Source of the DNA: Planctomycetota bacterium
Lineage (GTDB): Bacteria > Planctomycetota > Planctomycetia > Pirellulales > Pirellulaceae
Reading direction: 5' to 3'
DNA length: 64,000 nucleotides
Assembly (NCBI GenBank): GCA_014381825.1
Contig: JACNKX010000065.1
Location: 62,001 to 126,000 of the forward strand
Part shown: positions 1 to 64,000 of the stretch, in pieces
How the letters are laid out: each line of letters starts with the position of its first letter
Position numbering within the stretch: position 1 is the first letter of the stretch
The notes under the pieces: model-generated
What the model saw: only the letters and a program-made list of their open reading frames with translations
The model's database searches: none
Told to the model about the DNA's origin: nothing
Program-made: the position numbers and the translations under genes

Positions 1-2
1 AC

Positions 3-71
3 CAATTTGATCGAGTCGATCGATTGGAAGAAATAAACACACTCAGTACAAAGACTGCTAGTCGCTCATGA
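3..71 (+). CDS. 3' end of an upstream gene (partial)
   Basis: An open reading frame enters from the left edge and ends at a TGA that overlaps the ATG of the ABC permease gene in an ATGA arrangement. Only about 22 residues are visible, rich in Asp, Glu, Arg, Ser and Thr. In MacB/FtsX-type systems the ATPase gene usually lies directly upstream of the permease, so this could be the ATPase C-terminus; that is inference from context. A second frame also stops nearby, at position 36, so the assignment is uncertain. Confidence 0.4.
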   Translation, partial: QFDRVDRLEEINTLSTKTASRS

Positions 72-1648
72 GCCTTTGGAAAATAGCGTGGCGAAGTATC
101 CAACAACGCGGACTGGCGTCTGCGCTGACGGCGTTGTCGATGGCGCTCGGGGTGTTGCTCGTTGTCGCTGTGCTGTCGATCCACGGCGTTGTTGCACAGT
201 CTTTTAACAGCACTAGCCTTGGCTACAACTTGATAATTGGCGCCAAAGGCGGCAAGCTTCAACTAACGCTGAATACTGTCTACTACTTGAGCCAGCCTGT
301 TGAAAACATCCCCTACGAGTACTATTTAGAGTTTACCGAGGGCGGAGAGCGACGCCGAGCACTCGGGCATTCGATTCGCGCGCACGTGCATGATGCTCAA
401 TGGGATGCGATCGACACGGCTTCGTTATTGGGAACGGACGGACTAGGCGGAATTCTAGTGGGCGAGTCCCTGCGAGCGGCCCATGCAGATGAACTAGATT
501 TGGAACGCCGAGGCAAGTTCGGGCAGTTTAGCGAAATCGCAGTTCCGCTGTGCCTAGGTGATTACTTCGGCCAATTCCGCGTTGTCGGAACGACGCCGGA
601 CATGTTGAACAAACTAAAGTATGGACCGTATGGTGATAAGGCCTACGCGTTTTCTCAAGGGCGCAACTTTGAACATTGGAATACGGAGCACGGATACTTC
701 GAAGCGGTCGTCGGCGCGACGGTCGCTCGCGAGATGAACGTAATCCTTGGACAAAACATCTCGCCCGCGCATGGCGACCCCGAACGAGGCGGCGAAGTTC
801 ATGCAACTCAGTTCACCGTGGTGGGCATCCTGAAGCCAACCGGCACGCCGAACGACCGCGCTGTGTTTATCAATATGGAAGGCTTTTACTTGATGGAAGA
901 TCACGTGAAGCCATTGCCAGAGGGTGAGGGAGAAGGAACTGGGTTCGCCGACATTCCGGGCGGATTTGCTGAAGCAGGGGAAGAGCATGGTCACCACGGC
1001 CACGAGCATGGTCCACAAGAACCTCTGCCCGTGGAGCAACGCGAAGTAACCGCCATTCTCCTGCGGACGGTGGCTTCTAATCCCTTTATCGGAGTGACGT
1101 TGCCAACAACGATCAATGAAGGTTCGGTTGCACAATGTGTCTTGCCAATCCGCGAGATCACGAATTTGTTTTCCTTCATCGTCGCCCCCATACAAGCCGC
1201 ATTACTTGGCATCACTGCGCTCGTCTGTCTCGTCTCTGGGATCAGCATTCTGGTCAGCATTTACAACTCGATGAGTGATCGAAAACACGAAATCGCCGTC
1301 ATGCGAGCCCTGGGTGCGGGCCGTGGAACTGTCATGGCGGTGATTCTGTTCGAGTCGATCTTGTTATCCGTTGGTGGCGGAATGATCGGCTGGATTGGCG
1401 CACATTCGCTAATGTGCGTTCCCGCGATTAGCGATCGCGTCGAGCAGCAAACTGGCGTACCCATCGGCTTTACCAGCTTCGCCCCTCCCATTGAAAACCT
1501 TGAGCTGCTTGGATTAGGGCCCCTAATAGGGAGTGTACCGCCCGAGTTGCTGCTAATTCCCGCCTTGTTGTTGCTGGCCGTTTCAGTCGGCTTCCTGCCC
1601 GCCATGGCCGCGTACCGAACCGATGTGGCAAAGTCGCTCGGATCGTGA
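68..1648 (+). CDS. ABC transporter permease, FtsX/MacB type, with His-rich loop
   Basis: This 526-residue protein has the MacB-like layout. One membrane segment (about residues 20-42) is followed by a large extracytoplasmic domain and a C-terminal FtsX-type block of three membrane segments (about 367-400, 422-447 and 495-515). The C-terminal block includes the family's stretch around HEIAVMRALGAGR. Such permeases couple an ATPase to extrusion of substrates or envelope proteins. The periplasmic domain carries a His-rich loop, EEHGHHGHEHG, near residues 305-316, which suggests metal contact; that is inference. No clear Shine-Dalgarno precedes the ATG, and the preceding frame ends in ATGA overlap, consistent with translational coupling. 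The DUF3299 genes downstream probably belong to the same operon. Confidence 0.85.
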   Translation: MSLWKIAWRSIQQRGLASALTALSMALGVLLVVAVLSIHGVVAQSFNSTSLGYNLIIGAKGGKLQLTLNTVYYLSQPVENIPYEYYLEFTEGGERRRALGHSIRAHVHDAQWDAIDTASLLGTDGLGGILVGESLRAAHADELDLERRGKFGQFSEIAVPLCLGDYFGQFRVVGTTPDMLNKLKYGPYGDKAYAFSQGRNFEHWNTEHGYFEAVVGATVAREMNVILGQNISPAHGDPERGGEVHATQFTVVGILKPTGTPNDRAVFINMEGFYLMEDHVKPLPEGEGEGTGFADIPGGFAEAGEEHGHHGHEHGPQEPLPVEQREVTAILLRTVASNPFIGVTLPTTINEGSVAQCVLPIREITNLFSFIVAPIQAALLGITALVCLVSGISILVSIYNSMSDRKHEIAVMRALGAGRGTVMAVILFESILLSVGGGMIGWIGAHSLMCVPAISDRVEQQTGVPIGFTSFAPPIENLELLGLGPLIGSVPPELLLIPALLLLAVSVGFLPAMAAYRTDVAKSLGS

Positions 1649-1661
1649 GATGATATAGTTA

Positions 1662-1715
1662 CGGTGGCTTTCAGTCGCCGAACTATAGTTGTTGCACAGC
1701 GGCTGGAAGCCACCG
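1662..1715. repeat. imperfect inverted repeat (REP-like hairpin)
   Basis: The arms at 1662-1679 and 1699-1715 read GGTGGCTTTCAGTCGCC and its near-complement GCGGCTGGAAGCCACCG. The loop contains the palindrome AACTATAGTT. The hairpin lies between the permease stop and the next start, where it could attenuate or protect the transcript. Confidence 0.6.
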
Positions 1716-1750
1716 CTACAAATATCCCACCCCTGAAAAGGAATAACGCC

Positions 1751-2923
1751 ATGTTTCGCTTGGCAATGACCAGCGTGTTGTCGTTCGCTTTCGTCGGTTC
1801 CAACGGTCTATCGGAGTTGGCGGCCTGCCCCTTCTGTGCGGCGGTATCTCAGACGTTCACCGAAGAAATCGACTCGATGGACGCGGTCGTCATTGGCAAA
1901 CTCGTCAAGTTGCCAAAGAAGAGTGAGGCGGGGGAAGAAGTCGCTAGCCGCGAGACTCCAAAAGCAACGTTTCAAGTCATCCAAATCGTAAAGGGTGCCA
2001 AGTTGTTGCTTGAGACGACGACGATCGAAACCATCTACTTCGGTGATGGACAACTTGGAAAGCCGTTCCTGATCATGGGAGTCGACCCTCCAAACATCAT
2101 GTGGTCGACGCCGTTGCAATTGACCGAACGGGCTCGCAAATACATTCCCGAATTGCTCGCTCTGCCAAAGGAAGGCGAAGCGCGTCTTGTATTCTTTCAG
2201 AAGCATCTAGAAGATGAAGACGAGATGCTCGCACGCGATGCTTATGACGAGTTTGCCAAGGCGCCATATCCGTCGATCATTGCGATGAAGTCGAAGATGG
2301 ACCACGATGGGCTACTCGCATGGATTCAAGACGGCGACATTCCAGCCAGTCGGCGACGTCTGTATTTGACGATGCTTGGCGTCTGTGGCACGGAGAAAGA
2401 TTTGCCGATGTTGGAGGCAATGCTTCGCTCCGAAGATCGCAAAGCGAAAGCTGGTCTCGATGCCATGATCGGCTGTTACCTGACACTAAAAGGTGCCGAA
2501 GGCATGCCGTTGGTCGAAGAGCTGTTTCTCAAGAATGAAAAGGCGGAGTACGCAGATACCTACGCGGCGATCATGGCTCTGCGGTTTCACGGCAGCGAGA
2601 CGGATGTCGTACCCAAGAAACGAATTCTCGAAGGTCTGCGGTATATGTTGGATCGCCCGCAGCTCGCCGATCTGGTGATTCCGGATTTGGCTCGCTGGGA
2701 AGATTGGAGTTCGATGCCTCGGCTCGTCCAACTGTTCAAAGAAGCCGATGAAAAATCCAGTTGGGTTCGCGTTCCCGTGATCAACTACCTGCGAGCTTGT
2801 CCTGATCCAACAGCCGCCGCCCGAATCAAAGAACTCGAAAGGATCGATCCGGCCGCAGTAAAGCGAGCTAACACTTTCTTCCCATTTGGAGGCTCGGCGG
2901 GTGCAAAGCCTGCAGAGAGTTGA
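1751..2923 (+). CDS. secreted HEAT-repeat protein with TIMP/netrin-like N-terminal domain
   Basis: I start this 390-residue protein at 1751. An AAAGGA-type ribosome site sits just upstream, and the protein then begins with a clean signal peptide (MFRLAMTSVLSFAFVGSNG...). The frame is open back to 1664, but that part crosses the REP-like hairpin and looks non-coding. After the signal comes CPFCAAV and a segment (DAVVIGKLV ... ATFQVIQIVKGA) resembling the OB-fold TIMP/netrin-like domain found in secreted bacterial proteins. The rest, from about residue 140, is helical and repetitive like HEAT repeats. It probably acts outside the cytoplasm as a scaffold. It lies 102 bp after the permease in the same orientation. 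Specific function unknown. Confidence 0.7.
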   Translation: MFRLAMTSVLSFAFVGSNGLSELAACPFCAAVSQTFTEEIDSMDAVVIGKLVKLPKKSEAGEEVASRETPKATFQVIQIVKGAKLLLETTTIETIYFGDGQLGKPFLIMGVDPPNIMWSTPLQLTERARKYIPELLALPKEGEARLVFFQKHLEDEDEMLARDAYDEFAKAPYPSIIAMKSKMDHDGLLAWIQDGDIPASRRRLYLTMLGVCGTEKDLPMLEAMLRSEDRKAKAGLDAMIGCYLTLKGAEGMPLVEELFLKNEKAEYADTYAAIMALRFHGSETDVVPKKRILEGLRYMLDRPQLADLVIPDLARWEDWSSMPRLVQLFKEADEKSSWVRVPVINYLRACPDPTAAARIKELERIDPAAVKRANTFFPFGGSAGAKPAES

Positions 2924-3006
2924 ACCGTCGCTGCGATCGCAACGTAGACTTTTTGGTCCAAGCATCGATCGTCTACCTTGAAAATTGGTGTATCGGGGGA
3001 TTTTGT

Positions 3007-3681
3007 ATGAGTAGCGAAACAGCAACTATCGACGCAGTGAAAGAAGAGGGCTTCGCGCCCTATCGCGCGGTCAGTAAGTCTGCGGTTGTTTCTTTTGTGC
3101 TGGCACTTCTGTCAATTTTTGGATTGTATTCAGCTGTCGTGCTCGTGTTGGCGCTTATGGCGGCGATCCTTGGTGTCATCGGCTATCGCAGCGTGGTTCG
3201 GTATCCAAACGAATTGACGGGAAAGATGCTCGCCATCACGGGATCGATAGTCGGCATTTGCATGTTCGTTGTCGGAGCTGCGAAGCACTCATACGTTTAT
3301 GCGACGGAGGTTCCGGACGGCCACATCCGAATCTCGTTTGCTGATCTCCAACCAGACAAGAACAACCCCCGCATGCCAGTTTCATCGAAAGCGTTGGGAT
3401 TTGACGGTGAGAAGATCTTTGTGAAAGGGTATCTTTATCCGGATGGACAGCAGTACAACATCACTCGATTTGTGCTGGTCCCTGATTTGGGAACTTGCTG
3501 TTTTGGTGGCCAACCCAAGTTGACGGACATGATCGAAGTCACTTTGGAAAAGCCCCTTCAAACAGCCTATTCAATGAAGAAACGTAAGCTGGCTGGCGAA
3601 CTTAAAGTTGACGCGATGTTGAAACCGGTTTCAGGCGTTAACGGCGTCTACTATCAGCTGAAAGCGGATCATCTGCGATGA
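3007..3681 (+). CDS. membrane-anchored DUF3299-type protein
   Basis: The preferred start is the ATG at 3007, preceded by GGGGGA. A TTG at 2920 opens the frame earlier but overlaps the previous gene. The 224-residue product has two hydrophobic segments (about residues 25-55 and 65-90) in a DUF4190-like arrangement. A soluble domain follows with the DUF3299 signature: GYLYPDGQ, then FVLVPDLGTCCFGG with a Cys pair. DUF3299 proteins are exported bacterial proteins of unknown biochemistry. The next gene encodes a second DUF3299 protein and overlaps this one by 4 bp, so the two are likely coupled in translation and may work together with the ABC permease. Confidence 0.75.
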   Translation: MSSETATIDAVKEEGFAPYRAVSKSAVVSFVLALLSIFGLYSAVVLVLALMAAILGVIGYRSVVRYPNELTGKMLAITGSIVGICMFVVGAAKHSYVYATEVPDGHIRISFADLQPDKNNPRMPVSSKALGFDGEKIFVKGYLYPDGQQYNITRFVLVPDLGTCCFGGQPKLTDMIEVTLEKPLQTAYSMKKRKLAGELKVDAMLKPVSGVNGVYYQLKADHLR

Positions 3682-4142
3682 ATCACGATCAGGCAAAGAC
3701 GATTGCCTCTCTAGCCACACTTTTGCTTCTCTGTTGTGTAGGCGGTGTTTGCGCGGCCGATGATGAAGCAAAGACGAAGAATCTCACGTTCGACGATATC
3801 AAGTTCGACATCAAGAAGGACGCTCCTTTCAAGCGTTCGATGCTGACCGACAAGATCGAGAAGCTCGCCGAAAGTCGGGTGAAGATTCGCGGGTATATCT
3901 TGCCGAGTTTTCAGCAAAAGGGCATCAAGCAGTTCGTTCTAGTTCGCGACAACATGGAGTGTTGCTTCGGCCCTGGAGCTGCATTGTACGACTGCATTTT
4001 GGTGGAAATGGCGCCCGGCAAATCTGCCTCCTTCACCGTTCGACCGGTCTCGGTTGAAGGCAAGTTCGAGATCAGCGAATTCAAAGGCCCCGACGGCAAG
4101 CACTTGGCTATCTATCGAATGGTTGGCAAAGAGGTTAAGTAG
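3678..4142 (+). CDS. secreted DUF3299 protein
   Basis: This 154-residue protein starts with an ATG overlapping the previous stop (ATGA). A signal peptide (about residues 1-26, ending near CAADD) precedes a DUF3299 domain: IRGYILPSF, then FVLVRDNMECCFGPGA, the same Cys pair as in the preceding protein, and a C-terminus GKHLAIYRMVGKEVK. It is probably periplasmic or surface-exposed and belongs to the ABC permease operon. The last 16 codons and about 90 bp downstream are copied again at 6161-6300, and the last codons once more at 8579-8615, so the 3' end of this gene is the seed of a local duplication. Confidence 0.8.
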   Translation: MNHDQAKTIASLATLLLLCCVGGVCAADDEAKTKNLTFDDIKFDIKKDAPFKRSMLTDKIEKLAESRVKIRGYILPSFQQKGIKQFVLVRDNMECCFGPGAALYDCILVEMAPGKSASFTVRPVSVEGKFEISEFKGPDGKHLAIYRMVGKEVK

Positions 4143-4230
4143 CGCCCCTTCACTTGGCTACGTTGGTTCTTTCGTCTCGCCTCTGGCAGCGTTCGATAAT
4201 TCTTGACGAAATGCTTGACAGCGAGGGGGC
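4091..4230 (+). repeat. direct repeat, copy A (DUF3299 3' end plus downstream)
   Basis: These 140 bp match 6161-6300 without gaps, with about 11 mismatches by eye. The copy covers the last 16 codons, the stop and about 88 bp of non-coding DNA including TTGACA at 4215-4220. A 27-bp core at 4109-4135 is identical at 6179-6205 and 8582-8608. Here the sequence is part of an intact gene, so this is presumably the parental copy. Confidence 0.9.
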
Positions 4231-4901
4231 TGTTAAAAACTTGCGGTTGATGCGTGGTCTTTACCATTGAACTTCGTGACGTTTTTGTTCCGTACGGTTT
4301 GGTTTTCATCCCGTTAGGGATGGCAGCGATTAGCCGGTGGTTGAGCGAAGCGACACCACCGGGGGCAAGTTCGAGAGTACCGACCCTGAAAGGGTCGCAG
4401 ATGCTACGCTACAACCCTTTCAGGGTCGGTGGGTTTATTGGATTCGACTCCGGGGGTGCGCTGCGGCGCAGAGACCCCCGGCTAATCGCTGCTATCCCTA
4501 ACGGGATAAAAGTGGTGCAAATGCCAATGTGCTGCAATACTGACGTTTTAACAGCCCAGCTTCCACCTCATGCTTGGGGACCGCAAATTCGAATCACCAC
4601 CGGAATTGAAGAATTCCCGGCAGACGAAGCACCCGACGACACCCAAGAGGAAGAGGGCTTAGGTACGGAGGATGAGTCCGCCCCCATTTGAGGATGAAGG
4701 AAGATTCGTTGTCGTAAGGCCGACACTCGGTTTGTCATTACGCGCGGCATTCGTGTTGTCCGAACTTGCACTTCAGCCTAACGACCGCCCCAATTCTGCG
4801 ATCGACTCCGTGACGGTTCGTGTTGATGCCTTTTGTGTGTTTGGGGACGACCGCTAGCGCCGCTCCGATCCTTAAACTTCATACGCGGAGGTCATTTGAT
4901 C
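4143..4901. other. long non-coding stretch with palindromic element
   Basis: No convincing gene is seen in these 759 bp. The left part is the non-coding half of direct repeat copy A. Positions 4308-4507 form a multi-hairpin element bounded by 30-bp inverted repeats. From about 4580 to 4691 one frame encodes an acidic run (EEFPADEAPDDTQEEEGLGTEDESAPI in two overlapping parts), which may be the remnant of a destroyed gene, but it has no start or ribosome site of its own. The ribosome site GGAG of the next gene is at 4887-4890. Confidence 0.6.
4308..4507. repeat. MITE-like palindromic element, 30-bp terminal inverted repeats
   Basis: The ends 4308-4337 and 4478-4507 are inverted copies with a single mismatch. 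Inside are three further perfect inverted repeats: 4334-4341/4355-4362 (CCGGTGGT), 4379-4394/4415-4430 (ACCGACCCTGAAAGGG) and 4450-4457/4474-4481 (CCGGGGGT). The unit encodes no transposase. It resembles short dispersed palindromic repeats known from planctomycete genomes and may be a non-autonomous mobile element or REP cluster able to fold into a branched hairpin. No obvious target-site duplication is visible. Confidence 0.75.
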
Positions 4902-6134
4902 ATGGGACGCTTGAAAACCTTATGTTGCACAATTGTCATTCTGTTCATTCCCTTGACGACGTTGGCGGAACCTGAAACCACGTCGCCAAGCATCAATCGA
5001 ATTCCGAGTGCCGGGAGCGGTTTGAGCGCGCTTTCGATGGTGGCAACGCCCGCCAGTACCGAATTGCGAGCCGAGTTGGATATCTCGGATCCGCAGTTTC
5101 GCAGTCTGCAAAATCTAAAACAGGCGTACCTTAAACGTTCCATGGGGATTACAAGAAAGGCCGTCTCGCAGCAAGACAACTCAAAGGCGGCGGTGGCAGC
5201 GGCGATCAAAAGCGGACAGCGAAGTGCCTCCCAGCAACTCTCCCAGAGCCTTGCGAACTTATTGCGTCCAGAGCAGCTACGCCGTCTTAGGCAAGTCCAG
5301 TTCCAGTATTTGACGCAATCCCGATTGTTGGAGCCGCTGGCATGGGATTCGGTGATGATGGAACTCGGTCTGGCTCTCGACGAGCAGCTTCAATTCGAGC
5401 AGCGAGTCCTGGCGCGCAGCGAGACGTTGAAGAAGACGATGGTCGAACTGCGGGAGAAGTTGCCGGCGACGCTTGCCGCGCTGGTCACACCCGAACAACG
5501 GCGGAAACTGGATGAGTTGCGCGGTGAGCATGTGCAGGCAACAGAATTTTCGAGTAGCGCAGGGGGGCGCGGCAACATTTCGACGAGAGGAAAGGGACTT
5601 AGTCGCCTTTTGCTCAGAATAGTTCGCGATCCGAGAATTCAAAAGGAACTCGAAGTTTTGGACGATCAGCACGCGCAGCTTTCCGCCTTGTATGCCGCCA
5701 ATCGTCGTGCGGAACGTAACATCTTGTCAACGCGTTCCCGTGAACAAGTCGAAGCGACGCCCCGGGGGCTCGGCGAGATCGGTCCACCTGAAGAGGAACT
5801 CGAAGCACTTCGCAAACAATTCGACATGAAAGTGGGCGAGATACTGCTGCCGCATCAGGTGAAACGGCTACGGCAACTTGATTTTCAACTTCGCGTCGCG
5901 CGCGAAGCCGTCATTCCGCTCTTATCAGAGACCGCTGCCACCGCGATTGGGCTGACCGAGGAAAAGCAGCAACAGCTGCAGGATGCCTACGTACGCGAGT
6001 CGGAGATCTTCCTGCAGGAGCGGGACCGCGTCTTCTACGAAGCCCTGGACGAGTTGCTTGCGACGCTGAGCCCAGAACAGCAGAAGCGCTATCATTTGTT
6101 GGTTGGCAAACGCTTCGACAAGCGGTTTCAATAG
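4902..6134 (+). CDS. secreted Spy/CpxP-like coiled protein, paralogue A
   Basis: The ATG at 4902 follows GGAG at 4887-4890 and begins a signal peptide (MGRLKTLCCTIVILFIPLTTLAE). The frame is open further upstream but without a start of equal quality. The mature 390-residue part is almost wholly helical and charged, with recurring units of the type ELRAELDISDPQ, LRPEQLRRLRQ, LTEEKQQQLQ and LSPEQQKRY. These resemble the LTxxQ motifs of Spy/CpxP periplasmic proteins, so an envelope chaperone or sensor role is conceivable, not shown. It is clearly paralogous to the gene at 7311-8537; both end in GKRFDK plus three residues. Direct repeat copy B begins 26 bp after its stop. Confidence 0.7.
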   Translation: MGRLKTLCCTIVILFIPLTTLAEPETTSPSINRIPSAGSGLSALSMVATPASTELRAELDISDPQFRSLQNLKQAYLKRSMGITRKAVSQQDNSKAAVAAAIKSGQRSASQQLSQSLANLLRPEQLRRLRQVQFQYLTQSRLLEPLAWDSVMMELGLALDEQLQFEQRVLARSETLKKTMVELREKLPATLAALVTPEQRRKLDELRGEHVQATEFSSSAGGRGNISTRGKGLSRLLLRIVRDPRIQKELEVLDDQHAQLSALYAANRRAERNILSTRSREQVEATPRGLGEIGPPEEELEALRKQFDMKVGEILLPHQVKRLRQLDFQLRVAREAVIPLLSETAATAIGLTEEKQQQLQDAYVRESEIFLQERDRVFYEALDELLATLSPEQQKRYHLLVGKRFDKRFQ

Positions 6135-6160
6135 TTTGGCACAGGCGGAACGACTCCTTC

Positions 6161-6300
6161 CGATGGCAAACGCTTGGGTATCTATCGAATGGTTGGCAAA
6201 GAGGTTAAGTAGCGCCCCTTCACTTGGCTATATTGGTTCTTTCGCCTCGCCTCTGGGACCGTTCGATAATTCTTGACGAAATGCTTGACAGCGAAGGGGG
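6161..6300 (+). repeat. direct repeat, copy B (remnant of DUF3299 3' end)
   Basis: This is a gap-free copy of 4091-4230 at about 92 percent identity by eye. It encodes DGKRLGIYRMVGKEVK followed by a stop at 6210-6212, but no gene body precedes it, so it is a 3' remnant of the DUF3299 gene. The downstream half supplies the TTGACA of the promoter at 6285-6316. It ends inside a G run that is 5 bp long in copy A and 12 bp here. Confidence 0.9.
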
Positions 6301-6316
6301 GGGGGGGATCTATACT
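6285..6316 (+). promoter_or_regulatory. sigma70-type promoter with 12-G tract in its spacer
   Basis: A perfect -35 box TTGACA (6285-6290) and a TATACT -10 box (6311-6316) are separated by 20 bp: GCGAA, twelve G (6296-6307) and ATC. The usual spacer is 16-18 bp; nine G would give 17. Homopolymer tracts between -35 and -10 are a known phase-variation design, for example meningococcal porA. The predicted transcript would start near 6323, about 50 nt before the ATG at 6373. Confidence 0.6.
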
Positions 6317-6372
6317 GCTTGGCGTTGGTGGTAGATTCTTTTCTTTCGTGGCAGAAGCCAAGGAGCAGTCTC

Positions 6373-7104
6373 ATGTCGTCTTCGATAGTGCGCTGTAAAT
6401 CAGTTGTCCTCACCCTCTCATTGATCATTGTTTGTACTATTTCAGCTCGCGGCCAAGAAGAACCAAATTATCCAATCGTGCTGAGCGTGACCGGCGATCC
6501 TGAAGATTCAAATAATCCACAGGTAGCTGTCACACAAGTCGACTATCTTGTGAGGGAGAAACGAACATTCGCAGACTGGGGTGACAGTGCCGATAACCGC
6601 GACGTGAACGGCGTAGGTAACAGATGGTTGCAATCGGAATACATCGATCGGACGACCGTGCTGCAATCACTCGCTGAATTTACTCAGTATACGGCAACCG
6701 GAACGACTGGCGAGTATTATTGGTCAGATGGTGAAGAAGATCATGCAGCAAATGGAGTGATAACTCGAACAGCAAACAAAGATATTGAAGGTGAGTACGC
6801 CAATGCCGATGACAACTGGATCGTTGGTTCTGTTTCAGCGGCATGGAAGGCGTACGGCGTTATGTATGAAGATGAAACTCAGACCGATGAGACAACAGCT
6901 ATAGAAACTTATGAAAAGTCTTTTGGAAAAGACGTAAATCATGTGGCATTGAAAGAAGGGTACGAGATAACTCGCATTCTACATCCCGAAGGGGTCGAGT
7001 GGATTCGGACAGACTACTTGGATTGGGCACGATTTCACGCTCCCGAACTGGCCCCTAATGCAAAAGTCGAGCGTTACATCGGGACTCGATTGGGAACCGA
7101 ATGA
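6373..7104 (+). CDS. small secreted protein of unknown function, possibly phase-variable
   Basis: The ATG at 6373 is preceded by AGGAG (6361-6365) and starts a signal peptide (MSSSIVRCKSVVLTLSLIIVCTISARG). The mature part, about 215 residues, is rich in Asp, Glu, Thr, Tyr and Trp and matches no family I recognise. Features include VDYLVREKRTFADWGD and GEYYWSDGEEDHAANG. Its promoter contains a 12-G tract, and the locus sits between two paralogous Spy-like genes. The stop at 7102-7104 may be premature: another frame from 7088 continues with a strongly acidic, coding-like sequence. Confidence 0.65.
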   Translation: MSSSIVRCKSVVLTLSLIIVCTISARGQEEPNYPIVLSVTGDPEDSNNPQVAVTQVDYLVREKRTFADWGDSADNRDVNGVGNRWLQSEYIDRTTVLQSLAEFTQYTATGTTGEYYWSDGEEDHAANGVITRTANKDIEGEYANADDNWIVGSVSAAWKAYGVMYEDETQTDETTAIETYEKSFGKDVNHVALKEGYEITRILHPEGVEWIRTDYLDWARFHAPELAPNAKVERYIGTRLGTE

Positions 7105-7300
7105 GGACGTTGACGACGAAAGCGATGAAGAAGGTGACGACGAAGGTGAAGAAACAGTATGAGGTGAATCCACACTCACGATGATAACGACTGGCGCGAG
7201 TACTATCGGTGGCGAATCGCTTGACGTCATTTCGCTCGAACACGGATTTCGCTCGGACACGGCATGGCAAATTGTTCGACGATATCGAAGTAACTTCTGA
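7088..7300 (+). pseudogene. coding-like continuation of the 6373 gene in another frame
   Basis: In the +1 frame relative to the 6373 gene, positions 7088-7159 encode an acidic run (DWEPNEDVDDESDEEGDD and on), stopped by TGA at 7160-7162. The same frame continues open to TGA at 7298-7300 with plausible protein sequence (GGESLDVISLEHGFRSD). This suggests that the 6373 protein was once about 65 residues longer and lost its C-terminus through a frameshift near 7080 and one nonsense codon. Chance open frame is the alternative. No start or ribosome site is seen. Confidence 0.4.
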
Positions 7301-7310
7301 GAGGTGAAAT

Positions 7311-8537
7311 ATGAACCCCAGCGTGGCTAGATGGTTTCAATGTGCGGTGTTGAATGCCTGCTTTCTCAGCTGCTCCGTTGCTCATGCGCGCGGCCCGGCG
7401 AGCATTCACAACATTCCGGATCGCGGCAACGGACACAGTTTGGTTGCGTTAGTATTAACGCCGCAGAATGAGGCTTTGCGTGAAGAGTTGCAGATTTCCG
7501 ATCGGCAGCTACAGGAGTTGAAAGACTTGCGACGCGCGCATTCACAATGGGTCAGTGCGATTCTCCAACAATGGGGCAACCAACAAAAACCACAGCCCAA
7601 CGCCGAATTCGAAACGGAAAAACACCTACGGCAAGCTCATAAAGACTTTCTCGTTGGGCTAAAGCGAATCGTAACGCCTGAGCAATTCACTCGCCTGCGA
7701 CAAATCGGACTGCAACATAAAACGAAGTTCTATTCGCTTGCTCCGCTGGGATGGGCATCCATTCTGGACGAGTTGGGGCTAAACGATGAAGAAAAAGTTT
7801 CGTTTTCGGCCGACGTTAAGCGTCGAAGCGACGACCTCAAAGTAGAGACAATCAAGCTCCGCGCCGAGATTCCGGATACGCTGAATCGTTTCGTTACGGA
7901 CAAGCAGAAGCAACTGCTCAACGACCTGCTCGGCGAACCGTTTCAAGGGATCGAGTATTGGCCTTCTGATACCGCGACCGCAGGGATTTACAGAGGACAA
8001 GGCATGAGCCCGCTTCTTAAAATTGTGCGCAAGTCCGACGTTAAGAAGGAACTTGAAGTCTTGGACGAGCAAGACCGTGAACTCGCCGCTTTGTCACGTG
8101 AAAACAGACGCCTTGAACGTGAACTTCTTTCGAAACACCGTCGAGATCGATCAAATGCCGCAAAGTTAGGTCTTCCCGCAGTCGCTCCACCTGACGACTT
8201 GCTCGAGAAGCTACGCAATGAAATCGACGAGCGGTTGTGGAAGATTCTCGTTCCACCACAAGTAAAACGCCTGCAACAGCTCTTGTTCCAGTCACGAGTG
8301 GGAGGCGAATCAACTGTGCCGTTGCTGTCAAAGTCTGTGGCATCCGCGATCGGGTTGACGTCAGAACAACATGAAACACTCCGCAATGAATACCGTGATG
8401 TAGTGCAACGGGTCAATGAGCAAATGGATCGCGATTACTACACCGCCTTCGACAAAGTCATGGGATCTCTGACCAGTGAGCAACAGAAGCGATATCGCGA
8501 GCTTGTTGGCAAGCGATTCGACAAATGGATGCAATGA
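7311..8537 (+). CDS. secreted Spy/CpxP-like coiled protein, paralogue B
   Basis: This 408-residue protein starts at an ATG preceded by GAGAGGTG and has a signal peptide (about residues 1-26). It is homologous to the 4902-6134 product along its whole length: SLVALVLTPQNEALREELQ matches LSMVATPASTELRAELD, the central LLKIVR--KKELEVLDEQ block is shared, and the C-terminus SEQQKRYRELVGKRFDKWMQ corresponds. It is helical and charged throughout, with recurring LTxxQ-like units. It is likely a periplasmic or surface protein of unknown role. The two copies have diverged well, so the duplication is not recent, in contrast to the nearly identical repeat segments that follow each of them. Confidence 0.7.
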   Translation: MNPSVARWFQCAVLNACFLSCSVAHARGPASIHNIPDRGNGHSLVALVLTPQNEALREELQISDRQLQELKDLRRAHSQWVSAILQQWGNQQKPQPNAEFETEKHLRQAHKDFLVGLKRIVTPEQFTRLRQIGLQHKTKFYSLAPLGWASILDELGLNDEEKVSFSADVKRRSDDLKVETIKLRAEIPDTLNRFVTDKQKQLLNDLLGEPFQGIEYWPSDTATAGIYRGQGMSPLLKIVRKSDVKKELEVLDEQDRELAALSRENRRLERELLSKHRRDRSNAAKLGLPAVAPPDDLLEKLRNEIDERLWKILVPPQVKRLQQLLFQSRVGGESTVPLLSKSVASAIGLTSEQHETLRNEYRDVVQRVNEQMDRDYYTAFDKVMGSLTSEQQKRYRELVGKRFDKWMQ

Positions 8538-8578
8538 CTTGAATTTGCGATCAAATTGTCTATTCGGTCGAATTCCGC

Positions 8579-8615
8579 GGCTATCTATCGAATGGTTGGC
8601 AAAGAGGTAAAATAG
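8579..8615 (+). repeat. direct repeat, copy C (short DUF3299 3' remnant)
   Basis: These 37 bp repeat the last codons of the DUF3299 gene (AIYRMVGKEVK and stop). They contain the same 27-bp core (8582-8608) as copies A and B. The segment lies 41 bp after the stop of paralogue B, mirroring copy B after paralogue A. Homology does not extend convincingly downstream. Confidence 0.85.
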
Positions 8616-8675
8616 CCTCTCCCACACGGACCATCATTCGTTCTGCCCTCGGAGGCGGCCGCACGCCGCAATGCT

Positions 8676-9776
8676 ATGACTTTGCCTCACCTTGGATGCA
8701 CCAAGGCGGATCTTGATACGCCGTCGCTCTGCGTTGACTTGGACGCGCTTGAATTCAACATTGCCGCGATGTCCGGCGCGTGCCGTGAACGCAGTATCGA
8801 TTGGCGACCGCATTCGAAGTGCCACAAGTCACCACTGCTCGCGCAAAAGCTCATTGCGTCCGGCGCGATTGGCGTCACATGCGCTAAGCTTGGCGAAGCC
8901 GAAGTGATGGCCAAAGGTGGCGTGACGGATACCTTGATCGCAAATCTGATCGTTGGTCCAAAGAAGGTTGCGCGATTGGTCGAGTTGCGGCGAATCGCCG
9001 ATCCGGTCGTGTGCGTCGACCACATCGATCAAGCGACAGCGTTTAGCAAAGCGATGTCCGACGCTGGCCTGTCACTTCGTGTGATCGCCGAAGTTGACAT
9101 CGGCTTGGCACGTGTTGGCGTTGCGGCTGGCGATGCGGCAGTTGAGCTCGCGCGTCACGTGCATGAACTGCCTGGCCTGACGCTCGCTGGCATCATGGGA
9201 TACGAGGGCCACTTGTTGACGCTCGATGACGGCGAAGAAAAGGCCATCGCGATTCACGCCGCATTAAAGGTGTTGACCGACACCGCATATCAGATCCGTT
9301 CGGCGGGCCTACCCTGCGAGATCGTTTCGTGCGGTGGTACTGGTTCCTTCAAGTACACCGTTCAAGCGCCCGGGATCACTGAAATGCAAGCCGGGGGCGG
9401 CATGTTTATGGATGCGTTCTATCGATATGGATGCCAAATCTCCGATTGGAAGTACGCGTTAACCGTCCTTGCGACGATTGTCAGCCGACCTGCGCCCGAC
9501 CGCGCCATCATCGACGCTGGCCGCAAGACGATGGATGGGACGAGTCACAAGCCGCTGGTGTTTGGCCGTGATGACATTCGAGTTGAATCACTCTCCGCCG
9601 AACATGGCGCGCTAAAACTCGATCCTTCCACCCAAGACCTCAAGATTGGTGATCGTCTGGAGATCATTCCGGGATACAGCGACATGACATGCGTGTTGCA
9701 CGATAATTTCTTGGGCTTCCGCGGTGACAAACTCGAAGTAATCTGGCCCTTGGAAGGACGGGGGCGACTTCAGTAG
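8676..9776 (+). CDS. D-threonine aldolase / D-serine dehydratase-family PLP protein
   Basis: This 366-residue protein has the fold-type III layout: an alanine-racemase-like N-terminal barrel and a C-terminal beta domain. RPHSKCHKS places the PLP-binding lysine at about residue 48, and SCGGTGSFK and ITEMQAGGGMFMD are typical of the family. D-threonine aldolases and DSD1-type dehydratases cleave or deaminate D-hydroxy-amino acids with PLP and a divalent metal. The metal-site region reads IIPGYSDMT, where relatives usually have a His before x-Cys or x-Asp; here Tyr appears to occupy the His position, so metal use may differ. A second, different member of the family lies at 11029-12144. The stop codon lies inside a palindromic repeat. 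Confidence 0.8.
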   Translation: MTLPHLGCTKADLDTPSLCVDLDALEFNIAAMSGACRERSIDWRPHSKCHKSPLLAQKLIASGAIGVTCAKLGEAEVMAKGGVTDTLIANLIVGPKKVARLVELRRIADPVVCVDHIDQATAFSKAMSDAGLSLRVIAEVDIGLARVGVAAGDAAVELARHVHELPGLTLAGIMGYEGHLLTLDDGEEKAIAIHAALKVLTDTAYQIRSAGLPCEIVSCGGTGSFKYTVQAPGITEMQAGGGMFMDAFYRYGCQISDWKYALTVLATIVSRPAPDRAIIDAGRKTMDGTSHKPLVFGRDDIRVESLSAEHGALKLDPSTQDLKIGDRLEIIPGYSDMTCVLHDNFLGFRGDKLEVIWPLEGRGRLQ

Positions 9777-9882
9777 CCATCACGCTCCGCCGTGATGAGC
9801 CCAGTCGGATCATTCTAGAAGCGGGAGAAGTCGTACTCAATCAACGCAAAAGCGATCATCACGGCGGAATGTGACGGCTACT
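9772..9882. repeat. long inverted repeat (111-bp palindromic element)
   Basis: The arms 9772-9798 and 9856-9882 are inverted copies over 27 bp with three mismatches. They contain CCGCCGTGATGA and its complement. The left arm includes the TAG stop of the preceding gene, and the element fills most of the gap to the next gene. It may act as a transcript-stabilising or terminating hairpin, or be a short mobile palindrome. Confidence 0.7.
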
Positions 9883-9974
9883 TTTAACGAAGCGTTGAAA
9901 TGCCCACGGGAATGGCTAATACTGTTGAGGCATCGCACGTTTTCTTACTCATTTTCCATGCGAGATCTACCACG

Positions 9975-11012
9975 ATGATACGCACGATCATACTGCTACT
10001 GTTATGGTTGCCGACCGTTTCCTACGCGGGATCAGAGGACGGTCGATTTGACATTTACTGGGTTGATGTAGAAGGTGGTGCGGCGACGCTGATGGTGACA
10101 CCGGCGAACGAATCGATCCTGATTGATACCGGCAATCCGGGGCTTCGCGATTCCAATCGCATCGCACATGTCGCGACCAAGGTTGCGGGGCTGCGGAGGA
10201 TCGATCATCTGATTACCACGCACTACCACCGCGATCATTACGGTGGAGCTTCGATGCTGTCGACACTACTGCCAATCGGTACGGTCTACGACAACGGCAT
10301 CTTCGATGGCATGCCGGACAATCCGGGAAAGGACTACTTTGAGTTCAAATCGAAGCAGCGAATCGTCATCAATCCCAGCGACATCCTCCCTGTCCGCCAG
10401 ATCGCCGGCGGCGTAATAATCAAGTTGACCTGTATCGCCGCGCGAAAGACTTTTGTGACCAAAGCACTTGTCGACACTCCCGAAAACAACGATGAGACGT
10501 GCGCGACCCACCGACCGAAGGATCGCGATGGTTCCGACAACGCGAACAGCGTCGCGACTTTGATCGAGTTCGGATCGTTTCGCTTCTATGACGCTGGCGA
10601 TTTAACTTGGAATCAGGAGGTGCAACTCGTTTGTCCGAAGGATCTTGTCGGGGAAGTGGACGTCTACCAAGTCACGCATCATGGACTCGATACGAGCAAT
10701 AATCCCGTGGTGCTTCAAACGATCAAGCCTCGCGTCGCGATCATGAACAACGGGCACACGAAAGGCTCCTTGCCCGAAGTGTTCGCGAACCTTCAAGCAA
10801 CAAAGTCTTTGCAGGCGATTTACCAAGTTCATAAGAATCTGCGACCCGATGGAAGCGTCAACAACGTCGCTGACGAGTTCATTGCCAACCACAAAGCGGC
10901 GGATGAGTGTGACGGGAACTATATCAAGCTGTCGGTCGCACCCGACAGCAAATCATACACCGTCTCGATCCCCGCCAACGGCCACGAGAAGAGCTATCAA
11001 ACCAAGCCGTAA
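9975..11012 (+). CDS. secreted metallo-beta-lactamase-fold hydrolase (ComEC/Rec2 C-terminal type)
   Basis: I start at 9975, where a signal peptide begins (MIRTIILLLLWLPTVSYAGS). The frame is open back to 9900 but those residues do not resemble a leader. The 345-residue product has the MBL signature THYHRDHYGG (zinc ligands His-x-His-x-Asp-His), a preceding DIYWVDVEGGAATLM and SILIDTGNPG as in the ComEC/Rec2-type branch, and later DAGDLTW and VTHHG. These enzymes hydrolyse phosphodiester or ester bonds with two zinc ions. The signal peptide suggests action outside the cytoplasm. The substrate cannot be told. It sits between two D-amino-acid-type PLP genes in the same direction. Confidence 0.8.
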   Translation: MIRTIILLLLWLPTVSYAGSEDGRFDIYWVDVEGGAATLMVTPANESILIDTGNPGLRDSNRIAHVATKVAGLRRIDHLITTHYHRDHYGGASMLSTLLPIGTVYDNGIFDGMPDNPGKDYFEFKSKQRIVINPSDILPVRQIAGGVIIKLTCIAARKTFVTKALVDTPENNDETCATHRPKDRDGSDNANSVATLIEFGSFRFYDAGDLTWNQEVQLVCPKDLVGEVDVYQVTHHGLDTSNNPVVLQTIKPRVAIMNNGHTKGSLPEVFANLQATKSLQAIYQVHKNLRPDGSVNNVADEFIANHKAADECDGNYIKLSVAPDSKSYTVSIPANGHEKSYQTKP

Positions 11013-11028
11013 TCCTAGTGAGCAAGTC

Positions 11029-12144
11029 ATGGACGCGCGCTACGCCATCGAAGACACCTCGGAGATTATCACACCCGGTATCGTTGTGTTTCGCGAGGTA
11101 CTCGAAGCCAATATCGCGAAAATGATCGCGATCGCGGGCGACGTCGCACGACTGCGACCGCACTGCAAGACCCACAAGATGCGAGAAATCGTCGAGCTGC
11201 AACTGGCAAGCGGTGTTACCAAGCACAAGGCGGCCACGTTTGCCGAAGCCGAGATGCTCGTCAGCGCGGGAGTGCGCGACGTCTTGTTGGCGTACAACTT
11301 AGTCGGGCCGAACATCGCGCGGGCGGTTAAGTTTCGTCAAAAATATCCGGATGTGGTTTTATCCGTGACGGCGGACCACATTGGGCCCATCGAGGCGCTA
11401 AGCAAAGCGATGGCGCAAGCCGGAACGACCGTCGAAGTGCTGTTGGACCTGGACACGGGGCAGCATCGAACCGGTGTGGCAGTTGGCGTCGCAGCCGTTG
11501 ATCTTTACAAGGCCATTGTCGAGGCGGATGGACTAGTCCCAGGCGGCTTGCATCTTTACGACGGCCAGAACCATCAGACCGATTTGAACGAGCGACGCCT
11601 GGCCGTTATGTCGTGTTGGGAACAGACTGCCGGTCTACGCGACCAGTTGGAAGCTAACGGCTGGTCAGTTCCTCGCATTGTCGCCGGGGGGACAGGACAG
11701 TTTCCAGTTTATGCAGAAGTTGATGACCCAGCAATCGAACTGAGTCCGGGCACCTGTGTATTTCATGATATCGGATACGGACAGATGTTTCCGGATCTCG
11801 ACTTCGAGGCCGCCGCGTTGCTTTTGACACGCGTCATAAGTCGCCCGACCTCCGACCGTGTGACGTTCGACCTCGGGTATAAGGCCGTCGCCTCCGACCC
11901 ACCGGCCGATCGAAGGGTGGTTTTTCCCGATATCCCAGACGCGAAGCTAGTCCTGCAGAATGAAGAGCATCTGGTCGTTCAGACGAACAGCGCCGACAGA
12001 TTCCAACCCGGTGACGAACAATTCGCAATCCCGCGTCATACCTGCCCGACGTCCGCCTTGCACAAGCAAGTCTTCATCGTGTCAGAAGGGAAGCTCGCCG
12101 ATCGTTGGGACGTTGCTGCGCGCGATCGATGGCTGACGATTTGA
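11029..12144 (+). CDS. D-serine dehydratase-like (DSD1 family) PLP protein
   Basis: The start at 11029 gives MDARYAIEDT and lies 16 bp after the previous stop; upstream in-frame codons overlap the previous gene and are not protein-like. The 371-residue product has RLRPHCKTHK with the PLP lysine at about residue 47, VAGGTGQFPVYAEVD, and a C-terminal IPRHTCPTSALH that provides the His and Cys expected as zinc ligands in DSD1-type enzymes. It probably acts on D-serine, D-threonine or related beta-hydroxy amino acids. Unlike the member at 8676-9776, its metal site looks intact. The three genes 8676-12144 are likely one functional group. Confidence 0.8.
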   Translation: MDARYAIEDTSEIITPGIVVFREVLEANIAKMIAIAGDVARLRPHCKTHKMREIVELQLASGVTKHKAATFAEAEMLVSAGVRDVLLAYNLVGPNIARAVKFRQKYPDVVLSVTADHIGPIEALSKAMAQAGTTVEVLLDLDTGQHRTGVAVGVAAVDLYKAIVEADGLVPGGLHLYDGQNHQTDLNERRLAVMSCWEQTAGLRDQLEANGWSVPRIVAGGTGQFPVYAEVDDPAIELSPGTCVFHDIGYGQMFPDLDFEAAALLLTRVISRPTSDRVTFDLGYKAVASDPPADRRVVFPDIPDAKLVLQNEEHLVVQTNSADRFQPGDEQFAIPRHTCPTSALHKQVFIVSEGKLADRWDVAARDRWLTI

Positions 12145-12176
12145 ACGCGGGAGCTTGGACACGGCATGAATTCGTT

Positions 12177-13439
12177 CTAGCGATAGTAAGTTGCCTGAAC
12201 GGCAACTTCTGAGTCGAAGAAGCGATCGTCTGCACCCATCGGAAAGACGCTGCCAACGCGAATGTTCCAGTCGTTCGCTAGTTCCGTGTCGAGAGCGACA
12301 GTAAAGTTGACTACATCGCTGTCCGTGACCTGTCTTCCAAATCTGAACGTTTCGGGTCCGTTTGAACTGACGTGGTTTCCGTTGAGAGCTTTGCCCTTGT
12401 GCAGAGTGGTCGTATAGTGAAACTCGAGCAACGCGGAAAGTGCTGTGATGTGCGAGGCGGAGGAATTCTGATACAGCCGGTATCCACCTGATACGTCGAG
12501 ATACATCAAGGTTGGCTGGGTGAAGTCTCCCACGATTTGTGGTGATGGCGTGCCTGTTGCGTCCGCTGTATGAACGGTGTTGTCACCGAGAGGAATGTCC
12601 GTTTGTAAGAAAGCGTGTACAAAGTGACGGTCGTCCGGCGAATACATCATCCCGATATAAGGAAGAATTCCCATCACGTTGTTGTTGGCGGTGTAAATTG
12701 ATGGCCCGATACTGGCTACCGTGTCCTCGCCGGTTGGCGTGTCGAGTACTAGCCCGACGGCCACTGCCGTGTCTTCCGATTGGTGGATGAGCCGTTTCAA
12801 GACGACCGCCAAATTACCAACGTTTCCGCCTCCGACCGCGATAATTCCCGGTGCCGGACTCGCGGACAAATATGTCTCATTAAACGGCATTCGCAGTTCA
12901 ACTGACCAGAGCCCCTCGGCAAACGTGCGTTCCCAGCCGAAAGTGTATCGATTGATTGATTCGGTGCTTTGAACTGTAAACGCAGGAGTCGCGAAGGTCG
13001 TATCTATCGCGTTGTGAAAGTGGTTGAAGTTAAAGTACGCTCGATTCACAGGAATCGCTGCATTGTGATCGCCAACCTTTGCAGCTCGCGAACTACCAAC
13101 TGGTATACCGATGGTGCTTGTAGCGGGGTTGCTGAAACCGATTGATTGCACCGTCAAGCCAGCAATGTGACCGATGGAATCCCCAAACATCTTCGGGACA
13201 CTGGCCAGACGTGTTCTTGAGGGAGTGCGTCGATAACGGGCGAGCAATTGCGCAAGACTGGGCGCGACGGTTGGGGGTGCTGGCGGTTCAGGAACTGTTG
13301 GGTCGCTCGGAGACGCTGGCTCTGGTTCCTGAGCCGAGAGGACCGAAAAGCCGGTCGAACCCGTAATGGCGAACCAACTACCGGCCATGAGGACAATCAC
13401 TGCTGCCCTGCTCCACTTATAGGTTCGATCCGTCGACAT
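12177..13439 (-). CDS. probable outer-membrane beta-barrel protein
   Basis: This 420-residue protein starts after AAGGAAGG with ideal spacing. The first 37 residues contain a hydrophobic leader (AAVIVLMAGSWFAITGSTGFSVLSA). A Pro-rich linker (PEPASPSDPTVPEPPAPPTVAP) and an LLARYRRT segment follow. The rest alternates polar and hydrophobic residues with many Gly, Asn and Tyr, as in outer-membrane transporters of the phenol-degradation MetA-like group; strands such as YRLYQNSSASHITALSALLEFHYTT and the end VQATYYR fit a barrel. It lies 150 bp downstream of the TPR kinase gene on the same strand. The fold assignment is moderate; the substrate is unknown. Confidence 0.55.
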   Translation of the reverse strand: MSTDRTYKWSRAAVIVLMAGSWFAITGSTGFSVLSAQEPEPASPSDPTVPEPPAPPTVAPSLAQLLARYRRTPSRTRLASVPKMFGDSIGHIAGLTVQSIGFSNPATSTIGIPVGSSRAAKVGDHNAAIPVNRAYFNFNHFHNAIDTTFATPAFTVQSTESINRYTFGWERTFAEGLWSVELRMPFNETYLSASPAPGIIAVGGGNVGNLAVVLKRLIHQSEDTAVAVGLVLDTPTGEDTVASIGPSIYTANNNVMGILPYIGMMYSPDDRHFVHAFLQTDIPLGDNTVHTADATGTPSPQIVGDFTQPTLMYLDVSGGYRLYQNSSASHITALSALLEFHYTTTLHKGKALNGNHVSSNGPETFRFGRQVTDSDVVNFTVALDTELANDWNIRVGSVFPMGADDRFFDSEVAVQATYYR

Positions 13440-13589
13440 AATGTGCCTTCCTTGGCGGCTAAATCATCACAACGCCGATGATGTTTTGTACCCCGTTTAT
13501 CGGCAAAACAGGATGCCGCGAACGACCAGCAAGCGGTAAGCGAAGAAACATCCGACGAGAGTCGTTGTTGTCGAACCGTCAAAACCAGA

Positions 13590-16070
13590 TTAAGTGTTAC
13601 TGTTTAAGATCGCTTCGACATCTCGCAGCAACGCTTCACTGATTTCTAGACTGGCGCGATAGTCTTCGTTATCCGGCCACTCATTGCTTAGCAACTCGAA
13701 GTTTAGGACGGACAACTTTAGATTGGATACGGCTAAATCGAATTGCTGCTGGCTAGCCATGGCAAGCGCTAATGCGCGATAGGAGGCCCCGAGGTCACGT
13801 CGAAAGTCCGGTGCTTTGTCCGCCAGCGGCTGTAGCGTTAGGATCGCGCTTTGCAGGGAGGAGGATGCCGCATCGAATTCCTGTCGACTAAGTTGCAGAT
13901 CGCCAAGATTGACAAGAATGCCGGCGAGTCGCTGTTGATAGGTGAGCACTAAGGGATTCTGCTCGGCGAGCCGCTGCATTCCGTCGCGGGCCTTCGAATA
14001 AGAGTCCAGCGCCTCGTCGCCGTCCAGGATGTTGAATTTGTCGTCTCCCAGGATATGTCCCAGGACGCGCCGACACGTGACCAATCGACTCTGATCGTCG
14101 AGGCTACCCGGCTGCTTTCGCAAGATGACTTCGAGATCGTCGACAGCATTCTCTAACGCACGCACTCCCCCTGCCGATACGTCACGAGTTGGCTTCTCGA
14201 TCGCTATTACGCCTGCTCCGAGATTGTAGTAGCCCATCGCGCGATCACGACGGACTCTGATGTTCTCGGCATCGCGGTCCAGCAATTGCGAGCGACGGCG
14301 TTGCGCTTCCCCGATGATGGTGTTCGCTTCTGTGTAGTTGCCTCGCTTCTGCTCGACGAGCCCGAGGTTCATTAATGTGTTTGCGAGGAGCCGAGTTCGT
14401 TCAGCATCGACTTCGTTCGCCGCTGCCAGTTGTTCCCGGAGGCTTCGTGCGTTGCGAAACGCAAGTTCGGCTTCATCGAGCCGCTGCAATTCATAAAACG
14501 CTCCCCCCATCGCGTTCCAGGTTTCAGCCGCATCAAGACGAAACGACTCGTTGTCGGGATTCTCGCGCATCAGTCGTTGTTGAATCTCTAGCGAAAGTCG
14601 ATACAAAGCGATTGCTTCGGCGTGAGACCGAATGCGCTCCGTGATCTTCGCGAGCCGAAAGTTCGCTTGACCGAGTTCGTTCTCCAACGCAGGATCGTCA
14701 CTTCGGCTCTCTACGAATTCACGATAGTGGGCCAGGGCTCGGCTGAGCAGATCTTCGCGCAATGCCTGCATTCCCGGTTGATCCAGCAGCCCGGTTTCGC
14801 TGACACGTGTGAAGAAGAAATCGACGGTTGATCGAGACTGACGATAGTGCGCCTCGGATTTGGCCAACGCGCGCGAAGTGGTATAGAGGCCCACCGTCGT
14901 CGAAACAAACGCAGCAAGTAAGCACGTCGCGGCCGTCCCGATCCATCCCGCCATCACCGGCTTGCGTCGGCACCAACGAACCGTCCTCCCAACCACGCTC
15001 AAAGGACGTGCTGCGATCGGTTCACCACGAACGTATCGCGACAAATCGTCTGCCAATTCTTGAGCCGTAAAATAGCGTCTGCCGGGCTCCTTTTCGAGAC
15101 ACTTCATACAGATTGTCTCGATGTCACGATCGATCGCTGGATTCAATTGTGTCGGCGCGACCGGTGGCTCGTCGATTACTTGCCGAATTGTCTCGACGAC
15201 GGTTGCCGCCTGAAACGGTGGTTTGGCAGTCAGTAGATGATAGAGTGTGGCACCTAGTGAATAGACGTCCGACTGGGCGGTCACGCGACTCGCATCTTTC
15301 GCCTGTTCCGGCGGCATGTACGACGGAGTACCCATGACTTCGCCGGCAATGGTCAGCTGTTCTTCACCCTCCATGAGCTTGGCGAGTCCAAAGTCAGCGA
15401 CCAGCACCTGATCCGTGTTTTCGTCGAGCATGACATTCTGGGGCTTCAAGTCGCGGTGCAAGATGCCGGCTTCATGTGCAGCGACGACAGCGGAGGCGAC
15501 GGAAGCCATATAGCCAGCGGCTCGGTGCGATTCGAGCGGGCCCTCTCTCAAAAGGTCTGAAAGGCTCTGTCCGGGAACGTACTGCATCGAGAAGAACTGT
15601 TGCCCTTCGTGTTCGCCAACCTCGTACAGTCGAATAATGTTGTTGTGCTCGAGCTTTGCTGCGGCCATCGACTCTTGATGAAAGCGGTCGACGACACTGC
15701 GCTGCGACTCCGGATGAAGCGATTCGAGTTGATCGCGCCTAATCACTTTGAGGGCCACGATGCGGTCGATACTTCGTTGGCGCGCGAGATAGACGATTCC
15801 CATCCCACCGCGTCCGAGCTCGTCGAGAAGTTCGTAGTCGCCAATCAACCCGAGTCCAAGGTTCGCGTTCGTATCTACGCCTGTGACCAGCGTCGTCGGC
15901 AGTACTGTTTGAAACGGATCGATGTGTTTCGTGTCGCTGATAGGTGCCGGAAGTTGCGTCGCGTTCCCATCGCCAGCCCTTGAATCGGATCGTCCCGCGA
16001 GCGTTTCCGCTTCGCTGTTACTTTGGCGGCGCTCGCCGTCAGGATCGAGGTTGCCAAGTTTGGACGACAT
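13590..16070 (-). CDS. membrane Ser/Thr protein kinase with TPR sensor region
   Basis: This 826-residue protein has a complete Hanks-type kinase domain. The Gly-rich loop LGRGGMGIVYLA lies at about 85-96, with VALK (Lys108), HRDLKPQN (catalytic Asp207), DFG at 226-228 and GTPSYMPPEQ. After the kinase comes VRGEPIAARPLS, a motif shared by many planctomycete kinases, and one membrane segment (about 373-395). The remaining 430 residues form tetratricopeptide-like helices (LAEAELAF-, LANTLMNLGLVEQKRGNY). It presumably senses an extracytoplasmic or protein ligand through the TPR part and phosphorylates cytoplasmic targets. It starts 54 bp after the sulfatase stop, so both may be co-transcribed. 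Confidence 0.9.
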   Translation of the reverse strand: MSSKLGNLDPDGERRQSNSEAETLAGRSDSRAGDGNATQLPAPISDTKHIDPFQTVLPTTLVTGVDTNANLGLGLIGDYELLDELGRGGMGIVYLARQRSIDRIVALKVIRRDQLESLHPESQRSVVDRFHQESMAAAKLEHNNIIRLYEVGEHEGQQFFSMQYVPGQSLSDLLREGPLESHRAAGYMASVASAVVAAHEAGILHRDLKPQNVMLDENTDQVLVADFGLAKLMEGEEQLTIAGEVMGTPSYMPPEQAKDASRVTAQSDVYSLGATLYHLLTAKPPFQAATVVETIRQVIDEPPVAPTQLNPAIDRDIETICMKCLEKEPGRRYFTAQELADDLSRYVRGEPIAARPLSVVGRTVRWCRRKPVMAGWIGTAATCLLAAFVSTTVGLYTTSRALAKSEAHYRQSRSTVDFFFTRVSETGLLDQPGMQALREDLLSRALAHYREFVESRSDDPALENELGQANFRLAKITERIRSHAEAIALYRLSLEIQQRLMRENPDNESFRLDAAETWNAMGGAFYELQRLDEAELAFRNARSLREQLAAANEVDAERTRLLANTLMNLGLVEQKRGNYTEANTIIGEAQRRRSQLLDRDAENIRVRRDRAMGYYNLGAGVIAIEKPTRDVSAGGVRALENAVDDLEVILRKQPGSLDDQSRLVTCRRVLGHILGDDKFNILDGDEALDSYSKARDGMQRLAEQNPLVLTYQQRLAGILVNLGDLQLSRQEFDAASSSLQSAILTLQPLADKAPDFRRDLGASYRALALAMASQQQFDLAVSNLKLSVLNFELLSNEWPDNEDYRASLEISEALLRDVEAILNSNT

Positions 16071-16124
16071 TTAGGATTCTCCCGGAACCTTTCAGCGCGC
16101 AGACCGCATCAATTCTGACATCGA

Positions 16125-17747
16125 TTACCTAAGGTATTCGACTCCGTAATCCGTCGGCAGAGGTGTAACAAAGTTCTCCTTCGCCCACCCATCCCACTGA
16201 ACCGAAAGTCGCTTCACGATGTCCAGATGTTCTGCCGCGAGGTCTCTTAACTCCGTGCGATCCGCGTCGATGTCGTATAGTTCCCACGGTTCGTTCTTAA
16301 GTGCGGCGAGTTTCCACTGGCCATCGATTACGGCGCGATTGCCCTCGTGCTCGAAATAGAGCGCGCGAGCTTCGACCGGTTCGCCTTGGAGTAGCGGCAG
16401 AAGGCTTGTGCCGGCCATTGGTGTAATCGTTCGCGCGTTGAGCTCAGCTGGGTAAGTTGCCCTCGACACTTCGACCAATGTTGGCATTAGATCGATGAGA
16501 TGCGCGGGGCGGTGATCGATTTGGCCACGACGTCCGACTTTCGCTGGCCAGTGAACGATACATGGCGAACTGATGCCACCTTCGTGATTGTAATGCTTAT
16601 AGAGTCGCCACGGCGCATTCGATGCGTTCGCCCATCCAGACCCGACGCTATGAAACGTACCGGACTCTCCCATATGCTCGATCGCATCATCTCGATGCAG
16701 GATGTTATTCGGGCTCGATTTGATGTCGAAGCCGTGTGGATCCCATTCGGCGCACGCACCATTGTCGGACAGGAAGATGATCAGCGTGTTATCGAACTCG
16801 TCTTTGGAGCAAAGATCGGCAAGCAACCGCCCAATGTTCTGATCCAGACGATCGACCATCGCGGCATAGATCGCCATGCGTCTGGCCAAATCGGTGCGAC
16901 GCACTTCAGGCAAGGTACTCCAAGGTGGATTCAATCCCGTCGCGGTTTCGCCGTAGTTCCAAAACGGCGAACGGGGCGTCAGCGGAGTCGACTTGGGAAC
17001 AAGGCCGAGCGACTTCATTTTCTTGAGGCGTTGCTCGCGAATTTCATCCCAACCGACGTGATAGCGATCTGCGTACTTTGCGATGTCTTCTTTCGGAGCT
17101 TGCAGCGGAAAATGCGGAGCGTTATAGGCCAAGTAGAGCATCCAAGGTTTGGTTGGCGTTTTCCTCGCCAAATCGAGGAAAGAGATCGCATGGTCCGTTA
17201 CCGCATCCGTTCCATAGAACGTCTCCTTGTCATAGGCACGTCGCTCTCGGTTCGCAGGGCGTCGGAGAAAATGATCGGGCTCCCAAAATGTCTTGGCGCT
17301 TACTAATGTGCCGTAGAACTCCTCAAAGCCATGTTGTGTCGGATCGTCACCGCCCAGATGCCACTTGCCGGAAATGAACGATCGATAGCCAGCGGTATTG
17401 ACGACTTGCGCTAACGTGACGGCACGATCAGAAACGCGTCCGCGATATCCTGGCTGGCCAAGATCTTTTACCATATGACCAAGACCCGCGCGATGTGGAT
17501 ATAGCCCGGTCAGGATGCTGGCTCGCGAAGGGCAGCACCGGCCTGTTGTGTAGAACCGAGCTAGGCGCACGCCGCCAGCCGCAAGTTTGTCGAGATGCGG
17601 CGTTTCGATCTCGCTCCCGTAGCATCCCAGATCACTGAAGCCGAGATCGTCCGCGACAATCACGAGGACGTTCGGAGTATCCGCAGCCAGCAGCTCCGGC
17701 GCGACGCCGGTAAGAATGATCGATAAGATCAGCAACCGTCGCATCAT
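16125..17747 (-). CDS. secreted arylsulfatase-type sulfatase
   Basis: This 540-residue protein has a signal peptide (about residues 1-22), the metal-binding VADDLG (Asp33, Asp34) and the sulfatase signature CCPSRASILTG (C-x-P-S-R), in which Cys71 would be converted to formylglycine. KWHLGG and LIIFLSDNGACAEWDPHG are further family blocks. It hydrolyses sulfate esters, probably from sulfated polysaccharides outside the cytoplasm. Two adjacent ATGs follow a GAGG; the first is used here. The kinase gene follows closely on the same strand, which could link sulfatase expression to signalling. Confidence 0.92.
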   Translation of the reverse strand: MMRRLLILSIILTGVAPELLAADTPNVLVIVADDLGFSDLGCYGSEIETPHLDKLAAGGVRLARFYTTGRCCPSRASILTGLYPHRAGLGHMVKDLGQPGYRGRVSDRAVTLAQVVNTAGYRSFISGKWHLGGDDPTQHGFEEFYGTLVSAKTFWEPDHFLRRPANRERRAYDKETFYGTDAVTDHAISFLDLARKTPTKPWMLYLAYNAPHFPLQAPKEDIAKYADRYHVGWDEIREQRLKKMKSLGLVPKSTPLTPRSPFWNYGETATGLNPPWSTLPEVRRTDLARRMAIYAAMVDRLDQNIGRLLADLCSKDEFDNTLIIFLSDNGACAEWDPHGFDIKSSPNNILHRDDAIEHMGESGTFHSVGSGWANASNAPWRLYKHYNHEGGISSPCIVHWPAKVGRRGQIDHRPAHLIDLMPTLVEVSRATYPAELNARTITPMAGTSLLPLLQGEPVEARALYFEHEGNRAVIDGQWKLAALKNEPWELYDIDADRTELRDLAAEHLDIVKRLSVQWDGWAKENFVTPLPTDYGVEYLR

Positions 17748-17906
17748 TACCTCGTGAGTTGGGGATTCCCTGGAAGGGTTGGACCGCGAAGCACCAAGTA
17801 TCCTACCTCACGCGAGATCAGATGCGACTGGTGGCTCGCATTGCACGGACAATCTCACCAGCAGATAACGCGTCTAGTCATTTTCTCAACAAAACAATGA
17901 TTCATG

Positions 17907-17934
17907 TTGACCCGCTAGCGGCGACCAGTACAAT
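17907..17934 (+). promoter_or_regulatory. sigma70-type promoter for the ispE operon
   Basis: TTGACC (17907-17912) and TACAAT (17929-17934) are separated by 16 bp. Transcription would begin near 17941, leaving a leader of about 70 nt before ispE. This 263-bp divergent region also separates ispE from the sulfatase gene. Confidence 0.5.
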
Positions 17935-18010
17935 TTCGGCTGGTGTAAACGTCGCTGAACAGCGAACTTGCAACACCTAGCACCTATCATTCGTTCTGTT
18001 CTCGTGAGGT

Positions 18011-18985
18011 ATGGATTATCTTCCAAGCGACGCCGCAATCGTTATCCAAACTCCGGCGAAGCTAAACCTGTTCCTGGAATTGCTTGCGAAGCGACCTGAC
18101 GGCTTTCATGAGATCGAAACGCTCATGACCGCCATCAACATATACGATCGGCTCTACGTAACGAGTCTTTCCGAAGGACAAACACAACTGACTTGTAGGT
18201 GGGCTTCCGGGATGGAGGCACTCACGGCTTCGCGAAACGGGAACGATACCGCCGCAAATCTAGACACGTTGCCGGAAGGATCGGACAACATCGTCTGGAA
18301 GGCGGTTGAATTGCTACGACAGCGCGCGGGAACGGCTGCGGGAATTGCGATCCGTCTCGTCAAGAGGATACCTGCTGCTGCGGGCCTTGGGGGTGCGTCG
18401 AGCGACGCGGCCGCTGCACTGATCGCCGCGAATCGATTGTGGCGTCTTGGCTGGAGTCGAGAACAACTGTCTGAAGTTGCGGAAGAGTTGGGCAGCGATG
18501 TGCCATTTTTTTTCACGCCTCGAGCCGCAGGATCGGGCATGGCAATTTGCCGAGGTCGAGGGGAACTGATCGAACCGCTGGCGGATATGCCTCATTTGCA
18601 TTTTGTAATCATTCGACCGCCAGTTGGGCTGTCGACGCCGAAGGTTTATCAGCGTTGTACCGTGCCATCGCAGCCTGATTCCGTCACACCGCTTGTCGCG
18701 AGTCTGCGTCGCGGCTGCGGTTCAGTTGGCGAGTTGTTGGTGAATCGTCTCCAACCCCCTGCGGAAGAGCTGACCCCTTGGGTCAGTCGGCTGAGTCGGA
18801 CGTTCGCACAGATGGATTGCATCGGACACCAAATGAGTGGCAGCGGTTCCGCCTATTTCGGAATCTGTCGCAGCGCTCGGCAGGCACGATGTCTGGCGAG
18901 CCGGATTCGGGCAACAGGATTTGGTTTGACGTTTCAAGCCACGACCGTTCCGCATTCGAACCGCATCGAGACGGCACCTCTGTAA
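18011..18985 (+). CDS. ispE: 4-diphosphocytidyl-2-C-methyl-D-erythritol kinase
   Basis: This 324-residue GHMP kinase phosphorylates CDP-methylerythritol with ATP in the MEP route to isoprenoid precursors, in the cytoplasm. Diagnostic stretches are [25 protein letters not shown] near the start, the ATP loop [26 protein letters not shown] and the C-terminal GSGSAYFG. It is somewhat longer than typical IspE because of an insertion after residue 60. The SD-like GTGAGG lies very close to the ATG, so initiation may be weak. The spoVG-type gene follows 11 bp later, with AAGGAG overlapping the ispE stop. Confidence 0.93.
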
Positions 18986-18996
18986 GGAGCACATCC

Positions 18997-19620
18997 ATGG
19001 AGATCACTGAGGTTCGCATCAAGTTGACGGAAGATTCTGACGACCGGCTTCAAGCGTTTTGCTCGATCACTTTTGACGACGCCTTTGTCGTCCGAGACTT
19101 GAAGATCATCGAGGGAACGAACGGACCCTTTGTCGCGATGCCCAGCCGCAAGCTCACGGTGCACTGTAATAATTGCCGATCAAAGAATCATATTCGGGCA
19201 AACTACTGTAACCAATGCGGTTCAAAGATGAGTGCGGATCGCAGTGTGCGAGATCACGAAGGCCGCGCTAAACTTTATGCCGACATCGCTCATCCGATCA
19301 ATTCGGTCTGTCGTGAGATGATTCAAAATCGAGTTGTAGAAGAGTACCGTCAAGAACGAGAACTCGCGCAGCGTCCCGATTACGTTTCGCGATACGAAGA
19401 TGACTACGACGATGTCTTTGTCGGCAGTGATTTTGAAGAGATCATTCCCGTCAAGGATGAAAAACCAGCTCAACCGAAGATCGACATTCAGCCAAGCCAA
19501 GCCGGTCCCCGGGCTCCTCATGTGTCGAGCAGCACGGACAGCCCCCAGCAAACCAAGACGCCGCACAGCGGTTCGCAGGCTAAACGCAAAGGTTTTGGCG
19601 CGGGGATTCTAGACGAGTGA
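18997..19620 (+). CDS. SpoVG-family protein with inserted zinc ribbon
   Basis: The ATG at 18997 follows AAGGAG (18984-18989). The first 52 residues ([10 protein letters not shown] ... FVAMPSRKL) match SpoVG, a small nucleic-acid-binding regulator. Instead of running straight on, the sequence inserts a zinc ribbon with Cys57, Cys60, Cys71 and Cys74 ([10 protein letters not shown] ... YCNQCGSK). It then resumes the SpoVG C-terminal part at [21 protein letters not shown] further 85-residue acidic, Pro/Gln-rich tail follows. The 207-residue total is about twice the family's usual length of about 95. The gene lies in a tight operon between ispE and the dehydrogenase gene, which starts in 4-bp overlap. 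Confidence 0.85.
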
Positions 19621-20561
19621 GTAAAGCCCGCGTCGTTGCCGATGGCCCGCTTGGTCAGACGGTACTAGAATTGTTTGCCGATCGGATTGAAGTATTGCCC
19701 TGGTCGGTTACTTCGGAAGGCAGTAGCGCGCCAATCGACGCAGTGTATACGTATGGCCATCCGCATCTGAACGGCGAGATGTTGGATCGCTTGCCCGGTG
19801 TCAAGGTAATCAGCAACTACGGCGTCGGTGTTGATCACATTGACGTCGGCGATGCAGCTGAGCGTGGCATCCCTGTGGGCAATACGCCAGGGATTCTCGA
19901 TGGTGCTACGGCCGATATGGGATTCACGTTGTTGCTTGCTGCCGCGAGGCGTCTTGTCGAAGGTGATCGCTATGCTCGAAGCTCCGAGTTTACGACTTAT
20001 GATCCGGGGTACATGCTTGGTCGTGAAGTGCATGGCGCGACCATCGGAATTGTCGGGATGGGACGCATTGGGGAACAGATCGCCAAGCGAGCACGTGGCT
20101 TCGATATGCGAGTGCTCTATCACAACCGTAATCGCAAAGAAGCGGCGGAAGCATCCCTCGCTGCGACCTATGTCAGCTTTGACCAACTGCTTCGCGAGTC
20201 GGACTATGTGATGCTGACCGTACCGTTAACGAATGAAACGCGCGGCATGATCGGCGTCGAAGAATTCGGCAGAATGAAGCCCACAGCGATATTGATCAAC
20301 ATCGCTCGTGGGCCCGTAGTCGACATGGACGCGTTGACGACCACTCTGCAAAGTCGTCAAATTTATGGAGCCGGCTTGGACGTTACCGATCCAGAACCAT
20401 TGCCTCGGGATCACCCCTTACTCACGTTGGATAACGTCACGATTGCACCCCATCTAGGCAGTGCCACCGAGCAGACTCGCCAGAAAATGGCTGAGATTTC
20501 GGTTGAGAACCTCTTTCGTGGCCTCCGCAGCGAAGCTCTGCTACACCAAGTCGAGCTGTAA
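19617..20561 (+). CDS. D-isomer 2-hydroxyacid dehydrogenase (glyoxylate/hydroxypyruvate reductase type)
   Basis: This 314-residue protein starts with a GTG overlapping the preceding TGA. It carries the NAD(P) loop GIVGMGRIG (about 144-152) and the catalytic residues Arg231 (NIARGPVVD), Glu260 (DPEPLP) and His279 (APHLGS) of the D-2-hydroxyacid dehydrogenase family. It lacks the C-terminal ACT domain of classical phosphoglycerate dehydrogenase, and the NHNR-type sequence after the loop is compatible with NADPH. Reduction of glyoxylate or hydroxypyruvate is the likeliest reaction. It is the third gene of the ispE operon. Confidence 0.85.
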
Positions 20562-20675
20562 GGTAGGTTTGCTTCGGCAGCTACGCTGCCACGCCGTGAT
20601 TCGAACCTTCCGTCCGGTTCGAGTATCCTTATTGGCACTCGTACCTAACCAGTTAATCCACCGAGGCCCACACCG

Positions 20676-23213
20676 ATGATCCTTGCTCGCCGCCCGTGTT
20701 ATGCACTTGCTCTTCTGACTTGCTTAACTTCCGCCGTCGCCGCTCAAGATCGTCGCGGCCCGTTTACGCACGCCACACGATCGGTTCGCAGTCGCGATAT
20801 CGACCAGCAGCACATCCGAATAGACCTCCGTTTCGATTGGGAGAAGCAACGGGCTGACGCACAAGCGACGCTGACACTGACTCCCTTCAAGAGTACGAAG
20901 GAGATCACACTTGATGCTGCTGGCATGAAGGTCAATCGCGTCGCAAGAGAGAAGGTGGTGCTAAAGCACCAAACGAAGCCGCAGCAATTGATCGTTCAAC
21001 TCGATCACGAGTTCAAAGCTGGCGAGTCACTGACATTGCTGATCGATTACGTGATCACGAAACCGAAGCACGGTTTGCACTTTGTCGTTCCAGATGACAG
21101 CGAAAAGAACCAGCCGAGAATGGTCTGGACGCAGAGCGAACCGGAGTACGCACATTACTGGTTCCCCTGTATCGATTCGCCCGCCGATCGCTTGACCAGC
21201 GAGATTGTCGCGACAGCTCCGAAGGACTATTTCGTTCTGTCGAACGGAGTACTCAAGTCGAAGAAGCTCAACGGCGATGGCACGCAAACGTGGCACTGGC
21301 ACCAAGCCAAGTCTCACGTTCCTTATCTCTTCTCTGTCGTTTCCGGTGAATTCGACGCTTACGAGCAGCAATGGAATGACGTACCGGTCATCTCCTATGT
21401 GCCGAAGGGGCAATTGGCATTCGCCGCTAGGTCATTCGAGAAGACACCGGCCATGATGGACTTCTTCTCGCGAAAGATCGGAGTGAAATATCCGTGGCCA
21501 AAGTACACACAAATCTGTGTTGACGAATACGGTTGGGGCGGTATGGAGCACACCTCTGCGACGACGCTGAACATGCTGACGCTGCACGACGAACGGGCCC
21601 ATCTGGATATTTCGAGCGATAACCTGGTGGCCCATGAGCTGATTCATCAGTGGTTCGGTGACTTGCTGACGTGCAAGGATTGGGGCGAAATCTGGTTGAA
21701 TGAAAGCTTCGCAACATACTTTGCGACCCTTTGGAACGAAGAAGACTTCGGCTGGGAGGAGGCGACGTGGTCACGCCACCGTGAGGCAGAAAGATATAAG
21801 ACCGAAGACAAGCGTTATCGTCGCTCAATCGTGAATTACCAATACAACGATCCGGGAAACGTGTTCGACGGGCATGCCTATCCGAAGGGCGGACGAGTTC
21901 TACACATGCTGCGTTTTGTCCTGGGCGATGACATGTTCTGGAAGTCGATTCATCACTACACGACTCGCAACATGCACCGAACGGTCGAGACGGCCGATCT
22001 GCGCATCGCGATCGAAGACGTGACGGGACAGGGGCTGAACTGGTTCTTTGATCAATGGCTTCACCACGGCGGACATCCCGACTTTCATGTCGAATGGCAA
22101 TGGGATGAGGCGACCAATATGGCTCGCGTCACCGTTAAGCAGACGCAGAAGGTCGATTCCGTCACGCCACTGTTCCGCATGCCAGTCGAGATCGAAATCG
22201 CCACCGGTGACGCCATGAAGATCCACCGCGTTGATGTCTCAAAGGCGGAAGAGACTTTCCATTTTCACAGTGATAAGCGTCCGACGCGAATTTGCTTTGA
22301 CCCGAAGGACTGGTTACTGAAAACGTTGAAGTTCCCAAAGAGCAAAGAAGAACTACTCGATCAGCTTTCGCGGGACAAAAACATCATGTGTCGCGTTCGC
22401 GCGGCCGAGGCACTAGCGGAGTTCAACGAAGACGAGGATGTACTCGCTGCGCTCGGCAAGACGCTTAGCAGCGACGCCTTTTGGGCGGTGCGGCAGGAAG
22501 CCGCCAAATCGATCGGTAAATTCAAGGGTGACAAGGCGCGAGCTGCGTTAATCGCGTCGTCCGAGGGTGATGCGAAATCATACGTGCGACGCGAAGCGAT
22601 CAAATCGCTTGGCAAGTTCAAGCATGTCTCGACGAACGAAGCGTTAAGAGTAGTCGTTCGAAAAGATCCGTCTTATTACGCCATTGCCCAAGGACTTCGA
22701 GCCCTTGAAAAAGTCGACCACGACGCTTGCGAGGCAGAGCAGTTGGCGGCGCTCGAAGTTGTAAGTCATCGCCAAGAGACGTTAAAGGCTGCCATCGACT
22801 GCCTCGTCAAATTGAAGAGTTCTGATGCTAGTAACAGAATTGCGAATCTTCTCGAAGGAGATATTTCGCCTGAACGCCGAGTTGTTTTGATTGGCGGTCT
22901 CGCACGGTTGAAGCCCAACGATGAAGACGTACTGTCGCAACTGCACGAGCAACTTGACAATGATCGTACGAGTGTGCGCCGAAAGGCGATTGATGCTCTT
23001 GTCGAGGTCGGTGACCCGCTGGCGATCGACACGCTGCTCTCGAAACGAGCCGAGCAAGAAACGCCAGGGATGATTCGATCGATCGACGAAGCAGTCGAGA
23101 AACTGCGGGAGAAGGGCAAAGGAGTCGAACGGCTTCAGAAACAGCTTGAGTCGCTTCGACAACAGAACCGCAAGTTGGAAGAACGACTCAAGAAGTTGGA
23201 GGCAGCGAAGTAG
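20676..23213 (+). CDS. secreted M1-family aminopeptidase with HEAT-repeat extension
   Basis: This 845-residue protein begins with a signal peptide (MILARRPCYALALLTCLTSAVAAQ). The gluzincin core shows GGMEHTSATTL (288-298), HELIH (320-324) and the third zinc ligand Glu343 in NESFATYFA, which is the M1 arrangement, so it should remove N-terminal residues from peptides outside the cytoplasm. The catalytic part ends near 540. The next 280 residues are alpha-helical HEAT-like repeats (DKARAALIASSEGDAKSYVR, RRKAIDALVEVGDP) and the last 35 form a coiled coil (LQKQLESLRQQNRKLEERLK). The gene lies 114 bp after the dehydrogenase gene. Confidence 0.92.
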   Translation: MILARRPCYALALLTCLTSAVAAQDRRGPFTHATRSVRSRDIDQQHIRIDLRFDWEKQRADAQATLTLTPFKSTKEITLDAAGMKVNRVAREKVVLKHQTKPQQLIVQLDHEFKAGESLTLLIDYVITKPKHGLHFVVPDDSEKNQPRMVWTQSEPEYAHYWFPCIDSPADRLTSEIVATAPKDYFVLSNGVLKSKKLNGDGTQTWHWHQAKSHVPYLFSVVSGEFDAYEQQWNDVPVISYVPKGQLAFAARSFEKTPAMMDFFSRKIGVKYPWPKYTQICVDEYGWGGMEHTSATTLNMLTLHDERAHLDISSDNLVAHELIHQWFGDLLTCKDWGEIWLNESFATYFATLWNEEDFGWEEATWSRHREAERYKTEDKRYRRSIVNYQYNDPGNVFDGHAYPKGGRVLHMLRFVLGDDMFWKSIHHYTTRNMHRTVETADLRIAIEDVTGQGLNWFFDQWLHHGGHPDFHVEWQWDEATNMARVTVKQTQKVDSVTPLFRMPVEIEIATGDAMKIHRVDVSKAEETFHFHSDKRPTRICFDPKDWLLKTLKFPKSKEELLDQLSRDKNIMCRVRAAEALAEFNEDEDVLAALGKTLSSDAFWAVRQEAAKSIGKFKGDKARAALIASSEGDAKSYVRREAIKSLGKFKHVSTNEALRVVVRKDPSYYAIAQGLRALEKVDHDACEAEQLAALEVVSHRQETLKAAIDCLVKLKSSDASNRIANLLEGDISPERRVVLIGGLARLKPNDEDVLSQLHEQLDNDRTSVRRKAIDALVEVGDPLAIDTLLSKRAEQETPGMIRSIDEAVEKLREKGKGVERLQKQLESLRQQNRKLEERLKKLEAAK

Positions 23214-23254
23214 GACAGTCTTTCAAAACCGCTTAGGAATGCGCAACCAGCACG

Positions 23255-25144
23255 CTATTCGCCAATGATCCCGAGTTCCGCAATCGATGCCCAAGGGCCA
23301 TCGTTGACCTCGGACAACACGCGGAGCATCAGATAGCGACCTTTGAGTACATCAAAAGTTGCGTCTTGCGGGTCGCGCGTCTTCTTGAACGAGGCACGAG
23401 CGATCGGTTTCGTGAATCCGTCGGGAGAATTCCCGACGAAGATGTCGCAATCGGCAATTGCTCCGTTCCAGCCGCCGTCTTGACGCGCTAAGTAGCGGAT
23501 GCCGCGCACCTCATGTTCATCACCGAGATCGATGACAAGTTCGTGAGGATGTTTTGCGGGCTGCCCAGCAAAACTCGAGTGCCACCACGAGTCGGGATCT
23601 CCGTCAATCACCTTGTTCGCCAATTTGCCATTGGCCGTCGATTCGCTGGTGACGCGGTGAATTCTTAGCTTCTCGCGAGGAATCAATCCGGTTTGGGACA
23701 AGGGTTTCGACTGCTTACGTTTGCGTCGCGGAGGCGGCGGGCGATTTCCCCATTTGGCTTGACGATCTCGCTCGTGAATCTCGCGGTCGTGGAAAGTGCC
23801 TTCGACCGCCGGTTCATGAGCTTGCTCAGCGTATTTAACAAGTTGTTGTAAGACTTCGGAGTTCGACGCGGCGACATCATGCGCCTCGCTAATGTCCTTC
23901 GATAGATCGTATAGCTCCCAAGGCACATCCGATTTGGGACGGACGGCTTTCCAGTTCTTCATTCGCACCGCCGTCTGCTGGCCGATCTCCCAATACAGAT
24001 AATCATGCTGCGGCTGCGTTCGACCGACGACGTCCGCGCCTAGTAATTCGGGCAAGACGGACATGCCATCAATGTCTTTCGGAGTCGTTGCTCCGGCTAG
24101 TTCCGCAATGGTTGGCATGACGTCCGGGAAATACCAGAGCAAATCACTGACCTGTCCCGCCGCGATCATACTGGGCCAACGAGCGATCATCGGAATTCGT
24201 AAGCCGCCTTCGTACAACATACCCTTTCGCCCGCGGAACTCGTCCTTGGTCAGCGGGTTTACATTCGCTCCATGAATTCCGCGACGATGCTCGGGATCGG
24301 TGAAGTAATCATTTCCTCCGTTATCACCGCAAAAGAAGACCAACGTGTTCTCTTCGAGCTTCAACTCTCGCAATAGCGAGAGAATGTCTCCCACTTGTCG
24401 GTCAACCATCGAGACCATCGCGGCGTAGCGACGTGCTTGCTCGTTCCACGGCTTGTCCTTATACGTCGCCCACGCGGGATCATTGTCGGGAATGTTAAAC
24501 AGACCATGTGGCGGAGTGATTGGCATGTAACAGAAGAATGGTTCGTCTTTGTGGTCGCGTATGAACTGCTTTGCGGCATCAACGATCACATAATGCGAAT
24601 AAGTGTCACCTTCCTCGCCGCCTTTGTTGCCGGCCAGCGGGACTTCTTCGCTATTTCGTACGATGTAGGGTGGATAGTACGAGTGGGCATGAACTTGATC
24701 GTAGTACCCGAGGAAGACATCGAACCCGTGCTTCTCCGGAACGCCGGTCGAACCACGCCCGCCGCAACCCCATTTACCAAAACCACCGGTCGCGTAACCT
24801 TGCTGTTTCAAAATCGTGCCGATCGTAACTTCATCAGCTCGCAGGGGCGTGCCGCCTCCGTTCACACGAACCGATGTATGCCCACTGTGTTTGCCCGTCA
24901 TCAATGTGCAGCGAGTGGGCGCGCAAACGGACGAACCCGCCAACGCTTGGGTAAATCGCATCCCCTCCGCAGCCATCCGATCCAAGTTCGGTGTCTTGAT
25001 GTTGGGATTGCCGACACAAGAGAGTTCGTAGTAACCCAACTCGTCGGCCATGATATAGACGATATTGGGGCGGTCAGCTGCATCCGCCGTCGCACCGATA
25101 TAAACTGACGAAAACATCAAGCAAAGCGAAGCAACGAGTCTCAT
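23255..25144 (-). CDS. secreted sulfatase with C-terminal discoidin-like domain
   Basis: This 629-residue protein has a signal peptide, the metal site MADELG (Asp-Glu instead of the commoner Asp-Asp) and the formylglycine motif CAPTRCTLMTG (Cys74, C-x-P-T-R). FGKWGCGG and VFFCGDNGG are further sulfatase blocks. After about residue 475, a basic linker (RPPPPRRKRKQSK) leads to a beta-rich segment (SESTANGKLANKVIDGDPDS and on, with RGIRYLARQDGG) like an F5/8 type C or discoidin carbohydrate-binding domain. It likely desulfates a polysaccharide to which that domain binds. Its ATG overlaps the stop of the upstream gene by 4 bp. Confidence 0.9.
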   Translation of the reverse strand: MRLVASLCLMFSSVYIGATADAADRPNIVYIMADELGYYELSCVGNPNIKTPNLDRMAAEGMRFTQALAGSSVCAPTRCTLMTGKHSGHTSVRVNGGGTPLRADEVTIGTILKQQGYATGGFGKWGCGGRGSTGVPEKHGFDVFLGYYDQVHAHSYYPPYIVRNSEEVPLAGNKGGEEGDTYSHYVIVDAAKQFIRDHKDEPFFCYMPITPPHGLFNIPDNDPAWATYKDKPWNEQARRYAAMVSMVDRQVGDILSLLRELKLEENTLVFFCGDNGGNDYFTDPEHRRGIHGANVNPLTKDEFRGRKGMLYEGGLRIPMIARWPSMIAAGQVSDLLWYFPDVMPTIAELAGATTPKDIDGMSVLPELLGADVVGRTQPQHDYLYWEIGQQTAVRMKNWKAVRPKSDVPWELYDLSKDISEAHDVAASNSEVLQQLVKYAEQAHEPAVEGTFHDREIHERDRQAKWGNRPPPPRRKRKQSKPLSQTGLIPREKLRIHRVTSESTANGKLANKVIDGDPDSWWHSSFAGQPAKHPHELVIDLGDEHEVRGIRYLARQDGGWNGAIADCDIFVGNSPDGFTKPIARASFKKTRDPQDATFDVLKGRYLMLRVLSEVNDGPWASIAELGIIGE

Positions 25145-26979
25145 CGAGATTCTCCAGGTTTGGAAATTGCGTTCCGTTGCTGCCAGCTGTCGATTTCGTT
25201 TGCTACAAGCAAAGCCATCGCGCCACCTCGGTCATCACGACCAAGGATGGCAGTGCGATCGAAGTAGTCTCGAAGCGATTTCTGTTTGCCGGTTCCTGTG
25301 CAAACGTCGACTAGTGTACCGCGGCTGCCAATCCGAGTTCGTATCGCATACCAGGCCTTGTTGATAATCGGCGAGTACGTTGCCGCGTCAAGCCAGCCTT
25401 CTGACACGCCGCGAATCATGGCATAGGTGATCATGCAAGTGGAGGTGAACTCCCGGTAGCTCTCGGGGTGATCGATGACCTGATGCCAACATCCGGTAGG
25501 ATCCTGATGCTTTGCGAGCGCCGCCATATGACGCGTGAAGCTCTCGAGCAACTCGAGCCTTGCCGGATGATCATCTGGAAACGCGTCGAGACACATTGCG
25601 ACGCCAATTGCTGGAAACCCGTTACCTCGCCCCCAAGCTGCTTCGTCCAGCGGCGAGTGGCGGTATAGTCCGTCCTCTCGCCAATCTAATTGACGCATGA
25701 ATCGCAGGTGCTTTGCACAAGCGTCGAAGTACCTAGTCTCGCCGGTCAATTGTCCGACTTGCGCTAGTATCGGACCGCCCATGAACAGAGCATCGCTCAT
25801 CTCGTTATGAAAGGGCATCGAAGAATTGCTCACTCCTTGATCATTAAAGGCGAGTTCTGCGGCAGCTCGAGCAAGTTCAATGTAACGGGCACGACGATCA
25901 CCATCGAATCGTGCGGCCAATTCGCTGAAGATCAGATGACCTGAGAGATCGCTACCGCTCATTAGTGATGCCGTCTTGCTGCCACTGAAATACTCTTTGG
26001 CAATGTCTTCGATTTGTGCATAGTCGGGACCACGTCCAGAATCTGCAGCGAGTCGTTCAGCGTGGCGCATCCGACCAATCACGGCGAGCGATTGGATATA
26101 AACTACTTGTTTCAGTTGCCCTCCGTACTGCGATAGTAGCTCGTCCTTAATTTTTCGCGGAGAACGCGATAGCCGTCGCTGCAGTTCGTTTCTAGCTGGT
26201 GACGGGGTTGCGAATGCCGACTTGGTCGTAGCATTCAGAATCATGGCCAGCGAAGTGCCGCCGTGTTTGGGTGGTACCGACACCTGGATCGCCGGGATCG
26301 TTCCTGTATCGCACGGCGGCGTACTTGCAAGTTGCGCAACGAGCGAATCGTTTGGAGCGAAAAGCACAACATCGTCAATCGACTGGGCGAGCCGTAGTAA
26401 ACTTGGCTCCGCTCCCTCGGCGACTTGCGCACGTATTGCCTCTCCGAGTGTTAGTTCGAGCACAAGGTCAGGGGCATGCATTCCGATCCAACGCCAAACA
26501 TAAGCCGCTTCGGGATCGGTCTTGGAGTTGTAAGCGTTTTCTTTCGGTGGGTAGCCGCGTGTCGGATTTCCATTCGAGCCGTTGGCCGGACCTTTGCCGA
26601 GTGACAAACCATCTGGATTGACGCATGGGATCACGGAGATGGCAAAACGCTTTCGATACGAGGTCGCATCGGGATGCTGATAGAACCAACGGACAGAGGC
26701 CAATGCAGCGTCCGTAGACCCTCGGTCGCCGCCAATACCCGCCACGACAAGCACTCGAGTTTTATTCGTTCGGTAATCCAAATCCTCGGGCGCAATCGCG
26801 GCATCGATCGAAGTGCCTCGGCGGGTCACACCAATTGCGGTCGAGAGCAATTGCGAAGTGTCAAAACCACGCAGCTCATCGGCGATTGAGGCTGGCTCGG
26901 CATGAAGTCTTTCTGCGCATACGAGCCAGCTAGTAGCGACCGCCAAACAAACCAACTTCGGCAAACTAGAGATCATCAC
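25141..26979 (-). CDS. fusion of degenerate M14 carboxypeptidase-like and GH88/GH105-like domains
   Basis: The 612-residue protein starts with a signal peptide (about residues 1-27). Residues 70-320 resemble zinc carboxypeptidases of the M14 group (RVLVVAGIGGDRG, CVNPDGLSLGKGP, GNPTRGYPP, HAPDLVLELTLGE). The expected His-x-x-Glu zinc pair is replaced by Gly-x-x-Arg, and the third ligand His also seems absent, so this part is probably not catalytic. Residues 330-600 (FHNEMSDALFMGGPILAQVG, EAAWGRGNGFPAIG, GCWHQVID, CMITYAMIRGV) match the six-hairpin unsaturated-uronyl/rhamnogalacturonyl hydrolases of GH88/GH105. It presumably releases unsaturated uronic acids, next to a sulfatase gene in overlap. 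Confidence 0.75.
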   Translation of the reverse strand: MMISSLPKLVCLAVATSWLVCAERLHAEPASIADELRGFDTSQLLSTAIGVTRRGTSIDAAIAPEDLDYRTNKTRVLVVAGIGGDRGSTDAALASVRWFYQHPDATSYRKRFAISVIPCVNPDGLSLGKGPANGSNGNPTRGYPPKENAYNSKTDPEAAYVWRWIGMHAPDLVLELTLGEAIRAQVAEGAEPSLLRLAQSIDDVVLFAPNDSLVAQLASTPPCDTGTIPAIQVSVPPKHGGTSLAMILNATTKSAFATPSPARNELQRRLSRSPRKIKDELLSQYGGQLKQVVYIQSLAVIGRMRHAERLAADSGRGPDYAQIEDIAKEYFSGSKTASLMSGSDLSGHLIFSELAARFDGDRRARYIELARAAAELAFNDQGVSNSSMPFHNEMSDALFMGGPILAQVGQLTGETRYFDACAKHLRFMRQLDWREDGLYRHSPLDEAAWGRGNGFPAIGVAMCLDAFPDDHPARLELLESFTRHMAALAKHQDPTGCWHQVIDHPESYREFTSTCMITYAMIRGVSEGWLDAATYSPIINKAWYAIRTRIGSRGTLVDVCTGTGKQKSLRDYFDRTAILGRDDRGGAMALLVANEIDSWQQRNAISKPGESR

Positions 26980-27030
26980 GCGACTCCGCTTCGTTGAGGT
27001 AGATGCCGGGTGTCGTGAAAGGCAACCGAG

Positions 27031-28158
27031 CTAAAACGTTTTCTTCTTGAGCGTGCTGATGAACTCGACAACGTCAACAAGATCCTTTTCCGACATCGTC
27101 TTTTGCAGATCCGCCGGCATTAGCGAAATGCTGCTCTTGATCAGCTCGTCGATTTCATTTTTGGCGATCACTTTGTCGATCGACTCGGCGGAGCGAATCG
27201 TAATGTTGTCGTCGGTTTCGCTGACCTTCAATCCAGAGATGATGTTGCCGCTGTCGAGAATCGCTGAATACGTTTCGTAGTTATGACTGATGCCCGCACT
27301 CGGGTCGAGGATCGAGACGAACATCGCTTCACGCGACAATTTGCTGCCGATTTCAGAGAGATCAGGTCCAACTTCCTTCCCCTCGCCGCGGACCTTGTGG
27401 CATTTAATGCAAGTCGCCTTGGTGTTGAATAACTCTTTGCCGTGTGCCGCGTCTCCTGATAGTTTGGCGAGCGCAGAGACTGGAGGGAGAGGTTTGCTGC
27501 CGGCGGTGGCAGGCAGCTTGAGATACTTGGCGACTTCCATACGGATTGAATCGTCAGTCGACGCGTAGAGTACATTGGCAACCGTGAAGTTCAAATCAGC
27601 TGGCAGCCGTCCGTCTTGAACGACTCGCAATAGAAATCTTTCGCCGAGCCGGCTACGCCCCAATGCATTGGCCGCCGCAGTTCTGACTGGCCGCGTTCGA
27701 TGGTTGTCGAGTGCCAACGGCTTAAGGATCTCCGTCGCCTCTTCGTTGCCGATATATCCCAGCAAGGAGACTGCTTTCGTAGCGACCGCTTCGTCGTCAC
27801 TGTCAATCTGCGCCAGAATCAGTTTCGCTTGTTCTCTTTTTAGCAACAGCTCTCCCGCGTGAACGCCTTCCGTACTCGCTGGATCCGCGAGTGCGAGTTG
27901 CAGAAGAGCTGTCTCGACACCTCGCACGTTCAACCGGTCGATGAGATTGACGTACTTGGGAGTCCCTCGATGCAATTCCAAATGTCGTAGAACTGCGTCT
28001 TTCAGCTTCTGGTTCGAGTTGACGTCGATCGTCTTCAGCCGCAAAAGGGTCTCGACAATTGTGGCGTCTTTTGCGGCTTGCGCGTCGTCGGCACGAGTCG
28101 TTTCGAGGCCGACGAGAAGAGCGAAAATGGCGGCGATCCAGCGCATCGTAAACCTCAA
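27031..28158 (-). CDS. secreted HEAT-repeat c-type cytochrome
   Basis: This 375-residue protein has a signal peptide (about 1-23). A helical HEAT-repeat region (AVATKAVSLLGYIGNEEATEIL, RTAAANALGRSRLGERFLL) follows, then a C-terminal single-haem domain with CIKCHKVRGEGKEVGPDLSEIG (CxxCH near residue 254). The last part (NYETYSAILDSGNIISGLKV ... MPADLQKTMSEKDLVDVVEFI) is typical of planctomycete haem-binding proteins attached to dehydrogenase-like partners. It should carry electrons outside the cytoplasm. It is the first gene of an apparent operon with the M14/GH fusion (51 bp away) and the sulfatase, so redox and polysaccharide degradation functions may be co-expressed. Confidence 0.85.
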   Translation of the reverse strand: MRFTMRWIAAIFALLVGLETTRADDAQAAKDATIVETLLRLKTIDVNSNQKLKDAVLRHLELHRGTPKYVNLIDRLNVRGVETALLQLALADPASTEGVHAGELLLKREQAKLILAQIDSDDEAVATKAVSLLGYIGNEEATEILKPLALDNHRTRPVRTAAANALGRSRLGERFLLRVVQDGRLPADLNFTVANVLYASTDDSIRMEVAKYLKLPATAGSKPLPPVSALAKLSGDAAHGKELFNTKATCIKCHKVRGEGKEVGPDLSEIGSKLSREAMFVSILDPSAGISHNYETYSAILDSGNIISGLKVSETDDNITIRSAESIDKVIAKNEIDELIKSSISLMPADLQKTMSEKDLVDVVEFISTLKKKTF

Positions 28159-28304
28159 CGAAGTTTGAAAACATCGGTATAGCGTGCCGTTAGCCTAATC
28201 GGTGGCTCGATAAGGGTCGAGATGCAAGCGACTGGCGGTTGCAAATACAGTCAGGGATAGCACTTGCGAACAAGATTGGCGGCGTGCGACCAGCTGTCGG
28301 ATCA

Positions 28305-28334
28305 TTGACGATTCGCTGGTTTGGCGAGTAAACT
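28305..28334 (+). promoter_or_regulatory. sigma70-type promoter for transketolase
   Basis: TTGACG (28305-28310) and TAAACT (28329-28334) are 18 bp apart. The predicted start is near 28341, with a leader of about 87 nt. The 269-bp gap is shared with the divergent cytochrome operon. Confidence 0.45.
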
Positions 28335-28427
28335 CAGCGGATTCAAAATGTAAAGAAACTATAGGATTTAGAGACCGGTTGCCGATTCGAGCGGCAGCGC
28401 GTCGGAAGCACAGTGAGTTGAAACGCC

Positions 28428-30464
28428 ATGTCAGTATCCACCGTAAGTATTGAGCAGCTATCAGTTAACACGATCCGCACCCTCTCGATGGATGCGGTCC
28501 AGCAAGCGAATAGCGGTCACCCAGGGACGGCAATGGCCCTGGCTCCGGTTACCTATACGCTATGGAACAAATCGCTTCGGTTCGATCCAGAGCACGCCGA
28601 GTGGCCCGGTCGCGACCGATTTGTTCTGTCGTGCGGACACGTGTCGATGTTGTTGTATTCGATACTTCACTTGGCGGGGGTGAAAAAGCCTAACGGCGAA
28701 GTTGGCATCACGCTCGAAGACATTAAGAACTTTCGGCAAATGGGAAGCCCCTGCGCTGGGCATCCTGAATACGGTGACGCCCCGGGTATCGAAACGACAA
28801 CGGGGCCGCTCGGGCAAGGCGTCGGTAACAGTGTCGGAATGGCGATGGCCGCAAAGTGGTTCGCCACTCGCTACAACCAACCGGGCTTTGAGCTGTTCGA
28901 CTACGACGTCTACACCGTGTGTAGCGACGGCGATTTGATGGAAGGTATTGGATGCGAAGCGGCGTCGGTCGCTGGACACCTGAAGCTGGCGAACCTTTGT
29001 TGGCTGTATGACGACAATCACATCACGATCGAAGGCGACACGGAACTCGCGTTTACCGAAGACGTCGGCAAACGATTCGAGGGGCTCGGCTGGAACGTCG
29101 TAAAAGTTGACGATGCCAACGATGTTGCGGCATTGAATGGTGCCATTGATGATTTCAAATCCACCACCGACAAGCCAACACTGATCGTTGTGCGAAGCAT
29201 TATCGCTTACGGTTCACCGAATAAGGCCAATACGTCCGGAGCTCACGGTTCGCCACTCGGTGAAGATGAGATTAAGCTGACGAAGGCAGTCTACGGTTGG
29301 CCAGATGAAAAGTTCGTCGTTCCCGATGATGTCCGTTCTCATTTTGCCGAGGGGATTGGACAGCGCGGCGCACGGGAGTACGACGCGTGGACAGCGGCGT
29401 TTGCGAAGTATGAAACGGCTCATCCCGAGTTGGCGGCGCAGTTAAAGAGCATTTGGAATGGAGAGCTACCGGCCGGTTGGGACAAAGATATTCCTACGTT
29501 TGAACCCGACGCAAAGGGCATGGCGAGTCGAGTTTCTTCGGGCCAGTTGATCAACGCCATCGGCCACCATCTCCCTTGGTTCGTAGGTGGTTCTGCCGAC
29601 TTGGCGCCATCGAATAACACTATGATGAAGGGCGACCAGTTCGGCGAGTTCAGCCCGGCGACCTATTGCGGGCGCAACGTTCACTTTGGCGTTCGCGAAC
29701 ACTCGATGGCATCGATATGCAACGGTCTGTCCTTGTCGGGAATACGACCGTACGGTGGAACGTTTTTTGTCTTCACGGACTACATGAGACCACCGATGCG
29801 TTTGGCCAGTATCATGCATCAACCCGTGCTATACGTTCTGACGCATGACTCGATCGGGCTCGGCGAAGATGGCCCAACTCACCAACCGGTCGAGCATCTC
29901 GCCGCTTGTCGCGCGATTCCGGGATTGCAAGTGATTCGTCCGGGAGATGCGAACGAAGTCGCGGAGGCCTATCGCAAGCTGATGACCGTCACCGATCGGC
30001 CTGCCGCTATGGTGTTAACCCGACAGAATCTGCCGACTGTTTGCCGTGAGAAGTACGGAGCCGCCTGCGATACGGCAAAGGGTGGCTATGTGCTGGCAGA
30101 TTGTGAAGGCGATCCTGATGTGATCGTGCTAGCGACGGGGAGCGAAGTTAGTATTTGTTTGGATGCCGCTGAGAGCCTTGCCGACGACGGGATCAAGGCG
30201 CGGGTCGTCAGTATGCCGTGCTGGGAGTGGTTCGATGAGCAAGATCAAACTTATCGCGACAGCGTTTTGCCGCCGAGCGTGACAGCCCGAGTTGCAGTAG
30301 AAGCTGGGATCCGCCAAGGCTGGGACCGTTACATCGGTTCGACAGGCCGATTCGTTGGAATGTCGAGCTTCGGCGCATCAGCTCCAGCCGAAGAGCTTTA
30401 CGCTCACTTCGGCATCACCGCCGAGAATGTCGTCGCGGAGGCCAAGGCGGCAGTTGGCGGCTAA
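28428..30464 (+). CDS. tkt: transketolase
   Basis: This 678-residue protein covers the full transketolase length. It moves two-carbon units between ketose and aldose phosphates in the cytoplasmic pentose-phosphate pathway, using thiamine diphosphate. Seen in order: SGHPGTAMALAPVTY, the ThDP/metal site SDGDLMEGIGCEAASVAGHL, YDDNHITIEGD, RVSSGQLINAI, FGVREHSMASICNGL, VLTHDSIGLGEDGPTHQPVEHL and the C-terminal GMSSFGASAPAEELYAHFGIT. No feature is unusual. The gene stands alone; a lipoprotein gene lies 186 bp downstream. Confidence 0.96.
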   Translation: MSVSTVSIEQLSVNTIRTLSMDAVQQANSGHPGTAMALAPVTYTLWNKSLRFDPEHAEWPGRDRFVLSCGHVSMLLYSILHLAGVKKPNGEVGITLEDIKNFRQMGSPCAGHPEYGDAPGIETTTGPLGQGVGNSVGMAMAAKWFATRYNQPGFELFDYDVYTVCSDGDLMEGIGCEAASVAGHLKLANLCWLYDDNHITIEGDTELAFTEDVGKRFEGLGWNVVKVDDANDVAALNGAIDDFKSTTDKPTLIVVRSIIAYGSPNKANTSGAHGSPLGEDEIKLTKAVYGWPDEKFVVPDDVRSHFAEGIGQRGAREYDAWTAAFAKYETAHPELAAQLKSIWNGELPAGWDKDIPTFEPDAKGMASRVSSGQLINAIGHHLPWFVGGSADLAPSNNTMMKGDQFGEFSPATYCGRNVHFGVREHSMASICNGLSLSGIRPYGGTFFVFTDYMRPPMRLASIMHQPVLYVLTHDSIGLGEDGPTHQPVEHLAACRAIPGLQVIRPGDANEVAEAYRKLMTVTDRPAAMVLTRQNLPTVCREKYGAACDTAKGGYVLADCEGDPDVIVLATGSEVSICLDAAESLADDGIKARVVSMPCWEWFDEQDQTYRDSVLPPSVTARVAVEAGIRQGWDRYIGSTGRFVGMSSFGASAPAEELYAHFGITAENVVAEAKAAVGG

Positions 30465-30650
30465 GCGGGGAGATCTTCCGCTCTATAGGCATACGATCAC
30501 GCGGGTCGACCTGTCGGAGTTGTGCCGATTTGTTCAATTCTGCGGTTTCTGCCGCCGATGATGATTTTAGCGGCTTTGGTTGCGCGATCGCGAAACCATA
30601 TATACGTTCCGGAACCCGCACCGGACGCCACTAACGTCGAGGAACAAATC

Positions 30651-30989
30651 ATGCGCTCCGCATTGCTCGGACTCGTAGCAGCGTTCGTGCTGGCTGCGAC
30701 AGGTTGCGACCATCACAACTTAGCCAAGAACAGCTGTAGCAGTTGCAACAGCTGTGGAAACGGAAACTGCGCGGCCCATGGGGGCCACGGCCACGACTCG
30801 GGGATTGGCGGCGCGGTTGCCGGTCATCTCGGAACACCTGGTCCGACGCCCGTCAGGCGTTTGCCACACGGGTACCAGCAGGACGCAGGTCCCAGCGGTC
30901 CACCGAGCGCAACCTACGGGTATCCGTATTACACGACACGCGCACCGCGAGATTTCCTGATGGACAACCCACCATCGATTGGATACTGA
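30651..30989 (+). CDS. small Cys/His-rich lipoprotein
   Basis: The ATG at 30651 follows GAGGA (30639-30643). The upstream open frame lacks a leader-like start. The 112-residue protein has a lipobox (VLAATGC, lipidated Cys19). Next come clusters of Cys and His (CDHHNLAKNSCSSCNSCGNGNC, in two parts, then HGGHGHD), followed by a Pro/Gly/Tyr-rich tail (PPSATYGYPYYTT). It is probably anchored to a membrane facing outward and may bind metal, which is inference from composition. No family recognised. A terminator follows the stop by about 27 bp. Confidence 0.75.
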   Translation: MRSALLGLVAAFVLAATGCDHHNLAKNSCSSCNSCGNGNCAAHGGHGHDSGIGGAVAGHLGTPGPTPVRRLPHGYQQDAGPSGPPSATYGYPYYTTRAPRDFLMDNPPSIGY

Positions 30990-31016
30990 TCTCCGCACGC
31001 CCTGAAGCAACTAGCG

Positions 31017-31053
31017 AAAAATGCCGGCTCGAAATGTGAGTCGGCATTTTTAA
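31017..31053. terminator. bidirectional intrinsic terminator
   Basis: The perfect 10-bp arms AAAAATGCCG (31017-31026) and CGGCATTTTT (31042-31051) enclose a 15-nt loop. They give a T-run on both strands. The terminator lies between the convergent lipoprotein gene and the fabF-type gene. Confidence 0.85.
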
Positions 31054-31086
31054 TTCGAAGACGGAATTTCGAATGTGGCGATATGA

Positions 31087-32370
31087 TTAGTCGCGGAATC
31101 GGCCAACAACGACCGTGATGTTCTGCCCGCCAAAGCCGAAGCTATTGTTCAACGCTATGTCACATTTGGCTTCGCGAGCTTCGTTGGGAATGTAGTCCAG
31201 ATCGCATAGTGGATCAGGGTTCTCGTAATTGATAGTCGGAGGCAATACGTTGTCGCGAATCGCCATCAAACAGACGATCAATTCCGTGACGCCAGCCGCT
31301 GCGATCAGATGCCCCATCATGCTCTTGGTGCTGGAGATAGGCGTCTGCATAGCGTGTTCGCCGAACACCTCGCGACATGACTTTGTCTCGACTTTGTCGT
31401 TGACCGTCGTACTTGTCCCGTGGGCGTTAACGTAGTCGATATCGGATGGGTTCAATCCCGCATCTTCGATTGCCATTCGCATACAGCCAATGGCACCTCG
31501 TCCTTCGGGATGAATGTCCGTGATACGATAGGCATCGGCCGTCGATCCATAGCCCAGAATCTCCCCGAAAATTTGAGCGCCGCGCTGCTTTGCATGCTCG
31601 AGTTCTTCGAGGACGATCATCGCCGCGCCTTCACCCAAGACGAAACCGTTGCGTAGTCGGTCGAAGGGGCGTGAGGCCTTTGTTGGGTTGTCGTTGCTCG
31701 TGGAGAGGGCGGTCAATAAGTTAAATCCCGTGACGCCGAACGGGTGAACCATACTGTGGGTGCCGCCCGAGATCATTGCGTCCGCATCGCCGCGGCGAAT
31801 AATCTCCGTCGCTTCACCGATCGCTTGGCTGCTTGCGGCACACGCGGTCAGGCAATTCAAATTGGGGCCCTGCGCATTAAACATGCCAGCCAAATGCGCG
31901 GCCGGCATATTCGGCTCTTGTTCCAACTCGACTTGTGGGTTGAGGACTTCAAGCCCCTTCTTGGTAAACTTTGCGATATCGAATTCGCCGTCTTCCAGGG
32001 CGGCTGCCATCATTGATGTGAACGAGTGGAAGTCCTGGCTGCCTTCACCACTACCAAGATAAACACCCAGCCGTACCGGATCGATTCCGGCATCGAGGAT
32101 TCCGGACGAGTCGACGGCTTGGCGTGCGGCCCCTCCTGCGAATCGCGAATGTCTCCCTCGGTGTTTCCAGACTTCCGCATCCTCACCGATGTCCGTGATA
32201 TCCCAGTTCTTAACCTCGGCCGAAATCTTCGTGGGAAAACGGCTGGCATCGAAGATGGTTGTGTAGCCAACTCCGGATTGGCTTTCCTTCAGCCCGGACC
32301 AGACCGTCTCGACATCATGTCCCATTGGATTGATCGAACCGATGCCGGTAATGACGACGCGTCGTCTCAT
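31087..32370 (-). CDS. beta-ketoacyl-ACP synthase II-type (FabF-like)
   Basis: This 427-residue condensing enzyme has the active-site Cys177 in LTACAASSQAIG and the His residues in NAHGTSTTVNDK and KSMMGHLIAAAG, the Cys-His-His set of KAS I/II. It elongates acyl chains on ACP with malonyl-ACP. It is last in a four-gene operon with two FabZ-like genes and an ACP gene (gaps of about 50, 42 and 69 bp). No ketoreductase, enoyl reductase or malonyl transferase is nearby. The compact set therefore suggests a dedicated chain-modifying pathway using other enzymes from the general system, rather than bulk fatty-acid synthesis. Confidence 0.88.
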   Translation of the reverse strand: MRRRVVITGIGSINPMGHDVETVWSGLKESQSGVGYTTIFDASRFPTKISAEVKNWDITDIGEDAEVWKHRGRHSRFAGGAARQAVDSSGILDAGIDPVRLGVYLGSGEGSQDFHSFTSMMAAALEDGEFDIAKFTKKGLEVLNPQVELEQEPNMPAAHLAGMFNAQGPNLNCLTACAASSQAIGEATEIIRRGDADAMISGGTHSMVHPFGVTGFNLLTALSTSNDNPTKASRPFDRLRNGFVLGEGAAMIVLEELEHAKQRGAQIFGEILGYGSTADAYRITDIHPEGRGAIGCMRMAIEDAGLNPSDIDYVNAHGTSTTVNDKVETKSCREVFGEHAMQTPISSTKSMMGHLIAAAGVTELIVCLMAIRDNVLPPTINYENPDPLCDLDYIPNEAREAKCDIALNNSFGFGGQNITVVVGRFRD

Positions 32371-32439
32371 CTTGTTGCGATCTCCGATTGAGTTTCTGTG
32401 AACGTGAACATTGCGACCTGACGAATGACACTTGGTATT

Positions 32440-32979
32440 CTATCCAATCGCTGCGGCTTCCTCCCGCTCCGCATGTAGAAGATGTTCAGGAATCTTGATC
32501 TTCTCGCCGGTTTCGGTCCGACCTACGTCAAACATTCGCAGCAGTCGCAGCATTCGCAGGAACTCGGCCGGCTCGAAAAGGTCAACTCCTTGAAAACGAT
32601 CATCCAGGTGCGCGAAGACCATGTCTACTTCTGCGTGAAGTCGATCACCGATGTGGCTGGTCGCTTTGCAGATGGCACCGTCTGCTTGGATGTTCTCTGC
32701 GACCACCGTGTAGGTCAGCGTATCGCCTGCCACAGCGGGGCCGTGAAATACAGCTTTGCCTAGTTTGGCCAGGACGACTCGTTCCGTGAAGTCGTTGTGT
32801 TCGGCGACTAGCAGACCGCCAGTTTGGGCGAGCCCTTCGATGATCAGCGAAGCGGGCATGAGCGGGAGAAATGGGCCGTAGCCGTCCATTTGCTCCTCGG
32901 CCAGAGCGACGTTCTTGATCGCAACCGCCCGACGACCGCTCTCCAATTCAACAAACCGATCAATCCAAAACCAGCGCAT
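32440..32979 (-). CDS. FabZ-like hotdog protein lacking the catalytic His
   Basis: This 179-residue protein has a hotdog fold similar to 3-hydroxyacyl-ACP dehydratases: FLPLMPASLIIEGLAQTGGLLVAE aligns with the FabZ core HFPxxPxMPGVLxxEALAQ, and VVLAKLGKAVFHGPAVAGDTL follows. The Glu (about residue 48) is kept, but the catalytic His is replaced, apparently by Tyr34 within DGYGPF. It may be a non-dehydrating partner of the intact FabZ at 33459-33980, or have another acyl specificity. The C-terminal 40 residues (LRMLRLLRMFDVGRTE) are extra compared with FabZ. Confidence 0.75.
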   Translation of the reverse strand: MRWFWIDRFVELESGRRAVAIKNVALAEEQMDGYGPFLPLMPASLIIEGLAQTGGLLVAEHNDFTERVVLAKLGKAVFHGPAVAGDTLTYTVVAENIQADGAICKATSHIGDRLHAEVDMVFAHLDDRFQGVDLFEPAEFLRMLRLLRMFDVGRTETGEKIKIPEHLLHAEREEAAAIG

Positions 32980-33021
32980 GGTAAGCTTTCTCGTCGCGTT
33001 TGATCCAATCGAGAAATCGAC

Positions 33022-33408
33022 TTATGCGCCGACTTTCGACTCGACGTAGCGGCACAGATCACTGACGGTCAACAGATTACCAAAGTCCTGGACGACCGGG
33101 TTCGACTCGAACTTTGTGAGGTCCGCGAACGGCATTCGTTTCTTCAATTCCTCGACGCCGTCGGGCGTCACCTTTCCATCTTGGACATACTCCGCATTGG
33201 TGAGGATGTCTTCAGGAAACAACTCGGAGCGCGGGATCTCGATTTCAAACGCCTTTTCGAGACGAAACACGATATCAAGGAAGTCAATGGACTCAGCGCC
33301 CAAGTCGCCGACCATCGTAGCCTCCGGCGTCACCTCGTCGTCGTCGACCCCAAGTGCATCCATCAGAGCTTCTTGAACTTTCGCAAACACTTCTTCTTTC
33401 GTAGGCAT
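33022..33408 (-). CDS. acyl carrier protein, long form
   Basis: This 128-residue protein has the carrier-protein core MVGDLGAESIDFLDIVFRLE, in which Ser40 would carry the phosphopantetheine arm. IEIPRSELFPEDILTN and a C-terminal LTVSDLCRYVE helix complete the fold. Ordinary ACPs are about 78 residues. The extra 45 residues lie between the second and last helices (GKVTPDGVEELKKRMPFADL), a feature also known for specialised ACPs. Flanked by two FabZ-like genes, it is presumably the private carrier of this operon. Confidence 0.9.
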   Translation of the reverse strand: MPTKEEVFAKVQEALMDALGVDDDEVTPEATMVGDLGAESIDFLDIVFRLEKAFEIEIPRSELFPEDILTNAEYVQDGKVTPDGVEELKKRMPFADLTKFESNPVVQDFGNLLTVSDLCRYVESKVGA

Positions 33409-33458
33409 TCGAGGTCTCTCCGATCGATTAATAATTGGCTTTTTACTGGCGACGGACG

Positions 33459-33980
33459 CTAGCTGATAGCATCAGCGCTGTGATTATGTTGTGGTTTCCA
33501 GATCCGCGAGAATTCACCTCGATGGTAATTTCGCGCATATGGGTCAACCGCTCCGTGGTTTGGGTATCGGTCGCTCAGAGTGAACCGCTCCAATACAAGC
33601 CGTCCCGACACCGCAACAACGTCTTCCACCATTCCTTGAACCTTCAGTTTTGTGGTATTACTGCCGTGCTTCGCGATCTCCGCCGAGACAGTTAAGACTT
33701 GATTTGGAGCTAAAAAACTAGCGTATTTGATCGTTCGTGCTTCTTGTAACAAGACATAGGGCTTTTCAAAATCGTCAGTAACTCGCACCAACCAGGCGCT
33801 GGCCTGAAACATCGCTTCGAGCATCAGGACGCCGGGCATCACGGGAAATTTTGGGAAATGGTCTTTAAGGTACTCTTCATCGGGCAGCAGCCGTTTTTGT
33901 GCTGTAATGGATTGCCCAGGAACGAGTTCCGTGATCTCGTCCAGTAGGCGAAAACGCATTGTCAAGCCTGCGTCCGACAT
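33459..33980 (-). CDS. 3-hydroxyacyl-ACP dehydratase (FabZ-like)
   Basis: This 173-residue protein has the canonical FabZ signature DHFPKFPVMPGVLMLEAM with His41 and Glu55 as catalytic pair. It would dehydrate 3-hydroxyacyl-ACP to enoyl-ACP in the cytoplasm. It is about 25 residues longer than typical FabZ at the C-terminus (HNHSADAIS end). It is the first gene of the four-gene acyl operon and divides the divergent region with the enzyme I gene. A second ATG lies seven codons inside and is a possible alternative start. Confidence 0.88.
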   Translation of the reverse strand: MSDAGLTMRFRLLDEITELVPGQSITAQKRLLPDEEYLKDHFPKFPVMPGVLMLEAMFQASAWLVRVTDDFEKPYVLLQEARTIKYASFLAPNQVLTVSAEIAKHGSNTTKLKVQGMVEDVVAVSGRLVLERFTLSDRYPNHGAVDPYARNYHRGEFSRIWKPQHNHSADAIS

Positions 33981-34015
33981 CCGGCGGGCACCCCTCTAGA
34001 TTGGTCAAACTCGTC

Positions 34016-34044
34016 AGTATAGTTTCGGTTGAAAAGTACCACAA
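34016..34044 (-). promoter_or_regulatory. promoter for the acyl operon
   Basis: On the minus strand, TTGTGG (34044-34039) and TATACT (34021-34016) have a 17-bp spacer. Transcription would begin near 34009, about 29 nt before the first gene. Confidence 0.45.
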
Positions 34045-34096
34045 CCGGCGGTAATTACACGCTTTCCGGCGATCACGACGATTCCAGGGCCACGGT

Positions 34097-34125
34097 TTGT
34101 CAGTTAGATCGCCGCTTGTTACATT
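34097..34125 (+). promoter_or_regulatory. promoter giving a leaderless enzyme I transcript
   Basis: TTGTCA (34097-34102) and TACATT (34120-34125) have a 17-bp spacer. The expected start, about 7 nt after the -10 box, falls on the A of the ATG at 34132. No Shine-Dalgarno is present there, which fits leaderless translation. Confidence 0.45.
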
Positions 34126-34131
34126 TCTCGC

Positions 34132-35895
34132 ATGCGTAAAGGAATTGCCGTATCACCAGGAGTCGCAGTCGGAACGGCGTATTGTATCCACGAAATTTTC
34201 GTGAACCCTGATACGAAACGTCTTGAGGATAGCGAAGTTACGGCCGAATTGGCGGCTTACGAGTCGGCTCGCGACCGAACTACTGCAGACCTGAACGCTT
34301 TACGCACGAAGGTCGAAGGCCAGGTCGGACGCGATGAAGCCGCGATATTTGCGGTTCAAGAGTCGATCCTGCGGGACGCCGATTTTACAGACAAAGTCCG
34401 AGGCTGGATCGTCGACGACCGGCTTACCGCAGCAGCAGCTCTGCATCAACTGTTAAATCACTACACGTCGCTCTTCGCACGAACACGAGACAATTATCTC
34501 AAAGAACGCGTCAACGACGTGCGAGATGTCATTGTGCGACTCAGCTCTCATCTGAGCGACGTGCTGAAGCCCGAAACGGACGCTTTGGACGGCCCGCTCA
34601 TCATCGTTGCGGATGAACTGCTCCCGTCACAAGCGGTAGCACTCGGTGACACCGACGTCCGCGGCATCGTTACGCAAGCCGGAAGCCAGACCAGCCATGC
34701 GGCGATCATTGCTCGGAGCCGCGGGATTCCAGCCGTGTCTGGCATCAGCGGCATTCTCAGGCAGATAACCACGGGCGACGCCATTATCGTAGACGGTCGT
34801 GAGGGTGTCGTAATCGTCGATCCTGACCCAGAAGCGCGCAGCGCCTATCTCAAACTAGAACGTGAGTTTGTCCACCTGCGTGACGAGCTTGCCGTCAACC
34901 GTGATCTTCCCGCGATGACGTCGGACGGCGTCAAACTGGAGCTCCTTGCCAACATCAACGGCGTTTCGGACGCAACAACCGCAGCGGCAATGGGCTCGAC
35001 CGGTGTCGGCCTGTTTCGTACCGAGTATATGTATCTGACCCACCCAACGGTCCCTGACGAGGACGAGCAACTCGCCACTTACCAGCAAATCATCGATGCA
35101 AGCCCCAACAGCACAATTACAATTCGTACGCTCGATATTGGGGGCGACAAAACCGTACCGTATCTCGGTCATAACCATCAGGAGGCCAACCCTTTTTTGG
35201 GTTGGCGTAGCATCCGTTTGTCGTTCGAGCATCCTGAGTTTTTTAGTACTCAGATCCGAGCAGTGCTCCGCGCTTCGCGCTATGCAAAGCAACAGGGAGG
35301 TGCCGTTCGCCTGATGTTTCCAATGATTACAACGATCGACGAGTTTCGTCGAGTCCGGCAAATTGTCCGTCGTGCGCAGCAACGTCTCGCGAAAGAAGAG
35401 AAAGAGTACGCTGATGTTCCGCTCGGCATGATGCTTGAGGTCCCAGCCGCCGCAATCGCGATCGACACAATTCTGCCCGTTGTCGACTTTGTCTCCGTAG
35501 GTTCGAACGATCTGGTGCAATATTTAATGGCGGCGGATCGGGACAATCCGAAGGTCAGCCACCTCTGTCAGCCAATGGCACCTGCCGTATTGCGGCTGCT
35601 GACAAACGTAATACGCACCTGCCGCGCACAATCCACGCCAATCACCGTTTGTGGCGAAATGGCAGGTCAGCCAAGGACGTTTGTTCTGCTGTTGGGCATG
35701 GGATTGCGGAGCTTCAGCATGAGTCCGGCATTTATCCCGTCGATCAAAGAACTCGCGAGCCACATGACGATCGCTCAAGCGCGCGGAGTCTTGCACCACG
35801 CGCTCGAGATGAAGACGACGACTCACGTGAAGCGATTTATGGCAGACCAACTTCGGAAGATCTCTCCCGATTCCGTACTCTTTGATACCGCATAG
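34132..35895 (+). CDS. ptsI: PTS enzyme I (phosphoenolpyruvate-protein phosphotransferase)
   Basis: This 587-residue protein transfers phosphate from phosphoenolpyruvate to HPr in the cytoplasm. It has the phosphorylated His189 in GSQTSHAAIIARSRGIPAV, the PEP-barrel motifs GLFRTEYMY and RTLDIGGDK, SVGSNDLVQYLMAADRDN and the C-terminal ITVCGEMAGQ. Length and order match full enzyme I without a GAF domain. No HPr, EIIA or sugar permease gene is nearby; in planctomycetes such incomplete systems may be regulatory. It diverges from the acyl operon and its stop is only 10 bp from the convergent trxA. Confidence 0.93.
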   Translation: MRKGIAVSPGVAVGTAYCIHEIFVNPDTKRLEDSEVTAELAAYESARDRTTADLNALRTKVEGQVGRDEAAIFAVQESILRDADFTDKVRGWIVDDRLTAAAALHQLLNHYTSLFARTRDNYLKERVNDVRDVIVRLSSHLSDVLKPETDALDGPLIIVADELLPSQAVALGDTDVRGIVTQAGSQTSHAAIIARSRGIPAVSGISGILRQITTGDAIIVDGREGVVIVDPDPEARSAYLKLEREFVHLRDELAVNRDLPAMTSDGVKLELLANINGVSDATTAAAMGSTGVGLFRTEYMYLTHPTVPDEDEQLATYQQIIDASPNSTITIRTLDIGGDKTVPYLGHNHQEANPFLGWRSIRLSFEHPEFFSTQIRAVLRASRYAKQQGGAVRLMFPMITTIDEFRRVRQIVRRAQQRLAKEEKEYADVPLGMMLEVPAAAIAIDTILPVVDFVSVGSNDLVQYLMAADRDNPKVSHLCQPMAPAVLRLLTNVIRTCRAQSTPITVCGEMAGQPRTFVLLLGMGLRSFSMSPAFIPSIKELASHMTIAQARGVLHHALEMKTTTHVKRFMADQLRKISPDSVLFDTA

Positions 35896-35905
35896 CGTGA
35901 AGCCG

Positions 35906-36235
35906 CTAAGCTTTGGCCGCGTCGAGCGATTCTTGCAATCGAGCTTTGGGCTGCACACCAAGAAACCGTTCTATGACGTCACCGCCCTTGAAGACCATTA
36001 AGGTTGGGATGCTGGTTACACCGTACTCCTGGGATGTCTTTGGGCTATCGTCAAGGTTAACTTTACCAATCTTGATTGACCCGAGATTCTCTCCGGCCAA
36101 TTCATCGATCATCGGTGCTATCTGCCGGCAAGGGCCACACCAAGGGGCCCAAAAGTCGACGAGTACCGGCTCGGAAGATTGGAGGACTTCGGTGTCAAAA
36201 TTGTCGTCGGTAAACTCGTGTACATTCCCGGCCAT
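35906..36235 (-). CDS. trxA: thioredoxin
   Basis: The start at 36235 is chosen because AAGGAG precedes it at good spacing and the product MAGNVHEFTDDNF has normal thioredoxin length (109 residues). The frame is open for eight more codons. WAPWCGPCRQ holds the redox pair Cys33/Cys36, and VTSIPTLMVFKGG contains the cis-proline. It reduces disulfides in the cytoplasm. Confidence 0.95.
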   Translation of the reverse strand: MAGNVHEFTDDNFDTEVLQSSEPVLVDFWAPWCGPCRQIAPMIDELAGENLGSIKIGKVNLDDSPKTSQEYGVTSIPTLMVFKGGDVIERFLGVQPKARLQESLDAAKA

Positions 36236-36444
36236 TACGATCTCCTTCGTCGTTAGCACGTTTCAATTGAGGTGAGGAGTCGAATTGTATCGGTCGACTT
36301 TCGAACCTGTCAATCGAGCTAACGAATCGTAGGAGTTCGGAGGAAATGCAGGGCTAAGCGCACCGCTGAATCGCAGTGGACACCTCGAAAACCGCGTTCG
36401 CAGCTTCGCAAGACTTCGATGCCAGCTTGCTTGCTTGGGCCTCA

Positions 36445-37362
<918 letters not shown>

Positions 37363-37753
37363 AGTGTCGTCGCCCGTGCAATGGAGGGAGGGGGCAGAAG
37401 CAGGATGTCAACGGGAATAAGACAACTATCGACGCGCAGCCCTATTGTTCTGCAAGCAGAGGCAAAGCCGAGGAGGTACGCGAGATATGCCTTGCATTCC
37501 GACCATAACGGTGACACCGGCATCGACAGTCACGCGGCTTCAAATCCTTCGGCTCGAGTCATGTACGGGTGCGAACACCGAATCGTCGTGAGTGAATCGC
37601 CGCGACAATCGCTATAACACTTGCGATGAACGCAGTCGTGCTACCTGTATCGCAAAACGGGTTCATTGCAAAGCAAATCCCCGTCATCGATTTCGATAAC
37701 GGGGATTCGTGAGCATCTACTTAAACGGACAATAACGTCCGAACTGAGATATC
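37363..37753. other. intergenic region, 391 bp
   Basis: No gene is seen between the sigma-factor gene and rpsA. The part near 37676-37707 holds the rpsA terminator hairpin. The remainder should include the sigma-factor promoter on the minus strand, but I could not pick one convincingly. Confidence 0.6.
37676..37707 (-). terminator. hairpin terminator after rpsA
   Basis: AATCCCCGT (37676-37684) pairs with ACGGGGATT (37699-37707), and the stem is extended by ATCGA/TCGAT around the loop. It lies about 47 bp beyond the rpsA stop. A T-run is weak, so it may be an imperfect terminator. Confidence 0.6.
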
Positions 37754-39631
37754 TTATTCCGCCGGTTTTTCTTCTACCGCAGCTTCTTCTACCGCAGCTT
37801 CTTCTACTGGGGCATCGGTTGCGACTGGGGCAGGAGTTGGAGCCTGCTCGGCAGACTTAAACAGCGGGCCGGCTTCACCGAGACCACCCTTCAAGTCTTC
37901 ACGAATAACTCGCTCTCGCGACCCTGTGGCGGCTCCGCCGGCTTCGGGTGCCGAACCATCCTCTTCCGCCCACTCAACGCGTTTACGTGACAAGCCAATC
38001 TTTCGTTCGTCGATATCGACACGGAGGATCTTCACTTCGATCTCTTCGCCAACTTTTACAACATCCTCGGGGTTCTCGACCTTGTGGTCTGCTAGTTCGG
38101 AGATGTGCAACAATCCTTCAAGACCGTCTTCTAAGCCGACAAAGACACCGAAATTCGTGATCTTCGTAACGGCGCCCTTGACGACTTGTCCAGGCTGGTA
38201 CTTGCCGGGGATGTCCTGCGCCCACGGATCATCGTCCAATTGCTTTAGTCCTAACGCAATTCGGCGACGGTCCTGGTCGACTGAGAGAATCTTACAGCTA
38301 ACTTCCTGGCCTTTCTCGAGCATTTCGTTCGGATGGCTAATCTTGCGAGTCCAAGACATATCAGAAACATGGAGCAGGCCGTCTATGCCTTCTTCGAGTT
38401 CAATAAACGCACCGTAGTTCGTGAGATTTCGAACCTTTCCGTTAACCGTCCCATCGATCGGGAAGCGATCCGTGATATTGTCCCACGGATTATCTTGCGT
38501 TTGCTTCATGCCGAGTGAAAGCTGTTGGCCAGCCTTGTCGATGCTAAGGATGACGACTTCGATCTCGTCGCCAATCTGAAGCAGTTCGTTCGGATGATTG
38601 ATCCGCTTCGTCCAGGACATCTCGCTGATGTGAACCAAGCCTTCGATCCCGGGTTCGAGTTTGACGAAGGCACCGTAGCTCATGACGTTGACGACGGTAC
38701 CGGTGTACTTTTCGTTGACGTTGTACCGGGTGTCGACGGTTTCCCAAGGGTTCGGTGTAAGCTGCTTGAGACCCAACGCAATTTTCTGCTTCTCGCGATC
38801 GATATGCAGAATTTGGACTTCGATTTCTTGATCGATTTGTACCATTTCGGACGGATGACCAATTCGTTCCCAGCTCATGTCGGTGATGTGAAGTAGTCCG
38901 TCAATCCCGCCGAGGTCAACGAATGCGCCGAATTCGGCAATGTTCTTCACGACACCCTTGCTGGACACGCCAACTTCCAAATCGCGTAGCAATGCATCGC
39001 GGTCTTCTTCTCGCTGCTTCTCAATCAGCGACCGGCGGCTTACGACGATGTTGCGCCGGGCTTCGTCGATCTTCAACACTTCGCATTGCACAACGCGACC
39101 GATGTAGTCACCGATATCTGAGGGACGACGGATGTCAACTTGACTGGCAGGTAGGAAGACATTCACGCCGATGTCGACAAGCAGTCCACCCTTGATTTTC
39201 CGCGTCACCGTTCCGGTGACGACCTGACCTTCATGAACGGTCTTCATCATCTCTTGCCAGGCGATGATTTTCTCGGCCTTGCGTTTACTTAGCGAGACCA
39301 TGCCATGCGGGTCGTCGGCGCGACCAAACTCGTCCTCTAAGTCCTCGATCAGAACTTGGAATGTTTGGCCGACCGCCGGCTGTTCTTCGTCCTCATCCCA
39401 TTCGTTGCGTGGAATGCTGCCTTCACTCTTAAAGCCCACATCAACGAGGACGATATCGTCGTCGATGCGTATGATACGTCCTTCCACGATTGAGTTGACG
39501 TCGAAGTTCGCTTCGCCCTCCATCGTTCCAAGGACCGTGCCGTCGTCACTGGCGTCGGCAAACTCCTCGTCGAACAGGGCGCTGATCGCTGCGTCGGTTT
39601 CTAAACTGCGAATGAGGTTTCGGTTGACCAT
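37754..39631 (-). CDS. rpsA: 30S ribosomal protein S1
   Basis: This 625-residue protein has six S1/OB RNA-binding repeats. They begin near VEGRIIRIDDDIVLVDVG, VVTGTVTRKIKGGLLVDIG, SSKGVVKNIAEFGAFVDLG, YTGTVVNVMSYGAFVKLE, VNGKVRNLTNYGAFIELE and VKGAVTKITNFGVFVGLE. The first two repeats are the divergent, ribosome-binding type. S1 holds mRNA on the 30S subunit and helps unfold leaders. The C-terminus is a low-complexity Ala/Glu/Val tail (EEAAVEEAAVEEK) encoded by 15-bp tandem repeats at 37771-37800, so its length may vary between strains. A possible promoter lies about 90 bp upstream. Confidence 0.95.
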   Translation of the reverse strand: MVNRNLIRSLETDAAISALFDEEFADASDDGTVLGTMEGEANFDVNSIVEGRIIRIDDDIVLVDVGFKSEGSIPRNEWDEDEEQPAVGQTFQVLIEDLEDEFGRADDPHGMVSLSKRKAEKIIAWQEMMKTVHEGQVVTGTVTRKIKGGLLVDIGVNVFLPASQVDIRRPSDIGDYIGRVVQCEVLKIDEARRNIVVSRRSLIEKQREEDRDALLRDLEVGVSSKGVVKNIAEFGAFVDLGGIDGLLHITDMSWERIGHPSEMVQIDQEIEVQILHIDREKQKIALGLKQLTPNPWETVDTRYNVNEKYTGTVVNVMSYGAFVKLEPGIEGLVHISEMSWTKRINHPNELLQIGDEIEVVILSIDKAGQQLSLGMKQTQDNPWDNITDRFPIDGTVNGKVRNLTNYGAFIELEEGIDGLLHVSDMSWTRKISHPNEMLEKGQEVSCKILSVDQDRRRIALGLKQLDDDPWAQDIPGKYQPGQVVKGAVTKITNFGVFVGLEDGLEGLLHISELADHKVENPEDVVKVGEEIEVKILRVDIDERKIGLSRKRVEWAEEDGSAPEAGGAATGSRERVIREDLKGGLGEAGPLFKSAEQAPTPAPVATDAPVEEAAVEEAAVEEKPAE

Positions 39632-39716
39632 AATTTCTTACGACAATTGGGGTTAGGGTATTCCCGCACGAGCCAGAACGACCGTCGCTCGGGGAGCGCG
39701 CAGGATTCGGAGTCAA

Positions 39717-39753
39717 AACGCGTAAATCTAACAAACGCGTGAATCTACAGCAA
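39717..39753 (-). promoter_or_regulatory. possible rpsA promoter with tandem 14-bp repeats
   Basis: On the minus strand TTGCTG (39753-39748) and TAGATT (39730-39725) have a 17-bp spacer. The region consists of two direct repeats, 39717-39730 and 39734-39747, differing in one base (AACGCGTRAATCTA on the plus strand). They are 17 bp apart and could be an operator. Confidence 0.35.
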
Positions 39754-39837
39754 CGGTGGACTCGTTTTTTGGGGCCGACTGCGGTCCGATGAAGCAGTGA
39801 TCAGTCACCGCGGGACATACCAGATTGAAATGCAAGT

Positions 39838-39865
39838 TTGACGTTGGCATTTATCGGTTTATAAT
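39838..39865 (+). promoter_or_regulatory. strong sigma70-type promoter for the giant protease gene
   Basis: TTGACG (39838-39843) and a consensus TATAAT (39860-39865) have a 16-bp spacer. Transcription would begin near 39872, leaving an unusually long leader of about 240 nt before the ATG at 40111. Confidence 0.6.
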
Positions 39866-40110
39866 CGACGGGCTATGCAGTCCGTTGCCAGTTCCTCCCC
39901 CAATTGTGGATGGTGTGGGGCTGTATTGTTGCTAGTCCACCGCGCGGATATGGCAGGTTTTTAAGCCTCTTGAAGGCATTTTCCCAATTAAACCAGCGTG
40001 TTTCCGCAAAAAAGTGGACGTAACTTCAACCCGTAATTAGACTGGCGAGAGCAGCTCTACTCTGCCATTTCCACATCTTTTCGGCTTGACCCGATAGGGG
40101 TATTGTCGCG

Positions 40111-43100
40111 ATGCCACACAGCTACAAACGTTTGTTGACAGGTGCCAAAACTCGAAAGGCCAGGAGAAAACTGCGCGATTCACGCAGAATTCACCTGGAG
40201 AAGCTCGAGGACCGCAATCTTCTTGCAGGAGATTTGGAGTTGTCGCCGCACCTGATGGCGGAAGGTGAAGGGCCAACTTGTCCGGCGGGCCTTAGCTATC
40301 CGCTTCTGGCCGCATACACTGGAAATCTGCCAGAGAGTATCCCACGGGAATGCTTCCTGCAGGGCACGACAAATGGCGGTGCCGCGGGTTCATCCCAGCC
40401 GCAAGGCGAAATTCCCCCTGATCAACAGCCCATTATCGCGGTTGGTGAATCTGAGCCAAACGATGGTTTGACAACGGCCGATCTCGTCCCTTTGGGCACA
40501 GGGATGGGAGAGAACGCTAACGTCGACGTGAGCGCAACGCTCAATACGGCTGCGGACGTTGATGTTTTTCGGTTGGAATTAGATGGAGGTGACGTCTTCC
40601 ACGTCAATTTGTTCGGCGCTGCACAAACTATTACGGTATTTGATGCCAATGGCACAGAGATGCTGACGTCGAACATCGATGTTAACTCAGTGGTGCCCAC
40701 CATCGACACGGGTGAAATTCGAATTCCCAAGGGTGGAAACGCTTCGCTCGGTGTCGTCATTCCCACCACTGGGACGTACTTTCTTCAAGTCGCGAACGCC
40801 GACATCGCCATAACCGGTGGTGCCTACACGGCAGAATTGCGCGTACAGCGCCCGGCGCTCGAGAGCAATCCTGTCGGGACGCATCAACGACTCTTCATCG
40901 ATTTCAACGGTGCAGTGATTGATACTGCAATCTTTGGCGGCACTGGCGTTGCAAGCCTATCGCCGATGTCTTCGTTTATGAACAGTTGGGGGCTCGCTTC
41001 GACCGATGAAGATGCGTTGATTGATGCAATCATCGCCGACCTTGAAGAAAACCTCGGAACGGAAATCCGACAGAACGGCCAGAATGGCGACTTCCTGACT
41101 TCGGATATTCCCGGCGAGTTCGACATTGAGATCCTGAACAGTCGCGACCATCTGGATCCGTTTGGCGAACCGAATGTGAGCCGCGTCATCATTGGCGGTA
41201 CGATTGGAGAGTTTGGAATCCCAACGCTTGGTATCGCTCAATCAATCGATCCCGGAAACCTAGATACTACCGAGTCAGCCGTTACCCTCTTGGACATCAT
41301 GAGCGGGCAGCTCGGTGGCGGCGGGCTGGACGATATTAATGCGATTCCATTGGCAACCGGCGCTTCGAAGATCGACCTGGTTGCGGCCGTGGTTGGCGGA
41401 GTCACAGCGCATGAAGCAGGGCATTTCTTTGGCCTTTGGCATGTCGATAACACAAATAATGTCGACAATCTGATCGACGTTGGTGGCAATGGTGTATTGG
41501 ATGAGGCAGGGGTAGGTCCGGACGGGATCTTTGGATCACCCGATGACATCGATATGGGATTCTTGAATGCTGACAACTACAACCCAGGCGAGGTTTATAC
41601 CGGCGTCGAAGACACGCTCAACACGCTATCTTGGGGCCTGTCGACTGGAAAACTCCCGTCCAGCATCTCTGGCGTCAAGTTTCACGATCTGAATAGCAAC
41701 GGAACTCAGGATATATCGGAACCGGGTTTGGCCGGTTGGACGATCTTTGCCGATTTGGATGGTAACGGCTTGGTCGACCTGCGCGAGCCAAAGGTCACAA
41801 CTGGTGACAATGGAGAATACGTTCTTTCCGTGCCACCGGGCCAGCACAGCATCCGTGAAGTCTTGCAACCCGGTTGGGAGCAAACCTTCCCATCCAGCGG
41901 ATCGCACACGGTCATTGTCCGCTCCAACGAATCGGTGACCAACATTAACTTTGGTAACGTCTCGTTGTTCGGCGGAATTTCCGGAACGAAGTTTAACGAC
42001 CTCGACGCTGATGGCGTCTTTGATCAGGACGAACCGGGAATCCCAGGTATCGTCCTCTATATCGATCTCGATGGCGACAATCGCTTGGACTTGGGCGAGC
42101 CGATGGCACGCACTGGCGCTGATGGAACTTATTCGATCGCCGTTCCAGAACCTGGAACGTTCACGATTCGCGAAGCGCTTCAGCCCGGTTGGGAACAAAC
42201 GTTCCCAGACCCAATCTCTCGAGAAGGCGAGCATATCGTGACTGCAATTCCGGGAGAATCGTTCCCTGGGCTCAATTTCGGAAACACATCGCAGCTTGAT
42301 TACGGCGATGCCCCGACGGCGGAGCAATCTGGATTCGCAAGCAGCTATCCGACGACGATCGCCGACGGTGGCGCTGTGCATGCGATTCTCGCGGGCTTCC
42401 ATCTTGGTGCCACGATCGATGGCGATCCAGACGGCACACCAAATGAGACGGCGACGGGCGACGATGCAAATACAACGGTTAACGACGAAGACGGTGTTGT
42501 CTTTAGCCCTGCAACGATATTTCCGGGTTCTGCAACGGGTGAGATGACTGTTACGGTGGCCACGAACGGCTATTCACCGGGACGTATTAACGCCTGGGCA
42601 GACTTCAATCGCGATGGTGATTGGGATGATGCTGGCGAGCACATCGTGATAGATCATCGAGCCGGCGACGGCGACCACGTTCTGACTTTCCCCGTGCCAG
42701 CCGATGCATCCTCTGGCGAGACGTACGTTCGCGTCCGCTACGGATACAATCGCGGTATGGGGCCAGGTGGCCCGGACATCGCGGGTGAAATAGAAGATCA
42801 TCAGATCCGAATTCTGAGTGAAAATCCTGTCGCCGTCGATGACGAGGTCGAGGTCTTACAGGATTCGGGCACGACAACGATCGACGTGCTGCTAAATGAC
42901 CTGCAGAGTCTTTCGCCTCCGCTGACCGTGATCGCCGCGGGCACGACGACCGTCGGAGTCACAGCGGCTGGCGGCCAGGTCGCGGTTTCTGCCAACGGTG
43001 CTGGCGTCGTGTACACTCCGCCTTCGAATTTCTCCGGCAAAGATTCGTTCAGCTATACGATTCGCGACGGTGTGGGCAACACGGATTCCGCCGATGTTAG

Positions 43101-45402
43101 TGTGACCGTGCTGCCGTCTCTCGTAATTCCAATCGCTGTTGACGACTCGTTCACCGTTCAAGCCGGTTCAACCGGTAACCAGATGCCTGTTCTAGCCAAC
43201 GACTTGCCAAGTCAGAATCCACCCATCGGAATCGTTAGCGTCGATAATCCAGTAGGTGGTACCGTGGTCATCGACAATCGGGGCACAGCAACGACTGCCG
43301 ACGACACTTTGGTCTACACACCAGCAGCAAGCTTTCAGGAAGGTACCGATCAATTCACTTACACGGTTCAAGACCAGAACGGGGAAATCGCGACCGCGAC
43401 CGTCACCGTGCATGTCAACGATACAGCCGACGATCGTGTACGGATTCGGTTGCAAGCGACTGACTTAAACGGCAATCCGATTCAAGCCATTGGAGTCGGC
43501 GAAGAGTTTAATCTCCAAGTACGCGTCGCGGACGACCTGCGGTCAGACGACGAGGATGGCGATCCCTCGCTCGACCGCTTTGGCGTATTCGGTGCTTATC
43601 TCGACGTACTCTACAACCGTGGCCTCGTTTCTCTGTCGTCTCGCCAACCCTTCTTCAGTTCGGAGTTCCAAAATTCCACATCGATTTCAACAAGCACGCC
43701 TGGATTGATCGATGAAGCAGGCGCTTTTCAATCTGACCAGACCAATCCATTGGGCCGCACTTGTCAGATCGAAATCCCCAACGCGGCATGTGCGCCGGAA
43801 GATAATGAGTTCGTCGTACTCACGATTCCAATGCGAGCCACAGCTCAGGGTGTTGCTGACTTCATCGGAGATCCAGCAGATCGCCGCACAAACGGTCCGC
43901 TGACGCCTCCCGATCACGATGTCCTGTTGTTCAATCCGGCTCAACCTGTGTTACTCGAACAGATTCGTTACGAGAACGATTCGCTGACGATTCTCGGTAC
44001 GGGCGGCCTGCCGATAGCGGTCGACAATACGTACCACTTGAATGCCAACAGCACCGGCAACGTGTTAGATGTATTAACGAACGATATCGAAGTTTCGAAT
44101 CCGCCACTAACGATCACCGGAACAGGTTTAGTTCCTGGAGCACCGGCAATTCAAGGCAACATCTCGATCGCTGCCGATGGTTCGGCCATCTTGTACACAC
44201 CTCGTACTGGTTTCGTCGGAACGGAGCAATTCACGTACACGGTGACGAACGATGTTGGCCTCTCGGAAGACGCAACTGTAACGGTCCAGGTCGGCAACTC
44301 GCCGAACGACATCAATCTCCGTTTGGAAACGACGGACTTAAACGGCAACCCAATCAGCACGATTACTGCCGGGTCGGAGTTTAAGGTTCGAGCCTACGTC
44401 CAAGACATTCGCAATCCCGCACCAGACCCAGCCCGGGCTGGCGTGTTCGCGATCTACTTCGACTTGCTATACGATTCGGGGTTGATTTCGACGAAGAACG
44501 ATCCCGCCAATCGATTTGGATTCGACATTGACTTTAGTTCTCCTTACAACACCAACGGTTTGTCGGCGAACAACAGCTTCGTCAACATTGTCGATGAAGT
44601 TGGTGCGTTCCAAAATGGAAACGTAGCACTGGGCGATTCCGAGTACCTGTTGACTGAAATGACGTTCCGGGCGAACACACCAGGTGTAGCTGACTTTGTC
44701 GCCGACCCGCCGGACCTTACTCCGTTCCATGATATTTTGCTGTTCGAGCCACCATCTCCTATCTCGATAGATCGCATTAATCTCGGCGTGGCATCGATTA
44801 CGGTGCTTGGCGTTGGTGGCGAAGGTGAGTTCACGAATCCCTCGAATCATCTAGACGTGAGTGGCGACGGTTTTGTCGCGCCGAACGATGTCTTGCTGGT
44901 CTTCAATGATCTTGACGAGAACGGATCGCGAAGTCTCAGCAGTCAAGTTGTCGCGTTGGGAGAAGGTGAAGGCGGTACTCGCATCAAGGTGCCTACCGGC
45001 TTTGTTGATACAAACGGCGATGGCAACGTCAGCCCGATCGACGCGTTGGCGATCATCAACTACTTGAATCTTGCCAACCTGAGCGAAGGCGAAGGAAGCT
45101 CCTTCGTGCTGTCTGCGAACGCCGCCAGCGACACGGCAACGATCTCCTCGACGCTTGCGATCGCCCCTGTTCTGGTGACCGACACTGGCCGCGGGCAATC
45201 AACTGATTCTGGTCAGACTGCTACGAGCGAGACGACGGATTCGACTTCCGATACAAGCGTTATCGATACGCTGTTCTATCACCATAGCCAAACGGATAGT
45301 TCAGCTTCGTCGCGAGGTGCCAACGTCGTCGATGCGGCATCCGATCTCGTCAGCGACGATCTGCTAGAGCTTTTGGCCGATCGTGATTCGGACGCGATCT
45401 AA
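40111..45402 (+). CDS. giant secreted metzincin-type metalloprotease with SdrD-B, GEVED, cohesin-like and dockerin modules
   Basis: This 1763-residue protein has no ordinary hydrophobic signal. Instead it has the planctomycete N-terminal pattern LEKLEDRNLLAG at 29-40 after a basic stretch. In order: a PPC-type beta domain (about 103-205), a metalloprotease domain with the metzincin zinc motif HEAGHFFGLWH (434-444), two SdrD-B-like calcium modules (517-610, 621-727), a GEVED domain (INAWADFNRDGDWDD, about 826), Ig-like repeats (905-1105, 1305-1390), two homologous cohesin-like beta domains (1108-1300, 1400-1570), a dockerin type I pair (GDGFVAPNDVLLVFND, TNGDGNVSPIDALAIINYL; 1580-1655) and a Ser/Thr-rich tail. 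It is probably a cell-surface or released protease. AGGGG lies about 10 nt before the start. Confidence 0.85.
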   Translation: MPHSYKRLLTGAKTRKARRKLRDSRRIHLEKLEDRNLLAGDLELSPHLMAEGEGPTCPAGLSYPLLAAYTGNLPESIPRECFLQGTTNGGAAGSSQPQGEIPPDQQPIIAVGESEPNDGLTTADLVPLGTGMGENANVDVSATLNTAADVDVFRLELDGGDVFHVNLFGAAQTITVFDANGTEMLTSNIDVNSVVPTIDTGEIRIPKGGNASLGVVIPTTGTYFLQVANADIAITGGAYTAELRVQRPALESNPVGTHQRLFIDFNGAVIDTAIFGGTGVASLSPMSSFMNSWGLASTDEDALIDAIIADLEENLGTEIRQNGQNGDFLTSDIPGEFDIEILNSRDHLDPFGEPNVSRVIIGGTIGEFGIPTLGIAQSIDPGNLDTTESAVTLLDIMSGQLGGGGLDDINAIPLATGASKIDLVAAVVGGVTAHEAGHFFGLWHVDNTNNVDNLIDVGGNGVLDEAGVGPDGIFGSPDDIDMGFLNADNYNPGEVYTGVEDTLNTLSWGLSTGKLPSSISGVKFHDLNSNGTQDISEPGLAGWTIFADLDGNGLVDLREPKVTTGDNGEYVLSVPPGQHSIREVLQPGWEQTFPSSGSHTVIVRSNESVTNINFGNVSLFGGISGTKFNDLDADGVFDQDEPGIPGIVLYIDLDGDNRLDLGEPMARTGADGTYSIAVPEPGTFTIREALQPGWEQTFPDPISREGEHIVTAIPGESFPGLNFGNTSQLDYGDAPTAEQSGFASSYPTTIADGGAVHAILAGFHLGATIDGDPDGTPNETATGDDANTTVNDEDGVVFSPATIFPGSATGEMTVTVATNGYSPGRINAWADFNRDGDWDDAGEHIVIDHRAGDGDHVLTFPVPADASSGETYVRVRYGYNRGMGPGGPDIAGEIEDHQIRILSENPVAVDDEVEVLQDSGTTTIDVLLNDLQSLSPPLTVIAAGTTTVGVTAAGGQVAVSANGAGVVYTPPSNFSGKDSFSYTIRDGVGNTDSADVSVTVLPSLVIPIAVDDSFTVQAGSTGNQMPVLANDLPSQNPPIGIVSVDNPVGGTVVIDNRGTATTADDTLVYTPAASFQEGTDQFTYTVQDQNGEIATATVTVHVNDTADDRVRIRLQATDLNGNPIQAIGVGEEFNLQVRVADDLRSDDEDGDPSLDRFGVFGAYLDVLYNRGLVSLSSRQPFFSSEFQNSTSISTSTPGLIDEAGAFQSDQTNPLGRTCQIEIPNAACAPEDNEFVVLTIPMRATAQGVADFIGDPADRRTNGPLTPPDHDVLLFNPAQPVLLEQIRYENDSLTILGTGGLPIAVDNTYHLNANSTGNVLDVLTNDIEVSNPPLTITGTGLVPGAPAIQGNISIAADGSAILYTPRTGFVGTEQFTYTVTNDVGLSEDATVTVQVGNSPNDINLRLETTDLNGNPISTITAGSEFKVRAYVQDIRNPAPDPARAGVFAIYFDLLYDSGLISTKNDPANRFGFDIDFSSPYNTNGLSANNSFVNIVDEVGAFQNGNVALGDSEYLLTEMTFRANTPGVADFVADPPDLTPFHDILLFEPPSPISIDRINLGVASITVLGVGGEGEFTNPSNHLDVSGDGFVAPNDVLLVFNDLDENGSRSLSSQVVALGEGEGGTRIKVPTGFVDTNGDGNVSPIDALAIINYLNLANLSEGEGSSFVLSANAASDTATISSTLAIAPVLVTDTGRGQSTDSGQTATSETTDSTSDTSVIDTLFYHHSQTDSSASSRGANVVDAASDLVSDDLLELLADRDSDAI

Positions 45403-45430
45403 CAGCCACTCGTTTTTTAAGAGTTCAACT

Positions 45431-45464
45431 CGAAGCCCGATCTTTTCATCAACGTCGGGCTTCG
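45431..45464. terminator. hairpin between convergent genes
   Basis: CGAAGCCCGA (45431-45440) and TCGGGCTTCG (45455-45464) form a perfect 10-bp stem with a 14-nt loop. It separates the giant protease gene from the convergent zinc-ribbon gene. No long T-run follows. Confidence 0.6.
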
Positions 45465-45484
45465 ACGCTTCTTGGCTGGCAACG

Positions 45485-45772
45485 CTACATCCCAAAGATG
45501 CTCAGCAACGTGAGCGAGATGCAGACAAGGACGATGATCACAATCGTCAAGAGCCGGCGAAGTTGTGCGCCCTGTGACTGCGGTCGAGTAATTGCAAATT
45601 CGCGTTCGAGATACTCGTCGTAATCAAATTCCTCGTCGGTCGAGAAGCCTTCTTCTCCCTCTTCGTCCCACCCTGAATCATCGCTGGCTCCACATTCCCG
45701 ACAGAAGTTCGCCCCGGCAACCACTTCCGCGCCGCAGCAAGGACAGTCAAAGCTATTAGAAGGAAGTGGCAT
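45485..45772 (-). CDS. small zinc-ribbon membrane protein
   Basis: This 95-residue protein starts with a zinc ribbon, CPCCGAEVVAGANFCRECG (four Cys). An acidic region follows (WDEEGEEGFSTDEEFDYDEY). It ends with one membrane segment (about residues 73-93, LTIVIIVLVCISLTLLSIFGM), so it is likely tail-anchored with the ribbon in the cytoplasm. No specific function can be given. A 62-bp palindrome lies just upstream of its start, and it converges with the giant protease gene. Confidence 0.75.
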   Translation of the reverse strand: MPLPSNSFDCPCCGAEVVAGANFCRECGASDDSGWDEEGEEGFSTDEEFDYDEYLEREFAITRPQSQGAQLRRLLTIVIIVLVCISLTLLSIFGM

Positions 45773-46104
45773 GGGGCGAGTGCGAGGGAAGAATTCACCG
45801 GTAGCTGGATTCGCTAGAATTCAGACGCCTGCTGATTCGGCTGAATTTAAGCGAATCCAGCTAAGGCTGTTTGATACACGATCGCGTTAACGTTGTCGAA
45901 TCATACTAACTTCGTCTTCTCCCTGAACACTCGTGAGCGTTTTTTGGTTTTGCGCCGCTGAGGCCTTCACCCCTTGATGCGCCGCGCGGCCAACGGGATA
46001 CTACGCTCCGTCGATCCAAGAAAGTCGCGAATCGCCTTATTCGGCGCTTCGTAGCCGGCCCGAGACGCCGGCGAAGCCTCGCAACACCCAGAAAGGGAAG
46101 TTCA
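45773..46104. other. divergent intergenic region, 332 bp
   Basis: No gene is seen between the zinc-ribbon gene and tpx. The left half contains a long palindrome (45802-45863). The right half is GC-rich with short inverted repeats, and an AGAAAGGGA ribosome site precedes tpx. No confident promoter could be assigned. Confidence 0.5.
45802..45863. repeat. long perfect palindrome
   Basis: TAGCTGGATTCGCT (45802-45815) is exactly complementary to 45850-45863. Inside, AATTCAG (45818-45824) pairs with CTGAATT (45841-45847), leaving a 16-nt loop. It lies 29 bp upstream of the minus-strand zinc-ribbon gene. Confidence 0.8.
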
Positions 46105-46623
46105 ATGTCACGCCCCGAAGCAGTAACGTTCAAAGGAAACCCACTAACCCTGGCTGGCGAAGCCGTTCAAGCCGGTCAGGCCGCTCCTGATTTTACCGTC
46201 CATTACTTCGAAGACGGCTTACACACCATCACGAAGGCAGACCTACAGGGTAAGCCATCCATCATCAGCGTTGTGCCTTCGCTCGACACGGGTGTGTGTC
46301 AGATTCAAACGAAGCGATTTAATGAAGAGCTAGGCGCGCTGGGCGACCAGATCAACGCTGTCACCGTCAGCCTCGATTTACCCTTCGCCATGAACCGCTT
46401 CTGCGGTGCCGAAGACATTAAGGCCATGCGGGTCGGCAGCGACTATCACGACCGCAACTTCGGCAATAGCTGGGGAATGTTGATCGAAGAGTTGCAGCTT
46501 CTCGCTCGCGGTGTTTTCGTTTTGGACGCCGGCGGAAACGTGGTCCATGCCGAGACGGTCCCTGAAGTTACGAACGAACCGAACTACGACGCCGCGGTCT
46601 CGGCAATCAAAGGATTGCTCTAA
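46105..46623 (+). CDS. tpx: thiol peroxidase
   Basis: This 172-residue protein has the atypical 2-Cys peroxiredoxin pattern PSLDTGVCQIQTKRFNEE (peroxidatic Cys65). A second Cys, near residue 103 in RFCGAEDIKAM, resolves the sulfenic acid, and SWGMLIEELQLLARGVFVLD is characteristic of Tpx. It reduces hydrogen and alkyl peroxides, probably with thioredoxin as donor; a thioredoxin gene is present at 35906-36235. The start is supported by AAGGGAAG upstream. Confidence 0.95.
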   Translation: MSRPEAVTFKGNPLTLAGEAVQAGQAAPDFTVHYFEDGLHTITKADLQGKPSIISVVPSLDTGVCQIQTKRFNEELGALGDQINAVTVSLDLPFAMNRFCGAEDIKAMRVGSDYHDRNFGNSWGMLIEELQLLARGVFVLDAGGNVVHAETVPEVTNEPNYDAAVSAIKGLL

Positions 46624-46813
46624 CGCTAAGACCTTCACCGGAAAGTTATCGACCAACAGGTGGACGAATTCGCGTCCGCCTGTTTTTATTTCTTGTCCTA
46701 TGGCGCTGAACGCGAATGCCGCCCAATCGCATATGACTTGCCACTTAACGACGAATGGCATAAAACTGCGCCTGTCGCGTGCCTGGGATCAGGTCACTCA
46801 TCGAGGTACTCCA

Positions 46814-48946
46814 ATGAACTTGCCGAGAAGATACCGTTGGCGCCTCATTGCATTGCTCGTGGTGCTTTGTGGCGGGTGGTTGCCGGTCGCTGCGACGGCA
46901 AATGCGGACGAGCCCGAGTCACTAAGCCTCGTACCAGCCAACGCAGCATTTTACTCAGCTGCCACTCATCTGCGCGAGCAATACGATGCCTTCATCAGCA
47001 GCAGAGCTGCCGCCAAACTGCGCGAGATGCCGATCGTCCAGATGGGGCTTGGTTTAGCGCAAGCCAAGTGGAACGACCGTGATGGTGATTTCGCGTCCTT
47101 GAAATCGCTGCTCGAACAACCAGAGAATAAGCGGCTAGTCGAATTAGCAGTCGATGCTGTCTCAAACGAAGTTTTCATCTATGGCGATGAAGGATTCGCG
47201 GATCTCTTGGGCTTAATGAAAGAGATCAGTCAAGCCAACCGAGCGGCAATGCGTGAGTTTGGCGAGGCAGCGGACGGTGCCCCAGCCGATCAGATCGCGG
47301 CGAAGATGTCGCAGATTTTCGCTGAGCACCTCGACAAAGCTAGAGTGCCGGACACCGTAATCGGCTTTCGGCTGTCGGACACGGAACTAGCGCTTTCGCA
47401 ACTCAATCGGCTTGAGCAAGTGCTAGGAGAGCTTCTCGCCGATCAACCTGAATTGAAGCAACGACTCTCGCGAAAGCAAATCGCTGGAGGCGAGTTCTTA
47501 ACGATGCAACTTGACGGTTCACTGATCCCTTGGGATGAGTTCACTCAGGGAGCCGAGATCGACCTATCTGAAATTCGCGCCAAGTTCAACAAAATGAAAG
47601 CGTCGGTTGCCGTTGGTGTGAAAGGCCAATACCTCCTCGTCTCGCTCGGCGACAACAACGATCATCTCGCCCTGCTCGGACAAGGTGAAGTCCTCGCGAA
47701 TCGTAAGGAACTGGCACCACTAAAGCAGCGCGCCCAGCGACAGATCTGCGCGGTCAGCTACGCGAGCGGTGAGTTTATGAAGCATGCAAGTTCGTCGGAA
47801 CAGCGGCTTGATCAACTCGTGACGATGGCCGAGAGCTTCTTACCGATATCAGGCATCGAAGCCTCGCTTCAAAATCAGATCCTTGGTGATGTTCGCGGAC
47901 TGGTTGCCGATATCAAGACTATGATTCCAGAACCAGGAGCTGTTAGCTCATTCGTATTCAAGTCCGATCGCGGCTACGAAGGATTTGCGCACAATTGGGG
48001 CGAGAACAAAGTGCTCGACGCTTCGAAGCCTCTGACAGTTCTTGAACACGTAGGTGGCGACCCGATCTTGGCCGTCGCAGGACGTGGAAACTACTCGCCT
48101 GATCGGTATGATGCGATTGCCAAATGGATCGGACGAGCGATCTATTACGGCGAGACGTTCGGCATCGCGTATCTTGGGGCCAAGGAGCGAGAGTTCTACG
48201 GAGAAGTTCGAGACGACTTAGCAGTCTTGGTGAAGAAGCTCGATCAAGTCACTCGAGAAAAGGTCGTGCCCGCCTTCCGAGATGGCCAAGTGGCCGTCGT
48301 CCTCGACGCGAAGATCACGAGCAAGCAATGGCACGAGATACTCGCTCCAACGGACGAGCCGCTGCCGATGCTCGAGTTGGGGTTGGTCTGCGGTGTTAGC
48401 GATGCGCAGCTCGTGAAGGAAGCCGCAACCGATTACTTTCAGATCGCACAGGAAGTGATCAATACGCTTCACAAAGCGGAGCCCGCAACGATTCCTGACT
48501 TTCAGCTGCCACCACCGGGTGTGCGAGAATTTCCGGACGGCACGGTTTATTACTACCGACTACCTCGCGAAGCTGGACTCGACAAACAAATCGCGCCGAA
48601 CGCCGGCTTGTCGCAAGATACGTTAGTTCTGTCACTCACGCCGAAGACGACCGTCCGCTTGCTAGCCAAGACGCCGCTCAGCAAGGCCGATTTGATTGGC
48701 AAACATCAAGGAGCGGCTGGAGCAGCATTCCGATTCAGCTTCGCGCGGCTGATCGGCGCGGTTGCACCATGGGTGGATTATGGCGTCGAGCTATCTGGCG
48801 AAGAAGTTGATGAAGAGATGTTGGTCCAAGTTCATACTGGACTTGAAGTTGCCAGTTGCCTGCGCGATATATCAGCCGTCACGTTTCAAGAGGACGGTGC
48901 TTGGGTTACGCACTTCGAATTGCATTTCGAAGACCTGGCCGATTAA
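46814..48946 (+). CDS. large secreted protein of unknown function
   Basis: The ATG at 46814 is preceded by GAGG and begins a signal peptide (MNLPRRYRWRLIALLVVLCGGWLPVAATANA). The open frame upstream overlaps tpx and is not protein-like. The 710-residue product starts its mature part with ESLSLVPANAAFYSAATHLREQYDAF. It continues as a mixed helix/strand protein without motifs I recognise; EPGAVSSFVFKSDRGYEGFAHNWG and VRLLAKTPLSKADLIGKHQGA are distinct stretches. It may belong to planctomycete-restricted periplasmic proteins. It follows tpx by 190 bp and precedes the His-rich lipoprotein gene by 31 bp, probably in one transcript. Confidence 0.7.
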   Translation: MNLPRRYRWRLIALLVVLCGGWLPVAATANADEPESLSLVPANAAFYSAATHLREQYDAFISSRAAAKLREMPIVQMGLGLAQAKWNDRDGDFASLKSLLEQPENKRLVELAVDAVSNEVFIYGDEGFADLLGLMKEISQANRAAMREFGEAADGAPADQIAAKMSQIFAEHLDKARVPDTVIGFRLSDTELALSQLNRLEQVLGELLADQPELKQRLSRKQIAGGEFLTMQLDGSLIPWDEFTQGAEIDLSEIRAKFNKMKASVAVGVKGQYLLVSLGDNNDHLALLGQGEVLANRKELAPLKQRAQRQICAVSYASGEFMKHASSSEQRLDQLVTMAESFLPISGIEASLQNQILGDVRGLVADIKTMIPEPGAVSSFVFKSDRGYEGFAHNWGENKVLDASKPLTVLEHVGGDPILAVAGRGNYSPDRYDAIAKWIGRAIYYGETFGIAYLGAKEREFYGEVRDDLAVLVKKLDQVTREKVVPAFRDGQVAVVLDAKITSKQWHEILAPTDEPLPMLELGLVCGVSDAQLVKEAATDYFQIAQEVINTLHKAEPATIPDFQLPPPGVREFPDGTVYYYRLPREAGLDKQIAPNAGLSQDTLVLSLTPKTTVRLLAKTPLSKADLIGKHQGAAGAAFRFSFARLIGAVAPWVDYGVELSGEEVDEEMLVQVHTGLEVASCLRDISAVTFQEDGAWVTHFELHFEDLAD

Positions 48947-48977
48947 TTACTGTCCACTGAGTTTTGGAGAGCTATCG

Positions 48978-49496
48978 ATGCGGAAAATGTGTCGCAATTT
49001 AGTCGCCGTTGGCACGGTCGCGCTAGTCACCGCTTGCAACTCGCAGCCACCACCAACGCTGCCGCCGGTAGTGATCCAAAACAGCGGCGACGACCATGCG
49101 CACAGCCATGACCATCCCGAGACCGGTCCAAACGGTGGCCATCTCGTTGAACTTGGTGAAGAAGAATATCACATCGAGTGGACCCACGACGACGAGCGTG
49201 GTCTGGTAACGCTTTACGTGATCGATGGAGCAGCAAAGGAACTCGTGGCAATCACATCAGAAACGATCACGATTACGGCCAAAGTAGCAGAGTCGACCGA
49301 GTACGAACTTGCGGCCGTCGCACCGAGCGGAGATCCACCGGCGTCGGCGAACTTCGAGCTGAAAAGCCCTGAGCTCATCCAATGTCTTAAGCTCGCTGGG
49401 CAGGGGGCCGATGTGTCGGTCGCCGTCACGATCAACGGCAAACCGTATCATGGCGAGTTCAAGCATGATGACCACGGGCACGGCCACAAGCACTAA
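48978..49496 (+). CDS. His-rich lipoprotein, probable metal-binding
   Basis: The start at 48978 has GGAG at 48966-48969. The 172-residue protein has a lipobox (LVTAC, lipidated Cys about residue 20) and a His-rich segment HAHSHDHPETGPNGGHLVEL. That segment is followed by GEEEYHIEWTHDDE, a pattern also found in periplasmic metal-binding parts of efflux systems. A beta-rich middle and the C-terminal HDDHGHGHKH complete it. It probably binds zinc, nickel or copper at the outer side of a membrane, which is inference from composition. It follows the large unknown secreted protein in the same direction. Confidence 0.75.
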   Translation: MRKMCRNLVAVGTVALVTACNSQPPPTLPPVVIQNSGDDHAHSHDHPETGPNGGHLVELGEEEYHIEWTHDDERGLVTLYVIDGAAKELVAITSETITITAKVAESTEYELAAVAPSGDPPASANFELKSPELIQCLKLAGQGADVSVAVTINGKPYHGEFKHDDHGHGHKH

Positions 49497-49505
49497 GTTC
49501 GACGT

Positions 49506-51959
49506 TCATTGACCATCCGCAGCGGGGCCTGCCGGCTGAGCGGCTTGCAGGAGTACTTCCCGATGAAGCTGCTGATAGCTCGGATCGTTCGGTCGAAGTT
49601 CCAGCACACGTTCGATTTGCTTGAGCGCATTCGCCAAGTCACCCTGCTGCCGGTAAAGCAACGCCAACGCGAGTACGAAATCCGGTGTGTTCGGCTCTAG
49701 TCGAACCGAGTTGACCAATGCTGCGAGCGCTTCCTGATGCTGGCCGTGCAGGTAAAGAGACAACCCATAGCGATATTGAATCGCTGCGTTGGTCGGCGCC
49801 AATTTCGCGTCGCGTCCCAGAAGTGGCAACTCATCTTTTCGCAATACCGCGACGCGTTGGCGCAGCTTCTGAGATTCCATGATACTGTCGATGGCTGCCT
49901 CGCGATTCTGTTGTGCGATGCGACGCGCATTGTTCTCAGCTTCTTCCGCCTGACGTTCGAGCAACGCAGCGAGATTTGTTCGGGGGCCGGTCACATGTGG
50001 CTCGACTCGAATCGCAGCTTGATACGCGTTCTCAGCGGCTCGCACATCGTTCATGCTTTCGTAGACAACGCCGAGTGTCAGGTGCGCCGCAGCTCGATCG
50101 TTGTTAACCAGCACTCCCTCCTTGAACTCGTCCAGAGCTGACCGCAACTGACGCCGTTGCTCGCCATTCATCATCGGCTTTGGGACGCGAGCCAATACGC
50201 GGGCGGCTTCGGTTCGCACGGACCGAACGGGATCTTCGAGTATCGGAAGGAGCAACTTCATCAACGCCGAGTCGTCATTGACCAGTTGAAGGTTGGCGAC
50301 GGCCGTTGTTCGTACTTGAGGATCGTCGTCGGTGAGCAACTTCTCCGCAGTATCGAGTACCTCGGCGGGGGCATACTGGCCTAACTCGTAAAGAGATGTT
50401 GCTCGAACAATTCCTGACAAACGCTTGTTTCTTGCAATGGATGCAAGATCATGAGCTGCTTCCGCTTTACCCTGTCGCGCCTCAATTAAAGTGTTTGCCA
50501 AAGTAGCCGAAAGATCTTCCTTCTCTCCGTACCACTGCCGGAAGTAATTCGCCGCCCATTGATCCACTTCATCTAATGCGGAACGGACCTCTTCGTCGCT
50601 CTGTGCGGCAATGAGCCAATCGGCATATTGCGTGAACGTGTCGCGTTTCTCTGCCGGCAACTTTGCTCGATCAAGGTGGCAGCACGTGCAAGCGTTGGGT
50701 GTTCCGACTTGGACGCTCACATCTGGCCGAGGGACACGCAGACTATGGTCTCGGCGCGAGTCGACAGCCATATACGTCGTTTCCGGCATGTGGCACGCAA
50801 CACACGAAGCTCCGGTGCTGCCAACGTTATGACGATGATGTGTTGGTGTATCGTACTTGCCTGCCGAGTGCTGGTGGCACGATGTGCAAACCCGATTGTC
50901 GTCATGTTTCAATCTCGCAGTGTGCGGATCATGACAGTCGGTGCAACGAATTCCTTTGTGATACATCTTGCTCTGGATGAACGAGCCATGCACATAAACT
51001 TCATCGAGGATCTGCCCGTCCGCGTGGTACGTGTGAGCCAAGAGCAACTCATTGGCGAAGTAATCGTAGAAGTCTTCACCCGGTCGGTAGCCAGGTTTGA
51101 CGATGCGACGCCGCGAGTGGCATTGGAAGCATGTATCGAGTTGTGGTTTGGTACTCTTGTCCTTTAACGCCGCCAACCCATAGCCGTGCCTTCTGTCCCA
51201 GAACAGAAACTTCGACTCAGCGAGCTTCACATGCATTTCGCCCGGACCGTGACAAGCCTCGCAACTGACATCGATTTCGGAGAATGTTGTGTGATACGTT
51301 TTGGTCTTGTCGTTGTACGCCTTTTGCAAGTTTGTTGAATGGCAATCGGCGCACATGTTGTTCCAACGCTGAGCGATTCCCGTCCAGTGGAGGTCATCGT
51401 CCGGTGCCAGCTTTTCGTCGACGTCCGGCGGTCGAAGATAGAACCACTCCTTCTTCGCCGTATCCCACGAAACTCGCAGCACCTGAAGTCTCGCGACTTC
51501 GTTCTCTGGCATATCGTCTGCTCGATCGAATTCGACCATATATTGTTGCAGTGGATCGACGCCGAAAACGTACTTCACCTCGAAGTCCGTCATCTCGCCG
51601 CTTGGCCCCTCGGTATGGACCATGTATTTCTCATCCCGACGAAACATACGGCTGGTAATGCCGTAATGATTCAATTCGGCACCATCAAAGTTGCCAAGGA
51701 CGGTCTCTGTCGTCGCAAGATCCATGGCCAAGTCGTGATGCGACCCTTCCCAAAGCTTGCTCTCTTGTTGATGGCACTGGATACAAGTTTGGCGACCGAC
51801 GTAGGCGGAGGGTTCGTCCGCTGGAAGGCACGTCCACCAGTCGGCGAACGCCACCCCACCGACTAGCAACACGGAGAAGATTACGACACCAAGCAATCGT
51901 CGCCTGGCAACGGGACTCGACGTAGCGGCGTCGTCAGAGGGATTGGATTCAACGGGCAT
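49506..51959 (-). CDS. membrane-anchored eight-haem cytochrome with HEAT and TPR repeats
   Basis: This 817-residue protein has one N-terminal membrane segment (about 21-41) and eight CxxCH haem sites: CIQCH, CADCH, CEACH, CFQCH, CTDCH, CTSCH, CVACH and CTCCH. The spacing and CEACHGPGEMH resemble the cytochrome c554/NapC-NrfA-like multihaem group. From about residue 520 come HEAT-like repeats (VRTTAVANLQLVNDDSALMKL, VRTEAARVLARVP), then TPRs (AAAHLTLGVVYESMNDVRAAENAY, ALALLYRQQGDLANALKQIERVLEL). It should transfer electrons outside the cytoplasm while the repeats bind partners. The gene stands alone between convergent and co-directional neighbours; the substrate is unknown. Confidence 0.88.
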   Translation of the reverse strand: MPVESNPSDDAATSSPVARRRLLGVVIFSVLLVGGVAFADWWTCLPADEPSAYVGRQTCIQCHQQESKLWEGSHHDLAMDLATTETVLGNFDGAELNHYGITSRMFRRDEKYMVHTEGPSGEMTDFEVKYVFGVDPLQQYMVEFDRADDMPENEVARLQVLRVSWDTAKKEWFYLRPPDVDEKLAPDDDLHWTGIAQRWNNMCADCHSTNLQKAYNDKTKTYHTTFSEIDVSCEACHGPGEMHVKLAESKFLFWDRRHGYGLAALKDKSTKPQLDTCFQCHSRRRIVKPGYRPGEDFYDYFANELLLAHTYHADGQILDEVYVHGSFIQSKMYHKGIRCTDCHDPHTARLKHDDNRVCTSCHQHSAGKYDTPTHHRHNVGSTGASCVACHMPETTYMAVDSRRDHSLRVPRPDVSVQVGTPNACTCCHLDRAKLPAEKRDTFTQYADWLIAAQSDEEVRSALDEVDQWAANYFRQWYGEKEDLSATLANTLIEARQGKAEAAHDLASIARNKRLSGIVRATSLYELGQYAPAEVLDTAEKLLTDDDPQVRTTAVANLQLVNDDSALMKLLLPILEDPVRSVRTEAARVLARVPKPMMNGEQRRQLRSALDEFKEGVLVNNDRAAAHLTLGVVYESMNDVRAAENAYQAAIRVEPHVTGPRTNLAALLERQAEEAENNARRIAQQNREAAIDSIMESQKLRQRVAVLRKDELPLLGRDAKLAPTNAAIQYRYGLSLYLHGQHQEALAALVNSVRLEPNTPDFVLALALLYRQQGDLANALKQIERVLELRPNDPSYQQLHREVLLQAAQPAGPAADGQ

Positions 51960-52081
51960 GGGGATTCGGCGCGAGGGCGCGGAGGCGTTTTGTGACAGGA
52001 AGTTAAGCGTCTAGCATAACATGAGGTTGCCGACTTCCTCAGCCCGCCGACGCCAAGTTGCTAAAAGATGCCAACGGGAAT

Positions 52082-53725
52082 TCACTTGGTGCCCGCAGAA
52101 GCTGCAACGGTTAACCAAGCTTTGGAGTATTCTGTGGTCGTGCCCGCAATCGTATACCTCGCAGTCCGCTCGATTGCTCCCTCGCCTGATGTTGATCCAA
52201 CCACCTTGAACGGCGCAGACGCGGGATCTGCTTCAGCCTTCAGTACGACTTTCACCGACTTGGACGAATCACCTTTCGCTTCTGATTTGACGACTTCGCA
52301 GGTGACACCATCCGGGAGTTCGATGGCTTTCACCACGATCTCGCCACTGAAGCCGTTTTGTCGCCCGATCGTGACGGGAATCTCCAAGGGCGTGCCTGGA
52401 GTAAGCACGTAGGAGTCGTTAGTTAAAGTCAAGGCAAAGTCGGGCTTCGCCTCACCGATCGTCATTCGATAGACATAGCGAAATCCGCCATACCGGTGAA
52501 CGTCGCGCACCACGATGCGGTAGTCGCCATCGGCCGGGATCGTTTGTACCAGGAGGCAATCGCGTTTCCGGCTCGTGTCGTCGACCTCCCCGATGGTCTT
52601 TCCTTCGGCGTCGAGTACTTGTACCAGCGGGTCGAGGAGAAAACCTAGCGAATCAGACTCAACTTGAATCGAGAGCTTCGTTCCTTTCTTCGCTGTCACC
52701 TGAAAAACGTCTTCGTCGCGTTCAGCATCAATTCGACCGGTGACAACGGTTGGCCATTTAATCACTTGAGGAGTTGCTTGGCTGGCATCCGCGTCCGCGA
52801 CGAGAGCCGAGTAGGGCGATAGGGACTGTTCAACCTGCGAAGCGAACTCAGGATGCGTTGCGAATAACCGAATTCCGTCCGCGACCGAAGCTTGTGTGAT
52901 TGCTATGTCTGGGGGCAGATTCCAACCGAACAACGAACTGTTCGCGGTCACGTCTGATTGAGCCGAAAGCGGTAGTACATGATCAACAAAGCCACCCGTC
53001 GTTAATGTCAGCCGATAGATGTAAGTGCTCGCGCCGGCGAACGCGATGGTGCTGTTCGGTGTCAACGGGAAGGCAAAAATTCGCACGACGTACCTTCCAT
53101 TCCGTGGGGCGATGAACGCAATCTGTGGATCGAGGCCGCGTTGGTCGTCGTTTTGCTTTATGACAAACCCGTCAGCACCACAGATCTGAAGCACTGAGTC
53201 CATCGGCGATCCGAACGTTCGATTCGCATCGAGAGAAGCGACAAGCGTCTGTCCGGCTTTCATCTCGAACGCGAACCCGTCAATGTCGCCAGATTTTTCT
53301 AGTCGACCGTTAACAATCGCGGACTGCTCAATCTTATTGGCGGCGGTCAGTTCATTATTCGGTTCTGTCTCCGTCACTTCAGGCAGCGAGTCGACGGCGA
53401 AGGGACGAAGCTGTGTTGCGCCCTCCTTGTCGGACATGCGGATCAAGTACACTCCGCTGGCGGTATCGGCGATGTTGATCTTCAACTTGCCCTTGTCGGC
53501 GTCTGACTCGACTTGAATTCCTTCGCGATCGACCCAAGCGGAAACCGGCCAGTTACTGAAGCTCCCTGCCGCGGTGACGCTGACTTGCTGGCCACGCTGG
53601 CCACCTGCCGGAAACAAGGAATCGCACTTTGGAGGTGCCGCAAGGAGAGTGGACGTCCATCCAAGCGTTGCGACCGCAATCACGCAGCCAGCTCGGATCA
53701 TTGTTGGCAGGTCAAGGTGTTGCAT
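52082..53725 (-). CDS. secreted PPC-domain protein
   Basis: This 547-residue protein has a signal peptide ending near LLAAP. A first beta domain (FPAGGQRGQQVSVTAAGSF) is typical of planctomycete proteins. Two pre-peptidase C-terminal (PPC) beta domains follow (about 130-260, beginning ETEPNNELTAANKIE and with GDIDGFAFEMKAGQTL; about 340-430, EDVFQVTAKKGTKLSI). Another Ig-like domain is at the end. It has no catalytic motif and probably binds polymer or protein at the surface. It is the last gene of the trio with DUF1501 (6 bp upstream) and DUF1549/1553 genes, an arrangement recurrent in planctomycetes. Confidence 0.85.
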   Translation of the reverse strand: MQHLDLPTMIRAGCVIAVATLGWTSTLLAAPPKCDSLFPAGGQRGQQVSVTAAGSFSNWPVSAWVDREGIQVESDADKGKLKINIADTASGVYLIRMSDKEGATQLRPFAVDSLPEVTETEPNNELTAANKIEQSAIVNGRLEKSGDIDGFAFEMKAGQTLVASLDANRTFGSPMDSVLQICGADGFVIKQNDDQRGLDPQIAFIAPRNGRYVVRIFAFPLTPNSTIAFAGASTYIYRLTLTTGGFVDHVLPLSAQSDVTANSSLFGWNLPPDIAITQASVADGIRLFATHPEFASQVEQSLSPYSALVADADASQATPQVIKWPTVVTGRIDAERDEDVFQVTAKKGTKLSIQVESDSLGFLLDPLVQVLDAEGKTIGEVDDTSRKRDCLLVQTIPADGDYRIVVRDVHRYGGFRYVYRMTIGEAKPDFALTLTNDSYVLTPGTPLEIPVTIGRQNGFSGEIVVKAIELPDGVTCEVVKSEAKGDSSKSVKVVLKAEADPASAPFKVVGSTSGEGAIERTARYTIAGTTTEYSKAWLTVAASAGTK

Positions 53726-53731
53726 TAAACG

Positions 53732-55054
53732 TCAACTCATCAGTTCGTGGATTGGGGTCGGATCGCTCACGTACGGTGCGGGGCGGCCTTCCGGAGTGTG
53801 TACGATCTTGCCAGGGTTGATTCCCAGTTTGGCGTAGATCGTCGAAGCAAAGTTCTCGGGTGAAAGGACTCGTTCGATGGCGGAGTATCCTTGACGATCG
53901 GTTGCACCGATGATCTGACCCGCCGGAGTGCCGCCGCCAGCGAGCATTACCGACATGGCGTTGGACCAATGGTCACGACCACCGCGCGAGTTCACTTTTG
54001 GAGTTCGACCAAACTCACCCAACGCTACAACCAGCGTTCGCTCTAGCATGCCCCGCTCTTCCAGGTCTAGAATCAATGCCGCCATCGCAGCCTCGAACGG
54101 CGGCAGCTTTTTGTTCAGTTCCTTGAAGATGGTGCGATGATGATCCCAGCCGCCCTCGTACAACGTGACAAAAGGAACGCCAGCTTCAACAAGTCGCCGA
54201 GCAAGCAGGGCCCGCTGGCCAAAGCCGTTTCGACCGTACTTCTCGCGGGTTTCGTCCGGCTCGCTGTGAATGTCGAAGGCTTGTTGTGACTTGGTCGAGC
54301 GGATCAGTTGCTGGCCTTGCTGATAGAACTCGTCGACGGCCAGCAGCGGATCGCCGGCAGCCTCGTCTTGGATTCGCTTCATCCTATCGATCTGCTGCCG
54401 AATATCTTGCCGCCCCAAGTACCGATCACCCGTCAACCCACTCGGCAAGGCCACATCGCGTACTCGAAAGCTGCTGGAATTAGGGTCATCGGGCACGACG
54501 AACGGACCGTGCTTTGCTCCCAGGAAGTTCGGGCCGCCGCTTCGCGACATGCGCGGCATCGAGAAGTAAGCGGGCATACCAGAAGGTGCGTCAAGCTCAC
54601 GAGCCGCAACGCTGCCGAGACTTGGATGAAAACTTACGAAGGCTCCACAGCCAACCGGAATACGGGGTGGCGAGCCCGTCATCATGTAATGATTGCCCGC
54701 GCCGTGATTGCCCTGGTTGTGGCGGATCGATCGAACGATTGACAGTCGATCCGCGATCTCTGCCAGTTGAGTCATGTGTTTCGAGAAGCGAACTCCAGGC
54801 AGCTTTGTCGCGATCGTCGAAAACTCGCCGCGAATCTTGACCGGCGCATCTGGCTTCGGATCAAATGTCTCGTAATGCGTCGGGCCACCGTCCATCCAGA
54901 TCAAAATGCACGAATCGGCCTCTCGCTTTGTTGCGTTCGCGGCATCGCCACGGGCTTGCAACGCACCGACGAGCCCTCCACCTAGCAGGCCGCCCATCCC
55001 GAGCTGCAAGCAGTCTCGACGCGTGAATCCTTCGCAATTGCGTTGAGTCGCCAT
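53732..55054 (-). CDS. DUF1501 protein with Tat signal
   Basis: This 440-residue protein starts with a twin-arginine leader (FTRRDCLQLGMGGLLGGGLVGAL). The DUF1501 core, related to the sulfatase/alkaline-phosphatase superfamily, follows: CILIWMDGGPTHYETFDPKPDAP, HMTQLAEIADRLSIVRSI, GNHGAGNHYMMTG and TLVVALGEFGRTP. DUF1501 proteins are exported folded and are very frequent in planctomycetes; their substrate is unknown. The gene lies 3 bp after the DUF1549/1553 gene, with which it is nearly always paired. Confidence 0.93.
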   Translation of the reverse strand: MATQRNCEGFTRRDCLQLGMGGLLGGGLVGALQARGDAANATKREADSCILIWMDGGPTHYETFDPKPDAPVKIRGEFSTIATKLPGVRFSKHMTQLAEIADRLSIVRSIRHNQGNHGAGNHYMMTGSPPRIPVGCGAFVSFHPSLGSVAARELDAPSGMPAYFSMPRMSRSGGPNFLGAKHGPFVVPDDPNSSSFRVRDVALPSGLTGDRYLGRQDIRQQIDRMKRIQDEAAGDPLLAVDEFYQQGQQLIRSTKSQQAFDIHSEPDETREKYGRNGFGQRALLARRLVEAGVPFVTLYEGGWDHHRTIFKELNKKLPPFEAAMAALILDLEERGMLERTLVVALGEFGRTPKVNSRGGRDHWSNAMSVMLAGGGTPAGQIIGATDRQGYSAIERVLSPENFASTIYAKLGINPGKIVHTPEGRPAPYVSDPTPIHELMS

Positions 55055-55057
55055 TGA

Positions 55058-57271
55058 CTAATCCTTAAATAGGAACTCGGGCGTGTTCAGTAATGCCCAA
55101 AGCAGATCTTCCGTTGCCTGCTTTCGACCAGCTTGGTCGGTCGCTGTGTCGAACAGCTTCTTTCCAAACGCGCGTTCGTCGCTGTCAGGAAATCTTGCGT
55201 AGACGAGCAAGTACAGCTCTTCAACAATTTGCTCCGGCGTGTTATCGCTAGAAGCAAGTTGTGCTGCTCGTCCTTTGTCTGAAGCAACGCGTGCATGCAA
55301 CTCGGTCGCGTTCATCATGTGAAGTGCTTGTGTGACCGTTGCGTCTTCCTGTCGTTCACAAGGAGGGTCTTGATTCGGATCGGGGCGGCCGAAAGTATCC
55401 AGGAAGAGCGAACTGACACGGTGAGTCCAAATCTCCTTGGCTCGCGAACCGGGCGGCATGGCCGCGAAAGTATTTGGAATATCCGTGATGTCAGCGATCG
55501 CGTCGAGCATCACTTCCGCTCGCAACCGCTGTCGGTAGTGACGCGAATAGTTTTGCGTGTCCGCGATGTTTCGGTCGGTCGGATCGGAGCTTAACGCGTA
55601 AACGTATGAAGTCGTGATCGTCCGAATAACTTCTTTTAAGTTGAACTGTTTATCGCGAAAGTCGTTTGCAAGTGCCTCAAGCAGCGGGCCGTTCGTCGGC
55701 GGATTCGTCGCTCGCAGATCGTCAACTGGCATCACCAGCCCACGCCCCATTAGATCCGCCCAAATTCGGTTCACCATCACCTGCGCAAAGTAGTCGTTCT
55801 CCTTGCTCGTCACCCAAGCGGCTAAAGCTTCGCGAGGATCCGAATCGGGATCGATCGTCGGTGCCTCGAGGAATAGCGGACGGGGCTCGAGGACTTTGCC
55901 GGTTAAGGGATGTGATACGCTCCCCTTCTTGGACGTTAACACGATCTCCTCGCCACCTGAAATCGGAGGCGACAAGCCGGTGCCTTTGTGTCCTACGCGT
56001 GCGAAGTAGGCGGCAAAGCTATAGAAGTCGTCCTGGCTCCACTTCTCGAAGACGTGATGGTGGCACTTTGCGCACTCCAGGCGAATTCCGAGAAATAACT
56101 GTGTGACGAGCGTTGTCATTTCATCCGGCGAGCGTCGATCGCGAAACAAGGTCGCAGCTCCGTTGTGCCAGGTACTTCCTTGCGCGGCGATCAATTCGCG
56201 CACGAACTGGTCATACGGTTTGTTCTGCCGAAAACTGTCTCGAATCCAATAGTCGTAGTTCAGTACGGCTTTAATGCCGACGCGATAAGGATTCGGACGC
56301 AACAAGTCCACCCATTTGTTTGCCCAATGTTCTGCATACTCGGGTCGATCGAGCAAACGAGCAACGAGTTGCTGTCGTTTGTCCTCATTCGTATCCGCTA
56401 GGAATTCACGCACCTCGTTTGGTTTTGGAAGCGTTCCGATGATGTCGATGTAGACGCGACGCGCGAACTTGGCGTCAGCAATCGGACCGGACGGTGTGAT
56501 GCCGAGCGACTGCAGCTTCACCCAAACGTGTTCGTCGACCAAGTTGTTGCGAGGTAACTTGGCGTACAACTCGTCAGGCACATCACCGGCGAGAGGAATC
56601 GCGACATTGCAAGTTGCAATCACATTCATGTATCTCGCCATAATCGACGCTTCGCCGGGGATGGGGCCCGCCTCGATCACGCCGTCATCGTCGACAGCGA
56701 CGATTGCACTTTCGTTGGATTGATACATCGCCATTCGTGTGACGTTACCCATCGATCCGTCGGAGTAATGCGCGGTGACTTCCAGCTGCAACGTCTGGCC
56801 CGGTTTCATGAATTGTTCGGTGGGCGAAGCGGTGACCGCAGTCAGCGTGGGTTCATCGGGAACACGCCTCGGCAAGCCCGCGACAATCCAATCCCGCAGA
56901 ATTCGATACTCCTCACTATCGACGGCAAACCGCCGTCCTCCGCCGTGCGGCGCTTGGCCGGTCGCTTTTAACAGCAGAAGACTTTGGTCGGGGGCAGCCG
57001 GAAAGATACGACGCCCGCGAGCGTTCATTGTTAGTGCGGCATAATCGAACTCGGGGTCGAAGCCAAGCAATGACAGCTGGAACCCATTCTGTCCGCGTTG
57101 CTTTCCATGGCATGCACCAGTGCTGCAACCACGAGCCGCCATAATCGGTTGGACCTGAAGCTCAAAGCTGACAGGCTCGGCTCCCCATAACGTGGACTCG
57201 TGAGGTGGAGGAACGAGAGCGCACCAAACGAGCGAGAAGACAATGCCAACAATCGTGTGAAACCTGCACAT
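55058..57271 (-). CDS. DUF1549/DUF1553 cytochrome-like protein with Big2 domain
   Basis: I start at 57271, where a signal peptide begins (MCRFHTIVGIVFSLVWCALVPP). The frame is open 70 codons further but those residues are not leader-like. The 737-residue product has an N-terminal GCSTGACHGKQRGQNGF segment (Cys-x4-Cys-His, a spacing longer than the standard haem CxxCH). A Big2-type Ig domain (LTAVTASPTEQFMKPGQTLQLEVTAHYSDGS, in parts) follows, then DUF1549 with a standard CAKCHHH, and DUF1553 (WADLMGRGLVMPVDDLR, LRAEVMLDAIADIT). It is probably an exported haem-containing redox protein. First gene of the trio with DUF1501 and PPC genes. Confidence 0.92.
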   Translation of the reverse strand: MCRFHTIVGIVFSLVWCALVPPPHESTLWGAEPVSFELQVQPIMAARGCSTGACHGKQRGQNGFQLSLLGFDPEFDYAALTMNARGRRIFPAAPDQSLLLLKATGQAPHGGGRRFAVDSEEYRILRDWIVAGLPRRVPDEPTLTAVTASPTEQFMKPGQTLQLEVTAHYSDGSMGNVTRMAMYQSNESAIVAVDDDGVIEAGPIPGEASIMARYMNVIATCNVAIPLAGDVPDELYAKLPRNNLVDEHVWVKLQSLGITPSGPIADAKFARRVYIDIIGTLPKPNEVREFLADTNEDKRQQLVARLLDRPEYAEHWANKWVDLLRPNPYRVGIKAVLNYDYWIRDSFRQNKPYDQFVRELIAAQGSTWHNGAATLFRDRRSPDEMTTLVTQLFLGIRLECAKCHHHVFEKWSQDDFYSFAAYFARVGHKGTGLSPPISGGEEIVLTSKKGSVSHPLTGKVLEPRPLFLEAPTIDPDSDPREALAAWVTSKENDYFAQVMVNRIWADLMGRGLVMPVDDLRATNPPTNGPLLEALANDFRDKQFNLKEVIRTITTSYVYALSSDPTDRNIADTQNYSRHYRQRLRAEVMLDAIADITDIPNTFAAMPPGSRAKEIWTHRVSSLFLDTFGRPDPNQDPPCERQEDATVTQALHMMNATELHARVASDKGRAAQLASSDNTPEQIVEELYLLVYARFPDSDERAFGKKLFDTATDQAGRKQATEDLLWALLNTPEFLFKD

Positions 57272-57449
57272 AGGTGGGGCATTTCGCGGCAGGAGGGAGT
57301 GGGTTTGCGGGTGCCCTTCATTGTACCTAGGTTGGCGAGAATGAAGCAAGGCACAGCGATCACCGCAAGTGTCGTACTTTGGAAGATTGTCGACTACTTC
57401 GTGACATCCGCTAAGGCTCTTGGGAGAGGTGGCCAACATATGCGAGCGG

Positions 57450-57950
57450 TTATCGTGCCGTCGCTTGGTAGCCGTTTCCACGTGATCGTGGCAAGGGTAC
57501 CGTGTCGGGTCGGACCCCGCGTCGAGAGACAGGAAGGGGGGATGCGACCGGAATGCGAGTTAGTTCCTCGCGTTTCTCTTGTGCAAGGAATTCTCGTTCA
57601 ACCAATTCGGGGTCATACTGTGTCCAAGTTTCACGGACGGATTTGGACCTGATGCGTCGGAGTCCACCGCGTTGCTTGAAGTCTTCCCATTCAGATACGT
57701 ATCCGCCACTTCGCCAATCACGCAGGGGAATTTGAGCTGGCGTTTTGAGCAGTCGCCAATCACGAACCTGATATCGACTGTGGCGTTCGCTCCAGTCGTA
57801 ATAGATGACTTGGTCAAAGACCAATCGACCTTGGTCGTCGTAGAAGTGGTTGACCTCGACAAGGTCAACCTGATCGACCGTCAGCTCATCAGCTGGGCTA
57901 AGCGTTAAGGCGGTCATGCAGACCGCAATCTGGATCGACATGGCTCCCAC
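57450..57950 (-). CDS. small exported protein of unknown function
   Basis: I start at a GTG (57950) because AAGGAGG lies six bases before it (57957-57963). An upstream ATG frame reaches 58016 but without a ribosome site. The 166-residue product has a short hydrophobic leader (MSIQIAVCMTALTLSPADE). The mature part, DQVDLVEVNHFYDDQGRLVFDQVIYYDWSERHSRYQVRDWRLL in parts, is rich in Asp, Arg, Trp and Tyr and beta-prone; the C-terminus is Pro/Arg-rich. I do not recognise a family. It lies 178 bp upstream of the DUF1549/1553 gene in the same direction. Confidence 0.6.
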   Translation of the reverse strand: MGAMSIQIAVCMTALTLSPADELTVDQVDLVEVNHFYDDQGRLVFDQVIYYDWSERHSRYQVRDWRLLKTPAQIPLRDWRSGGYVSEWEDFKQRGGLRRIRSKSVRETWTQYDPELVEREFLAQEKREELTRIPVASPLPVSRRGVRPDTVPLPRSRGNGYQATAR

Positions 57951-58283
57951 CGCTCTCCTCCTTGAGTTCGGGTATTGGTGGTCCATGAACGCCCGAAGAC
58001 GCCACGTATTGTTCACTATCGGTCATCTAGCAGTCGTCAAGTGAAAACTTTTGGGTATCTACAAAAAATAACCACCCAAGTCCAGGCCGAAATCGCCAAC
58101 TCAGTCGAGTCCGAGTCATGTCAATATCGCTTGAACACCAAAGGAACGGCTGCCGCACGAGGCTGAGATCAACCGCGGAAAATCTGCATGGCGAATCATG
58201 CGCCGCCGAGCAAACTCAACCTTTAACGGTTGCTGAGAACGCCAGTCGATGAAGTCCCAGTGACTTTAGGTTCAGCTCGTCAG
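57951..58283. other. intergenic region, 333 bp
   Basis: Apart from the ribosome site of the small gene (57957-57963) I see no gene, RNA or strong palindrome here. It should contain the end of the giant-protein transcript and the promoter of the small gene, both unassigned. Confidence 0.5.
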
Positions 58284-61200
58284 CTAGTTACCACGGTTCA
58301 ACCAATAATTGATCACCCAGAGGGCATCTTTCGGTGAGAGGTGTCCGTCGTTGTCGACGTCCATCGAGAAGGGGCCAAGATTCAATGTGTCGAGAAGCTG
58401 ACTTCCGCGTTCAATGAGGCGATTTATGACTATTAGCGCATCGAGCGGACTGATCGTCCCATCTCCGTTCACGTCTCGAACATTCCCAGGATTGTTGTGG
58501 GGCTTGCCAATCGTGATGCTTGGAGCTGTCAACTCGAAGCCGCTGGCAGTCGATACGGGCGTGATGTTCAACGTGGTTGGGCCATGGAAATCATCCGTCA
58601 CGTCAAACTCAATCGTCCCCAGCCGCTCTTGACGTGAGTCCATGTGCGGCCACTGCCCATCAATGTCGAAGAAGCCTGTTAGAAGGAACTTGTCAGTCGC
58701 CGGATCTCCATCTAGGTCCTCGATGTCGGTCTGAACTTGCTCAACGATTAAGCCATCTGCTGCCGCTGCGAGTTGTACGAAGTCAAGCTGACTGGAGTCA
58801 AAGTGGAGACGTGTTCCCAATCCAGTGGTCGCAGTAGCCGCCGGATCGGTACCATAAGCGACATCAAAACTGACCGAGTTCGCGGACGCACCACTACGCC
58901 GCGCCGTTGTTGTGAGGATCTGGTGTCGTTCGCCTGCAATCAGCGGGAGCGGACCGATGAAACCTTCTCCTTCGGGGCCACCTATTGGCTGGTCCGTGAC
59001 AGGATCAGGCAACTGGGCATCGAAGAAGTCTCCCAGTTCTTCAGCAAACTCACCGCTTACTTGATGCAGAGCCGCCACAACGCTGGCTTGACGTACCGCT
59101 TCGTCGGCTGCTTCGTATGGACGTTCCACACCATGCTGGTTGAGGATGATCCCGATTGCAGGCTCCAAGTCTTGCAACAGCGAATGTGTGACGTCGGTCT
59201 CGAACCTCCGCAAGCCTTCCGCGTTTAGTGGTCCTGCGATGTCGTCCGCTGTATTCTCGACACCGTCTGGGCCGGCATCGCCTTCAACAAGTAGTCGGAA
59301 TACTGCGTCGGCCGCATCCGGTACCAAGCTGATCGCTTCAATCCGATTAAAGCGATCAAGTCCAAGCACCTTCTCTCGCCCAACAAAGAACTCGGTTGGG
59401 AAGCCGTCGGCTTTTAGGTTCTCGTGGTAGTCCTGCAAGTTCGCAACACGCGTCGACCCGACGGCCGGTGGCCTGTCGTTTTCCAGAACTTGAATAAATG
59501 TTGCCTGCCGCACATCGATCGCAGGTCCGCTGCCTGAAAAGCTGCTACTCATCACGCCAACGGTTGGGATACTCCAACCAATCGCGCGTCCCATCTCACC
59601 GAGTACCGACGACCACCCACCGCCGTTTGAAAACCCAACGGGGAAGACTGGAGTGTCTTCGTCGAGATTCGCGTAGTCATCGAGGAATTGCTCTCGAAGC
59701 GCACTCACCCGGAGAAAGTCAGCATTATAATCAGGGTCGATCGTGTGGTCCCACGTAACCGATTCTCCCGGCATGAGATTCCCATTTCGTCTGGTACTCT
59801 CTGTGGCCACCACTGCATAACCGCTGTCGATCAGGTTGTCGATGAGGACGATCGATTCAAGTCGGTTGACAATGCCGGCGCCGCCCGTGCTTCCATGCGA
59901 GAAGAACACGAGTCCTTTCGCGTTGTCTGGCACATACGAGTACACGTCGTAGTCGTTTGTCCCGCAAACTTCCCGCGTCCCGTCTCCGTCCGAATCGCAA
60001 AGGACGTCGTAGGAGCCGAACGTGGAATAATCCAAAGGAAAGTACGGCGAGACAATCGGCTCGAACGGGCCGTGATCGAGGAGCGGCCCGGGGATGAAGC
60101 GGTCGATGCAGTTCGCCACTTCGGCGGGGTTTGTTCGCTCTGCGTCGATTGCCAGAGCGCCGTCCGTAAGCAAGTCGTCCTCGTAACCAAACAGTCTCCT
60201 TTGAACGAGCACGCCGTCGGTTAAGGCGTGACTTGCACCATTGTCATCCACGTCGAGTACGGTCTCTTTGATATAGTCGATGTACGCGGCAATTTCATCG
60301 GGGTCGGTACGCTGCGCATCTGAGGCAACGGCGTTCGCAACCAAAGCTTGTCCATCAGCTCCAAACAGGCGGCGCACGATCAACAGACCGTCACTCAACG
60401 CGTCAGCAACACCGTTATCGTCGATGTCCAGACTCGCACTGATCGTCTCGATCTCGATCGGCACACCTTCGAAGCGATGCGTGACTGCAGTTGACGACCC
60501 GGTAAACCGAATCGCAGTCGTTGCGTCTCCCGCCGCCACAACGTGGAACTCCGCATCGAACAGCGTCGTCGGCAATGACTGTGACGGCCAGTTGCTGTTG
60601 TCTTCGAGCCACGAGGTAAGGACAAACTTGTCCGTTAGCGGATCGTTGTCAAAGTCTGCGGTATCATTGTGGAGCTGTGCAGTCTGGAATGCGTTGGGCG
60701 CATCGTCGATAAGTGATTTGAAATCCAAGACCGACGAATCGTAGTGCATTCGCAGGCCTAGGCCGCTTAATGTTTCGTCGAGATCGGAGGTCGTGTAAAC
60801 AACGGGAACGGTCACCAATCGTTCGGTTGGAGTTGGAATGACCAACGAGTCGGTTGCTCCAGACACGATCTGACGTAACTCGATATTCGCGAGGTTAACA
60901 TCAGTAACAACGTCACCAAACTGCCAGTCGACGATCGGTGTCAAGTTGGACATCACACTCAGTTGTCGCGATTCGCCATGCCAGGTAACCAGATCGACCT
61001 TGTCGTCTCCGTTCATGTCGTCAACGATAACTCCCGCGGGAAAATTGCCGGCCGCGAAGTGATCCGGTGCGTCGAACGTTCCGTCTCCTTGATTGAGTAT
61101 CAACGAAATACCACCGGCAGCATCCAGTGGCCTAGAAACAGCCAGCAAATCAACGTTACCATCGTGATCAACGTCCGAGCTGGTTAGATGTTTGGGGAAC

Positions 61201-64000
61201 CCGCCTCCGTCAATCTGTTCGGGGGGATCGAAAGTACCGTTACCTCGGTTTGCCAAGATCGCCACTTCTTCGGCGAGATGACTGTTCCAGGAAAGATCCG
61301 CATCACCATCATTGTCAAAGTCAGCCACAGTCACGGAGTGGCCGCCTTCTCCCCTTGCTAAAACGACGCCGGCGGCGAAGCCATTCCAACCGGCGTCAAG
61401 TCCGAGATTCTCGTGATACGACAGTGCAACTGCTCCGCTGGTCGGGCTGGCATGCGTCACGAGCAAGTCCAAATCGCCGTCTCCATCCACATCGCTTGGC
61501 ACAGCTGAACTTGGTTCGTCTGCACTTGCGAAAGTTTCCGGCAGTATCCCAAACGTACCGCTCCCATTCTTCCGGAAGACGAAGATCCCATCCGCGCTGC
61601 CGTTCGCCGTAACGACCAGATCCAGATCCTGGTCGTTGTCGACATCGAAGGCCGCCAACGAAGAAGCCGTGGCGTTGGTGATGCTTAGTGCACCAAGGCT
61701 GGTTGTAAACGACGCGTCTCCGTTGTTGTCAAAGATGTCGATGTAAGCATTTCCCGATGCTGGATCGTTTCTCACCAGGGCCACGTCTACACCGCGCGCC
61801 GCATTAAAGCTTGCGACCGTGAAGTCAATCGGCCGACCGCCACCGCCGAGCGTCGTTGGTCCAACCACGAGCGAGCCGTCAGCAGCTTGCAGCAACAGGG
61901 ACACGCTGGCGTTATTACGCCCCAGAAGTGCGATGTCGCGGTCACCGTCTCGATCGAAGTCACCCGTTTCTACGTCCTCCGTCAGGACGCTCGGCGGAAG
62001 GAGTACAGGTTCGGCAAACAAGCTCTGTCGCCAACCTGTTTGTTCAACTTCACGAATCGTGTACGCGTCGTTGCCCATCCCGGCAAACGAATAGACACCT
62101 TGTTCGGTCTCGGGATCAATGACGCCATCACCGTTGAGGTCTTCGCTGGACGTTACCGTTTCGTCGACCAGATCGCCCGCCGCGTCAATCAGCTGAATTG
62201 TCCAACCGTCTAAGCCGACCTCGCCGGAATCATGGATACCATCTCCGTTGATGTCGTTGAACTTCTGGCCCTCGATTCCCGATCGAAAGTTGCCAAAGTC
62301 AACACCGACGACCACTTCGCTATTGCCAACCGCGATTCGGTGGATGCCGACCGTGTTTTCCAGTACGGACACGGTATCATCCCAGTAGTTTGCAGAGATC
62401 AATTCAAGATCACCATCTCCGTCTAGATCCGCGGCTGCGACGTCTTTGGAGTAGCTGCCTCCACTCGCGTACCGTGTTGGCCTCGCAAACGATCCGTTTC
62501 TGTTGTTGAAGAGGACAGCGATGTCACCCGTATTGGAAGGGTAACTCGTATCGCCAGTAACCAATTCAGGAGCCCCGTCGCCATTCAAGTCTGCAACCGT
62601 CACGAAGTAGCCGTACACGCTCGTCGCATAGGTCGTAGCTTGCGTAAACGCACCGCCACCTGTGTTGGTCAATGCGAGTAAGTTCTCTTCATTCGGATTC
62701 GCCACAATGAGGTCGATGTTGCCGTCGCCATTCACATCCGCGGCATCGATGTCGGACGCGTTGGAAACATCGATAGGATACAGTTGTGGTACGCCGAAAT
62801 TCCCCAAGCCATCATTGAGCAGTATTTGAAGATCGGTTCCATAAATGTGGGTTAACGCGATATCGAGCGCACCGTCATTGTTTAAATCTTCCGTGACGAG
62901 CGTGGGATAGAAACCATAGGCAATACTAGTCGTCGCAGTATCGACCGAGATACTGACGGGCGCGGCAAGCTGTTGATTCCCATTGTTCAGCATGAGCGTC
63001 AAGTCTTGAGAGAATTGGTTACCAGTGATCAAATCAGGCAGGCCATCATTGTTGACGTCACCCCATGCCATAGAGTACGGACTATCGCCAACGACATATT
63101 CAACAATCGTGGGAATGGACCCGACTCCGTTGTTCCAATGCACCGACACCGTGTCGGCGTATCGGTTGAGTACTGCAATGTCGAGATCGCTATCGCCGTC
63201 CAAGTCCTGAAGAACGGGTGACACGTAGTCGTCTTGTGTCGTGGGTACGAGGAAGGGCGTACCCAGTGATCCCTCGCCGTCATTAAGGAAAACCGAAAGA
63301 TTGCCTCGGTCACCACTGTATCCACTGTCCAATCCGTGTCCTAAGACAACGTCCGAATCGCCATCGCCATCTAAATCTCCAGATAGAACACTCGTGGGAT
63401 CGTTCTCTGCATCGTCGTAGATCACCGGTGATAGGAAAGAGCCTGTGGGAAGCGTCTGGGTCCAACCGGATCGCTGCACTTCATCGACCGTGTAGTCGCC
63501 CGGTTCGACATTTTGGAACCAATACAGTCCCTCTTCCGTGAAAGGCTCGATGCGGCCATCACCGTCCAAGTCCATGCGGTGCGTGATTTGTTCTGCGACG
63601 AGATTGCCGTCCCAATCTCGAAGTTGGATCGTCCAGCCGTTCATGCCTGGTTCATCGAAGTCCCGTTTTCCATCTCCGTTACGATCCCAGAACTTCTGTC
63701 CGTGAATCGAACCTGGTAGCGCGACATTCCCGAAATCGAAACCATCAGCAGGGCCGGATGGTACGGGCAAGCGATGCTCGCCGTTTCCTCCAGGCACCGT
63801 CTGTTCCCAACCGGGCTGAGCTACTTCAACGATTCGAGCGATAGGATTGACAGCGGGATCCAGATTTCCGAAGAAGTACTGCCCTCGCTCCGTCACTTCG
63901 TCGATCACCCCGTCGCCGTCTAAGTCGCGCCCACGCGTGACCTGCTCGTCCAGCACCACTCCGTCTCGATCGAGCAACTGAATTGTCCAGCCATCTAATC
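58284..64000 (-). CDS. giant FG-GAP/esterase/dockerin surface protein (5' part missing)
   Basis: The frame is open to the window edge; more than 1900 residues are visible and the true start is outside. From N to C: SdrD-B-like modules (GQKFWDRNGDGKRDFDEPG, near 63.7 kb), an FG-GAP/VCBS calcium-repeat block (63.4-62.35 kb), another SdrD-B module (near 62.25 kb) and a second FG-GAP block (62.0-60.95 kb). A cohesin-like domain (60.85-60.45 kb) and a dockerin-like DxDDNG pair (60.4-60.1 kb) follow. An alpha/beta-hydrolase domain has FFSHGSTGG and the nucleophile elbow GFSNGGGW (59.9-59.1 kb). A second cohesin-like domain (58.9-58.5 kb) and a C-terminal dockerin (VNGDGTISPLDALIVINRL, VDNDGHLSPKDALWVINYW) close the protein. 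It may be a polymer esterase displayed on the cell surface. Confidence 0.85.
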   Translation of the reverse strand, partial: LDGWTIQLLDRDGVVLDEQVTRGRDLDGDGVIDEVTERGQYFFGNLDPAVNPIARIVEVAQPGWEQTVPGGNGEHRLPVPSGPADGFDFGNVALPGSIHGQKFWDRNGDGKRDFDEPGMNGWTIQLRDWDGNLVAEQITHRMDLDGDGRIEPFTEEGLYWFQNVEPGDYTVDEVQRSGWTQTLPTGSFLSPVIYDDAENDPTSVLSGDLDGDGDSDVVLGHGLDSGYSGDRGNLSVFLNDGEGSLGTPFLVPTTQDDYVSPVLQDLDGDSDLDIAVLNRYADTVSVHWNNGVGSIPTIVEYVVGDSPYSMAWGDVNNDGLPDLITGNQFSQDLTLMLNNGNQQLAAPVSISVDTATTSIAYGFYPTLVTEDLNNDGALDIALTHIYGTDLQILLNDGLGNFGVPQLYPIDVSNASDIDAADVNGDGNIDLIVANPNEENLLALTNTGGGAFTQATTYATSVYGYFVTVADLNGDGAPELVTGDTSYPSNTGDIAVLFNNRNGSFARPTRYASGGSYSKDVAAADLDGDGDLELISANYWDDTVSVLENTVGIHRIAVGNSEVVVGVDFGNFRSGIEGQKFNDINGDGIHDSGEVGLDGWTIQLIDAAGDLVDETVTSSEDLNGDGVIDPETEQGVYSFAGMGNDAYTIREVEQTGWRQSLFAEPVLLPPSVLTEDVETGDFDRDGDRDIALLGRNNASVSLLLQAADGSLVVGPTTLGGGGRPIDFTVASFNAARGVDVALVRNDPASGNAYIDIFDNNGDASFTTSLGALSITNATASSLAAFDVDNDQDLDLVVTANGSADGIFVFRKNGSGTFGILPETFASADEPSSAVPSDVDGDGDLDLLVTHASPTSGAVALSYHENLGLDAGWNGFAAGVVLARGEGGHSVTVADFDNDGDADLSWNSHLAEEVAILANRGNGTFDPPEQIDGGGFPKHLTSSDVDHDGNVDLLAVSRPLDAAGGISLILNQGDGTFDAPDHFAAGNFPAGVIVDDMNGDDKVDLVTWHGESRQLSVMSNLTPIVDWQFGDVVTDVNLANIELRQIVSGATDSLVIPTPTERLVTVPVVYTTSDLDETLSGLGLRMHYDSSVLDFKSLIDDAPNAFQTAQLHNDTADFDNDPLTDKFVLTSWLEDNSNWPSQSLPTTLFDAEFHVVAAGDATTAIRFTGSSTAVTHRFEGVPIEIETISASLDIDDNGVADALSDGLLIVRRLFGADGQALVANAVASDAQRTDPDEIAAYIDYIKETVLDVDDNGASHALTDGVLVQRRLFGYEDDLLTDGALAIDAERTNPAEVANCIDRFIPGPLLDHGPFEPIVSPYFPLDYSTFGSYDVLCDSDGDGTREVCGTNDYDVYSYVPDNAKGLVFFSHGSTGGAGIVNRLESIVLIDNLIDSGYAVVATESTRRNGNLMPGESVTWDHTIDPDYNADFLRVSALREQFLDDYANLDEDTPVFPVGFSNGGGWSSVLGEMGRAIGWSIPTVGVMSSSFSGSGPAIDVRQATFIQVLENDRPPAVGSTRVANLQDYHENLKADGFPTEFFVGREKVLGLDRFNRIEAISLVPDAADAVFRLLVEGDAGPDGVENTADDIAGPLNAEGLRRFETDVTHSLLQDLEPAIGIILNQHGVERPYEAADEAVRQASVVAALHQVSGEFAEELGDFFDAQLPDPVTDQPIGGPEGEGFIGPLPLIAGERHQILTTTARRSGASANSVSFDVAYGTDPAATATTGLGTRLHFDSSQLDFVQLAAAADGLIVEQVQTDIEDLDGDPATDKFLLTGFFDIDGQWPHMDSRQERLGTIEFDVTDDFHGPTTLNITPVSTASGFELTAPSITIGKPHNNPGNVRDVNGDGTISPLDALIVINRLIERGSQLLDTLNLGPFSMDVDNDGHLSPKDALWVINYWLNRGN

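Follow-up and report, generated by a model that had tools for sequence, protein, structure and literature searches.

Does a run of 12 G between the -35 and -10 elements of a planctomycete promoter act as a length-variable switch for the secreted protein encoded behind it? We asked this of a 64-kb stretch of DNA (the window) from a Pirellulaceae genome (G000), for which the initial annotation had proposed a phase-variable promoter whose tract had expanded from five G in a parental copy. Altogether, our results support the switch and not its proposed origin: a secreted-protein gene is preceded by a sigma-70 promoter with a G-tract in its spacer, the tract's position is kept in a same-genus genome (G001), the design is recurrent and near-identical copies of such promoters vary in tract length, but the expansion from five G did not stand. 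We consider it probable that this is a genuine sigma-70-type promoter with a slippage-prone G-tract spacer that shifts expression of the gene at 6373, and probably of the gene at 7311 as well, and that it exemplifies a design recurring in Planctomycetia ahead of genes for exported proteins.

The promoter (6285-6316; Table 1) reads TTGACA, GCGAA, G12, ATC and TATACT, with a spacer of 20 bp at 6291-6310, and the coordinates first given for these elements, with 12 G at 6296-6307, proved exact. The claim that nine G would give a 17-bp spacer also agrees with the arithmetic (G12 gives 20 bp and G9 gives 17 bp), and tract lengths of at least 8 thus straddle the optimum of ~17 bp. This site is the single match to TTGACA-N10-24-TATAMT in the window, for which shuffled sequences predict 0.02, and the 64 kb contain no other run of at least eight G or C. 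Under a first-order model trained on the window's first 14 kb, ~0.3 runs of 12 G are expected by chance in the 9.69-Mb genome. A generic consensus promoter scan missed the G12 promoter because it permits only spacers of 16-18 bp. An alternative -35 element, TTGACG at 6273-6278, is possible, but it would lie 32 bp from TATACT and was not adopted.

Table 1. Features of the G12 promoter and the surrounding two-unit block (window coordinates; G001 and G002 are genomes of the same genus)
Feature	Position	Strand	Remarks
-35 element TTGACA	6285..6290	+	also kept in the promoter of the G001 homologue (AAATGCTTGACA)
G12 tract within the -35/-10 spacer	6296..6307	+	position kept in G001, there G9 with a spacer of 14
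-10 element TATACT	6311..6316	+	TACACT in G001
Ribosome-binding site AAGGAG	6360..6365	+	5' of the ATG at 6373; AAAGGAG in G001
Secreted protein gene, 243 aa	6373..7104	+	N-terminal export signal; 3' end frame-shifted relative to homologues at ~7030-7045
LTXXQ (Spy/CpxP-like) periplasmic-type protein gene, weak match	7311..8537	+	6373-like gene followed by LTXXQ gene also in G001
DUF3299 gene, left edge of the two-unit block	3678..4142	+	in G002 adjoins the 8579 region directly
Truncated promoter copy, unit 1 (TTGACAGCGA-G5)	4200..4229	+	TTGACA 4215-4220, G5 4225-4229
Inverted-repeat element, ends CTGTTAAAA...TTTTAACAG	4230..4554	+	severs the G-tract and takes the place of the unit 1 gene body
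C-terminal remnant, paralogue of the 6373 gene	4557..4691	+	
LTXXQ-family gene, unit 1	4902..6134	+	41% identical to the 7311 gene
Duplicated DUF3299 3' end closing unit 1	6160..6213	+	unit 2 ends with a third copy, at 8579-8616

A sequence heuristic finds an export signal at the N-terminus of the 6373 product, which bears out its earlier designation as a secreted protein. A Pfam search assigned the product to no family, a search of the genome-contig collection returned no relatives, and its single-sequence fold was uninformative (pLDDT 34); its gene family was found in two genomes, its own and one other, among 241 of the family. The LTXXQ gene at 7311 is probably co-transcribed with it, and the order of the two genes matches that in G001. 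The chief caution for the G12 copy concerns the 6373 gene, whose 3' end is frame-shifted compared with its relatives and which may therefore be decaying; the frame change may stem from the gain or loss of one base or from a sequencing error. The acidic C-terminus that is conserved in the relatives sits here in a different frame (FTLPNWPLMQKSSVTSGLDWEPNEDVDDE..., window 7030-7150).

In G001, the corresponding unit runs from a 6373-like gene through an LTXXQ gene and a DUF3299 tail to the 8579 region, and its promoter reads TTGACA-G9-ACCGC-TACACT with a spacer of 14 bp. The leader from the -10 element to the ATG is clearly alignable between the two genomes, the LTXXQ genes are 58% and the DUF3299 genes 79% identical, and the 6373 protein shares 27-30% of its amino acids with its homologue. 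The matching site of the tract in two genes this divergent therefore indicates that tract position has been kept while tract length and protein have diverged. Relative to the 17-bp optimum, the two sequenced states deviate in opposite directions, by +3 bp for G12 and by -3 bp in G001. The named relatives of the DUF3299 gene come from Planctomycetota/Pirellulaceae MAGs, in confirmation of the lineage, and among 80 loci of such relatives we found relatives of the unit only in the G001 record and a tract promoter in none.

The block at 4144-8616 consists of two tandem units. Unit 1 comprises, in order, a truncated promoter, an inverted-repeat element, a remnant of a paralogue, an LTXXQ gene and a copy of the DUF3299 3' end; unit 2 opens with the G12 promoter and continues with the 6373 gene, another LTXXQ-like gene and a further DUF3299 tail. 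The segments 4090-4229 and 6160-6299 are homologous as far as the G-run and no further, because the ~325-bp element starts at 4230. What had been taken for a parental copy at 4221-4230 is thus a tract cut short by this element, beyond which lies a C-terminal remnant of a related gene, and the five G at 4225-4229, severed by a rearrangement, do not record an ancestral tract length; we therefore dropped the proposal that the G12 tract expanded from them. The element has long internal inverted repeats besides its terminal ones, and no second copy of it was present in the DNA searched. In G002 the entire block is missing: the DUF3299 gene abuts the 8579 region, which leaves no promoter at that place.

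Tract-bearing spacers recur well beyond this locus. Across 241 genomes of the family, the pattern TTGACA-N0-8-G8-N0-8-TANNNT had 19 matches in 14 genomes compared with 2 for the same pattern read backwards, which served as the control in all tract-promoter scans, and the C8 version had 15 compared with 1. Across 398 Planctomycetia genomes, the version with at least nine G between TTGACA and TANNNT gave 39 rows from 29 genomes and 24 genera, some of them overlapping matches at one place, and none for the reversed pattern; since the reversed pattern samples mainly coding DNA, intergenic background could account for part of the enrichment. As a positional control, we searched for G8 within 20 bp 3' of a TTGACA-N15-19-TANNNT promoter, and tracts just downstream of promoters were not enriched (8 matches at 6 places, compared with 8 reversed in 4 genomes). 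A few G-matches are likely due to chance, among them the one in G023, which lies inside a coding region, and the sites upstream of nusA in G090 and G104. The idea of a promoter family throughout the window's own genome was dropped, as just the G12 site fits among four loose matches.

Tract lengths among promoters of this type range from 8 to 17, and in many class members the tract abuts the -10 element. A DUF1573 gene in G082 has the promoter TTGACA-TC-G12-TAAGAT; its one informative orthologue, in G083, is tract-free (TTGACA-N17-TAGGTT), supporting TTGACA as the -35 element and 17 bp as the usual spacing. DUF1573 proteins recur behind tract promoters (six over the Pfam cut-off and two under it), as do PEP-CTERM and DUF1559 proteins. 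When both sets were scored with one heuristic, an export signal was assigned to 33 of 47 genes behind tract promoters and to 8 of the 22 genes that follow canonical TTGACA-N17-TATAMT promoters (Fisher p = 0.01). The comparison is approximate, since the tract set was drawn from the class but the controls from the family, with one genome supplying half of the controls.

Tract length also differs among relatives. Besides the difference between species at the focal promoter (G12 in the window, G9 in G001), near-identical copies of other promoters carry G14 and G11 between identical flanks (G248 and G246), G14 and G12 (tandem copies in G287), and C9 and C8 (paralogous promoters in G024/G027); all lengths were read from assemblies, draft or long-read, and some of these differences could be homopolymer errors. 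The G248 and G246 tracts belong to a near-identical surface-protein locus (L108/L119 and L111/L120; 90.9% over 6.8 kb, with an almost identical protein) in genomes assigned to different families, and a recent transfer is possible. In G024/G027 (L126-L130), several C8-C9 spacer promoters with near-identical leaders precede DUF1573 membrane proteins within differing flanks, suggesting a duplicated promoter-gene cassette.

Alternatively, the promoter may be genuine but the tract a mutational by-product in a tolerant stretch, with no switching that is under selection. This neutral explanation, to which we give a minor share of the probability, draws on the tendency of unconstrained homopolymers to grow, on the tolerance of spacers to sequence change, on the tract-free DUF1573 promoter in G083 and on the frameshift in the 6373 gene. 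However, the constrained property of a promoter is precisely its spacer length, so that drift there should be purged, and neutral growth sits poorly with an enrichment that is found in spacers and is absent just downstream, with the bias of downstream genes to exported proteins and with a tract position kept between G000 and G001 at 27-30% protein identity.

Two further explanations were weighed. The G-tract could be a fixed structural element, acting through DNA shape, a bound regulator or a G-quadruplex and without its length serving as a switch, as its contact with the -10 element in many class members might suggest for a binding site; the spread of lengths from 8 to 17, the parallel enrichment of C-tracts and the length differences between near-identical copies make this improbable. 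We regard it as slightly less probable still that the tract length is an artefact of assembly or sequencing. The genome is a draft of 238 contigs, and several of its other long G-runs lie at contig ends or beside N gaps, but the G12 tract sits inside a 157-kb contig with clean flanks, a tract occupies the matching place in G001, an independent MAG, and TTGACA...TANNNT flanks would not be favoured by 39 to 0 through an artefact. Among these other runs, those at L041 (G000 C25:24744-24954), L042, L046 and L052, which reach up to 26 G and adjoin N gaps or contig ends, are probably assembly artefacts.

We favour a switch acting through spacer length and conclude that the G12 promoter is most likely phase-variable in the manner of porA and fetA. 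In our model, replication slippage within a clone would add or remove G residues, the changed G count would move the -35/-10 distance around the optimum of ~17 bp, and expression of the 6373 gene, and probably of the 7311 LTXXQ gene too, would move among high, low and off. The porA, fetA and opc genes of Neisseria operate by this mechanism (PMC5084427, PMC5320596, PMC3447861). The G12 state that was sequenced would then give low expression or none, with nine G as the strong state; G001 as sequenced would be low too, and there twelve G would be the strong state.

The same genome contains G-tracts within genes. Two large surface-type genes (L050, G000 C180:46750-46760; L053, G000 C236:78396-78406) carry G11 early in the coding sequence within a shared pattern, M(S/R)KP...SWESLK.W.L-G11-RRR...LRVESL..R.VLA. 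The frame from the start codon hits a stop at G11, and ten or thirteen G would restore the long frame; as read from their sequences, these tracts look like translational on/off switches. Two other genes, which we take to resemble ECF sigma factors (L048, G000 C140:1975-1985; L049, G000 C180:4114-4124), have G11 at a matching codon near their 3' ends (SPDA-R--H-RA--R-G--IL-GGG), where slippage would swap the C-terminus.

The closest parallels come from Neisseria. At porA, a homopolymer tract lies between the -35 and -10 elements, and its length sets spacer and expression (van der Ende et al. 1995, cited in PMC5084427 and PMC5320596). The window promoter resembles it in having a G-containing homopolymer in the same place ahead of an exported-protein gene; at porA, however, variation and expression have been demonstrated in a pathogen, while here switching in an environmental planctomycete is inferred from sequence. 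A poly-C tract lies between -10 and -35 at fetA (Carson et al. 2000, described in PMC5320596), and opc has a poly-C promoter (Sarkari et al. 1994, cited in PMC3447861). Each of these promoters has one homopolymer tract of 10-14 with a strain-dependent length, and the C-tract promoters of Pirellulaceae match their form, although there is no homology and both phylum and gene families differ. Loci of the pilC type are translational poly-G contingency loci (PMC5320596); comparable G-tracts lie within the reading frames of large surface-protein genes in the window's genome, but such loci switch frame and the window promoter would switch by spacing. The initial annotation had noted that this design was not known to have been described for planctomycetes, and our full-text literature search, which mostly does not extend to subscription journals, agreed, finding no report of phase variation or homopolymer tracts for planctomycetes, Rhodopirellula or DUF1573. 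What appears to be new is not the mechanism, which is known, but its phylum and its recurrence on exported proteins across the class.

Promoter-spacer phase variation is mainly known in host-adapted pathogens. With about even confidence, we speculate that Planctomycetia possess a class-wide phasome, in which G- or C-tracts in the spacers of sigma-70 promoters would switch genes for exported proteins (DUF1573, PEP-CTERM, DUF1559 and secreted proteins specific to single lineages). It would parallel, in environmental bacteria, the contingency loci of pathogens and would operate beside frame switching by G-tracts within giant surface proteins. If the design is indeed recurrent in environmental planctomycetes, it suggests that stochastic surface switching may be useful outside hosts, for instance against phages, against protists or on changing particle surfaces. 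Clonal heterogeneity would then be predicted in culturable Planctomycetia, and DUF1573 and PEP-CTERM proteins would be pointed to as exposed and variable.
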